From positions 17,021,501-17,085,500 of the forward strand of contig NC_092671.1 of the NCBI RefSeq assembly GCF_964355755.1: a DNA stretch of 64,000 nucleotides. Direction: 5' to 3'. This document shows positions 1 through 64,000 of the stretch, piece after piece. Under the pieces are notes generated by a model. It did not search any database, was not told the origin of the DNA, and saw only the letters and a program-made list of their open reading frames with translations. This stretch comes from Antedon mediterranea. Taxonomy: Eukaryota; Echinodermata; Crinoidea; Comatulida; Antedonidae. Every line of letters starts with the position of its first letter. Position 1 is the first letter of the stretch. Position numbers and translations under genes: made by a program.

Positions 1-3000
1 GAATCCTTGCAGCATCGTCAAGTGATATTAAACTAGAATCCTAAAAAAATAAAACAATTTAAAAAACATGTCAAAAAATAATCTGTTAATAAGCATCAAT
101 TTTGTACAAACACTTAATTCTGTATCTATTGTTTTTTATAAGTAATAAAAAGGCAATTAATTTGAAATCAAGGAAATCTAACAAACTACAGGAAACTGAG
201 CTCGCCTTGTCAAGATAGGATTTTTGATGTTATGTCTGGCTGCAACAGTACTGTACTATCTATATACTTTCCTTGGTGAGCAATGTCTGTTAAGGGGAGT
301 GGAACTGATCGTGTCACAGCCACAGATAAACTCTTTGATCTCTGGATTTCAATTGCTTTTATATATCAAAACGTTGTTTTTATTGTGTGTGGACAGTTGT
401 ATAATATGAAATAAAGTTTAAAATTAAATGTTATCATTCTCCTCAGGTCTGAAGGTCACTCTGTATGTTGTGTTCAAGAGGGTGTCAGCTTATTAACACA
501 AGGAGTTCAGTTTATTATACACCAAGGGGTCTACTTATTAAACACAAGGGGGTCAGCACATTATACACAAGGGGGTGAGCATATTACACACATAGGGGTC
601 AGCACATTACACACATAGGGGTCAGCATATTACACACATAGGGGTCAGCATATAAGACACATGGGGGTCATAATTTCTTACCTGTGATACTAAGAACAAC
701 ATGATGAATTTTTGACTCATCACACCAAGCGATTTTTCTTTCCTTGAATCAACTACAAAAATATAGAAACATTTCAAATTATTGTTTACAATGGAATACT
801 GCGAATTCCCTTACCATTACTAAATCCAATCACATTGCCTAAAGTGAACATACAGTAAAGAGTTCAAGACATTCCCAAACTGTGTAGTAGTTACTTGACT
901 GCTTGATGTTAATGGGTCAGTTATAAGCTAATTATCTTATATGATTCTTCCTTTATTCTATATATATAAAAACTATACTGTTTGGGGATCTGGGTATAAA
1001 CAATTGTTTGTTTGTATTAAAAAGAAAACCGTAATGACAACATTTGAGTTTAGGTGTTAGAGATGATGTGCTTATAAGTGACTAGCAGTCAAGAGTAGGC
1101 TTGTTAAGGTTTAGGTGTTAGAGATGATGTGCTTATAAGTGACTAGCAGTCAAGAGTAGGCTTGTTAAGGTTTAGGTGTTAGAGATGATGTGCTTATAAG
1201 TGACTAGCAGTCAAGAGTAGGCTTGTTAAGGTTTAGGTGTTAGAGATGATGTGCTTATAAGTGACTAGCAGTCAAGAGTAGGCTTGTTAAGGTTGAGGTG
1301 TTAGAGATGATGTGCTTATAAGTGACTAGCAGTCAAGAGTAGGCTTGTTAAGGTTTAGGTGTTAGAGATGATGCGCTTATAAGTGACTAGCAGTCAAGAG
1401 TAGGCTTGTTAAGGTTTAGGTGTTAGAGATGATGTGCTTATAAGTGACTAGCAGTCAAGAGTAGGCTTGTTAAGGTTTAGGTGTTAGAGATGATGTGCTT
1501 ATAAGTGACTAGCAGTCAAGAGTAGGCTTGTTAAGGTTTAGGTGTTAGAGATGATGTGCTTATAAGTGACTAGCAGTCAAGAGTAGGCTTGTTAAGGTTT
1601 AGGTGTTAGAGATGATGTGCTTATAAGTGACTAGCAGTCAAGAGTAGGCTTGTTAAGGTTTAGGTGTTAGAGATGATGTGCTTATAAGTGACTAGCAGTC
1701 AAGAGTAGGCTTGTTAAGGTTTAGGTGTTAGAGATGATGTGCTTATAAGTGACTAGCAGTCAAGAGTAGGCTTGTTAAGGTTTAGGTGTTAGAGATGATG
1801 TGCTTATAAGTGACTAGCAGTCAAGAGTAGGCTTGTTAAGGTTTAGGTGTTAGAGATGATGTGCTCATAAGTGACTAGCAGTCAAGAGTAGGCTTGTTAA
1901 GGTTGAGGTGTTAGAGATGATGTGCTTATAAGTGACTAGCAGTCAAGAGTAGGCTTGTTAAGGTTTAGGTGTTAGAGATGATGCGCTTATAAGTGACTAG
2001 CAGTCAAGAGTAGGCTTGTTAAGGTTTAGGTGTTAGAGATGATGTGCTTATAAGTGACTAGCAGTCAAGAGTAGGCTTGTTAAGGTTTAGGTGTTAGAGA
2101 TGATGTGCTTATAAGTGACTAGCAGTCAAGAGTAGGCTTGTTAAGGTTTAGGTGTTAGAGATGATGTGCTTATAAGTGACTAGCAGTCAAGAGTAGGCTT
2201 GTTAAGGTTTAGGTGTTAGAGATGATGTGCTTATAAGTGACTAGCAGTCAAGAGTAGGCTTGTTAAGGTTTAGGTGTTAGAGATGATGTGCTTATAAGTG
2301 ACTAGCAGTCAAGAGTAGGCTTGTTAAGGTTTAGGTGTTAGAGATGATGTGCTTATAAGTGACTAGCAGTCAAGAGTAGGCTTGTTAAGGTTTAGGTGTT
2401 AGAGATGATGTGCTTATAAGTGACTAGCAGTCAAGAGTAGGCTTGTTAAGGTTTAGGTGTTAGAGATGATGTGCTTATAAGTGACTAGGCAGTCAAGAGT
2501 AGGCTTGTTAAGGTTTAGGTGTTAGAGATGATGTGCTTATAAGTGACTAGCAGTCAAGAGTAGGCTTGTTAAGGTTTAGGTGTTAGAGATGATGTGCTTA
2601 TAAGTGACTAGCAGTCAAGAGTAGGCTTGTTAAGGTTTAGGTGTTAGAGATGATGTGCTTATAAGTGACTAGGCAGTCAAGAGTAGGCTTGTTAAGGTTT
2701 AGGTGTTAGAGATGATGTGCTTATAAGTGACTAGGCAGTCAAGAGTAGGCTTGTTAAGGTTTAGGTGTTAGAGATGATGTGCTTATAAGTGACTAGGCAG
2801 TCAAGAGTAGGCTTGTTAAGGTTTAGGTGTTAGAGATGATGTGCTTATAAGTGACTAGGCAGTCAAGAGTAGGCTTGTTAAGGTTTAGGTGTTAGAGATG
2901 ATGTGCTTATAAGTGACTAGGCAGTCAAGAGTAGGCTTGTTAAGGTTTAGGTGTTAGAGATGATGTGCTTATAAGTGACTAGGCAGTCAAGAGTAGGCTT

Positions 3001-6000
3001 GTTAAGGTTTAGATGTTAGAGATGATGTGCTTATAAGTGACTAGGCAGTCAAGAGTAGGCTTGTTAAGGTTTAGGTGTTAGAGATGATGTGCTTATAAGT
3101 GACTAGGCAGTCAAGAGTAGGCTTGTTAAGGTTTAGGTGTTAGAGATGATGTGCTTATAAGTGACTAGGCAGTCAAGAGTAGGCTTGTTAAGGTTTAGGT
3201 GTTAGAGATGATGTGCTTATAAGTGACTAGGCAGTCAAGAGTAGGCTTGTTAAGGTTTAGGTGTTAGAGATGATGTGCTTATAAGTGACTAGCAGTCAAG
3301 AGTAGGCTTGTTAAGGTTTAGATGTTAGAGATGATGTGCTTATAAGTGACTAGGCAGTCAAGAGTAGGCTTGTTAAGGTTTAGGTGTTAGAGATGATGTG
3401 CTTATAAGTGACTAGCAGTCAAGAGTAGGCTTGTTAAGGTTTAGGTGTTAGAGATGATGTGCTTATAAGTGACTAGGCAGTCAAGAGTAGGCTTGTTAAG
3501 GTTTAGGTGTTAGAGATGATGTGCTTATAAGTGACTAGCAGTCAAGAGTAGGCTTGTTAAGGTTTAGATGTTAGAGATGATGTGCTTATAAGTGACTAGC
3601 AGTCAAGAGTAGGCTTGTTAAGGTTTAGATGTTAGAGATGATGTGCTTATAAGTGACTAGCAGTCAAGAGTAGGCTTGTTAAGGTTTAGGTGTTAGAGAT
3701 GATGTGCTTATAAGTGACTAGCAGTCAAGAGTAGGCTTGTTAAGGTTTAGGTGTTAGAGATGATGTGCTTATAAGTGACTAGCAGTCAAGAGTAGGCTTG
3801 TTAAGGATTAGGTGTTAGAGATGATGTGCTTATAAGTGACTAGCAGTCAAGAGTAGGCTTGTTAAGGTTTAGGTGTTAGAGATGATGTGCTTATAAGTGA
3901 CTAGCAGTCAAGAGTAGGCTTGTTAAGGTTTAGGTGTTAGAGATGATGTGCTTATAAGTGACTAGCAGTCAAGAGTAGGCTTGTTAAGGTTTAGGTGTTA
4001 GAGATGATGTGCTTATAAGTGACTAGCAGTCAAGAGTAGGCTTGTTAAGGTTTAGGTGTTAGAGATGATGTGCTTATAAGTGACTAGCAGTCAAGAGTAG
4101 GCTTGTTAAGGTTTAGGTGTTAGAGATGATGTGCTCATAAGTGACTAGCAGTCAAGAGTAGGCTTGTTAAGGTTTAGGTGTTAGAGATGATGTGCTTATA
4201 AGTGACTAGCAGTCAAGAGTAGGCTTGTTAAGGTTTAGGTGTTAGAGATGATGTGCTTATAAGTGACTAGCAGTCAAGAGTAGGCTTGTTAAGGTTTAGG
4301 TGTTAGAGATGATGTGCTTATAAGTGACTAGCAGTCAAGAGTAGGCTTGTTAAGGTTTAGGTGTTAGAGATGATGTGCTTATAAGTGACTAGCAGTCAAG
4401 AGTAGGCTTGTTAAGGTTTAGATGTTAGAGATGATGTGCTTATAAGTGACTAGCAGTCAAGAGTAGGCTTGTTAAGGTTTAGGTGTTAAGAGATGATGTG
4501 CTTATAAGTGACTAGCAGTCAAGAGTAGGCTTGTTAAGGTTTAGGTGTTAGAGATGATGTGCTTATAAGTGACTAGGCAGTCAAGAGTAGGCTTGTTAAG
4601 GTTTAGGTGTTAGAGATGATGTGCTTATAAGTGACTAGCAGTCAAGAGTAGGCTTGTTAAGGTTTAGGTGTTAGAGATGATGTGCTTATAAGTGACTAGG
4701 CAGTCAAGAGTAGGCTTGTTAAGGTTTAGGTGTTAGAGATGATGTGCTTATAAGTGACTAGCAGTCAAGAGTAGGCTTGTTAAGGTTTAGATGTTAGAGA
4801 TGATGTGCTTATAAGTGACTAGCAGTCAAGAGTAGGCTTGTTAAGGTTTAGGTGTTAAGAGATGATGTGCTTATAAGTGACTAGCAGTCAAGAGTAGGCT
4901 TGTTAAGGTTTAGGTGTTAGAGATGATGTGCTTATAAGTGACTAGGCAGTCAAGAGTAGGCTTGTTAAGGTTTAGGTGTTAGAGATGATGTGCTTATAAG
5001 TGACTAGCAGTCAAGAGTAGGCTTGTTAAGGTTTAGGTGTTAGAGATGATGTGCTTATAAGTGACTAGCAGTCAAGAGTAGGCTTGTTAAGGTTTAGGTG
5101 TTAGAGATGATGTGCTTATAAGTGACTAGCAGTCAAGAGTAGGCTTGTTAAGGTTTAGGTGTTAGAGATGATGTGCTTATAAGTGACTAGCAGTCAAGAG
5201 TAGGCTTGTTAAGGTTTAGGTGTTAGAGATGATGTGCTTATAAGTGACTAGCAGTCAAGAGTAGGCTTGTTAAGGTTTAGGTGTTAGAGATGATGTGCTT
5301 ATAAGTGACTAGCAGTCAAGAGTAGGCTTGTTAAGGTTTAGGTGTTAGAGATGATGTGCTTATAAGTGACTAGCAGTCAAGAGTAGGCTTGTTAAGGTTT
5401 AGGTGTTAGAGATGATGTGCTTATAAGTGACTAGCAGTCAAGAGTAGGCTTGTTAAGGTTTAGGTGTTAGAGATGATGTGCTTATAAGTGACTAGCAGTC
5501 AAGAGTAGGCTTGTTAAGGTTTAGATGTTAGAGATGATGTGCTTATAAGTGACTAGCAGTCAAGAGTAGGCTTGTTAAGGTTTAGGTGTTAGAGATGATG
5601 TGCTTATAAGTGACTAGCAGTCAAGAGTAGGCTTGTTAAGGTTTAGGTGTTAGAGATGATGTGCTTATAAGTGACTAGCAGTCAAGAGTAGGCTTGTTAA
5701 GGTTTAGGTGTTAGAGATGATGTGCTTATAAGTGACTAGCAGTCAAGAGTAGGCTTGTTAAGGTTTAGGTGTTAGAGATGATGTGCTTATAAGTGACTAG
5801 CAGTCAAGAGTAGGCTTGTTAAGGTTTAGGTGTTAGAGATGATGTGCTTATAAGTGACTAGCAGTCAAGAGTAGGCTTGTTAAGGTTTAGGTGTTAGAGA
5901 TGATGTGCTTATAAGTGACTAGCAGTCAAGAGTAGGCTTGTTAAGGTTTAGGTGTTAGAGATGATGTGCTTATAAGTGACTAGCAGTCAAGAGTAGGCTT

Positions 6001-8815
6001 GTTAAGGTTTAGGTGTTAGAGATGATGTGCTTATAAGTGACTAGCAGTCAAGAGTAGGCTTGTTAAGGTTTAGGTGTTAGAGATGATGTGCTTATAAGTG
6101 ACTAGCAGTCAAGAGTAGGCTTGTTAAGGTTTAGGTGTTAGAGATGATGTGCTTATAAGTGACTAGCAGTCAAGAGTAGGCTTGTTAAGGTTTAGATGTT
6201 AGAGATGATGTGCTTATAAGTGACTAGCAGTCAAGAGTAGGCTTGTTAAGGTTTAGGTGTTAGAGATGATGTGCTTATAAGTGACTAGCAGTCAAGAGTA
6301 GGCTTGTTAAGGTTTAGGTGTTAGAGATGATGTGCTTATAAGTGACTAGCAGTCAAGAGTAGGCTTGTTAAGGTTTAGGTGTTAGAGATGATGTGCTTAT
6401 AAGTGACTAGCAGTCAAGAGTAGGCTTGTTAAGGTTTAGGTGTTAGAGATGATGTGCTTATAAGTGACTAGCAGTCAAGAGTAGGCTTGTTAAGGTTTAG
6501 GTGTTAGAGATGATGTGCTTATAAGTGACTAGCAGTCAAGAGTAGGCTTGTTAAGGTTTAGGTGTTAGAGATGATGTGCTTATAAGTGACTAGCAGTCAA
6601 GAGTAGGCTTGTTAAGGTTTAGGTGTTAGAGATGATGTGCTTATAAGTGACTAGCAGTCAAGAGTAGGCTTGTTAAGGTTTAGGTGTTAGAGATGATGTG
6701 CTTATAAGTGACTAGCAGTCAAGAGTAGGCTTGTTAAGGTTTAGGTGTTAGAGATGATGTGCTTATAAGTGACTAGGCAGTCAAGAGTAGGCTTGTTAAG
6801 GTTTAGGTGTTAGAGATGATGTGCTTATAAGTGACTAGCAGTCAAGAGTAGGCTTGGAGCTCTTTTTTTACAGCAAGAACAACAAAACTGTTACAGATGA
6901 AATCAGTTTTTTACCTTTTTCCTCAGCAGTTTGCGACTTTTGGTTTGATATATTTGAGGTATCAGATAATGGCCTTTTCTTGATCTTAAGATCTATTTCA
7001 AAATCGGAATTCATTTGCAGCTTTTTCAATTTCTCCATTCTTGCATTATAACTCTCTTTGTTGCCAATTTCCTGAAAAAGTACAATTTGATACTACTGTA
7101 TTAATAAGAAGCCGAGGAACATCAATTAAATTGAGGGAACCAAAAGTTTCCCTGGTATTGAATTAGCCAATGGCTGTATTAAGCATTCACACATAGGCTA
7201 AGAGAAAATTTAAAAATTCTCCTAAGTGAATAAAATTTAAGGAAAATATGATTGGTGAATAAGACCCCTTCTTTTCTCTTGTATACAGTAGATGTTCGTT
7301 ATATTTACTTCAGAACTATTGATTAAGTAGTAATCTCTTAGTTGGACTTGGGTAGTCAAGTGGTTAGGACACGGACTGCCACACAATTCCTGACAACTCC
7401 CAGTCTACTCAGCTGTAAATAAGTACCTGGTTGGAAATACTAAGGAGGATAAGGCGCGTGGAAAGGAACTGGCCACCCTGCCACATAATGTTAAGGCTTG
7501 TCAAATGAGCTCCTAACAGCTCATTACTCTATTTTCAGAATTGAATACGGGACCATTTTTACCTAGTAATATCTTAAAACAAATACTGTATATAAAACCA
7601 GACACACATACCTGTAGCCTTGTTAATGTAGATAGGAGGTTTGCTTTACCATGCCAAACATACTTGTTCTTTGCTCTTCTGCTAACCATCTCCACGCTTT
7701 CTAGAACATTTACTATATCATAAATTCTACGTCTCTCAACATCTGCAATATAATGACCAAAATCATCAATATTCCCCAAAAGATTGCATGAAGGCAAAGG
7801 TAATTTATTTAAATAAAAGAGTAAGACAGTGGCGTAACAGCTATGAGCCCTCACTGGCTAAACACAGGGACCCCTGAGCAGTTCACCGAGGAAAAGCAGG
7901 CATTAAAATATACTGAAAAAGGCTAAAGTGCCAGCGTCGAGGGAAAATTCATCATCATTAATTGTTCATTTACATTAAAATTATACATTTTAAGAACTTG
8001 ATGAAAGAAAGATATTTATAGTCGATGTTCATTACTGTACAAGCACTTACGAAGATCTTTGGAAACCGTGTCTAGTGGTATCGCTAAAACTTGTCCCTCT
8101 TCTGGATAATCTGGGTAACGGGACAGAAATCTAGGAGAACAAATTTTTAAATGCGTTTTATGCAAGTTTTGGAATTTAAGACTGAGCACATAGAAATTAA
8201 GAGTAATTTTCATTCAAAACGATCTGCATTTATGATTCTAAACATGGATTGAGAATGGGTATACGCCAGCTGCGTCACAATTTTAATATTAACTTACTTT
8301 TGACACAATAATCCTAAAGATTTTGACTTGCGACTGGTACAAGTATTGTTCTTATCATTTTCTTCATCTCCTTGAGAATCATTAGCTTCCAATACATCGT
8401 CTCTGGATTTTTCCGCAGCCTCAATCAAGTTATTAAATCGTTTTCGATTCTCCCGATCACGTATCACCGGACTTAAGACGTTCATCAGCATCTTCAAGTT
8501 CGCAGTTGGCGTGACTGGATCGTGGTGTGACGACTCGCATAATTTCTTTGGCGTTACTATAGACGGCTGTCTACTTTCATCAATAGACAAAGGATTTTCT
8601 GAATAATCATTTATTTCCCTTTGTATCAAATTTGAGTCATTAATTCGTGATTTTTCTACAGTTTGTAGCGATTGATTATTGTCAGTATTTACTATAGAAA
8701 TGTTTGAAAATGGGACGGGAAAATCAGTTGCTCCATCTGAATCAGAATCACTTTCAATTGGTTTATAATCTCTTGGCAGGAGGAGGTTACCCAAATCTGA
8801 TATAACTTCAGACAT
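1..8815 (-). CDS. E2F7/8: Atypical E2F transcription factor (E2F7/8 type), partial at 3' end
   Basis: Atypical E2Fs are nuclear repressors of S-phase genes that bind DNA without a DP partner because one chain carries two winged-helix domains. Six coding exons join in frame: 8298-8815 (ATG at 8815), 8051-8130, 7612-7742, 6915-7071, 682-752 and 1-40 (runs off the window). All internal borders are GT-AG. The first exon gives an acidic, Ser-rich N-terminus, then [20 protein letters not shown], a block conserved in E2F8, then [12 protein letters not shown]. Across the next junctions this becomes [10 protein letters not shown] and [20 protein letters not shown], the first DNA-binding domain with its RRxYD motif, ending KNKYVWHGK. 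Exon 682-752 ([18 protein letters not shown]) and exon 1-40 ([11 protein letters not shown]) open the second DNA-binding domain. The second RRLYD motif is outside the window. The ATG follows a 25-nt untranslated leader behind an acceptor at 8841. E2F7 and E2F8 are usually one gene in invertebrates, so I do not choose between them. Confidence 0.95.
478..668. repeat. Short minisatellite, about 23-bp unit
   Basis: Roughly seven imperfect copies of a unit like CACATAGGGGTCAGCATATTA, the last three nearly identical. The array lies in the E2F7/8 intron between the exons at 1-40 and 682-752, ending only 14 bases from the latter's donor. Confidence 0.85.
1050..6855. repeat. Large 61-bp minisatellite, about 95 copies, in an E2F7/8 intron
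   Basis: The unit starts GGTTTAGGTGTTAGAGATGA and ends TAGGCTTGTTAA. Most copies are identical. A 62-bp variant with ACTAGGCAG instead of ACTAGCAG is concentrated at about 2.48-3.5 kb. Other variants are TTTAGATG, GTGCTCAT, GATGCGCTT and TTAAGAGATG. A paired variant (GGTTGAGG followed by GATGCGC) occurs at 1291 and again at 1901, exactly ten units later, so blocks of units have been duplicated. The array starts and ends abruptly, and no long reading frame spans it. Confidence 0.97.
7345..7515 (+). mobile_element. tRNA-like SINE remnant
   Basis: The head TAGTCAAGTGGTTAGGACAC reads like the D-arm/A-box side of a tRNA. A body follows that has no coding potential and ends near a short inverted GAGCT motif. 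It lies in the E2F7/8 intron next to the exon at 7612-7742. The B box is decayed, so the family assignment is weak. Confidence 0.4.
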
Positions 8816-8840
8816 CTTGTTTTTCAATTTTTTCAATATT

Positions 8841-11460
8841 CTAAGAAGAAAAAAATGACAAATTAAAACACTTATAATACATTGTTTTAATACAGTAACA
8901 TATCATAATACAGTACACATTATACTGCATATTTATTTATGTAAATAATATAGAACAAAAATTAATCTTTATAAAAAAAATAGTTAGATATACAGTACCT
9001 ACAGTAAATTAAACTAAAATTATCAACAAAACAAGTAAAAATATACAGTCAGCAACAAAATACAAATTAATTAATATGCAGTCAGATCTTAGCTGCCCTA
9101 AATATACCAAACACCTATTCTTATGAACATGTCAATGTTATTCTGAAATGTATATACTGTACACCACCTGCTGATTGTAAAAAGTTTAATTGGGTACTGG
9201 TAGGTCACAATATTCATAATTTTGGTCCAGGTGCAATACCATCTGGCCACATATAACATTATACTTCAGTGAACACACTCACAGAAATTAAAGGGGCTTA
9301 GAATAGAAAGGCCTGAGGACACTCTTTACAGGTTGTGAACATTGTGATCCCTAGTACTAGTAGCTAAACAGACTTATTTGTATAAATATCAAGTAATTTA
9401 TTATTATGTTGCTAATTTACACTATTTATTAATTTGCGAAAAATTAGTAAAATTGTAGTAAAATTTAGAAGTTTAAAAAATTAATAATAATTAATAATCC
9501 TTAGGCCTACACACTGCCAATGACCAATGCAATGGGGATTATTATAAAACTTATAAAGTAGTAAGGGTACGTAAACACTTCAGCCAGACATGTCACACTA
9601 CTATTACTAATCAGAACCAGATTTGCATAGTTTTTTATAGGTCTAGGCCCACTACCGTGAAATAGGCCTAGCAAGTCTCAGCAGTAGCCGTGTCAGTTTG
9701 GCACAACATTATGCACTTCGGCTGCAATATAATTTGGCTTCCTGTGTAAATGAGCAATTTTAATGAAGCGCCAAGTTTTATTGGATCGGATCATCTTCAC
9801 CTCCTTGCAGCAATCTTATATTGTTGTACAGCCGAAAGAATACATGATTTAAAATATCATATTTATTAATTCATCAATTTTTTACTCAAGACATTAGGCT
9901 CACCACATAGTTTAGCTCTGGCCAGCTGTATTCGTCTGAGCCTAGGCCTACACACATCAGATCAGTCCCAAATAAACTGTGACATGATCATGGGCCATTT
10001 TGCTTCTTATATTTATTGCCAGTGTCAGTGAGTGAGTGTATGTTAGCTAGCTAGGCCTAGGCTAGTTCAAATTAATGCAGAGAGGAGGAGAGCCACACAA
10101 CAGGCCTTCCTACTATAAATTATAAGGCTTAGCCTACTGGGGTAGGCCTAGCTAGGTTATGTAGGCTAGGCCTAGGCCTTAACTAGGTCTTTACTAACCT
10201 CCTCTCTCTAGGCTAGCCAGGCCTACTACTATACTAGGCTACTACTAGCCAACTATCTACCTAGGCCTAGCTAGGGGATAGCCTAGTCCCTAGAGTAGGC
10301 CTACTCTTTATAGCTAGCCTAGCCTCTAGGCCTAGGCTAGTTAACAAAAACAAGCTATTTATAAATTAAATATCCTCTAAAATAATTCGGAAACTTACGT
10401 TGGCTAGTTCATAAAACAATTATTTATACATTACAATTTAACAATATTATTCGATCGTCCGCGACATTATAATACCATCAACCATACGATCGACCAAAAA
10501 ACCCAGGTCAAAGCAGATAAAAATATTCCGCGTAGTATTCAAATTTGGCGCGTAAAGAGGTGGAGCTATTTTAATCTCGACAACAAGTGACCTTCAGCGG
10601 CCCCAAACCTGAATAATATTTAATGAAACCACATTTCATATTTGAGGCCTCTAGGCCTAGATGTTTTTTGCAAAATAAATGTAGAAATATTTATAACAAT
10701 TTTGCACCTCCCGGCTATCGTAATACAAATTTACATGAAAGAAAAAATGGACATTGCTGCTGTTATCAGTTCTATCACATTCAAACCACCAGCCAGCAAC
10801 AGGAAATGCCTAATAAAGGCTAAATGAAGGACAATGTATTGTAATATTGTTATTAAATTAATCCTAATCAATTTATTATTATAAAAAAAATCTAATTTAA
10901 TTACAGACAGTCCTTTTGATAAGAAAAATAGGCGCAACAATCTTTTAATATATAACATTATTAATATTGGTTAAAAAATTAGCAACATAATAAATTACTT
11001 GATATTGTATTAATTATTATAGGCCTATATAATTTATGAATTATCAGTATTATTAACTAGGCCTACCTAGCCTGGCTACTAATTTATTTTGCTTTCTTCA
11101 ATAAAAAATATATTTATTATTAATAATATAAATAATAAATAGGCCTAGTAGTAGGCTACCAGCAGGCTTAAAATAAACTTATCATTTAATATTATATTAT
11201 TATTAGGCCTGGGCCCCAAGCTATAATTTCAAACACTGACGGCAGTACAACACTCACTCTGAAAATCTGAATATGCAAGGCTAGTCCTAAGGTCTGGTTA
11301 GATTAGCTTGATTCACCGGCCCAACGTATAGTGGGAGTCTGCTTTTGTTGGTTGAGATCGACGAGCAGCAACCTAGGCCTAGTCTCTACTCTAGACTCTA
11401 GCCTAGCCTAGGCTAGTCTAATAGAGGCCTAGCTAGGCCTCTAGGTCTAGGCCTATTTAT
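8841..11460. other. E2F7/8 first intron and 5' region, TAGGCCTA-rich
   Basis: No coding exon seen. The stretches at 9640-9670, 9930-10340, 11040-11170 and 11360-11455 are dense in CTAGGCCTAG-type palindromic words, often overlapping. The rest is AT-rich filler. The two promoter candidates listed separately lie at and just beyond its right part. Confidence 0.7.
10399..10560 (-). promoter_or_regulatory. Candidate E2F7/8 promoter and first untranslated exon (1a)
   Basis: On the minus strand a donor reading CCAAC|GTAAGT at 10399/10398 could end a 5'-untranslated exon joining the acceptor at 8841. Upstream, at 10544-10552, is TTTGGCGCG, a consensus E2F site. It directly abuts TTTGAA (10538-10543, read on minus), which matches the CHR element. 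E2F-like plus CHR is the layout of cell-cycle promoters bound by DREAM, and E2F7/8 genes are known E2F targets. The motifs are visible; the exon and its use are inferred. Confidence 0.5.
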
Positions 11461-11536
11461 GATATATTTTATGAACTGAATTGTTTCCTCTGTTGGTGTT
11501 AACAACGCTAACTAAGAAGCTTAACAATATACGTAC

Positions 11537-11760
11537 CAACTATTAAATACACCCATCGATGTAAAATATTCTTATGAATTCCTAAAAAGTAAAAAAAAAC
11601 AACGTTTTTGGCAGTCAGTTCAGTTAAATCATCCTCAGTGTATTATGACCATCGGTTCAACTTTGCGCGTAATCTGTTCAGGATTCGATTTTGGCGCGGC
11701 CACTGAACGTTTGATGTATGGCAGTCACGCCCATAAGCTTTACAACCCAGCCAATCAGAT
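11537..11760 (-). promoter_or_regulatory. Second candidate E2F7/8 promoter and first exon (1b)
   Basis: On the minus strand, in order, there is a CCAAT box (11751-11755, inverted), an E2F site TTTTGGCGCGG (11689-11699), a weaker TTTGCGCG (11662-11669) and a donor GTACGT (11536-11531). CCAAT plus E2F upstream of a donor is typical of a proliferation-linked promoter. It could be an alternative start for E2F7/8, or the start of an unseen gene. No coding sequence is attached to it here. Confidence 0.35.
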
Positions 11761-12091
11761 TGTTTGTATATTCAATGAAATGAATAATAATAGATTATGA
11801 ATATTCATTAGGGAAACCACCAGTTTTTTTTACGGAGCTTCTTCCGCATCTGGTCCATTATAAAAATAAAAGTTAACCAAAGTTGTTAATTATAATAAAT
11901 ACTACAGCGAATAAGTTAATGTATCATGTACATAAAAAATGTTTCATTCAGTTTGTAAATGTGTAATTTTTTATCAAAAAAATCCCCAAAATGCCTCCTA
12001 ATTTTAAGAAAATAAGGGTTACTTTTATTATAAATATTGATGTTTCATATTATAAATCATATTAGAATCAATTTTACTGTGATCAAGTCTT

Positions 12092-12237
12092 AAGCTATGT
12101 CTACACTATCAAACAAGTGTGCCAAATATGGTAGTGATATGCTTAAATATGGTAGTGATACGACATCATCATGTCCATATATGGGCACATCACATTTTTG
12201 TGTCGCATAAAAATGTTGATAATGTAGATAGAGCTTA
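12092..12237. mobile_element. MITE, CTACACTATCAAA family, copy 1
   Basis: Palindromic element starting AAGCTATGTCTACACTATCA and ending with its complement GTAGATAGAGCTT. The core carries ATATGGTAGTGATATG and CCATATATGGGCACATCACA, shared with five other copies in this window (19.4, 21.0, 34.1, 36.2 and 38.8 kb). It has no reading frame, so it is a non-autonomous element. The flanking 11760-13370 region shows no gene. Confidence 0.8.
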
Positions 12238-12767
12238 ACATTGGCTATAAAAATCTGTCAATTGTTTTATAAACATCAACAAGATACTATCCAACATTGT
12301 CCTTGCAAATCTACTAATATTAAGTTCTAATTTATTAACAATAATGTTGACGATTAATTTATTAAAAAATTGTATTTATGTACAATTTATTAGTTTCCTT
12401 TAACTTGTTAATTACACAATAATAATGTAATAGTTACATTCATTATATTTTTAATGCACAAATTTGAAGTAAATGATAAATGCAATTCTTTAAACGCACA
12501 GCAAATCAAATTGCCAACTATTAAGTCCTATTTCAGGTTCTGATAATGAAACAGTTTTTGGCATAATAAAAATAATACCATGACGTACTACCATATTATG
12601 CAAGTAATACACAGTCAACAAATGATCTTGGATAGAAATATGCAAAAGATTAAATTCTAGTATAATATAATGACCACTTCACCGTTAAGAATCCATCAGA
12701 AAATCTGGGTATTATTGGGTTAATAAATCCAAACAGTACACATTATACAGTAGTTGTACTTAATGAT

Positions 12768-13010
12768 ATAGTGTGCCCCTAAAAAAAATTGTTTTTCATT
12801 TTTTTTAGAATATGCTATTTTAATGTACGCGTCACACAATAGTTATTCACTTTGACCAAAAACTGGATCTAAAAAAAATTATTTACCTGGAAAAATGAAA
12901 TTTAAAGCCAAAAAACTTAAATTGTCTGTCAGACAATGGTTTTTGGTTAAAATCAAATGTTTCTTTTGTCTTTTTGTAAGTGAAATTATTTTTGTATTTT
13001 TTTTTTTACA
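12768..13010 (-). mobile_element. Degenerate MITE, TTAA/GATGTATTGTCCCC family
   Basis: Reads as a decayed reverse-orientation relative of the copies at 22.9, 29.0 and 51.1 kb. It shares CAATGGTTTTTGGTTAAAAT and the inner TTTTTGTAAGTGAAATTATT. The terminal repeats are eroded. Confidence 0.5.
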
Positions 13011-13680
13011 GAATAGTATAATGGTATAACGTACTTGATATTAATAATTTTTAGGAAAAAATGTTGGGGAAAATACTAATCATAGAAGAATAAACTGAAA
13101 ATATACTGATATTTATAAACAGCTACATCTACATTTTATATATTAATTTTCGATATATTTTTATATTAAATTTATAAATGTACTGCCATATATATAGACT
13201 ATAATTACAGTATACTCAATATAAAGTGATTTCTTTCACAAAATAGTGTTATTTTCCAACTAAATTAAAATTAAGTGAAAAAGGTAAATAAATGTTAATA
13301 ATTAAACTAAAGAGAATAAAATTGTAGTGTAGAAAATATTTAATTTATTGTACAAATAATAAATATTTTAAATGCAATATAACATGGTATACAGTTACAC
13401 ATCATTTCAACAAAATTTCCCAATTCTCCGAGTTCACCTATTGATGTGGTTTAACTTTCACCTCAACACTTCTTTAAGTTGCATATCGAATACTAATTTT
13501 AACTTTCTGCATCCTCGAGACAGGAATGCATTTTTTTTTCTTCTAGATGTTTTAATATCACACAGCAGTTCTAGAATGAGAGTTTCACTTCACTCCTGAG
13601 ATCTACATCAGTTGTTTCTTGACTGGTAATTTATTTCTTTTTGCCTCTCACCAAGCCTCTAGTTGGCGGTACTTATCACA

Positions 13681-16600
13681 TCAATATTGGCTTGGAAACT
13701 GGTTGATGGCTGCACTCACTCTGTAAGATAAAAATAAACTTAAATTCTAATAAAAAAAAGACTACAAAAACATGTAAAGACATGTTGCTAATGTCTATAA
13801 TACAAAATGACCAGAAACACGTCTAGCACTGAAGAAGGCTCAGCTTTCTTCCACTAAGCAGTCTTTATTAGCATGTACTTTACTTATGCACATGTCAATT
13901 GTATGACGAAGGGAGAGGTGCGTCATAGATGCGTCATTTAAACATAATTATTAAAGCAGGGGTGCGTTAAAAAACCTAAATGGTATGTCACATCAATGAA
14001 CAATGGTGCGTCAATGGTATGGCTGTCACTTTACAACCCCCTTTACAACCTATCATGAACACAAGACATCAAAATGGGTGCGTGATGGTCATCAAAAGGT
14101 AAGTCAATATTTTTTGACGTAGAGATATTCATACAGTATGACGCACATTGAAAATGACGGATCTCTCCCTGAGGTCGTAAGGTGGGTCATACAATTGACA
14201 TTGAATGTCGCTTGCCTTTCTAGTAAGGTTTGATCACAAGAACTGCGTAACTGAAGCAGTAATTTTTGTACTCCCAGCTCCTTCAGTTTGATTTGCCTCT
14301 CTTTGGCTCCCTCTTCATCCTTCCATACAAGATTTAAGATACAGAAAGTGGCAGCAATTTGTAACTTCACATTCCCATGCAACTGAACAAGAAAATGTAT
14401 CACAACAATTGATTATTTAATGCTATAATTATACATACAATAGTATTTCAAGTCTTATTAGTTCTAAAGGATTGGTGGATCCAGTATTATATTTAATTTT
14501 TAATTTATTTCAATTTGCAATCAACAGCAGCCGCTAGTCAGTTGGCCCGCATGCTAGACAGTTGGGCCAGAAACATTTTTTGCGTATCTTACAGTTGCAC
14601 ATGTTCTGTGTAGGAAACATAGATTGTGAGGAATAATCAAACACAAAGTCAACAGTGTTTTGTTTTTCTTTCAATGCGTAGTCATTTTATTTCTTTAACA
14701 CTTGTCCGACCTACTTAAAATAAGAATTGTATAGTTAAGGCTGTCAATTGGTTGGCCCTCTCATTCTTACTCTTGTTCCCAAAGATCTTGCTTAAGCTTC
14801 TTCCTCACTAGAATGCAACTTAAGGACGTAAGTTGCAACGCAACAAATTCCCCAGTCACAAGCGACAGTTCGAATTTTCTATAGCTTTTGATTGGTCAAT
14901 TTGATTGCGTTGTGGCTTACGTTCTTGCGTCACATCATAGTGTGGGATCCAAGCTTTACAATGTATACTGGCATGTATTGATATTAACATTCAGATACAC
15001 TTACCATATAGTTGGTGATTTTCTTAAGAATATCTTCATTCGACATAATAAAGTTTTTAGCAGTTATGCCATCTGCAATATTTGCTAGAATACATAATGT
15101 CTGTAAGATTAAAAATAATTATAATAATAATTATAAATAAAATTAGTATAACTTTAAAATGTCATTATTGCAAAGCCTCACTCCATAGTCATAGTAATTT
15201 GTATATTCTCATTGGCTAACATGGTCCCTTTTAACAAGGTTTTTTAATCACTTCATAATAATGAATAATTGCTTTAGAAGCCAACATTGCATTAATTGCT
15301 TTAGAAGCAAACATTCCACTAAATGCTTTAGAAGCCAACATTGATCTTTCAGACTGTGGGTCTAGAAAATAGTGTTCTTGTCTATGGTGTCCCTCAATCG
15401 GTCATTGAAAATCATAGGAAAAAATGTGGCACTTACCTGTTCTTTGACACATGGTGGATGATCTTCTTCCAGAATAATGATCACTACCGCTATGATGTCT
15501 TGCCCATGTACTTCCATGATAGAATCAATGTCCTGAAAAAAACAACAATTTGTAAATATAAATGTGTTATGAATCATCTTGGAACGGAAACAATTTGGAC
15601 TATAGACACACTAATACAGACATAGAGAGCAACTACAGAGCAGCCACAGAGCAGCCTTAATGATCAGTACACCAGCAGTGATTTCCTATTTTTTTATAAT
15701 AATATAGCTCATTACACAGTCCCTATTGCATTCTAGTTTGATATTCATTTACTATTACCCCATATCAGTAAGTGGCCAAGCTGTTAAGAGAGTGGAACTG
15801 TATCTATGTTCGAGGCTCACTCACTCCATGGTTCTGATGGTAGAATAAATCTTCTCGGATAAGGTGTACACAAAATGTTATTTTAACTTTAAAGAACCTA
15901 GTACAGAACCGAGACAGTAGGGTTACCCAAGTACTAGTTCACACAGCCACTGTCACCTTAATTGGCTGCATTGACCCTGTGTAGTTGAAAAGTGTAACAT
16001 CCAGGTCGACAGCACCATGAGCAATGATCCATCCGTTGAAGGGGCACTTTGGACTCGTGCATTAACATTATTACATTATCACTCATTCATTTGTTGTATT
16101 ATAATGTATAATAAAAATAAATCTGGGGACAAAATGTTTTAAATAACATCTAATTTAGAAACACTATACATTGACATGTTGCTGTCCAGAAAACACTTAC
16201 TGGTTTTGTTGACAACAAATTTCTGAGCAAACCTAACGTTTTCATGATGATGTCAACGTTAGAATCAGAGAGCAACTTAAACAATTGGGCGTTGCCAAGT
16301 TTAGTCAGGATCCTGTTCTTTATCTCTTGCTTTGATTGGAATGCCATATTCTGAAAAAAAAAAAGTTAATAATAATACTAGTGCATGCCATGTGACCCAC
16401 AATCGTCCAAACCAATGACAGTAATTGATTTAGGGTGATTATATAATACTATTTATTTAGCAAGTTAAAAAAGTATGTAGTTTACCAGGAGCAATGGACA
16501 TGAGCCCAAACAGAGTACTCGAGTTAATACATTCAATACAGTAAATAAATACATAATTCACTTTTCCCTAAAACAATGTAATAAAAATATCATAAAATCT

Positions 16601-19600
16601 AGATATACAATATACTTATGTTACTTGAAAATTCAATTACTTAAAAAAAGTGAATATAAAAACAACGACTGAATGTATTCTAATATGAATTTATTTCAGA
16701 ATATTCCCAAGGGCAAATATCTTTTGATCAGAAATGAAAACACACACACACATAAAATGATTGATTGATTGATTGATTGAAAACTGACTGATAAATAAGT
16801 AATCAGTAAAAAATGATTGATCTAAACTTAGGCAAACTGCTTACCATTAATCCCCACACCCCATTCAGTCGCAGAGCAGGGTTTAAATCCTCAGTAAGCC
16901 TACACAGAAGGTTTACAGCTCCAGCTTCTACTATCCTCTGAAAGATTAGTCAAAGAATAGCATATTTATATAGTCTTATTATTATTGACATAAGTATTGA
17001 CAAATGTAGACTATTCTTAAAACCTATTATAGAAAAACTATTGGTCAGATGTTTGGCCTATTCGAGGTAATTTGTACATATTGAGAGTAATTCTCTGGTG
17101 GAACTCTAATCAAAATCCTCCAGATCACTAGTCTAATTTTCATACTTCTAGACCACCATGCTTGCCCTGATGGGTAGGGGTTAGATTTGAGCCCAAGTAA
17201 GCAGCGGGCACATGCACCAATAGGATGATACTTATTACAACTACTGTGGAGTAGCTGCCTAACGCAAAGTTACACCACACCACAGTATTTATACAATTTA
17301 TTTCCTTTCTCTAGAATTCGCATGCTTCTTAAGAATGAAGTTTGTGTGAATTCATACCTCTTTGCTTGGTGAAAATTCCAACAATAAATTGCAGAGAGTG
17401 GAAGAAGCGACAACCAACACATCAGCGTTACCGGGTGAACTAAGCAACTGAAAATAAAATTCCATATGTTTTGCTTTTGCCATATTCTTATTATTTAATA
17501 TTTTCTCCACATTGTAATGACAAGGGGAACTGTCCAAAAACCAAATTCAATATCAATAATATGTTATTATTATATAGCGCATTTAAATGATTCACATTAT
17601 TACCGCGGTCATTTTTTATCGACCACGTATGGAAACATACTTCCATAATGTTGCATCTAGTAATCAGCGCAGTTTGTGCTTTGACCTTACCAACCAGGTA
17701 CCTACAGTATTTGTACACCTGGGTGGAGAGAGCCAAACATAAGTGTCTTGTCTAAGGATCCAAGTAATACAATGAGCATTGGAATTGAACTCCCGAACTT
17801 GCGATCATTTATAAGTATCAATAAAAACTACCGTTTCGGTGATCATATGACATGGTATAAAAAACAAAATATCTTTTAGCTTTAATATTTTTTAAATTAT
17901 GCTATTAATAAATGGAATAAATTGTTGTAAATTTTGTACCTCCATTAATGGTTTCCAGACTTCATGGTCTTTAAAACTTGTTCTCAGTTGTTGTACTGAA
18001 CGTGATAAACTATGCAAACACCTACAGTACAAACATTTTCAATAAGTTTTAAACTCTTCCACAATACAATCTCACTTTCAACACAAATTATATTTGTGTA
18101 AAATAAATATAAAAATATCTTCAAAAACAATGATGAGTTTAACTTACCTGGATAAACCACCAATAGTCTATTCTCCCCGAAGAGCGAGAATAACTTTTAA
18201 AATTAGAAAATAAACACCCCCATGGTGTAGTCCATGAACCACGCCCATAAGCCATCATTATTTTCTTTTCGAGTTATAACTTACATAGTGTATTTTCTGT
18301 TTATTCAGGTAAGCTAGGCACGAAGATAGACTAGAATATTTATTTTTCTATCTGACCATCTTACCTAACTGCTGCCAGTTGTACTTTAGTGTTGTTATCA
18401 GCCAGGCCTAGCTCAATCTCCTCCATTAAATTTTCAGTCTGAATTATCTGAAACAAGCAACAAAACTTTATTTTTTAGAAAGATTCTATTCTATAAAAGT
18501 TTTTATATGGCGCCCTACAAAGAACAGAGTGCCTAACAATACTAAGTAATTAATTAAAAAGAAAAGTTTTAAGTTGCCGAATTCGCTCCTCTCAAATCAA
18601 AGACAATTTAATAATAATTAAAATATCCTAGATCTCATACATGCTTAATATATTTTATACATAACACAATATGCACTGTCAGGATTTTAACACAGTGGTA
18701 CTAAGGGGAAGAAAATGTTCTTCATTCAATAAAATAATTACTTTTTTGCGAATATCTTCATCGTTTGCTCCAAGGGATGCAAATACTTTGAATGCAGCTT
18801 GCTTTAGATTGGAAACATCTTTGCTATTCATACTCTAAAAATACAAAACAAAGCCAATAATTTAATCGGTCTATGCATTTTTAGCATAAATAAATTAAAT
18901 ATTAGTTATTTTTGTACTATAAAACACAACTCCACAACTAAAATCAATATCTAAGGCTAAAATATTATCTTTGCCAGTTCATTTATACATTTTCCTTTTT
19001 TGAAATTCTGGAAATCATGCCTTCAATCAAATTATCCATCATCTATGGTGTGCCATCATTGCAAAAAATGTTTAGAAATTATACACTATATATATGCATT
19101 ATAGTACAATGTTATTTTTATAAATTTATACTTTCACTTACAGTGTTTACACTTTTTGTGCACTGATCTTCATTCACTTTTAAGTATGTTGCTAATGTTG
19201 TGATGAGATGGTCTGTGAAACTGGCTGTCCATTGCAAGTCCAGGTCTTCTTCAATAAGATAGGCTAGTGTCTCGGCGCCCTCAACACGCTCCTCGGTCGT
19301 CATGTCTTTCTTGCACATTCGAACCAATGTAGGTAGAGCCTGAGAATATTACAATTAATTGTTGCTGTAAAGCTCTGTCTACACTATCAAACTAGTTTGA
19401 CAAAAAAAGTGTGCCCAAATATGGTAGTGATATGCTCAAATATGGTAGTGATGACATCCATATATTATATGGGCATGTCACATTTTTTTTCACATAACGT
19501 TTGATGGCTTTAGTTATGGGTCACATACTTGCTGTTGATGTGGAAAGCAATGAGGGAAAACTTGTTTGTTCATGAATGTTGTCTGGTTTCTGTGTACTGT

Positions 19601-22600
19601 ACATGTAAACTGACAAGCATCAGCTTCTTTTGGTGCTATTGAGCGTTTTAATTGTGAATTGTATAAAAAAAAAAAAAAAAATTACTTTCTATATAATCTT
19701 TGAAATGTCTGTACACTTCTGAAGTGTTGTTAAATGTATTTATATTATTAAATTTAAAAATAAGAAATGAAAAAACTTTTTAGTTCAGAATATAAGGTGA
19801 ATGACTGAAATAGATGTACAGAAGTTGATCCAGGAGAAGCAGGCACCCTTTTTAAGTTCACCCAACCACACATGGATGCATCCCTGACATAATCATTGTT
19901 ATTAAAACAGCAGGGATCTATCAACTTTTATAATAACAATATGTGGTCATTAACCATTGCTTTATAAACAAAATTGGTTGGAGTCAGTGAAAAAATAGAT
20001 TATGTTCCCATACTAGCGATTGCAATACAATTTCCTCAACTAAATGTTAAACATACCCTCATAGGAATAATGTCGGTATCAGGTCGAAGAGCTCCAACTT
20101 TACGAATGTAACTCAAACTGAAAAAAAAGTATAGAAAGACATTGAGTTTTCCAGATTTGTTTTGGGCAGAATGGTATATTATTTTTCTTTCTTGTAGCAT
20201 AATAATATGCCTTACCATTTTGCTGCAGTGAGTTGCATTTTCACTGGCTTGTTCCTTGCAAGAAGACTGTTAAAATGATGGTACAGTGGTTCTCCATTGT
20301 ATGATGCTGAAAAGAAAGACACAGGTGGTTAAACCAAACAAAATACTGTTTTTCAATATAGGTTTAAAAATGAAATTTATTCTTTCTAGCAGATAATTAG
20401 GTGATCATTTAGAATAAAATGATCACCTATTGTTATTGTATAAAATCTTTATTAGGTGATCATTTAGAGTCACGTTATAAAAATGATCACCTATAATTCA
20501 TTGAAGTGACGAATTAAATTCTAGTTTCTATATTATGATTATCAATTAGTGACACTCTTCCAACAATAACAAAAACTCCTGGTACTAAACTATGATTTGA
20601 CATTTGACCGCAGAATCCTGGGATTGGGAAGTAAGGTACAACAACAAAACAAACATTTTTCTAACCTGATGCAACTCTTGATGACACTTGTTGATTCTCG
20701 TAACACATCGCAGCAAAACAACAAAGGGCTGGCAACTGAACCTGAATAATACATTTTTAAAAGGAAAATTGAAAAAGGGTTTGTTCCAGTTCCAGCAAAT
20801 ATATTGATAAAAAAAGGAATTGTATTCCAAACATTTGTGTCATAAAATAATAATTTCAATGTTCTGGTATTCAACCAAATAACAACATCAACAACAATTA
20901 TAACATAACAATTTGGCTATTAACAGTGTGTTGGATGTTAAACTACTGATCGTGAGATCATAGGTTCAAATCAAATGCTTGTAGCATTTCTTGTATCCTT
21001 AAGCTTTGTCTACACTATCAAATTTTATGTGACAAAACTGTGCCAATTACTTTGACATTATGGAAGTATGTTTCAATACATGTTTGATCTGAATTAACCA
21101 GGGTAACAATATGTACAGAACTTATAAATTTAGGATATTATACTTATAATAATAATGTTCAAGTCACAGACGACATTTACCTTCGGTACATTACTTGACA
21201 GGAGTGGCGACAGTGCCTGAACCGATCCATGTTGAAGTAAAATCAGTTGATGCTCATGGGTCTAAAGAGATAAATTGAGATATAATGTATATAAAAAAAT
21301 ATCAATTTATAAAATAGGAAATCTGTGGAAGGCAATCATTGGCAAAAATACAATTACAAACATACAATGTTTGTTTGTTTGTTTCATTTATTTATTTTCC
21401 ACACTAAAAAAGAACAGATATTTATACTTTAGAAAAAAAAAAAAGAAAACAATGTGTGAAAGGAGATCAAAAAAAGTAAAAAATACTTTAAGCATTGACC
21501 ACCAGTAAGCAGTTGTCAACATGACAAGGAAACTAATAACTCTAAAATATTGACAAAAACAAATATTAAAAAATAATTATAATAACATTGAATGTTATCA
21601 AATAATTATGCCATAAAAATTAAAACTAACTAATACAAGGTTATTTACTATAATATCAACAATAACAGATTTTTAAAAAAAAGATAAATTATGAAATGTA
21701 GTCGTTAATGAGTGATTTCTTAAAGGTGATTTTAAAACTGGCTATGAATTTCTTAGATTTTAGCTGAATTGGTAGTTCCCATAATTTGGGGCCAATATAT
21801 AGTATTCGTGGAAATACACAATGTACTCCTTTTCTGCGACTATGTTGCATGTTTCTGCGAGTATATATTTTCACAAATACATTGTATGTTAGTAATTATA
21901 TTTTTGGCGGTGTTTGCCTTTCAAAGAATTACATCAAAGAGAACAGACATTAAAAAAACAATAGTCAGACCAAGAATAATTACCACATACGGTAAAAGAC
22001 AATATTATAATACAATGCTTTGGTCGTTCTGTTTTTACTTTCGGAAGGAAACATTCTTTTACTTGTCTTAAATTGTATCTAGATTTAGGCGATATTGGCA
22101 AAATATGGTGTAGTCTATGGAAAGGGTGTTTGAGTTTCTGAAAGTAATCCTTGCACAGTCTAGTTCGGCATTCACAAAGCACAGCACACTGGGCCATAGC
22201 TTTGTTGTAGCTGAGCTCTAGAAACATCATTCATTCATTCAGAGTGCTTGTGCTGGGGAAAATGAGCCCTTGTAATTAATCATAGGCCTAGTGAAATCAT
22301 CTTCCTGCAGATGTTACCAACAGTCTAATTCTGGCCATTTATTAAATTTACCTTACAACAGTGGGCCAAAATACTCGCAACATTTTCTTGCGTAGATAAT
22401 GATCTTGAAAGTAACTGTATCAAATGCGGTATGATAGTTGCATCCTGAAAAGAACAATAATAAAACTATTTTGTTTTGGTTTTTGAACTGATAACGTAGT
22501 TATGATAACAAACAGAATAACTTGTATTCCTTTCTATAGTAAGAAAACAATTAATAAATAAATTGACAAATTTACCTCGTACAAAATATTGATTGGAGCA

Positions 22601-25600
22601 ACAGGGCTTGTGAATATCAAACGTAGAAATCTAAGACATGCTTCAACTAGCTTCAAATCTGAATGGGCCAATCCTAGATAAACAATACAACAATCAAAAT
22701 GTTATTGTATATGTTTTCCACTTTATAGAAATATTTAAATTTATTTCATAGATAAAAATTTAGTTTCTTTATTTTCAGTGGTAAGTTAACTTGTGACTTT
22801 TTTTAGTGTATAAAAAGCAATTTTGCCCTTGATTATGATATGAAATTCCCAGTTATTATCTATTTATTTAAGATGTATTGTCCCCCAAAAACATTAACAA
22901 TGGTATTAATTAAATCAGACTTTGAATATGTAATTTTGTAGTGTTAATAAAGTTAATTGATTCCGTAGAAGAAAAACGGTAAAAAATTTTGATTTCACTT
23001 ATAAAAAGACAAAATAAATTCAACCAGAATCCCACTGGCTGGCAGCAAATTTTACAATTTTTTGCTTTAAATTACGTTTTTTTTTCAGATAAATATATTT
23101 TTTGTCGATCCAATTTTGGTCAAGGTGGATAACTATTATGTGAGATTAAATGGCATATTCAACAACAAAAAGTGTATAAATTATTTTTCAGGGGGACAAT
23201 AAATTTTTAAAAATGTATTTTTTCTTTATTTTCAGTAGTTTTTTTCTGTATAAAAAGCAACTTGATTATGATATTAAATTATAATTTAAAATATTTTAAT
23301 ATCAAGCAACTGACCACGAAGAGCAACGGGCAAGGCACCATCTTCTACCAGTGCTCGTCTGTTTGCTTCTCCTCCTCTTGCTAGGGTTCCAAGAACCACA
23401 GCACATTCCACAAGGATTTTAGCCGGCATGGTCTCATTACCCAACAGTTGCAGAAGTCTGTTAAAAATTTATATTAAATACATTATTAATATTATTATTA
23501 TTATTATACGAGTCATTGGTTTTGTTTAAAAGGATATTTAATATGGAGTTTTACTGGTTCTCCAGATATAGAGTTTTGACTCTTTGACATTTGCATACAT
23601 AATGCAAAGAGGACTTTCTCAGACCCACCCTAACATTTGACCACAAGATACACCCATGCTCCTTTTTACTAATAATTAGTGCACTTTATTGTATGACCCA
23701 CTATACGACCCCTGGGAGAGGTGTGTCATGGGTGCATCATTTATAAATAGTTATTGACGCAGTGGTGCGTAAAAAAAAAATAGATTGTACATCACATCAA
23801 TGCGCAATGGTGTGTCAATGTTACTTTACCACCCACCATATTATGAACAACATGGTCAAAACGAGTGCGTCATGGTCACCTAACTAAAGGTAAGTCACAT
23901 TTTTTATGTAGGGGTGTGTCATGGTATTCATAAGGTATGAAGCACATCGGACAAATGGCACACCTCTCCCAGGGGTAGCATAGTGGGTCATTCAACTGAC
24001 ATGTGCATAAATGGAGAGTAGCCGGCTCTCACAACAATTGAAAGCACACAATTCCACTGTATGAATAGAGTGAAAGGAACCTACCTCGGAACAGCACCAC
24101 ATAACATAATCACTGTCTTTTGCTTGTTGCTTCCAATCACCAAATTTTTAACTTGGCTGAAAAAAAAATGTTGCCACACCGCACATTTACATTTACATAC
24201 TCTATTTGCAATATTTGTGTACAAAATAATGGGATTTTACTGGTTAATTTGAACTATCCTCCAATTGATAAGAAAGTGATTCTCTTTTAAAATCATGTTT
24301 AGGGTCACTCTCTATAACCTAGGTTAAATAAAAACTAACCAATAAATGCATTCCACTGACAGTTTTAGCCCTATATTATAGTTTTTCTTTTGGTGTTCCA
24401 TAGAAATGAAAATATTAAACATAGAGTATGTAAAATTTTCGAACAGTTTGTGAGAAACACATCACTAAAAGTAATCTATTTAAAGGATTTATTTGTTACT
24501 TTTTATGCGATTCTCCTAGCTAGGTCTATTTCTGTGTGTGTGGTATTCATGATATAGTTAGAAACAAATTTGGGGTTGAAAAAAAGACAGGCTGGTGCGA
24601 AACAGAACTAGCACCGTATTATATGCATCATATGGACAGTTTGTCTATAAATTGTATCTCAGAATTAACTCACCGAATATTACACAACAACTGCTGTTGA
24701 TCATTAACATGAAGATTGTCAACATAATGTTGCCCTGTAGCAATGTCCTGAAAATATTTTTTAAATAATTAAATTGTTTTATGTCAATGTTCATTATTAC
24801 AGTATTAATTATTTGTCAATTAAAATCAAAAAGGGGATGGACAGCAATTGTTATTTCTTCTGTTTTTACATAAGATTAATAAATAAATGAGGAGGGATGC
24901 AACTACTTTAAAAAAGTATATGAACAATAATAATAATAATGCGCTGCTCTTAACATTGATTTGGTCCAATAAAACGTATCGGGAATTAATTTTTGTACAG
25001 TACACTATCTTAAGAAAATAATAAATATATGAGAACAATATACACACCAAACAAATTACACAAACGAACAATAAATTAATTAAACAAAACCAAATTATCT
25101 AGTAATGGTGTTGTTGACTGCTGTAATTGACTTCGGGATAAATGATTTGGAATAACGGGTTGTTCACACGGTGGGATTGAAGTCGGATTAATGATGGAAG
25201 AAAATTATATTCTTTAAAGAGGGGATGAAAAGGTAAGTTTTTCATTCATTGTCATAGACCTAGAGGCTAGTGAAAAGAAGAAAATCATTTTGCAAGTGAA
25301 GCATGTATTAATGCCTAGAGCTAGTAGTAGGGGCCTACTCTTCTGTGGCTGGGCCTAGCTAGAGGTCTCAGTCTAGGCTAGCAAGCAAAAGGCTAGGCCT
25401 AGCCTTAGGCTTAATTTAATATTTTACACAAACAACAAATAAATTAAAATTATAAATAATAAATTATGAAATTTTGGTCCTGTACTTAAGAGACATTTCT
25501 ATTAATTATGTTTACTACATTATTGCTAGGATAGTATCAAGTAAGTATTAAAAAAGAAAACTAACTAAAATACTATACTAAGCTAAGCCCAGGATTAACG

Positions 25601-25766
25601 TCTCTCTAGCCTCTCCGACTATTTACTCCACCAGGAGTCGGTTTGCAGCCTCAAGGCTCGCGTACAAAAGGCTCAAGTAGGCTGGCCTAGCCTAGCTTCA
25701 TTGACATTAGCAACTGTTAAAACTCCCTAATTTATTGTATGTCAGCAAGATTATTTATCTTACCAT
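13681..25766 (-). CDS. ARMC8: ARMC8, armadillo-repeat subunit of the CTLH/GID E3 ubiquitin ligase
   Basis: ARMC8 (yeast Gid5/Vid28) is an armadillo-repeat scaffold that helps recruit substrates to the CTLH ubiquitin ligase. I traced 21 coding exons: 25764-25766, 24674-24747, 24085-24156, 23315-23457, 22576-22673, 22352-22444, 21181-21261, 20666-20741, 20216-20306, 20057-20117, 19142-19339, 18742-18834, 18365-18447, 17940-18021, 17358-17447, 16845-16937, 16201-16350, 15437-15532, 15005-15100, 14216-14382 and 13681-13720. They total 1980 nt, giving 659 residues plus stop, close to the vertebrate length, and every junction keeps phase. Conserved blocks include [61 protein letters not shown] and [16 protein letters not shown]. 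All introns are GT-AG except the last, whose donor is GC (AAAG|GCAAGC). The first coding exon supplies only the ATG. AATAAA (minus) at 13635-13630 is a plausible poly(A) signal. The C-terminus is [12 protein letters not shown]. Confidence 0.96.
13884..14203. mobile_element. MITE in the last ARMC8 intron, copy 1
   Basis: Inverted ends ATGTCAATTGTATGAC (13892-13907) and GTCATACAATTGACAT (14186-14201) enclose GTGCGTCA-rich sequence without a reading frame. A sister copy lies at 23.7-24.0 kb. The inner edge is 11 bases from the GC donor of ARMC8 exon 14216-14382. Confidence 0.8.
15269..15343. repeat. Three-copy tandem repeat, about 28-bp unit
   Basis: GCTTTAGAAGCCAACATT is repeated three times with small changes, inside the ARMC8 intron between exons 15005-15100 and 15437-15532. 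Confidence 0.8.
15765..16037 (+). mobile_element. tRNA-like SINE, family B, copy 1
   Basis: An A-box-like TGGCCAAGCTGTTAAGAG is followed by a B-box GTTCGAGGCTC. The body includes CACTCCATGG, TTTAAAGAACCTAGTACA and a GGTTACCC motif. The same layout occurs at 53672 and 60395. It lies in an ARMC8 intron. Confidence 0.6.
17550..17815 (-). mobile_element. tRNA-like SINE, family A, copy 1
   Basis: On the minus strand the head has a B-box GTTCGGGAGTTCAATTCC. The tail carries CATTATGGAAGTATGTTTCC, a GACCGCGGT-like segment and GCGCTATATAATAATAA. The tail motifs recur at 21.06 and 33.1 kb. Intronic in ARMC8. Confidence 0.6.
19371..19508. mobile_element. MITE, CTACACTATCAAA family, copy 2
   Basis: Starts AGCTCTGTCTACACTATCAA and carries ATATGGTAGTGATATG and GGGCATGTCACATTTTTT. 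The right terminus is eroded to AACGTTTGATGGCT. It lies 32 bases upstream, in gene sense, of ARMC8 exon 19142-19339. Confidence 0.8.
20398..20493. repeat. Pair of hairpins built from TAGGTGATCATTT
   Basis: TAGGTGATCATTT at 20398-20410 pairs with AAATGATCACCTA at 20417-20429, and again TAGGTGATCATTT at 20453-20465 pairs with AAATGATCACCTA at 20481-20493. All four arms are identical over 13 bases. Loops are 6 and 15 bases. Intronic in ARMC8. Confidence 0.85.
20925..21135 (+). mobile_element. tRNA-like SINE, family A, copy 2, split by a MITE
   Basis: GTGAGATCATAGGTTCAAAT looks like a tRNA anticodon/T-arm side with a B box. The SINE body resumes at about 21056 with ACATTATGGAAGTATGTTTC after a truncated CTACACTATCAAA MITE (21000-21055). 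The SINE is therefore older than that MITE insertion. Confidence 0.55.
21000..21055 (+). mobile_element. MITE, CTACACTATCAAA family, copy 3, truncated
   Basis: Only the left end remains: TAAGCTTTGTCTACACTATC followed by a TGTGACAAAACTGTGCC segment. Nested in the SINE at 20925-21135. Confidence 0.7.
21690..22230 (-). pseudogene. Non-LTR retrotransposon C-terminal remnant in an ARMC8 intron
   Basis: The minus strand encodes [20 protein letters not shown] followed by [10 protein letters not shown] and a stop. This resembles the short C-terminal tail of many LINE polymerases (typically RGPKLWNSLP followed by FKK.LK). Upstream in another frame is [17 protein letters not shown], suggesting frameshift decay. 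No RT catalytic motif (YADD) remains. It lies between ARMC8 exons 22352-22444 and 21181-21261. Confidence 0.5.
22868..23210 (+). mobile_element. MITE, TTAA/GATGTATTGTCCCC family, copy 1
   Basis: Begins TTAAGATGTATTGTCCCCCA and ends GGGGGACAATAAATTTTTAA, with TTAA at both edges. The interior has no reading frame. TTAA target duplication suggests a piggyBac-type mobiliser. Intronic in ARMC8. Confidence 0.75.
23678..24013. mobile_element. MITE in an ARMC8 intron, copy 2
   Basis: Same family as 13884-14203. It shares GTGCGTCATGGTCA, AAAGGTAAGTCA and the terminus GTCATTCAACTGACATGTGC. It sits between ARMC8 exons 24085-24156 and 23315-23457. The left terminus is more eroded than the right. Confidence 0.75.
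25250..25720. other. ARMC8 first intron, TAGGCCTA-rich patch
   Basis: Between ARMC8 exons 24674-24747 and 25764-25766. It contains TAGGCCTAGC-like palindromic words (about 25320-25410 and 25675-25700) like those near the E2F7/8 promoters. No coding exon seen. Confidence 0.6.
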
Positions 25767-25929
25767 GTTTCAATACTACTTCTTGGTTGTGTATATCTTA
25801 TTAAATCAGTACATATTACGATAAACAAGAGTATTACACTGCAAGAATTACAATAGTTACAAAACTATTGGAACCACGAGATCAAGGACAAGTTCAGTTT
25901 TCTGAATTGCAGCGACATCTATAGTTAGG

Positions 25930-26772
25930 CCAAAGAATATATCACAAGAATGAGTAATCCGCGATTTTCCCTGTAACAGTAATATTGTCCATGTGGTAGG
26001 GCGCCGCCATAAGTGTGGATGTATCTGGGATGTATACAACTTTTTGTGACGGTTTCACTAATCAAAAGCTGGACCACCAGTAGTATTTTCATGATAAAAA
26101 ATGTTATCAACTACATGCCAACATCATGTTAAATACTATTTGGATATTTAATTGTTCGTTTTATGCAATTTATTTAGTAAAAACTGCCGTATAAACAGTT
26201 TGCTTTATCAACCGGGCGCTACAATAGCGTGACCGGGCGTGTTGGTGTTTACGCGTTTTCACGTAGGATAGTTTAATAATATTCCTATATTTAACTTGTT
26301 TCTGGTAAAACAAATAAATGTTAATGACATTTAACATTTTTTCCTATTAATAACATGTATTTTATACTAATTTATATCATAAAAACAATACTTAATTTAC
26401 CGGGCGTAGAGTAGTACACGGGTAATGGTAAAGAATAGGCCGTGCTGAGTAACGATTCGTTGACTTTTGGTGTTGCTGTGTTAGGCCTTTTTTGTGAACT
26501 AACTTAGCATGTTAGTAAATAATTGTCTGTAAAAGTGAATGTACACTAGTTTGTTAATAAATATGTATTATAAAATAGTTTACAATTGCAAAACTATTAT
26601 CATAATTCTATTTAATGTGACATGTATAATATCTATTAAATCAAGTCTTATTTAGTATGTATACATCCGCCCTTATGAGGGCGGGCATCACTCTCTGGAG
26701 CTCTCTGTTAGTGTTACAAATTTTTCATGCAAAAATCGCGGAATACTCATTCTTGTGATATATATTCTTTGG
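25930..26772. mobile_element. 843-bp inverted-repeat DNA element just upstream of ARMC8
   Basis: Terminal inverted repeats start CCAAAGAATATATCACAAGA on the left and, reversed, CCAAAGAATATATATCACAA on the right. They continue imperfectly for about 120 bp, sharing GAATGAGTA and CCGCGATTTT. TTAGG flanks both sides (25925-25929 and 26773-26777), consistent with a 5-bp target duplication. The interior has repeated ACCGGGCG words and no reading frame. Its left edge is 164 bases upstream, in gene sense, of the ARMC8 start codon. Confidence 0.8.
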
Positions 26773-26777
26773 TTAGG

Positions 26778-28096
26778 CCTATTATCAGGCTACTAGCCCT
26801 GCAGCTCTCTCTCCTCCTCTCTCTATCTCGACAATTTTCTACATGATGAAAAATGTCAGTAGTGTAATAGTGCGCATGCGTATACATTTAAAAGGTTTAG
26901 GTTTTTCATTTCAAGATTATTTTTCGTATTCTTCATTCTGTTGATATATAATATAATGTATTTATATTCATATAGGCCTAAATCATGAGTAAGTTAGTAA
27001 CTCACATTCTACACCCATAACTTTGTGGATATCGTGCGAGTAAAACACATCTCCTTATCATATAGATTAACACTACCACCCGGCGTTGAATAAGTCACGG
27101 ATGACAAAAAAAGAGATGAGAACGTTGACAGAAATAACTGTTTTAAATTGTTGGCCGGGTTTGAGAAGATATCGACTAGAGGTTTACATAGAAGTTCTTA
27201 ATTGCCTAAAATGATTCACTTGGCCCCAATAAACAATTATTATAGGTTAATTTGGCCTATCTATTGAGTTTTTCAATAAGTTCCATGACCTATCTATTTA
27301 AATTACTCATTTCTCGGTGCATTAATTTAACTATACACTAGTAACATGATACTTTAGGCATAATTATTGTGAAAGAAGAAAAAAAAAGTAAAAAAGATTG
27401 GTTAGTGTAATGAGTGTAACACAAAATGAGTAGGCCTAGGCCCTAATGAAAAAAACGGATTGGAAAAACGAAGAAACAGGTGATTGTGATATTTTGTAAA
27501 CGTACGCATAAGATGCGATAAAATAACACACTCTAGAGGAAACGTATCATTAATATTATAAATAAGAGGGGAAATTGTTGTTTTTTTTTTACTTTTATTT
27601 AACGAATCTAATAAAATTGGAAACAAACTTAAACTCAATCTTTTAAGGGACAGAAGCTGCTTTCTGAAAAAAAGTTATAGTAATTTGTAATTATAGTAAA
27701 TTATAGTTTCATTTCTTTGCACGAAAATATTCTGCACATAATTCTTAGGCAAAATCATAGATAATGTGTTTATAATGAAAACATATCCCTCGGTGCCTGC
27801 CTTTAGAGCCTACATATTTTCTTGTGTAAGTCTATACAATTAAAGCTCCCCAGAAATTGTTGAAATAAACTGTACTAGGCCTATAACACGAAGCCGAATC
27901 TAGCAGATGAGACTACATTCAACAATCCACACCATCCTTCAGTTCCAAATTGTTGTAAGGTTAACATGAGAGCAAATGGTCACAGTGAACTGACGATGAC
28001 GGAGATATTTCGATTTATACGTTCAAGCTCATTGGTTGTCTTTTCCATAATTGAGAACAATTCGGCTTGTCGACACGTTTTCACACACAAGGGGTA
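26778..28096. other. Intergenic, no gene seen
   Basis: AT-rich sequence with homopolymer runs and scattered TAGGCCTA words. No exon-like reading frame with splice sites was found on either strand. Confidence 0.6.
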
Positions 28097-28614
28097 ATCG
28101 CAAATTGCACTTACACATTCATTATCATGTTAACATTCACAATTTATCGAATATTATTACATACATTTCACAGTTTAGTTGTTCTGAAGGCATGCTGATG
28201 CGAACAAAATCCAACTTATACATTATACAATGTAATAATCGTAGTTATTTAATGAATAAATAATAGTTGATAAATTATTGATAATTAGTAACTATACATT
28301 GCTATTTATAAAATAATTACAATACTTGTTTTTCTTCGGCAAATCGAGTTTATCAATCGCAAATTGCACTTACACATTCATTATCATGTTAACATTCACA
28401 ATTTATCGAATATTATTACATACATTTCACAGTTTAGTTGTTCTGAAGGCATGCTGATGCGAACAAAATCCAACTTATACATTATACAATGTAATAATCG
28501 TAGTTATTTAATGAATAAATAATAGTTGATAAATTATTGATAATTAGTAACTATACATTGCTATTTATAAAATAATTACAATACTTGTTTTTCTTCGGCA
28601 AATCGAGTTTATCA
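28097..28614. repeat. 259-bp direct tandem duplication
   Basis: 28097-28355 and 28356-28614 appear identical by eye, from ATCGCAAATTGCACTTACAC to AAATCGAGTTTATCA. The lack of divergence implies a very recent event or an assembly duplication. It contains no gene. Confidence 0.95.
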
Positions 28615-30426
28615 ATGATTTAGTATAAACTGAATCTCTTGGTAAATTTGCTAGATCTTCGATTAAACTTCATATCTAATGTTGCTACTTATCGCATGTT
28701 TCAGAAATCTGTCTACTAAAAAAGACCAGATTAATAATAACGAGAAATGCTCTTCGAAAAATAAGCCGATATGGATTCTGTTCCCCCAATGGTAGTTATG
28801 CAGCCCCTCAGCAGATTTCACAGGGGTGGGGAAGAACACTCTCTACGTAAATTATTAGGGCCTATAGTTATATTTCGACTGTACAGATACATACAGGTCA
28901 TGAAACATCATCAAGTTCATTTAATTGTCCAATATTGTTTCTGATGCCAGTGGATGTCAATCATTTGCGTTCATTCTGCCAGAATCCTAATAAACATTTC
29001 TGCATTCCTTTTGTTAAAGATGTATTGTCCCCCAAAAACATGAAAAATGAAGATCAATTAAATCAGACTTTGAATATGTTATTTTGTAGTTTTAATAAAG
29101 TTAATCCTTTCCATAGGAAAAAAAAACGAAAAAAAAAATGTTTTCACTTGTAAAATGACAAAATAAATGGTTACATTCAACCAAAAATCCATTGGCTGGC
29201 AGCCAATTTGATCATTTTTTGCTTTAAATTACATTTTTTCAGGTAAATACATTTTTTTTTCGATCCAATTTTTGGTAAAAAAAGTAGATAACTATTATGT
29301 TACATTAAAATGGAATATTCAACAAAAATTGTTAAGAATTATTTTTTCAGGGGGACAATACATCTTGAATCAAAACAATTTCTCATTTTGAATAAATTCT
29401 GTGTTTTATTGGCTCTTACCTGACGTCCGGTTTGCAAGTTTTAGAGAAGTCTTAATATTCTTATTTATACAAAAAGAAACAAACTTACTCAACGTACAGA
29501 GTTGCGAACACAAGTGATTAGGCGCGCAATGTCTAACGACGACTAGCGTTAAAAAAGATTATTTAAACAAACACCAATAAACAATCGAAGGTCAAGCATA
29601 TTTTATTGATCAAATTATTATCACATAAAGCAAAAATAAAGCGACAAAGTCACATTCATAATAACTACTTCGTGTCTTCAACAAAACAATACACTTTAAC
29701 TCTGTACAAACATATCTTAGACATACAATAATATTTATAACTCTTTGTTGGGACGATGGATTAACCATTCTGTTTTCAGTCATGTTAAAACGCTTGTATC
29801 TCTTTCATGGATATATTAAACATTACACATAATGTTTTTCGACAAAAAAAACTTGGAAAATATTAATTTCAGAATATGATTTAGGTTTCATTTGAAAATA
29901 GCACGGATGGTTAATGTTGTCATTCGATACTCCTTCGAGATCATACATCATTTTATTTTTATCCTCTAAACTTAACAATTGCACAAATTAATTCACTTCC
30001 ATCCCTTCAAAGAATATTCAACCTTGAATATTTATATTGTTAAAAATTTGATATTATTCAAAACATTCTTCCAAATCCGATATGATATTTATCAAACAAT
30101 AATTTGTTAATTTCAATTCATTAATATTTACACAAATCCTAAATTGTGATAGTCCAGTGCGCAACTCTGCTCACCTCGAGACTCGACAGTTCAAACGTTT
30201 ACCAATATTGACAACCATAAAAGATGATCTTAAAGGTGGTTTGTTGTGGAAAATCTAAAAATTAAAATAAAGAAAACTTGAGGTGTGATGAATCAACTAC
30301 AAAATATGGTGACTTGATGACAGGACAACTTGGTAGGCTGTAAGACAATTTCAAAAACGATGATTATTTGAGTTATCTATCAACGTTAGTTACAATTACG
30401 CCTATGATCAAATATTTCTAAACCGT
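28615..30426. other. Intergenic with one MITE and donor-like sites
   Basis: Apart from the MITE at 29018-29365 there is no coding exon. Minus-strand donor-like sites at about 29429 (GTCAG|GTAAGA), 29490 (GTTGA|GTAAGT) and 30168 (CTCGAG|GTGAGC) follow CpG-containing sequence. They could be distant untranslated first exons, but nothing ties them to ARMC8. Confidence 0.4.
29018..29365 (+). mobile_element. MITE, TTAA/GATGTATTGTCCCC family, copy 2
   Basis: TTAA at 29014-29017 is followed by AGATGTATTGTCCCCCAAAA, and the other end is GGGGGACAATACATCT. The inner CCATTGGCTGGCAGCCAATTT is shared with copy 1. The right-hand TTAA has mutated to TTGAA. Confidence 0.85.
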
Positions 30427-30858
30427 TTCTCCAATTAAAGACCACTCAAATTAAATACCCTCCAATTAAAGACCAATGTACCGCGACCCCGTATGGTCGT
30501 CTATATTCCCACCTAACTAATTAGACAGCAAAGATCACGATTTGGGTGGGCCCAACTGAAAATCAAACTTTCCCTTCAGTTAAGAATTACTTTTAAAAAC
30601 AAACATTGATGTATTTTCGGAGAGATAAACCATTGAAAATTTGAAGAAAATCAGAAAAATACTGCAGTTATTGAAACAGACAATCCTAATTAAGGTAGGG
30701 AGCAAGATAGCCATTCTGATAGTTAATTTCCCTCTAAATAGGGTATTTGTAGGACTGATTCCAGTGCCGGTTTTTAGTTGGAGGGATTCTAATTAGAAAC
30801 CAAAGCTACAGAGATCACTAAAACCTACGACCCAAAAAAGTGGTCTTTAATTGGAGAA
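30427..30858. mobile_element. MITE with TTCTCCAATTAAAGACCAC ends
   Basis: Left end TTTCTCCAATTAAAGACCAC and right end GTGGTCTTTAATTGGAGAA are inverted copies. A second CCTCCAATTAAAGACC sits just inside on the left, and GGAGGGATTCTAATTAGAAA inside on the right. No reading frame. It ends 80 bases past the stop codon of the secreted-peptide gene, in or just beyond its 3' untranslated region. Confidence 0.8.
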
Positions 30859-30937
30859 GACCTAAATTGTGTATTCAATGTTTGTATCCATATGTACCTT
30901 TTTTGCTCCTAAAATATGTTAAAATTACCTTAAAACT

Positions 30938-31847
30938 TTAAAACCAATCGTCATCTTCTCGTTTAGGAAGGCTGAAAGAAATTTTTAAACACAAGTCAGT
31001 TAGATTCAGTTAGATATGAGAATTTAAAACCATAAACTTTTAACATCATCATTATTTTAAATCATATTAACGTTACTGTCATACGTCATCGACGTCAGTT
31101 ACAGACATCTACTGTAGATGATTGGTCAAAAGTTATGTATTGGTAAAAAGTTAAACATGTCAGTAATGAAACAAACGTATTAGTTTCTCTATATGGAGTA
31201 ATATATTTCAACGCCTTAGTATTATTATTATCTTAAAACGAGATTGATTATGTATACTTTAGGTTTATTGCATTAACAATTATGTAATACTGCTTTGATA
31301 TGAATGAAAATATATTCAACGATAACGTCTTTGCAACGTGTTAATCGTCAGTGTTTTACACAGGGGATAACCGGCCAACGCCTTGAATTATCTGAACGAT
31401 TGGATGAATATGCAGATACAGGTTTAGTCAGATCATGGATTCTTTAGGTACTAATGTCATGATGTGTACGGCTGCGATGAGTCTTTTCCCAGCGTACACC
31501 AATATATATTACCATGTATAGGCCTAAATTAAAGATATATTGTTCCTCTGGAATTTTTGTTTTTTTGTTTAATTAAATGTCTAATTTTATTAATCTAATG
31601 AATCTATTTTCTTGTATGATTTTGAGGGGACAATACATCTTTAATAATTTACATACTCATTTTCCCATTCGCCTGAATCTGTCATAAATGTTCGTCTGTA
31701 GAGTCTGTTTAGGAAAGCGGCTCTAGCCTGCATTGGGTCAGCTGATCGCCCATAATTCCTGTTTCTGTGTTTTTGGTAGAAATTGCCAGCTTCGCATACA
31801 TATAAACACAGTGTTGTTACCAAAATGACTGCTAGGATTTTATTCAT
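30938..31847 (-). CDS. Small secreted peptide precursor, 74 residues, family unknown
   Basis: Two coding exons, 31657-31847 and 30938-30971, join at GA|GTATGT and CTTTCAG|CCTTCC with phase preserved, giving 74 residues. Residues 1-20 (MNKILAVILVTTLCLYVCEA) form a typical signal peptide. The rest starts GNFYQKHRNRNYGR, where Gly-Arg could yield an amidated Tyr. A basic segment SADPMQARAAFLNRLYRR follows, then TFMTDSGEWENDLPKR and the acidic end EDDDWF. RR and KR are candidate convertase sites. There are no cysteines after the signal peptide. The start codon lies six bases inside the exon behind a strong acceptor (TTTTTTAG), so a 5'-untranslated exon lies upstream. If the intron is retained, the frame ends EYVNY after 68 residues. 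The features suit a neuropeptide/hormone precursor or a cationic defence peptide with an acidic tail. I recognise no family. Confidence 0.7.
31533..31640. mobile_element. MITE, TTAA/GATGTATTGTCCCC family, short copy beside a splice donor
   Basis: TTAA target copies at 31529-31532 and 31641-31644 flank AGATATATTGTTCCTC and, at the other end, GAGGGGACAATACATCT. At 108 bp it is a deleted member. It sits in the intron of the secreted-peptide gene, 12 bases from the exon edge. Confidence 0.85.
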
Positions 31848-31892
31848 CTTGATCTAAAAAATAAAAGAAAAATACATGAAGTTAATTGATGA

Positions 31893-32270
31893 GCTTTGGA
31901 CCTTACCACGTTGAAACACCGGTTCTCGTCAGATAAACGAAGTTAAGCAACGTTGGGCACGGGTTAAGCTTGGATGGGAGACCATCTGGGAATACCGAGT
32001 GCTGTATATGGAGCTGGGGTCCCATTAGGCATTTGGAATCAGCACTGCTGACTCTTACGGCAGCCCCTACGTCTAGTATCTGCCTGACGTATTGGCATAT
32101 ACCTCTCCTCTGGTTAAGGTGGACACTGCACGAGAGAAGCCCTTTGTCAATGATAGGACCAGCCAAAGGTGCTTTAAACAGTCCTCGTTTAATCATCATT
32201 CAGCAGATGAATGTAAGACTAATTGACATGAAGTCGACCATATATAAATGGGCAGGGAAGGAGTACTAGT
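31893..32270 (+). mobile_element. 5S-rRNA-derived SINE (SINE3-like)
   Basis: 31893-32011 is a full-length 5S rRNA-like head. ACCTTACCACGTTGAAACAC, CACCGGTTCTCGTC, GAAGTTAAGCAACGTTGGGC and GGATGGGAGACCATCTGGGA align in order with animal 5S rRNA, so the internal pol III promoter regions look intact. One G is missing in GAAA(G)CACCGG, and the 5'/3' stem no longer pairs well (GCTTTGGA against GCTGTATA). About 260 bases of unrelated body follow, including CAGCACTGCTGACTCTTACG and GGTGGACACTGCACGAG. A 5S head on a non-5S body is the definition of a SINE3-type element. It lies antisense in the long putative first intron of the secreted-peptide gene. Confidence 0.8.
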
Positions 32271-33104
32271 CAAAATAACAGTTTACCACTTGTTTATAAT
32301 ACAGAAGCTTACTGTACAAACGTTGTGAAGCATGTTTATTGCAATATGAAATCAATTATAATCGTTGTTAGTTTTCTATGAATCTGTCAGTCGGTCGGTC
32401 TATGATTCCCAACAAGGTAGTAATTATATTCAGTCTGCTGAGTTTTATGCGCGCATGTCCATGAATTGTTAACATTAAATCGATACTATTAAAGTGGGCA
32501 ATAAATGTATACAAAAGAGACAATTTGCCCATTGAAACATCTCTCATGTTGGTACTAAATATAAATTTAATAGCAATCATAAAATGCATAGATGAAGAAT
32601 ATAAAAAAATACAGCGCCCCCTGTCTTCTCGTAAGTATCTATCCGAGATCCCCCTTGGCCCTCCGCCCCGATTCCTTTCCCAGAATCTTCGGATTAATCC
32701 AACCCTGAATTGTGACAAGAATAAATTATATTGTAAAAGATTGTAACTAAAATTAAACAAGCGTAACAGAACGCATTTATATTTTTAACTCAATAAGAAA
32801 ATTAATTCTCGAAAATAAAACGATGTAATTAATACTTTTTGATTGATATCGATTTAGAAAATGCATGTTCAATTTCAGTTTCAGAGACAGTATTATGTAA
32901 ATTAAAGACAATTAGGATAAAATACTATGATGTTTGATTTGATAAATAACGATTTGATTTTTAATTCTCGAGGTCAACAAATGCTACACTATTATCAACG
33001 GAATTAGATATGATAATATAGAGGATTTCATGTAAACGAATTTGATGAAAATACATTTTGTTGATGAAACCAGAGTTGATTACTAGCTGTATTATTATGG
33101 TTAT

Positions 33105-33215
33105 GGGAGTGTGTTTCCATACGTTTTTGATTCAAAAATGACCAGGGGTAGCCAATACTGTGCAGCGCACATTGAGACCTTTGTTACGCGCTATATAAGA
33201 TTGAACTATTATTAA
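33105..33215 (+). mobile_element. SINE family A, 3' fragment
   Basis: GTGTGTTTCCATACGTTTTT, AAAAATGACC, CAGCGCACATTGAGACC and GCGCTATATAAG match the tail of the SINEs at 17.55 and 20.93 kb. The head is absent (5' truncation). Confidence 0.55.
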
Positions 33216-34007
33216 TATTTATGCGAGTTACTTATCAATGACTAGACGGTACAATGTGTTTCATAGTCTTTAAAAATAAATGACACCACGTCATAATTAC
33301 TATCATATAAATATCATCATCTACATGGAATTACATAACAGTTATCGTTTATAGGATACTCCTTAATCTATGATGATAGCAACGTTTTGGAGTAACATTC
33401 CGTAACAAACATCTGCGCATGCCTCAGACAGATCTGTGATACACGACTACACTTACTAAAATGTAAAATCAGGGTAGTAAAATCGAATATATGTACAGTA
33501 TTTTTATTACAAAATGATCATCTCGTTTACTAACAATTACAAACTTGTGTAATGTCAGTTAACTGACATTTAAGTGTATCCCCAAAACAAATACATAAAT
33601 ATTGAATGTTAACGAAGATGTCCTGTTATTCTGTGTGGAATATAGGCTATGTAGAGTATATAAATACATTATTATGCAATAAACAAATACACTTGAGGGG
33701 CATCACATATATACTCCTATTAAAGGACTTTTAAAGTATACCTACACACGTTTCGGTCAATATCTTTTGACCGTCTTGGCCATAATGAGTGTAGGCCTAC
33801 ATAAGTTGCATTCAAATAAAAATTGACTGACGTCATACACGCCTATGTCCATCTATAAAATAACCTAAGCCTGAATTTCAATTTCGCTATATTTCACTCT
33901 TAATTCTGAAATCGTTAAAATGGGTACCGTTTTAGGCCTACTGTATTGTTTACATACTCCTGGATTCCAAGCGCCGAAATGCATAGCCGGATTCGTATAT
34001 CCATCTA

Positions 34008-34183
34008 AAGCTCGGTCTACACTATCAAACGTTATGCGACGACAAAAGAAAATATGATGTTCTCATATAATTATTGTAGTGATGAAATGCTTAAATGTAG
34101 TAGCGATATGACATCATTATGTCCATATATGGGCACATCACATTTATTTGTCACATAAAGTTTGATAGTGTAGACAGAGCTAA
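34008..34183. mobile_element. MITE, CTACACTATCAAA family, copy 4 (best preserved)
   Basis: Ends AAGCTCGGTCTACACTATCA and TTTGATAGTGTAGACAGAGC are inverted copies. The core has CCATATATGGGCACATCACA. About 175 bp, no reading frame. Confidence 0.9.
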
Positions 34184-34799
34184 ACTCCAACAAAATTACA
34201 TAAACTTATCATTATTGTTATATATGTATGCAAGTCGTAAGTATAGGTGAAACGTGTCGGCCAATTGACAATATTCTTTAGCGTAATGGGGTTTGTATCC
34301 AATCCCCACATTCAAACACAGTTGATTTGCGTCATACAATTTCTCATGTCCTATCATAATTATTTCACATCTCTGGGCCATGAAAGAGTCGCAAAGCGTT
34401 TGAGCTTTTATCTTATTTTGACCGTGTATACACCTGAACGTGCGTCACACAGAACTTACCCGGCGTAATTTTTATTTAGTTAAGAATGGTAAATCATGCG
34501 TGTGATACTTTGAAATAATTAATTAAGAAATTGCCTAATATACGTTGAGTTAACGGTACTGTAATACGGCAGTTACTTAAATACGGAATTGGATCAATTC
34601 GAACCTGTTTTAGTGTTATGTTGATGACTGTAGGTAGGTCTATTGATTATCACCCGTTAATGTACAAAAAGTGTAGACATCGAGCCTCATTTCAATATGA
34701 TAATTCATTACCAATGTAAATAAAAGTTGAATGTTAATATTAATAAGAATTTTATACGGTCATTTCTAAGTGGATTGCTTAGGCTGATACAATACAAAA

Positions 34800-35349
34800 T
34801 ATTAATTATGTATATAGCAGCTATGGCATATAACAAGCTGAAGTCGTCGCTAGAACACAAAACGATGTCTATAGACGTGAAATCCCGTTTGTTTGACGCA
34901 TACATAGCAAGTATTTTCTTATATAACAGTGAACTCTGGGTACTAAACAAAAAATTGCAAGAGAGCATAGATATTATATCACAAGAAAATGTTGCGAAAG
35001 ATGATAGATATTAAATTAACAGATAGTGTGTGTAACACGAAAATATACGAGATAACAAAACAAGACGAATGGAGTAAAAGAATTAAACGAAGGAGACTAA
35101 AATGGTATGGACACATAATTAGATTACCGGATGATACCCCAATCAAACAAACAATGAAGGAAACTAACAGGAAAGTAAAACGACCCGTAGGAAGACCAAG
35201 AAATAACTGGATGAATCAAATAAAGAAAGACTTACAAGGACTAGTAGACACTAACACAAAAACAAACCATCCTGCTATAAACAGAAAAAAATGGAAACAA
35301 ATTGTGGAAATCGTAATGTCGAAATACGGAAAACGTTAACAATAATAAT
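34800..35349 (+). pseudogene. 5'-truncated LINE reverse transcriptase C-terminus with a frameshift
   Basis: Reading + strand, SRLFDAYIASIFLYNSELWV resembles the LINE thumb region (RLLDAYVxSxLLYGSExW). A frame change at about 34985 leads into IKRRRLKWYGHIIRLPDD, then RPVGRPRNNWMNQIKKDL, the conserved C-terminal region of many endonuclease-encoding LINEs. The palm with YADD is missing upstream, so the copy is 5' truncated as usual for LINEs. It ends at TAA 35337-35339, followed by a short AATAATAATA tail. The second frame alone is 116 residues long, so decay is modest and insertion fairly recent. Confidence 0.8.
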
Positions 35350-35806
35350 AGGCCTATAATATATAAAACGACAACGGATAGGCATATAGAAAAAAAATAG
35401 CAATTTATAGTTCACTCAAAAAGAATGGAGAGATGTTGTGATGTTTCCAGGGCAGCCCAGTAAAGGACGTATGGATGATTTCTCAGCGATCCGGCTGTAA
35501 ACACAGAATAGGCCTACGAAGTTAAATAATCCTCAGATGGCCAGGCCTATAAACTTAATAGGATGTGTATTCTCCCATCAGAATTGGATAGATATTACAG
35601 AAAAGAAATGATACGGCTAAATAAAAAAGAAGACGAAAACATATATTGGACAATGAATGAATGCATTTATTTCTAAAATGTGTAAGTGGGTAAAGAAAAA
35701 ATAATATATAAAAGTGAGACGTTAATTCAACTGGAGAGGGTAAAACGAAACCGGGTTTGATAATCTGAATGCATTAATTAATTATGCATGTGTATGAGTT
35801 ATCATA

Positions 35807-36730
35807 TTCAAAATAAGGTAAGCCTATGTCCATGGCAGTATATTTTCAATAACATTAAAGACGTAATGTGATCTGACACACATTGTTATATATTAACTAT
35901 TAAAAAAACCTGAGTAATCATCATTTAATGAATTAATAGCAATTGGTAACTGTTGCTAATTAAATAGACACTGATGGCCATTACTAAGACAGAGGTGAAT
36001 ATAAAACAGCATAAGTATAAATATACGATGTGAATGGACAAGAGACAACATGCAATTTCAAATAAGTATTCATCAATGTTTTATGATTATAACATTTACA
36101 CTTGTTTCGTTCAATCCGATGTGCCCATATATGGACATGATCACTAACATATTTGGACAATTATCATTACGATATTTAGGCGCATCACAGCAAATCACAT
36201 TTGTTTTAAATTTTTCTAGTTTGATAGTGTAGACAGAGCGTTAGAACCGGGCCTGTTTAAACTGAGATAACGTCGTATGTTTAGCGGTTTGCTCGAGAAA
36301 TTTATCCCAGAATTACGTAAACAAACATTAAGCTGTAGGCCTATTCAAAAACTAAAAAGTTATCCAATACTGTATACATAGACAGCGGTGTATCATAATC
36401 ATAACAATATCAGAGACATTAATTTAATAAATTAAGGCTTAACTGCTTTCCATTCGATATTTTGTCAAAAAGATTAGAATATTTAAACCAGAAAATCGTT
36501 TAGGCCTATGCTTTGGATACAAGTATAATTAATTATGCAGCAAGAGATAAAATTCGTACAAAATGCGAGTATCTAATAACATGTGTCTATTAACATTAAT
36601 TTACAGTTTGTATTACAACATATCAATTTCTGTTATTTTCATCTTCATTGAATGTTCTGGTCTATAAAAACGCTAACAAAAATGTTCCTTAGGCCTACAC
36701 CTTTCTTTAAAACAATTATTATAACATTCT
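35807..36730. repeat. Segmental duplication, copy A
   Basis: Matches 38300-39657 in the same order: AGCCTATGTCCATGGCAGTA, AAAGACGTAATGTGATCTGA, GTGAATATAAAACAGCAT, ACATGCAATTTCAAATAAGT, MITE copy 5, GTTTAGGCCTATGCTTTGGA and AAAACAATTATTATAACA. Relative to copy A', about 130 bases are deleted before the MITE. A short open frame at 36050-36232 runs into the MITE and is probably not a gene. Confidence 0.85.
36114..36241. mobile_element. MITE, CTACACTATCAAA family, copy 5, left-truncated
   Basis: CCGATGTGCCCATATATGGA through AGTTTGATAGTGTAGACAGA. The left end was lost in the deletion seen in duplication copy A. The right junction (GTTAGAACCGGGCC) matches that of copy 6, so the insertion predates the duplication. 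Confidence 0.8.
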
Positions 36731-38299
36731 CAAACGAAATTTAAAATCAGTTTCTGAAATTATCACGGTAGAAATAAAATATTATCATCGTTAATTTTTG
36801 TTAAATTTTCCATTACTGTAGGCCCACGCCCAAATTTCAATTATAATTTCTGCTGCCTATACCCGATTTTGATAAAGAATAAATTAAATTTATAAATCCA
36901 TCTTTTCATATAAAAAACAACAAAATAATTCCACTTATATAATATTCAATACACAATAATAGAACAGTATTTTAATAGAATATAAACGGAAGTATCCATT
37001 CGCAACTTTTTACCAACAAAAGGCAAAATTAAACACAACACTAATACTGTATACAACAACAAATAAAACTATGTAGGCCTACGTAAAATAATTAACATTA
37101 AAAATTATCAAATAACTTACTGCTTGAATGTGAAATTTCCGTTGATATTTGCACCGACTTGCTGATCACCTTTGAGGTTCAAGTTCTAAGTCAAGGTACA
37201 TTTATATGAGCATGCTAATGAATATTCATATATTCTAAACGTTCTAATTCTTTATTGGTAGAAAGTGGACGATTCCACAGTAAAAATATTAACCAATCAA
37301 AATCAGGTATATGTACAGAATTGTACAAGAGTGGATGCTTATCGCGTTTAACTTTACATTGTATCCGTGCCTTGTATGTCAGATGCTGTTGCAAAATTTA
37401 ACACCGATTTATCATCATTACCATTTTAATGTTTAGAGATAAAGTTTCACATATTTTAATTGACATTGCATCAAGTACTTTCCATTCGTAGTTTGAAGAC
37501 GTTATATAAATCAATAAAAACAATAACGTTGTAATCGAACGAGAATAAAAATGAGCATCGAAGTTATTATTTATTCCAGTCACATGATTATCTGGAAAAA
37601 AAGTATATTTATGGATATTCAGTTTTGCATAATAGTACTCTAGGGTGGCTGTGACCAAATTAATTAATCAACAACATTTCGGATATAATATATTTATGAT
37701 ATCAATATTTCCATAGAATGATCCGTGATATTTTGTTTATACTCTCTGAATTCATTAATAGTGGCTAGTGGAAGTATGGTACAATATGTATTTTGCTTTT
37801 TCTTTTAGTAAATTACTTAAAATCTTTATATGAGACATTATAACAGTCACATAATTTGCAAAATAAGCCTCTCAAAATAAAATAATCACAGTGAAAGGAG
37901 GAATTTCAATGGCAGTCGAGACTAGCACTCTTGGATACAGATGATGAAAGCTATACGACAAACTACATTAAGTCAAATTCTGACCTACATTTATACAACA
38001 TTTTCATATATAGCATGAAATGTTAAAATTAGAAAACACCGAAAATTAATTTGCGTTCAATCATACACAATTACTTATATGGGTACAAAAATCTATCAAA
38101 CGACATATTATAAGTGAAACAATTGATTTATACCTTCACATAAACCGATTGTTATGAGCTAAGACATAGGCATAAATGACAAACAATTATTCCTAGTGCT
38201 ATCAATGAAATAAAAAGATTTTCAATTAGTGATATCTTTCGTCTGGTAATTATATGTGATTTGATAGCTTCGTATTTCTTATTTTGGACAATTTATTAT
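36731..38299. other. Spacer between duplicated blocks
   Basis: Apart from the promoter candidate at 37121-37229 there is nothing recognisable. AT-rich; a minus-strand open frame at 37398-37658 shows no family resemblance or splice context and is most likely chance. Confidence 0.5.
37121..37229 (-). promoter_or_regulatory. Candidate promoter and untranslated first exon of the secreted-peptide gene
   Basis: On the minus strand TATAAA (37206-37201) lies about 80 bases before a donor AAGCA|GTAAGT (exon edge 37121). Just upstream is ATGAATATTCATTAGCATG (37229-37211), which contains a palindromic POU/octamer-like site. No ATG-initiated frame of note lies in the exon, consistent with a leader joining the acceptor at 31854. 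The pairing over a 5.3-kb intron is inferred. Confidence 0.45.
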
Positions 38300-38685
38300 A
38301 TTCAAAAATAAGCCTATGTCCATGGCAGTATATTTTCAATAACATTAAAGACGTAATGTGATCTGACACACTTTTTTATATATTAATTATTAAAAAAAAA
38401 GATTAATCATCATTTAATGAATTAATAGCATATTGGTAACTGTTGCTAATTAAATAGACACTGATGGCGATTACTAAGACAGAGGTGAATATAAAACAGC
38501 ATTTAGAAATATAAATATACAATGTGAATGGACAAGAGACAACATGCAATTTCAAATAAGTATTCATCAATGTTATAATTTGAGCTAGCATTCACACTTG
38601 TTTCGTTCAATTTGTTATATGATTTTCCATTATTCATTATTTATAGCACGGCACCGTGAAACGGAACAAGTGTGAACGTAGTCTT

Positions 38686-38857
38686 AAGCTCTGTCTACAC
38701 TATCAAACCTAATGTGACATAAAACAAATCCGATGTGCCCATATATGAACATGATGTCATATCACTAACATAGTTGGGCATATCATTACCATATTATTTG
38801 GGCACATCACACTGTTTTTGTCAAAACTAGTTTGATAGTGCATGTAGACGGGGCTTT
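38686..38857. mobile_element. MITE, CTACACTATCAAA family, copy 6
   Basis: AAGCTCTGTCTACACTATCA at left and TTTGATAGTGCATGTAGACG at right, with CCATATATGAACATGATGTC inside. Complete counterpart of the truncated copy at 36114-36241. Confidence 0.85.
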
Positions 38858-39176
38858 AGAACCGGGGCTGTTCAAACTGAGATTAAGAGCTTAACTGCTT
38901 TCAATTCGATTCGATTTTGTCAAAAAGATTGAAATATTAATCGTTTAGGCCTACGTTTTGGATAAGTATAATTAATTAAACAGTAAGAGATAACATTATT
39001 CGTACATAATGTCAGTATCAAATAATCCAATACTGTATTCGTAGACATATATTCATTTAATGAATTAAGGCTTAACTCCTTTCAATTCTATATTTTGTGA
39101 AAAAGATTAAAATATTAATCGTTTAGGCCTATGCTTTGGATAAGTATAATTAATTATGCAGTAAGAGATAATACAG

Positions 39177-39493
39177 AATTGGGTTGGAAACACAATTCTA
39201 TTTTGAGAACGGAGAGGGCGGGTTTTCGACCTCTTTAATCAAGCTCTGTTGATACGATCACAGTAAGTTGAAGAAAATTTTTCTTATTTTTCCATCACCG
39301 ATTTCCATCCTAACACGATAACATTTTTACAAGTAAGTTTTCTAACAATCCGGCTCCTTATGCGACGCAACCAGTTACTCATAATTTCCACGACTACAAA
39401 TACAGCCCTTTCCGTTATGGAAAGTCTACCTATGTACTGTATGTGTGGTAACGTGAGTGTATTTTAGGGTGTGTCCATGCTACTGGTGTGATT
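39177..39493. other. Insertion in duplication copy A', unknown nature
   Basis: Absent from copy A and richer in G+C than its surroundings. It contains two GTAAGT donor-like sites (about 39262 and 39332) and no obvious inverted ends. It could be a retroposed or translocated fragment. No family recognised. Confidence 0.5.
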
Positions 39494-39659
39494 TCGTACA
39501 TAATGTCAGTATCAAATATCTATCAACATTAATTTACAGTTTGAATTACGACAACATATCATAATTTGTAATCTTTAATGAATGTTCTCGTCTATAGAAA
39601 CATTACAAAAATGTTGTTTATACCTGGCTCTAAAACAATTGTTATTGTTACAACATAAT

Positions 39660-41740
39660 ACTTCTCTTTTAAGGAAATCTAAAATAAGTATAGCCTACTC
39701 ACGGAGAAATAAGCTATGGTATGTTGAATTATTAGGTTTTTTTTATTTAAACAAATATGAAATATTATTCTTAATTTATAAATTGATGAATTTAAAAAGT
39801 AAATTTTAAAAGGCGAAAGATATTATGAAATTTAAATAGCGCCATTCATATTCGACTGGGATAGGCCTACAGTTATATAGTTTATAGATTTTTTAATTAA
39901 AAAAATATGCATATTAAAATCATTACAAACTGCCACATAATCTTGCTGATACAGTGTTACGACTAAAATTCAATAATATTGTACTGTATTACGTAATATT
40001 GTTATGAAATAACAGTTTCAGAATTATATTATGTGTAGGCCTACTATGTGTGCATTGGGTGTGTTGGTTGTTTAAAATATAAAGAATAGACATTATAATA
40101 GGAAAATACGAAATGGTATTAAGTTATGAATGTCTAATTCAGTTACAATTCAATTTACACTGTGTTTATTCGGACACTTCAAATTTGTGGCAATCAATCT
40201 AAGAACGTATTAACTGTCAATGATAATTTCAATTATGTTAGAACATAGAATCGCAGAGTGGTTTTCAATCAAGGCATTATACACTCGCATTATGCTATAC
40301 AAGAGCTTCTGCTGGTTTTGGAAAATCACCCATTTACCAATTCACTCGTGTATAAAACTTAAATTTACCAAAATGCATTGAGATTGTTTGTCAAGCGTCG
40401 CAGTTAGAGTACAGTAACGCAAACCGTGTGAATCCACCACCACACGAATAAAGCCTTTATGGCACAACGTTTGTAAGCACCGAGCAGTATGATACAATCG
40501 TTTTTATGTGAAACACAATGCTTTTTTTTCAAGTGTCACCCCTGGGAGAAAGCGGATTCCTACGTCTACGAGGAACGAGCGGACACTCAGCCTTTAAATA
40601 AACAATTTCCAGTTCTCCACGACGCCTTCCGATCCTCGACATTCAATGATCCAATACTCATCGATATTTACTATTATTCTTTTTTGCTTATGATCTCTAT
40701 TTGAACTAACTTAATTTGTATGCAAATTCTGCAGCGATTTATGATCTTTCAACAAGAGTACAATTACAAATTCAAATTTGTAATTTTATTGCGGATATTT
40801 TCATTGAACTGAAGCACTCATGTAATGTTTACAGACGTCTTAGTATACGTAACACATGCAATTTGATATCATTTCGTTTATACGCGTTATTGAAAACGCA
40901 ATTCCAAAATCGACCGATTGAGAACAAAATCTACGATAGTACGGGTTTGCCCTCTGAGGCAAATATGATACTTACTGTTATAATCCATATCTTAATCTTA
41001 ACACTAAATCTGGCAACCTCATCATATCAAGGGTGACTGTTGCCAGAATTGTGTGTCGTCAGATTTTTGCCACCATCGATGACTTAGCAAAAATGGATAG
41101 TCTAAGGTTAATGAGTTGAGGATGATTCGTTTCAAACCATAACGATTGCAGTTTTGCAAAGATAAGCGGTTAAATGGCGTTCACAGTTGTTTGTGTGTTT
41201 AACCGTTATTCTCAGGTTAACCGGTTAATAAATTGGTATCATTTTTGCTGGCAAGAAACATAGATCCAGAATGGGATTGGAAGGGGTCGGAGCGCCAAAA
41301 AATTGATTTACAGTGACATTTTAAAATCCTGGACGCCACTGAGAAGTTAGTTAGTTAAATTATTAACCGGTTATTTGTTCGCAGCATTAAACGAGTTCTG
41401 GATCAACTTCTATTATTCCTGTAATGGCTAAGAAAACAATTTGCGTTTTATTTCTTATGTTTACAGTGCTACTGAACGTAGACACTAATTAAAAACAAAT
41501 ACTTATAAGTAACCTCTTGACAACTAAGGCGTCGAGTAATCTACTAAAAGATAGATGGTTATTGAATTTCACCTGAAACCTACAGCTAGCACGTATATCG
41601 GAATACATTAATTTTATACACCTTCACATCATGGAGGAAAACATAAACATTTTTCCTCCATGTTTTCCCAATTCTGTGGCTAGAATTGAGTTTAACTCTG
41701 TAAAATAAATAAAATAGTAGTCAGGCCTAATATTCTGTAT
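39660..41740. other. Intergenic, no assignable gene
   Basis: The patch 40380-40660 is relatively GC-rich and carries a plus-strand open frame (40489-40704) with an acceptor-like TTTTTTTTCAAG before GTCACCCCTGGG, but I recognise no domain. At 41215-41235 and 41357-41376 GGTTAACCGGTTAATAAATT and its near-inverse AAATTATTAACCGGTTAT suggest a small inverted-repeat element. The remainder is AT-rich. Confidence 0.4.
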
Positions 41741-41744
41741 CTAA

Positions 41745-41905
41745 ATGTCTCCACTATCATAGGAACATTGGTAATACAGCATCACATGTATTTCACAAGT
41801 ATCATACGACCGTAACTAACCCTTAACGTTCCATGATACAGGTACCACATGTGATACACATGAGATGCTGTATTAACAATATTCCTATGATAATGGGCAA
41901 TTGTG
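41745..41905. mobile_element. Palindromic MITE
   Basis: CTATCATAGGAACATTGGTA, ATACAGCATCACATGTATTT and their complements ATTCCTATGATAATGG and TGATACACATGAGATGCTGT enclose a centre at about 41825. About 160 bp could fold as one long hairpin. No reading frame. Confidence 0.8.
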
Positions 41906-43829
41906 GTCAATGACTTTGAGAATAAACATAATTTGTTAAAGGCCTAACAAGACATACAGAGCGAATTATTCGCCCACTATTGACGTTTTCTAGTATAATC
42001 TACCGACTTTCAATTGTATTTGTTTAAATATTCGTTATTTACTTATCAAATTAAAATATCAAATAGGGCTAAATCCACACTTTACCGATAACCTAGCTGT
42101 GTTATAAAAACATCATCTACACATTAACCCAATCACATTGCAATTTATTTTGCGACTAAATTTTAACGTAAGATTAAGATATCAACGGATTGAGTTTTAT
42201 GCAAACAGAGACGTTTACTCATCTTCAACAGTCAACAAAACGTCTTCTAAATTAATAGCAATATTAATGAGAGTATTATATTCACTATCACGGTATTGCT
42301 TTTGTTATCGTACGAATTTTGGAGACAATTTTATATGTAGGCTTATTATAATAATAATAATAATTGTATTCATCATCTTCTACATTCTAAAATGTGTTTT
42401 GAATAAATATTAATATCATCATATAATATCGTACCAAACAAAACACGAGTTGAATGCTTCTTGGTATCAATGACAAATTATAGGCCAATTATGAATAATT
42501 TTAAATTCTATTTCATTGCAATTCCATTTCAAGATGAGTAGCTTTGCTGCTTGGTTCACTTCGCAGAATATTACGTCAATTCATTGCGTTGATTCATTGC
42601 GTTATAATTAGGCCTATTACTATTTTGTTTCAATTTTTCTATCTTGTCATAAATGAAGAAATGGTAATGGTTTGTGGAGCATTGGTTCTGAAAATATCGT
42701 ACGATTTCAGGGAAAAAACGGCTTCTTGATCCATCGCTCCGAATTCGGAGTCCGAATCAATTACGGATTTAAATCGTATGAACGATCCTATGATTTACCA
42801 CTGAACCCATTTTCCACGATATTTTTCACAGGGCGCCGGACCGAACCCGGGCGCCATGTGAAAGCCGTCTGTAGGCTGCAGGTGAAATGTTACAATACAG
42901 AGATTTTTATCATCAACTCATTAAGTTTAGATTTAAAACAAATCAGATCTGTGCAATAGGAAACATGTTAAACGAACCGTAAAGACTAAACCTATTATTC
43001 CTTATATACACCATTTTCTCAAATTGAAAATTAATTCTTTATTATGCCTTACCTATATGCGTATGCTGCGTACCCGCGCACTATCAACATATTGCATGTC
43101 CACATTAAAAGCTTAGAAGAATGCATTTCCACAAAACTCATTTATTATAATATTAATACAATCTTCTAGATTGTTGATAAGTCTCTCAATTTCAGCGGTT
43201 ATTCACCTTGAAAGACGATTTATCAATATTATACAAAATATCAGTTATCAATTATATTGCAATCCACTTAAATCGATGGCCACAGATAAACAAATAAGAA
43301 CATACTGTACACTTGAACATACCTTTCACGAGACACCCCTATTAGGGGGACACTTTCCCGTGAAGTAAATAGAGGGTATATGGGACATCTTGTTGGGTCC
43401 TGCAGATTTCCGCTTAATATGGGTTATTGTACTTACTGTATAAGCCTTTTTAAATGTAGTTATTCTTTTGAATAATAAAACCGAACCTAAATCAAACGAC
43501 GCATATGTTTAAAGAATCACATAGGGCTTCGTTCAGATCTGCTAATTGATTTACTAGTGTTCTTTTCACGTTATTATATTTAAATCATCAGGCTATACGA
43601 AAAAAAAAATGAATCGAATAATATATGTCACTATGTAGTAACAGTGCATTTACTTTACTTTAATAATGTAGGTCTGTAATATTATATGTTGATCATTTTA
43701 CATTGATAAAATTCATCTATCTTAAATTGATTAATTGCAACAAGTATAATATCAGTGTCATGTCGCAATTAAATTATAGTGACATGGGATACAATGTTAT
43801 TATGGAGGGAGCACATCGGAGTACATTTC
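41906..43829. other. Intergenic, weak coding-like patch
   Basis: 42672-42959 (+) is an open frame of 95 codons over slightly GC-richer sequence. Its peptide (for example SEFGVRINYGFKSYERSYD) resembles no family I know and lacks splice or signal features. It includes a GC-rich block GGCGCCGGACCGAACCCGGG. 43325-43430 shares GGGACAC and TTGTTGGGTCC with 50330-50440 and is probably a dispersed repeat. Confidence 0.35.
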
Positions 43830-44395
43830 GACTCATCGGTCTTCAGCGTTTGGTCCGTTTGCATAGCGATCTTTCGTCGTTTCCGGACCGATAGACGAGA
43901 ACGTTATATCGACCAGTACCGTCCCGACAATGAACGGAGGTATTATACTGGGCACCTGCACAATTCAAGATCGTTTTGTGCCGGTTTAAATAGCGGCCCT
44001 TCGTCGTTTTAGGACCGATAGACGAAACGTTATATCGAACAATACTGTCCCGAAAAATGAACGAAACAGTAAGTATTATCTGGGTCTAACTCATGCCTGA
44101 CACAATTCAAGATCGTTCTGTGCCGGTTTAAATAGCGGCCCTTCGTCGTTTTAGGACCGATAGACGAAACGTTATATCGAACAATACTGTCCCGAAAAAT
44201 GAACGAAACAGTACCGGTAAGTATTATCTGGGCCTAACACATGCCTAACACAACTCAGGATCGTTTTGTGCCGGTTTAAATAGGGGCCTTTCGTCGTTTC
44301 AGGACCGATAGACGAGAACGTTATATCGACTAATACCGCCCCGATAATGAATGAACAGTATGTATTATACTAGGTCTAACACATGCGTAGACTAA
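43830..44395. repeat. Four-copy tandem repeat, 127-148-bp unit
   Basis: TTCGTCGTTT followed by AGGACCGATAGACGA and ACGTTATATCGA recurs at 43873, 44000, 44142 and 44290. The central copies also share GTGCCGGTTTAAATAGCGGC and are nearly identical; the outer two are diverged. Higher G+C and CpG than its surroundings. Open frames across it are by-products of the repeat. Confidence 0.9.
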
Positions 44396-46327
44396 TCGTT
44401 TGTATAAACTCAATTTTCTTTTGTCGAGCAATAGTTCAAAATATCCTTACGAGTCAGTTTGTTTGTATATTTATTAGCCACATATGGTATATGTTTTACA
44501 TATACCTCTTTCCAAGATTTTATTAAAATTAGATGGTAGTTTAAATATCTATGTATTATATAACCTGATATAGTATTATGACGTGTTCCTGAATCGATTT
44601 GTTATAACGGTGGCCTGACACAATTAATCCGAATGATTATAATTATTTCAAGCGGGGAGTCACGCACAAGTAGTGACGAACTCAATCAATTATTACATAT
44701 ATTAATTGGTATAGCATTTTGACGACGTGTAACCAATAATTGTAGTTGTATAATGATGCAGGTTCTGTGACGATAATCTGTATCATTATCACCTACCTAC
44801 AGAAATAATTTATACTCGTTTGTATCAATTTAACAGTGAACTCATTATATAAATGTAACTGAACATTGGTTTACCTTAACGCGATGTTGGGGTTCTGGTG
44901 TTGTAGATGTAGGCAGAGAGGTAGCCATGTCTTTTTGTCTCAATGAATACCATGTTTACCCGATACATGATCGGTATCGTGTCCAGCGACAATAAAAAGT
45001 CAGCAGTATCACCTCTTCAGACAGCAACCTTTGTCACATACTGTAGAGTCTGTTAAATGTTTAACGGATGCTTTAACAGATACTGTATATGTTATTCGTC
45101 TTTAATGATGCATTGGTATACTCCTAAGATAATTGAAAATTTTAATTCATCATTTTAATAATAAATAAATATAGAGTATTTATAATAATTAAAAATTCAA
45201 TAATGCTTCAATGGTATCGACTCATCACTATGGAAGTTGTAAACCAACTATAATGCACGTTTCTAAACAGAGTTGCGCCCAAAGGGATTCAACTACGCGA
45301 AAAATAAACTAAATAATAATCTGAAAAGCGAAATCTAAACATAGGATTTATAATCTATATTTTAATAAAGGAAAGTAAACCAACCTTCACCACTCGCAAC
45401 AAGGACTTATTCATTAAAGGTGTATCACATTTAATAAGTGCATTCAGTATTCATATAAAATACATATTTTCCCGATGGATAATTCATATTTATCAGTACA
45501 TTTTTCAGGCAAACTGGTACAAAAGTAGCAAGATAGAGCAAGAATAAGTATCTACCATTTCTAGACTAACCGAGTCCAATACCGTACTTATGGGATCAAC
45601 TAAATATTAGTACATATTAATAGTATGCTTAATTGTGTTGTATCGGGGTTTTTTGCCTAATTGTAAGCCTTAGTGTTACAAACACCATTATACTCTTTAT
45701 TTTGCTTGCTTGCTTGCAATTTTATTTATTTCTATATGCCTTTTGTTTGTATCTAAACACAAAACACTACATTATATTATTTTGACATTTATTTTGATTC
45801 ATCTTAAGTTAATAAGTTTATTTATTTTTGTATGCTGTATTTCACACAACATGTTATTTTTGTTTGCATTTATTTTGTTCTTTTAAAGTTATTATTTGGA
45901 CACTGCTGTACGAGTGAGGTTTCCAATAAATTATTATTATATTAAAAACTTGTGATGGTTATACTAGACACAAATTAATTTTACTGACAACTGGAAATAA
46001 ATACCCAAAAACCAATCGATCAGTCATTAATAACAAAATTGTTAAGCGTACATATTCAAAGGAAACTAATTCGAAAACTTGTCAATTTCGTTCGATGGTA
46101 AAATTACTTTAACCAAGCTTCATCATAAGGGAAATTATCTATCTATCAGACAACGTGTTGGTTACGGAATTATAATGAAAACATTATCAGAAATTGACCA
46201 GAACAACATATGTGTTAAGTTGATTGAGTTAAACGTTACAGTGCTATCAATTACACTTTCAATAAAACAATTCAATCATGCAATTAAAAGAGAGTGTATA
46301 ACATTTAGCGATATCAAGTTGTATTAA
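44396..46327. other. Intergenic with one possible minus-strand first exon
   Basis: No confirmed gene. The possible exon at 44875-44928 is listed separately. Elsewhere AT-rich, with a (TTGC) microsatellite at about 45703-45717. The open frame 46079-46327 (+) is AT-driven and unrecognised. Confidence 0.45.
44875..44928 (-). CDS. Possible first coding exon of an unidentified gene
   Basis: Minus strand: ATG at 44928 opens MATSLPTSTTPEPQHRVK and runs to a donor GTTAAG|GTAAAC at 44875/44874, phase 0. The composition (Ser/Thr/Pro-rich start and a good donor) looks exon-like. I found no convincing downstream exon, so chance remains quite possible. Confidence 0.25.
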
Positions 46328-49300
46328 TAGTGTAGGCTGGTATGTCGTTTATATGAATGTCGTGTATATTTTTTGTTAAAAGCAAACTTTGACTTTATTT
46401 CATATCTTGATAATATAAGGAATGAAAAAAAATATGTTGCCATTTTTTCAAAAGACATTTAAAGGACCAAATTCAAGATGGCCGCCAACATTCAAATAAC
46501 CCTATTAAAAATCAGAATATCACCAATAATATAAATTATGAATGTGGAACAAGTCCGTTTTGATGGTATTACTGTACCCATTATACAATCCTAACTATGT
46601 AAAGCGATAATCTGTCGGCCATCTTGGATTTCAAAATGGCCGCCACTAAAAATTAAATTCTTTAAATATTTTTTTTTTAAATATGTGTGCATAAATTGTT
46701 GTTTGTACACAATGTTCTAAAATTGTCACTTCGCACAGGATTGTAAATTGTAAATATAAGGCTAAAGTTGTCAATGTCCTCTATATAACAGATATATAAT
46801 ACCCCACTATGACTATTAAATTAAATAATCGTTCAAAGTTGGAGTTGCAAAAGTATGAAACAACTTAACAATTTATATCAAATATTCAACAACAATTACG
46901 TCTAACTAGAGGGTTAGACCTCTAGTTTGCTCGCTCTCCTCTAGGAAGTGTAATCGAAGGTTCTCGGAATGATAATGACTCGGGTAAAAAGGTTTTACAA
47001 GGACTTTCTCCTTGTACGTTTTCTGTCGGTTACCATTATTGAAAATACTTGACATTCGAAAAACTAAACCTACTCTGTTTCACAGTGTCTTAAATGATTA
47101 ATAACATTTTAAAGTATAGTGTTTATTGTTTTTATAGGGCGGAGGTGGGGAGGCAGAGTTCATTTGAGGGAGATGCTTATTCGAGGGATTTTTTAGTTTT
47201 AATAACATCGTAACATTTATAATTAAATAAAATCCTCTAATAGATATGAAAAGTGGTAAAAAATTATAGCAAATGCTTGGTAAATTATAGTTAACAGTGT
47301 AATGAATTCTATTATAAATAGTATATACAATATTGTGTGTATAATTAATGTGGATGGGCGTTTATTAGATAGTTGGGTAGGGGGGTGGGTGGGTGTAGGC
47401 GATTATTATTCAAAGTGATGTTTTATTGGGGAGGCGTTTATTCAAATAAATACCATCATAATACATTATTTAATTTAAACATCTTTTGAAACTAACTTCC
47501 GCGACAGTCTAGGCCGTTTCGGCCCAAGAAGGAAGATGTTTTAGACGGCTTGCAATATGGGCCCTAATGGGACACAGATAGCCTACAGTTATTCCTGCCA
47601 GCTTACTCAATAAAACTCGGCTATCGGGATTTTATTTTTTAACTACTGTACCTTCACACGCGCGGTCCGATCCGAAAATAAACAAAAAACTAAAATAGCT
47701 ATAGCCACTAACGACCAACTTAACTGAAACCAGGTAGTTGCAAGGTGAACCTGTGAACTCATCGTGAACCCGGAAATTACTTTGACCGCGTACAATTGAA
47801 ATTGAGTTGAAATCTACCGATGAATCAGAAATTTTGTTTTAAAACTCTTTATAATATATTCCTAAGATAGAAATATGGAACAATATCGTAATAGTGAAAA
47901 CTGTTTTACATTTTGCGGTACACCTGAGATAGTTCTGGTAGGTATCCAAGGCAGAAATTTGTTACAAAGTTTTTCCATTGTGCTCGCCTATGTCAGAATT
48001 AACCATAATTTATATATAGATTCTAAATCACAGATCTCATTTCTTTTCATGAAACTGAAACTTGACAGGAGACAGGACCACAATATAAAACAAGTGCATT
48101 TATACCTTATTGTGAAATCCTGTATAAATATGTTAAATAATAAATGCGTTATTGCTATGTAATTCAATGTCTAAACCTTCAGGGCCATAGTCACCAGTAT
48201 GGTTGGTAAGTTTTCAACCTGTCAACGTTTGGCAGAAGCTTGAAGGAAATACAGATACAGCTCTGCCTATAAATAACCTTGTAAATGAATGAACTCCTAC
48301 TTCTCATCTTCTACAATCTCAACCAATTTCATTAGATATGTACCCCATACAGACAGACCAGCATTATACACTGGTTTGATGAGTGCACATGGTTGTGGTA
48401 TAAAAACTCATGTACTAGGGAAAGACAAGAATGCCTGGTGATGACTCTTGCCCGAGATGAGTGGAGGTGGACAGAGATGACATCAAAAAGCAATTATTAT
48501 GTCGACCCGGTGAACTATATGGCTTTTGGACATTGTGAAAATAGTGTTGAGGCAAGTGCTTTTGTTGAAACTGAACTTGTATTACCTATACAACCAGTGA
48601 CACAAATATCTTAAATGGAAAACATCTCTAAAGGACAGAAGAACACAAATTCTGCTTTCTCTCTACAACTTGCTTCTACAAATTCAGACAGAGAAAGAGA
48701 TTCTAAGTTAAGTATCATTTTGTTTGAAAGAGGCTGATCATAAAGATATTAACTTGAATACAGAGAGTCGACGAAATCTAAATGATGTGGTTAAACTACA
48801 TCCCTATTATGTATATGAGAGGACATGTATGCGTGGGACTTGCTGAATTTACATCAATTGACCAGGGTCATTGAGCGTGGTATCATTGGAATAACACAAA
48901 TTAATGATTTCATCAGAGCTGGCAAATCTAGTTAACATTTAAAGAGAGATGATATCCCGATTAATGAAGAATGCTGCAATTCGCACAAAGGTGTTAGTTG
49001 GCCATGGCATGATGAAATTGGACAGAAAATGTTTGAGGCATTGGTAAAAGTCTTGTAGAAGGCAAACTGTCTATATGGGATCCTAAGAAAAAGACGAATA
49101 TTGGCAAAATATATATATGACGGTGAATACAGGTGACAAACTTATCAAAGTAAAAGAAGACTCCTATAGAGATTATTTGCCGGTGAAATTAGGTATTTCA
49201 GTTATTTTGCCAATTTGTTTCTGAACAAGGTTGTTGGGAACGCAGATCAGTCTGTGGAAGTTCGATGGATACAGTAGTAGAGAACGAAGGAAGGTCAACT

Positions 49301-50000
49301 TACTGTATCGCATTCAAGATTAGAAATATTTCATTGAAGGACTTTGGCAGAGTTAGTTGTCATTTAACTGAAGAAGTTTATGAGATGTTTTAATATGAAG
49401 AAGTGTACTGTCAGTACTGTAGACCTCCTGATGGTCAACATTTTGTGTTAATCACCATGTTGTTGTCATAAGCACGTCATTTTGTGTATTTCAATCTAAT
49501 TTTATTTAACTTATACAAGTTTTAATAAGAAATTTAACCCATTATTAAAAAATGGCGGCCATTTTAAAATTCAAAATGGCCGACATTTTGTGTTAATCAC
49601 CAATGTTGTTGTCATAGGCCTATCATTTTATGTGATTTCAATCAACGTCATAACTTGCACATATTTTAATAAGAAATTTAATCCATTTTTAAAAAATGGC
49701 GGCCATTTTGAAATTCAAAATGTCAGAATACTAATGAATATAGGTTTATAATAATTCTTATATAGCAGAGAACCCATATGAACTTAAAATATTATTCATA
49801 ATGGGTGTTACTTTGTCCAATATGGTACATTTATTGGATATTTTACGTATTGGCGGCCATCTTGGATTTGACACCCTTAAGCTTTTTTAAAAAAATGGCA
49901 ACATATTTTTTTCATTACTTTACATCCTAAAGACACTAAATCAGCTGGAATTTTGCTTTTAACAAAAAAATGACACGAAATTACATAGTGGCCTACACTA
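46328..50000. mobile_element. Decayed 3.7-kb DNA transposon with long inverted repeats
   Basis: The left end TAGTGTAGGCTGGTATGTCG and the inverted right end TAGTGTAGGCCACTATGTAA start imperfect terminal repeats of about 170 bp. Both share TTTTTGTTAAAAGCAAA, AATATGTTGCCATTTTTT and CAAGATGGCCGCC. TAA flanks both ends (46325-46327 and 50001-50003), a 3-bp target duplication compatible with PIF/Harbinger, though no transposase is recognisable. Just inside each terminus are several YY1-like motifs (GATGGCCGCC, AAAATGGCGGCC). The interior holds the broken reading frame listed separately. Confidence 0.8.
47875..49450 (+). pseudogene. Broken coding region inside the 46.3-50.0 kb transposon
   Basis: Open pieces at 47875-48162 and 48393-48614 (for example ARDEWRWTEMTSKSNYYVD) plus shorter ones up to 49450 (for example KSLVEGKLSIWDPKKKTNIG) are separated by stops and frame changes. 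Sequence complexity and codon-like texture suggest a former long protein. I could not recognise DDE, zinc-finger or helicase motifs. It may be the element's own gene or captured host sequence. Confidence 0.4.
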
Positions 50001-53000
50001 TAAACAGTTCAACGTCTTAACGATAACCATGTTCTTGGTCAATTTCTGACAATATGTTTATTTCGTCTGAGAAAACAATATGCACAGTTTTCTCAGACTT
50101 CGTGCTGATAGCCTGATTCGACGCTCAGACTGGACAAAGTTTTAATTAGTAAACCCTTGTACTTAGATAACATCCTTATTTAATTCAATTAAAATCAATA
50201 TTTATTTCTTTCAAATTTTAAATCAAATACAGATTATAAACTGAAATATAATTTAAATAATGATAAAATGTATACTATAATAGTTTAATATAAATGAAAT
50301 ATAAAAAGGCACGTGACCTTTAAGTAAAATTGGGGACACCTTCCTGTGAAATGAACTTCAGTAGGCCTATGACCAACCCTATTCAGAATACACTTCAATT
50401 AGGATACTTTGTTGGGTCCGGCGGAGTATCCCTTTAATAGAGGTTCTACCGTAATAAAATGTGCAACCAATTCAGAATACTGGATATGAACAGATTATGA
50501 ACATCAGCTCAAGATCAACAAAGGAACGGAATGGTGGAATGATATCACCCGATTGATCTCCATTTTCGGAAATTCTTTCACACGGTTGAAACTGTGAAAT
50601 ATACACAAATACTCAGCTTCCACGCAATACGTGTGCTTTAAAATACAATATTTAGTAATATCAGGGATTCCTCCATCATACACAATACAATTCAAAATCA
50701 TTCGCCGCCGATAGCACCGGTAATGAATTTCGTTAGAGTACAAACAATACATGTCTTACCTTCGTAGGTGCTGCAGTACAAGAACCATGTTCAAACAACT
50801 ATTCAATACTGCATAAGCACGTGGGTGAGTTCTTGCGTGTCTAAAGCGAATATCAAACGTTGGAATTGAAAGTATTTAAGCACGTAGTCTTGTATTGCTG
50901 TACCATAACTACTTATAACATTATACGTTATCTTAATATAGAAATCGTATCAAATCATTGTTTAATTAACATCCAACAGAAGAGCACAGAGAACACATGT
51001 AATTTTACCTAATATAAGGATTATTGCCTTATATCAAACAATATCATTCATCAAATTACAAAATTAAGTGTATTAATTCTATAACATAGATTTTCTTATA
51101 TTTAAAGTATATACCTTAAAGATGTATTGTCCCCCAAAAACATGAAAAATAAAGATTAATTAAATCAGAGTTGAATACACCATTTTGCAGTTTTAATCAA
51201 GTTATTCACTTATGTAGAAAAAAAAATCTACAAAAATAATTATTTCACTTGTAAAAAAGACAAAAGAAACGGTTAATTTTAACCAAAAACCATTGTTTGA
51301 CAGACAATTTAGGTAGGCCTATATTTTTCTTTAAATTATTTTTTTTTTCCGGGAATTTTTTTTTTCGATCCAGATTTATGTGACATTAAAATTGCATATT
51401 CAACAACAAAAATGTAAAAAAATATTAGTTTAGGGGGACAATATATCTTTAATCATATTATTAATATTTAAAATTGTAAAAATGCAAAGGAAACTCAGCC
51501 CCGATTGTGGCTTTTAGTTTTTCTGTAGGAAATTATTCAATTACAGTAGACCCCTCCTTTGGGACAACTCTATGAAAAATATTATATTTCTAAATGTATT
51601 AAATTACTAACTTTAATCTAGAATTAACTAGGTATGTCAACATAATATCCCTATGAAATTATACTAAAGAAAAATAGTAGACGAAGAACTATAATCAAAA
51701 TGTTATTAAATATGTCATCATCACGAACGCTAAACGCCCTGCGACTTAGTCTCCAATCAGAGCATATTGGTCACAATGTGCATAGACTTTAAATATGTAT
51801 TATAAAAAAAAGTTAAAACTATTAGCCTTCTATGTACAAGAAAATGTTTTTCATAAGTAAACATGCGTTTTTATGCAAGAAATAAAAGTGGGTGAAATCT
51901 CTATAAGGAGAAAAAAAAGTGTTGTAGTTTATTGTATATGTATGCATTATGATTAAAAGGATTTTGAATGTTCAATTTCTGAATGTTATTTAGACGACCT
52001 GGCCAAGCATAAGTTATCATCTGTACAAGTTGGATACAAAAAAGATCAATATTATTTGATCAATGTGTCTTAGGGTATATCACTAAACTGTCCACGCTAT
52101 GGGCAATTATACAGAATTATACAATCCATCGATCGTAAATGCATTACGTTTTGTGGACCTTTAGCCTATCGCCAACGGTTTGAATGAAGACAATTCTATG
52201 TATAGGTAAGCCAACCTGTAATATCGTGCTTTACGTGGTAAACATGAAAAGAGTAAAGCGGAAGAAGTAGAGATCCTTTTTGCGAGATATATGTATATAA
52301 ATATAGGCATTGAGACAGAAATGGAGCAGGAGAAATTAAATGACACGTGAAAAATAAATCAAATTGATTTTATGAAGAGCAAAAACACAGAGTTTGTGTC
52401 ATTCCATCATCGCCTACGTAAGATATGACATTTCAAGATGAAGAAACGTAGAACAAAACAGCACAAAGGAGTTTGCCCACATGGAAATAAAGCTGATGCC
52501 GTCAGACATAGAAAATGTACAAACGAATAAAAATAAATATTAAATGATTTTATAAATTGATGACTAATCAGCAAACACAAACGAAACAATAATTTATTCG
52601 TTAGGTTTATTTTATACGTCAAATGTTTCCAATATGTCAAGGGTCAAATACGACAGTTCGGCAAACACAGAAACAGACATGACATGAAATCGACCTAAAA
52701 GATGGTAGGCTTAATTATGTGTTTTTCTGGGGGCTAGCATGAATAGATTAAAAAATGAGGTCGGATCTTTCTTTTCCTACGTAACAGACCGTCTGGAACA
52801 CATACAGTAACTATGTTGAGACATGGGCCGGAGATGGGCTCAGCTAAGTGGTGAATAAAGAATGTAAATTGTAATATTAGATATTTACAATTGAATGAAA
52901 TAAGGGAAGAAATCGTCATCCATTTTTGTATTTGTTTGTTCTTTGTTTATGTATTTAATTTTAAATGTATTGTTGAATGGATGCTAAATGAATAAAGAAA

Positions 53001-53670
53001 AAGACAAACAAATCCACTAGGCCTACCATAAACAGGAAACAAAATCAAAACACGTTCACAATAAAAATAAATTGCCATGATAAATTTTACGTTCAAACAC
53101 TTTTGCATTTTCGTAAGTTATATAAATCGATTATTTATTTAATTTTCAGTACTATAATATCATCAATTATAATAATTTGTAAACTAAGACTACGCCATAA
53201 TTAAATCGATTAATAGATATTGATGATACTGTATAAAATGTGCATATGCCAGATCACGTATGTCATATTGGACTAGTTCTGCGTGACACTTGTTATTCAA
53301 ATCGAATAGTATCAGTGTGTATTGTATTAAGGTTATTTTAATAGATCTATATATAAATAAATATATGCGTACAGAATTCCATTCGTTGGAGTTGGAGTTG
53401 AAAGGCGTAAAAATAAAAACGACAAGAAGATACCATATAGTGTATAATAATATCACGACAAAATGTATTATTCTACACACGGGAACACAAAAAAAAAAGA
53501 TTAATAACCATTAACCTGATACATTCATGTCTTACTGAAAATAAGTTGCCTTATCCGTGAAATAACTGTACAGTTTTAGTAGGCCTACTCGATCGTCAAC
53601 ACCGATACTTACCGGCGCAGATCCTTGTGGGAAATAACTCTAGAAAACAGTAGTTTTTGAGCACTTAACT
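50001..53670. other. Intergenic, mostly featureless
   Basis: Contains a MITE at 51120-51448. A dispersed repeat at 50330-50450 carries TTTGTTGGGTCCGGCGGAGT, like 43380-43420. A minus-strand ATG-to-donor segment at 50760-50788 (MVLVLQHLRR, then GTAAGA) is too short to judge. Other open frames have no recognisable content. Confidence 0.45.
51120..51448 (+). mobile_element. MITE, TTAA/GATGTATTGTCCCC family, copy 4
   Basis: TTAA at 51116-51119 and 51449-51452 flank AGATGTATTGTCCCCCAAAA and AGGGGGACAATATATCT. The best copy for defining the element (329 bp). No reading frame; probably moved by a piggyBac-type transposase acting in trans. Confidence 0.9.
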
Positions 53671-53671
53671 C

Positions 53672-53870
53672 ACTAAGATAGTGGAACCGCAATTACGTAG
53701 CCATAACATCGGCAAGGGTTCGAGGCTCACTCGCTCCATGGTAGAACCTAGTACAACCTACAAGTAGGGGTTATCCCGGTGTGCTAGTACACGCCCATCC
53801 ACTGATCTTAACTGGGCCCTCTGGGAGATCAGTCTTTAACTGAAGAGGTTAACCCGTATAAATAAATAAC
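53672..53870 (+). mobile_element. tRNA-like SINE, family B, copy 2
   Basis: The B-box GGTTCGAGGCTCACTCGCTC is near-identical to copy 1 at 15.8 kb, followed by CCATGGTAGAACCTAGTACA and GGTTATCCCGGTGTGCTAGT. Confidence 0.6.
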
Positions 53871-56800
53871 AAATTCAATTTAATAATTCATTACAATTAT
53901 TGCATATAAACATGGTGATGATGTGTTCTTAACTGACGGATCCTGTTCAATTTTAGGGGAACCACCGAAATTAACCCCTAAATGTGGATTTAATTAGCAT
54001 ATTGAGTACATCGATCAAACCAATTCTAAAATCTACCAGGAACAAGGATCCATACTTCTTAAATGGCCATTCCTGTGCTAAATTAACTTAAGAACGTAAT
54101 TATGCTAATTAGATACGGTATCTAATTAGCATTTTGAATACGCCTGCTCCGCTTTTTGGTGTACTTAAAGGACATAGAGAGTGCGCGCGTGGTGAACACA
54201 AAATCATCTTTTGTGTATTGTTAAATGATTGCCGTATTGTATTGCCGTAATGTATGATACCTTTTCCCTTAAATGACGATATGAATACAATTAATGATAA
54301 AAGCACAAAAATGTATGTAATCTACGTCTCATTACACCTAATAAAATATGGCAATGAAAATCTGAAACTATTTAAGCTATGGCGCCTATTCGGAAAAAAT
54401 AATTATCTACTATCCGTATGCTATGGATTAAAACGGTTACATTAAGTGAAGTGTAACTACTAAAGTAATGTTATCGAGTAAAGGCGATTTAAAAAAAAAT
54501 ATTGGTCCAATTTGACGAAATGAAAAAAAAAAAATGTTCTTGTACCCTAGGTCTAATTTGACTTTGATTGGAAAAATATTCGTCATATTATATAATTAAA
54601 ACTATATCGAGAAAGGTAAATTTTCAAAACCAATGGTTCGTAAAGATAATTACCGCACGTGATGTCGTGCGTCACGTACGTGTTGCGCGCGTGCGTTCAT
54701 GTGCGATTTTTTTTAGGCCAGTTATCATGGTGATTTGTTACGATTACGAAGTTTTTTTCCAGCTTGCTTCCTTCCAATCCTGAGACGCTTTTAACAAAGT
54801 CGTCCCAACAACAAGCACGAACACTTGTAACATTCACTTGCGACATTCATAACAATTTACTATACACTGTACCAACGTTTTAATTTTATCCTGTTAGCGT
54901 CTTATTCCACCAACCTCGTTAAATAAACTCGATGTACCTTTTGGAGTATGTTTACAAAATAACAACAAGACATTAAGAGGATAATTCAATCGATATAACA
55001 AGCGATAACAACGACCGAACAATGAATAGCAATATGTTCTTATATATTTAAAGAGAGAACATAACAACCGAAGATAATAAAACATAACATAAATATGCAA
55101 AAGAACAAGTGCATACAATGACATTAGTCATGTGCCGTGTGAAAGCGCAAGTGTGTCAGAGATTATGGTGTGTAACTATACAGAGCAGAGGCAGTGTCGT
55201 GTGAACGCAAAATGTGCTATTACGGGCCGTGTCCACACCATTTGCATACAATAAACACATTGAATAGCCTAAAGAAATGTCTTTAGATGTTAAAATATAC
55301 GTTCATTAGTAACTTCAGGGAAGAGTAATGTAAATTCACCCTTCCCTGGTTTCACACAGTAAGTTCAGATGCATTCGTGTACCATTTAAAACCTCATACT
55401 CTGTTGGAAACCGGAATAAACAGTTAAGTGTAGTGTAGTGATTAATCAATCATAAAACAATATAACGGGACCTTTTGCATGGCAAAATAATAAACTTTAT
55501 TAATTACCAATTTCAGAAAATAAATTGCGTCGGGGAAACGAACGGAGAAAGGTAACGAACTGTGGCTCGTAATTATATAATAATCATATAATAATTTACA
55601 AAATAAAAATCAGAATTGTAAATGTATATATCTATCCTATAACTTTAAACATTAATCAAGAAAGGTTTTTAAAATCTGACAACTTTAACCATTATATAAA
55701 AACACCTCGATAAAAGTTATACAATTTGATTATATACAATAATGTACTGTCATATTAGGAACCTTATAACCAATTATTACTTATACATTTCATAATGTTA
55801 TTAATACACAGCAAAACAAACCACTATGTGTCTATAAGTTGGTTTACACACAGTGTCATATGCAATGGATAAACGTGAAACATAATAAATTTAAATGATT
55901 ACGAAATAAATACCATGATGATAAATATTCATGAAAATAAATGTTGATAACGTAGATATAATAAATGATGGTTACATTGGTGTTTTATGACCATGATGAA
56001 ACAGTGTAATGAATATGAGGATGATGACAAGGAGGAGGAGTTACCACGACTTAACACACATTTTACATGACAATTCTGACAAATAAGTAAATAACACAAT
56101 GTATACAACAACGAAAGAGCAACTATTTCTTAACACCCAACGAGTTACTGAAATACAGTAAAATCGTAATATTAATCACTATTATCACCCTAACCCGGAT
56201 AAGGATAATTGAAACTTAATTAAATTAAAGTATATTGCACTCTGATAATAGAGTTGAGTCATTTTAATCCTCATCAGCATCTCCCATTGAATGCGTATAA
56301 CTTATCGCTATATAATATATACCGACAGTGACACTTAGTTGACGAGCGCGTGCAAAAGTCGTTAATTTTGTATCCAATTTGAACGCCTGCGTACAAAAGT
56401 TGTACCGTGTCATCAATGTTCGCATGTAATACTCTGTACCGCGTGTCGCAGTCGATATATAAAATTACTTAAAGAATTCAACAATTATTTGGAATGATAA
56501 TAGAATACACTGAAAGAATACGATTGCAAATTGGAATTTGATAGTAAATAAATAAATAACCTTCAAGAAAACATCAATGCTTGCCATTCATGCTATAGAA
56601 TAATTTTTATATACAATTTAATCTTTATCATAACAAATAAATAGTTATATACTATATTTTTAAATCTTTTTATAATGACAAATAGCATCCCATAACCTGG
56701 ATGCGGAAAGTGTATATAGCTAAGTCCATATACAAATTGTATTATTTACAAGCTCTTAACTTACTGACTTCATACTCATTACCATATCTATTGTATGTTA

Positions 56801-59800
56801 CTATGGACATTGATTTAACAAAGAGTAAGTTTACTGTTACCATGGACAATGTACATCCATGATGTTACCATAAAGCATATGGGGGAAATTATATTTATTT
56901 CCTCAACGCACAAAGTTATCTAATGTATAGTTTGTTATCTCAAGACAATTACAAAAGGAGTAATATTTTTTCCGAAAATAATAATGAATAACGGGGAAAC
57001 AATTGATATAATAATGTTCTTCAGTAGAAATATATGCACAAATAGAAATACATGATGAATATAAGGGAAGTGGAAAAATGTAAAATCATTTTTTTTTTTT
57101 TCGGAAGAGGTTAGTGGATACAAAGCAGTAGCAGTAGATCTAGTATTAATAATAGAAACCTAGAAATAATTGTTTAAAGGTTTGCATGGCAAATAAACTA
57201 GTGAAGTATCTAAACTTTTTGCTTGTTATGCTACAACCCAACATTACTAGAAATACATTAAAATATTTTATAGCCCCCAAATTGAACTCATAATATTGAA
57301 TGTCGGGAAAATGAATGCTAGTTAGTTGGTGGAACAATTGTGTTGTGTAAAGATACTAAAATATAGTGAATAGTAATATTAATATTAATCAGCTCTAACA
57401 ACATAATAATGTTTACAGCAAAAATAATAAAAACATATATTGAATAATTTTAATCAATTCCGAATAAAACCAATAATAGCATGGATTACCATAAGAATGA
57501 TCTGAAAGAGGTTAAACAAGATTATACATTTTATTAGCATCCTCATAAAATGAAATTAATTTCTTCGGATCATGTCTTTCGAATAATAAATTTCAATCAA
57601 TAATTAGAGGTTTTGTGTGATGGGTAAACATGTCAACAGAACAATAATGCCATGCTCTGGAAAGATCAATTTACTATTTGTTTTTATCATCATAAATTGG
57701 TTACATGGTACGGACCGGAAAGGATGAAAATGTATTATACCCGACACTGAGGAGATAAAATTGGAGACAGAAAAAAAGTTTGAAAGAGTTTGATGCACGA
57801 GGCACTGTAAATAATGATGCGACAAATGAGTTTGATGGAGATTGAAGACAATTTTTAAAAAGAATGAAAAAAAAAAAAGAAGAAAAATAGGGAGATATGA
57901 ATAAAATTGATGATAACATAGAGGGATTGAATTGGAATAAGAGATTGTTAAAAAACAAAGACAATATCGAAAATGTATATGTTATGATACAAGCCTTCTT
58001 ATTGATTACAGTACTTTATACTATACGAAATCAGAATACGCTTTTAATTCAGCTAAATATACATAATAAAGGCGTAAATTAGTATAACTTAATGGAATGG
58101 TTGTCAATTACATATATTCCTCATGAAAATAATTTATTAATAATACTTATAAATATGACTAAATATAAATAATGAATGAAAGGCTTCAATTAATATCATT
58201 TTAATGGAATGCAAATGAGGAAGAAAGCATAAAGATTCTAGTTGATTAAACTATTTTGAAATATTAAAGTATTATAAAATACTGAACTTAAATAAGTAAA
58301 TAACACACAAAGAAAATCTAATAGACGGGGAAAAAAACCAAGGAAATTCATGGATCATTCCCATGGAATATAAAAATCATAAAGAAACTCACAGAAAAAA
58401 AAATGGAATTATAAATAAAGGAAAGACAACACCAGATTGGTGTTACCACAGAAAAATAACTAAGTACCTACTTTTATTTACTTGAGAATAAAAAATAGAC
58501 TTATGAAACTAAAAATCATTTTTCGATATAAAATATCAAATCATCATTTTTCAACTGATTACAGATGGTATTTTTCATATCTTTATGTACAAGAAATAAC
58601 TAATTCATTCATTCAATTTTTAGATATTATCTCAAATTAGGACAATTTATTCTCTCATCATATGTAAAGCTAAAGAACTAATTATCAACGTAAAATCAAT
58701 AACTTAGCCGATGTAATACAGAGCTGTTTGGTTTTTTTATGGGTTTCAATCAATGATTTTAGATTGGAATTATGAGCCCCTCAGCATGTGTGGCACTTAA
58801 ATTAAAATTTTACCTTACTATTCTCTTAGGCTTTATTATTGAATTTCTCTGAACATTACGATCGATGCTCTCACTGTGTGCTTGTTTCAGGCACATTATT
58901 TCATGTGATGTAATTCTACGTCATTCATTAAATGTTGATGACAGGTGGATGAAAACAACCTTAGCGATCAAAAGTGTTTAAATACAACTTAATCTAATTG
59001 TATATTGAAAACAAGATTATAAAAGATCCGCTGGCCGTATTCACCAATCAATGAGATACTTCCCTTAAATACTAAGTATTTCACTTAAGTCATTAATATT
59101 TAAGGATTTCTCTTAAGTGGTATTTACTTAAGATAGGAAAAAGTTAAGGTTGTTATACATTAGCCTAACTATGAATGGATACCAAATCAAATCTCAAATT
59201 TAATTAAGTGGAAAAAGTGTTAATCAAGGTGAAATGTATTTTGAAACTATTTTGAAACAAACTGTATAAACTGTTTGTAGAACAAGGTTTTAAAGTGCAT
59301 TTAATAAATATTATGAGATGAAAATAATAAGTAGACTTGTCTGAGTGAAGCAAATTAATTACAAGAGTGCAATATGTAAAAGAAGAGGATATTAGTCAAC
59401 AAGTACTATAATAATGCGATGCAATATTAGTCAAAGAAGGTAATTAATATAGATTTAGTGACAAATAGCCAATAATTAGTGATGATTTGACCTAAAAAAA
59501 GAGAAAAAAATACTTCTTTAACGAATTTAGCATAAATGGCTAATAACCAGGTTATTAATCTTAACCTGGCCATTCATTAGTAGTTCCTAAGTAAGCATGG
59601 AATATTAAGCCTGTATTAATTGTAAGGATTTCAGTAACACTGCATATATCAATAGTTGTTGTTTGAACTTCTAAAAAAAGCAACACTTTTTAGCTCTTCA
59701 TTTAGAGAAAATAGAGAGGGGTGGGGTGGGGAGGGGTGTGTAATAATAAACATTTGGTACTATATAAATATCTTGTTAATTGTTGGTATTATACCTAATG

Positions 59801-60394
59801 AATATTCATATGATTATCCATCAAACAAAAAATGGAAGGTAAACCTAAACAAATACAGCACTAATATAAATAATTAGCTACGTTGTATGTCAAATTGTAA
59901 ATCCTTAGGCACTAAAATGAAGTAGCTACCAATACCTTGTGTTTTCAATAAACATGTTTAAGCACTATCTTGAATTTATAAACCATAGCTACCTTGCAAT
60001 CAATGACAATAACTATACTTGCTAACCTAGAAACAAATTAAATAAATAAAAGACAAACATTATTTTAAAATTCTCTATAAAACACAGAATATGAATATGA
60101 ATAGAATTACCAAAACATTATTTCATTACAAATATATGGAACTAAACCAACAAGAACAATCAACAGAATAAATTACCAAAATAATTCTATAAAATCAGTA
60201 TACTTATACGTATAGAAAGATAATAAGAACAATATGAAAGAAAATAGGAACATTTGTGAAAGTTATGTATTCAAAAAAACAATTCTCATTCGTTAAAATG
60301 TTGTAATATGATTTGGGAATAATAGCCTAAACTATCCGAGACATTATTTATAGTACCAATTTATACTCCAGTTTGGATGTCTAAAGCGAACGAT
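53871..60394. other. Long AT-rich intergenic region, no gene seen
   Basis: No exon with matching splice sites or recognisable protein was found on either strand. Local points: a GC-rich, CpG-bearing patch at 54655-54720 (CGTCACGTACGTGTTGCGCG); a short inverted repeat around AACCAGGTTATTAATCTTAA at 59547; a possible MITE end CGTATTCACCAATCAATGAG at 59036. The rest is AT-rich with homopolymers. Confidence 0.5.
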
Positions 60395-60755
60395 TCAAAT
60401 GGCTGAGGGGCTAAGGCAGGGGCGCCGTTTACCGTACTTAAAGAGCGAACAATGAAAAAGAGGGAGCAATATTTGCATGGGTTCAAGGCCGACTTGCTTC
60501 TAGTTGTGGTGGTGGCACAAGTCTTCTCCGACAAAGACTATAAACCGTAGATCCAATGTACACAGTTATAGCTTGTGTGCACTTTAAAGAACCCAGTTTT
60601 TCATTCGAGACGAGTAGGGGGTTACTCCGGTAAAACTGGTTTACAAAATAATACATAAAAATGTATTAGGGGGATTACCACTTATCTGATAGGATAGTGA
60701 TTTATTTACTATAGGTAACCCTTGGCCATATGTGCCTAAGGACATAAAATAAATA
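60395..60755 (+). mobile_element. tRNA-like SINE, family B, copy 3 (diverged)
   Basis: B-box-like GGGTTCAAGGCC, then CAAGTCTTCTCCGACAAAG, TTTAAAGAACCCAGT and GGGGTTACTCCGG, in the same order as the copies at 15.8 and 53.7 kb. It ends in an AATAAA-rich tail. Confidence 0.5.
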
Positions 60756-61263
60756 AAATAAAGCTAAAACAGATGAGAGTATCAAACTAATTTGCATCTC
60801 AACGTTGGTAGTATTGCGATGAAATATGTATTTGTGACAGAATTATTATATTATGAAATAAAACATAAATCAAATGATAAATAAATAAATAAATAGAATA
60901 AAGTTACATTTCAGTACACAACCTATTTAAGTTTGACATACGATATTGACTGAATGTAAAAAAATAAATAAATTATACTGTCAATATGTAGTACGTTGTC
61001 TGAATAGGACTCTCATACGGAAGGACTAAAATAGCATCAAGAAATTCTGCCATTAAGTAGAATCTCTAGAAAAGACAAGACAAGAACCAATTAATTTTAA
61101 GTACACTATAATGTTGTAGCTTGAACACACATTATACCAAGAATTGTACATATTTCATAAGTCGTCTACTATACTCTATCTCAATATGCTATTAATTTTA
61201 ACAGCCTATTAGGGAAAACTGTTAATAATCATAAATAATAAACTAGTTAACAATTAATTGTAT

Positions 61264-63707
<2,444 letters not shown>

Positions 63708-63768
63708 CTGGAAAAAAATGAACAATATAATATTATGTTTTTGTTTACATTATTCCTAATTTGAAACA

Positions 63769-64000
63769 TCATAAACAAAACAACATGAACAATAACAAGA
63801 ACAATGAATACAACAAGAACAATGAATACAACATGAACAATGAATACAACATGAACAATGAATACAACATGAATGATAACATGAACAATAATGACAACAT
63901 GAACGATAACATGAACGATAACATGAACAATGATGACAACTTGAACAATGGTGACAACATGAAAAATGACATGAACAATGACGATAACATGAACAATGAC
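63769..64000. repeat. Minisatellite, about 15-bp unit AACATGAACAATGAY
   Basis: About 15 imperfect copies running to the window edge, 60 bases beyond the ICA1 exon acceptor and hence in the next ICA1 intron. The long minus-strand open frame over it (repeating FMLYSL) is an effect of the repeat, not a gene. Confidence 0.9.

Follow-up and report, generated by a model that had tools for sequence, protein, structure and literature searches.

Among living echinoderms, crinoids form the sister group of all the rest. Their neuropeptide precursors have been treated in a broad published survey (PMC9793003), and in the sections of it on which we draw, CFWRTCPVG-NH2 was synthesised as the crinotocin of Antedon mediterranea, with Trp-Arg at positions 3 and 4 distinguishing crinoids, and figure legends 6 and 7 place an intron directly before the start codon in both SALMFamide genes of Anneissia japonica. 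According to the same sections, the transcripts of A. mediterranea and F. serratissima were translated at a length of at least 75 residues and the A. japonica data came from a protein file; predicted proteins of fewer than 75 residues were therefore excluded from two of the three data sets, a blind spot in which a protein of 74 or 68 residues would have been missed in those two species. Tiny precursors are ordinary in echinoderms, as the portion of PMC6586643 used here gives 50 residues for Ajnp9, 39 for stichopin and 62 for GLRFA, with Ajnp9 composed of a 20-residue signal, a 13-mer, Gly and KR. The Ajnp9/Spnp9 type may be limited to Echinozoa, as stated in the part of PMC5627052 considered here.

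The locus described here lies on the minus strand of a 64,000-nucleotide stretch of A. mediterranea DNA (the window), where an exon at 31847-31657 and an exon at 30971-30938 join in phase and translate to a precursor of 74 residues. From the ATG at 31847 to the GT at 31656, coding exon 1 (31657..31847, ending in phase 2) reads MNKILAVILVTTLCLYVCEA then GNFYQKHRNRNYGRSADPMQARAAFLNRLYRRTFMTDSGEWEN. It is made up of the 20-residue signal peptide MNKILAVILVTTLCLYVCEA (31788..31847), a predicted first peptide, GNFYQKHRNRNY, with Gly33 as putative amide donor and Arg34 as a monobasic site (31746..31787), the basic segment SADPMQARAAFLNRLY with a dibasic RR in the context R-L-Y-R-R (31692..31745), and TFMTDSGEWEN. 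The proposed coding exon 2 (30938..30971) adds DLPKREDDDWF and a stop, and the proposed intron (30972..31656, GTATGT...TTTCAG) has a small transposon-like repeat inside it. Read without that splice, the ORF (31641..31847) has 68 residues plus a stop and ends EWENEYVNY. Dibasic sites in the spliced precursor are RR at 51-52 and KR at 67-68, the latter present only if exon 1 is spliced to exon 2, and cysteine is absent after residue 20. The translation thus bears out the features listed in the initial annotation, namely NYGR, RR, KR, the EDDDWF tail and the absence of post-signal cysteines, along with its strongly basic middle (residues 21-52, net charge +7). Directly 5' of the ATG, TTTTCTTTTATTTTTTAG is a good acceptor (AG at 31855-31854, minus strand, behind a 16-base tract with 14 pyrimidines) and probably ends a 5' non-coding intron; an upstream non-coding exon is therefore likely and the gene, if real, exceeds the interval 30938-31847.

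We consider that the best reading of this locus is a candidate, putatively lineage-restricted precursor of the neuropeptide type, and we assign a probability of roughly 0.4 to a small crinoid gene of this kind, whose product would have 74 residues with the splice to exon 2 and 68 without it. The type is a kind of precursor rather than a homology family, and the candidate has its features: a signal peptide by a simple rule and, in the sequence, a peptide bounded by basic residues with a Gly (NYGR, RLYRR, and KR if spliced), cleavage being predicted. Supporting this reading are the exact features and their phase, the pre-ATG introns of the A. japonica SALMFamide genes and the existence of very small echinoderm precursors. 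It is also supported by the presence, in the same genome, of an amidated-peptide gene from the same hormone class: the 9.7 kb surrounding and preceding the only neurophysin match contain an exon that encodes a signal peptide together with CFWRTCPVG-GKR, which is crinotocin with its Gly-Lys-Arg. This oxytocin-type sequence marks the genome as that of a crinoid close to Antedon, which narrows the echinoderm affinity assumed in the initial annotation.

The candidate is like the crinoid precursors described in the cited sections of PMC9793003 in its crinoid origin, signal peptide, basic sites and Gly amidation. If real, it would plausibly, though this is unproven, be another member of an ordinary kind, the small peptide precursors of echinoderms, and would add a testable peptide. 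No peptide spelled out for PCNP1-20 in the main text descriptions of PMC9793003 matches the candidate, and those PCNPs that are given there by length (27, 28 and 32 residues, amidated) or by their cysteines are a misfit to its 12-mer before Gly33. The calcitonin, eclosion hormone, kisspeptin, luqin, MCH, orexin, PrRP/sNPF and vasopressin/oxytocin precursors, as presented in the sections of that survey used here, also misfit in their cysteines, C-terminal motifs or lengths. Ajnp9 and Spnp9, from the sea cucumber and sea urchin, resemble the candidate in their tiny size, 20-residue signal, peptide of 12-13 residues, Gly and basic site (PMC6586643 and PMC5627052, in the parts used here). Unlike the candidate, Ajnp9 has 50 residues and a dibasic KR, a comparison made by description and not by sequence.

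The claim that the precursor falls outside the known families held in Pfam, NCBIfam, PDB sequences, its own genome and a set of 16 known peptides. Pfam gave no family match, the NCBIfam search returned no credible match (three bacterial models with E values of 0.1-0.15, far below cut-off), and PDB sequences gave none either (two porins, E 0.58 and 2.5). A paralogue search of the 354-Mb assembly (18 contigs) recovered the candidate itself and a single 28% match (E 2.11) that contains a stop. The single-sequence structure model (mean pLDDT 67, pTM 0.31) has a helix at residues 38-54 with low confidence, and Foldseek with this model found one meaningless match (E 8.5). A text search of the open-licence literature for the strings NFYQK and SADPMQ returned no paper.

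Among the 16 peptides, the best alignment to the unspliced mature part was that of CRH (p 0.111 before correction). NPY and NPF are recognised by a C-terminal RxRF or RxRY amide and by homology that spans about 36 residues, luqin precursors have a C-terminal cysteine pair, and neuropeptides B and W combine a WYK start with a GRAAGLLxGL core and RR further on. Although the predicted C-terminal Tyr amide after basic residues recalls both NPY/NPF and RYamide/luqin, the peptide ends RNRNY rather than RxRF or RxRY, its shuffle p values were 0.764 for NPY, 0.190 for PYY and 0.964 for NPF, and there was no Pfam match. Luqin/RYamide was rejected because there is no cysteine after the signal and the ending is NY rather than RW or RY; the luqin C-terminus is an RW, RY or RF amide in the relevant section of PMC9793003. 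The vertebrate neuropeptides B and W share with the candidate an aromatic residue and Tyr soon after the signal, followed later by RAA-x-L and RR, but this likeness was rejected, with alignment p values of 0.149 and 0.314 against shuffles and no Pfam match at E 10.

Whether the ORF is a gene at all has to be weighed against the composition of its surroundings. We regard as less likely than not, though well within consideration, the alternative that there is no gene and that chance produced this AT-rich ORF with its signal-like start, within intergenic DNA that is littered with repeats and separates ICA1 from the next gene. The signal peptide, called clean in the initial annotation, passes a simple tripartite rule of our own (not SignalP) with cleavage at CEA|GN, after residue 20, and in that sense it stands. 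As a signal-peptide ORF, however, the candidate is just mildly above chance. In a null of 60 simulated 64-kb sequences (third-order Markov), in which ORFs of 60-130 aa were counted (28.7 per 64 kb, 36 in the window), signal-bearing ORFs numbered 1.05 per 64 kb, a yield that favours the chance reading, and there are 3 in the window. Adding a soluble remainder reduced the null to 0.5 (window 3), and further adding GK or GR and a dibasic site reduced it to 0.03 (window 3, of 36). The other two of these three window ORFs (+21886 and -55124) look chance-like, from which it follows that the Markov null underestimates and is too kind. The ORF at 21886 on the plus strand, with its signal-like start and TTYGKR, warns of such look-alikes, and it weakens the neuropeptide-type reading while favouring chance.

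The other evidence on this question is divided. An ORF with a signal and a soluble remainder that also has a purine at -3 and, no more than 25 nt upstream, a loose YHAG is expected 0.12 times per 64 kb and occurs once in the window, which supports a neuropeptide-type gene; that signal, acceptor and purine are found combined with RLYRR and an amidation site speaks against chance. So does GC content, which is 0.44 in the mature part and 0.313-0.335 in the surrounding 4-kb blocks. Exon 1 as a whole has a GC of 0.41, above its surroundings, and scores +5.7 bits up to the donor, which also supports a gene. The training set of this codon model consisted of 29 receptor ORFs, which biases it toward membrane proteins; it gave +3.8 bits for the unspliced exon, -4.3 for exon 2 and +1.5 for the spliced whole, and 16 of the 48 ATG ORFs of at least 55 aa in the window, real exons and repeat ORFs included, outscored the candidate. 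Its weak coding score accordingly counts for chance and, together with the weak donor and the negative exon 2, against the neuropeptide-type gene. Repeats flanking both sides and sitting at the exon's end are likewise in keeping with chance. For exon 1, which lies between them, the genome search recovered no further copy, and this supports a gene. If the product is real, it could also be a cationic antimicrobial peptide, as the initial annotation proposed, in which residues 21-52 (+7) would kill microbes and the acidic tail (-4 unspliced, -6 spliced) would neutralise this basic part until cleavage. The charges and the modelled, low-confidence helix are compatible with this, but mean hydrophobicity is -0.50, the hydrophobic moment of 0.35 is reached by 37.5% of the helix's own shuffles, and a Gly-Arg site after a polar 12-mer better suits a signalling peptide. 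Because the basic helix is no more amphipathic than its shuffles, the defence reading is weak and we think it improbable.

Given a gene, we judge the spliced and unspliced endings about equally probable. The segments, their phase and the 74-residue translation of the two-exon model are as originally proposed; the junction is unconfirmed, as the donor is weak, the exon 2 score is negative and a comparable unspliced reading of 68 residues exists. By a generic matrix, the donor TGA|GTATGT scores -2.0 bits, equalled or bettered by 16.7% of 3,456 minus-strand GTs, whereas the crinotocin donor reaches 2.9 bits and a further donor in the window 3.7. In the acceptor tract of exon 2, 10 of the 16 bases are pyrimidines. 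Fifteen acceptor-like sites lie within the following 2 kb; the one at 30971 is alone in giving a dibasic tail with a net charge of -3, and one other gives a tail with RR and a charge of 0, a comparison by tail content that is post hoc.

A real gene without the splice at 31657, ending EWENEYVNY and drawing its poly(A) signal from the abutting repeat, is a sub-case of the neuropeptide-type gene that we rate, taken by itself, as unlikely. It is favoured by the in-frame TAA at 31643-31641 with AATAAA 50 nt downstream, as well as by the weak donor and negative exon 2 score. Both the stop and the signal involve a small MITE-like repeat (31529..31644) that is bounded by TTAA on each side and has terminal inverted repeats; its right TTAA holds the stop and its body holds the AATAAA (31591-31586, minus strand). 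The genome has 22 matches of this repeat besides the window copy, and all 11 that were fetched (11/22) carry CATCTTTAA and then diverge, the equivalent in the window ending at base 31644. L055 and L058 have common flanks, so that about 10 of the 11 copies are independent. Since AATAAA lies at most 120 nt from the repeat end in 10 of the 11, the repeat must have brought the poly(A) signal with it, which tells against this ending. The opposite repeat end could be placed in 6 of the 11 copies, with at most 2 mismatches in four (L050, L052, L053 and L056), and these four and the window element have TTAA at both ends and no further duplication outside them. TTAA may therefore be the target-site duplication, and the stop may be host sequence that predates the repeat; if TTAA is instead repeat sequence, the stop arrived with it and the ending is not ancestral.

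Matches of 30930-31880 elsewhere in the genome are confined to 31551-31663 and touch the last 7 bases of exon 1; for exon 2 the genome search found no other match. Upstream, exon 1 is adjoined by a SINE headed by 5S rRNA in the opposite orientation (31901..32229, plus strand, reaching back to 31892 with the Rfam 5S match of 49.5 bits at 31892-32010), of which 40 scored copies out of 1117 candidates are 83-90% identical to the window copy, with one 46-base piece at 96%. A second MITE-like repeat (30427..30867), downstream of exon 2, has a 20-nt perfect inverted repeat (30427-30446/30839-30858).

If the locus is an expressed neuropeptide-type gene, its transcript would probably begin with a 5' non-coding exon, and the signal peptide would direct the product to the secretory pathway, with cleavage after A20. 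A convertase would then be expected to cut at R51-R52 (R-L-Y-R-R) and, less surely, after R34 in NYGR. Monobasic convertase sites usually have Lys or Arg at P4, P6 or P8, and Arg34 has neither residue at any of the three, a point against the neuropeptide-type reading. A carboxypeptidase would trim the Arg and the amidating enzyme could convert Gly33, yielding GNFYQKHRNRNY-NH2 as the presumed main product, possibly acting on a G-protein-coupled receptor; SADPMQARAAFLNRLY might be a second product, with the acidic tail serving as a spacer. A more specific proposal, which we hold only tentatively and think rather unlikely, is that GNFYQKHRNRNY-amide is a crinoid-specific hormone hidden by the length cut-off in two of the three surveyed feather stars, and that its precursor ends either in the spliced acidic KR tail or in an intron-retained tail polyadenylated through the transposon that abuts the stop.

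On the same strand, the candidate is flanked by ICA69 (Pfam PF04629), an armadillo-repeat gene that is presumably ARMC8-like, and an E2F (PF02319). Adjoining the E2F exons is a 61-bp tandem array (1048-6856) of about 95 copies with 99% match and a GC skew near +0.58, and a 259-bp unit is perfectly duplicated in tandem at 28096-28616. On the plus strand, an ORF at 48336-48614 matches UPF0489 weakly, at E 0.0037 and short of the Pfam cut-off, and is a possible exon of an unannotated gene. Elsewhere in the genome, among the matches listed, 7tm_1 receptors form dense same-strand clusters at C3:4.81-4.89 Mb and C3:31.55-31.65 Mb, which are probably local expansions.
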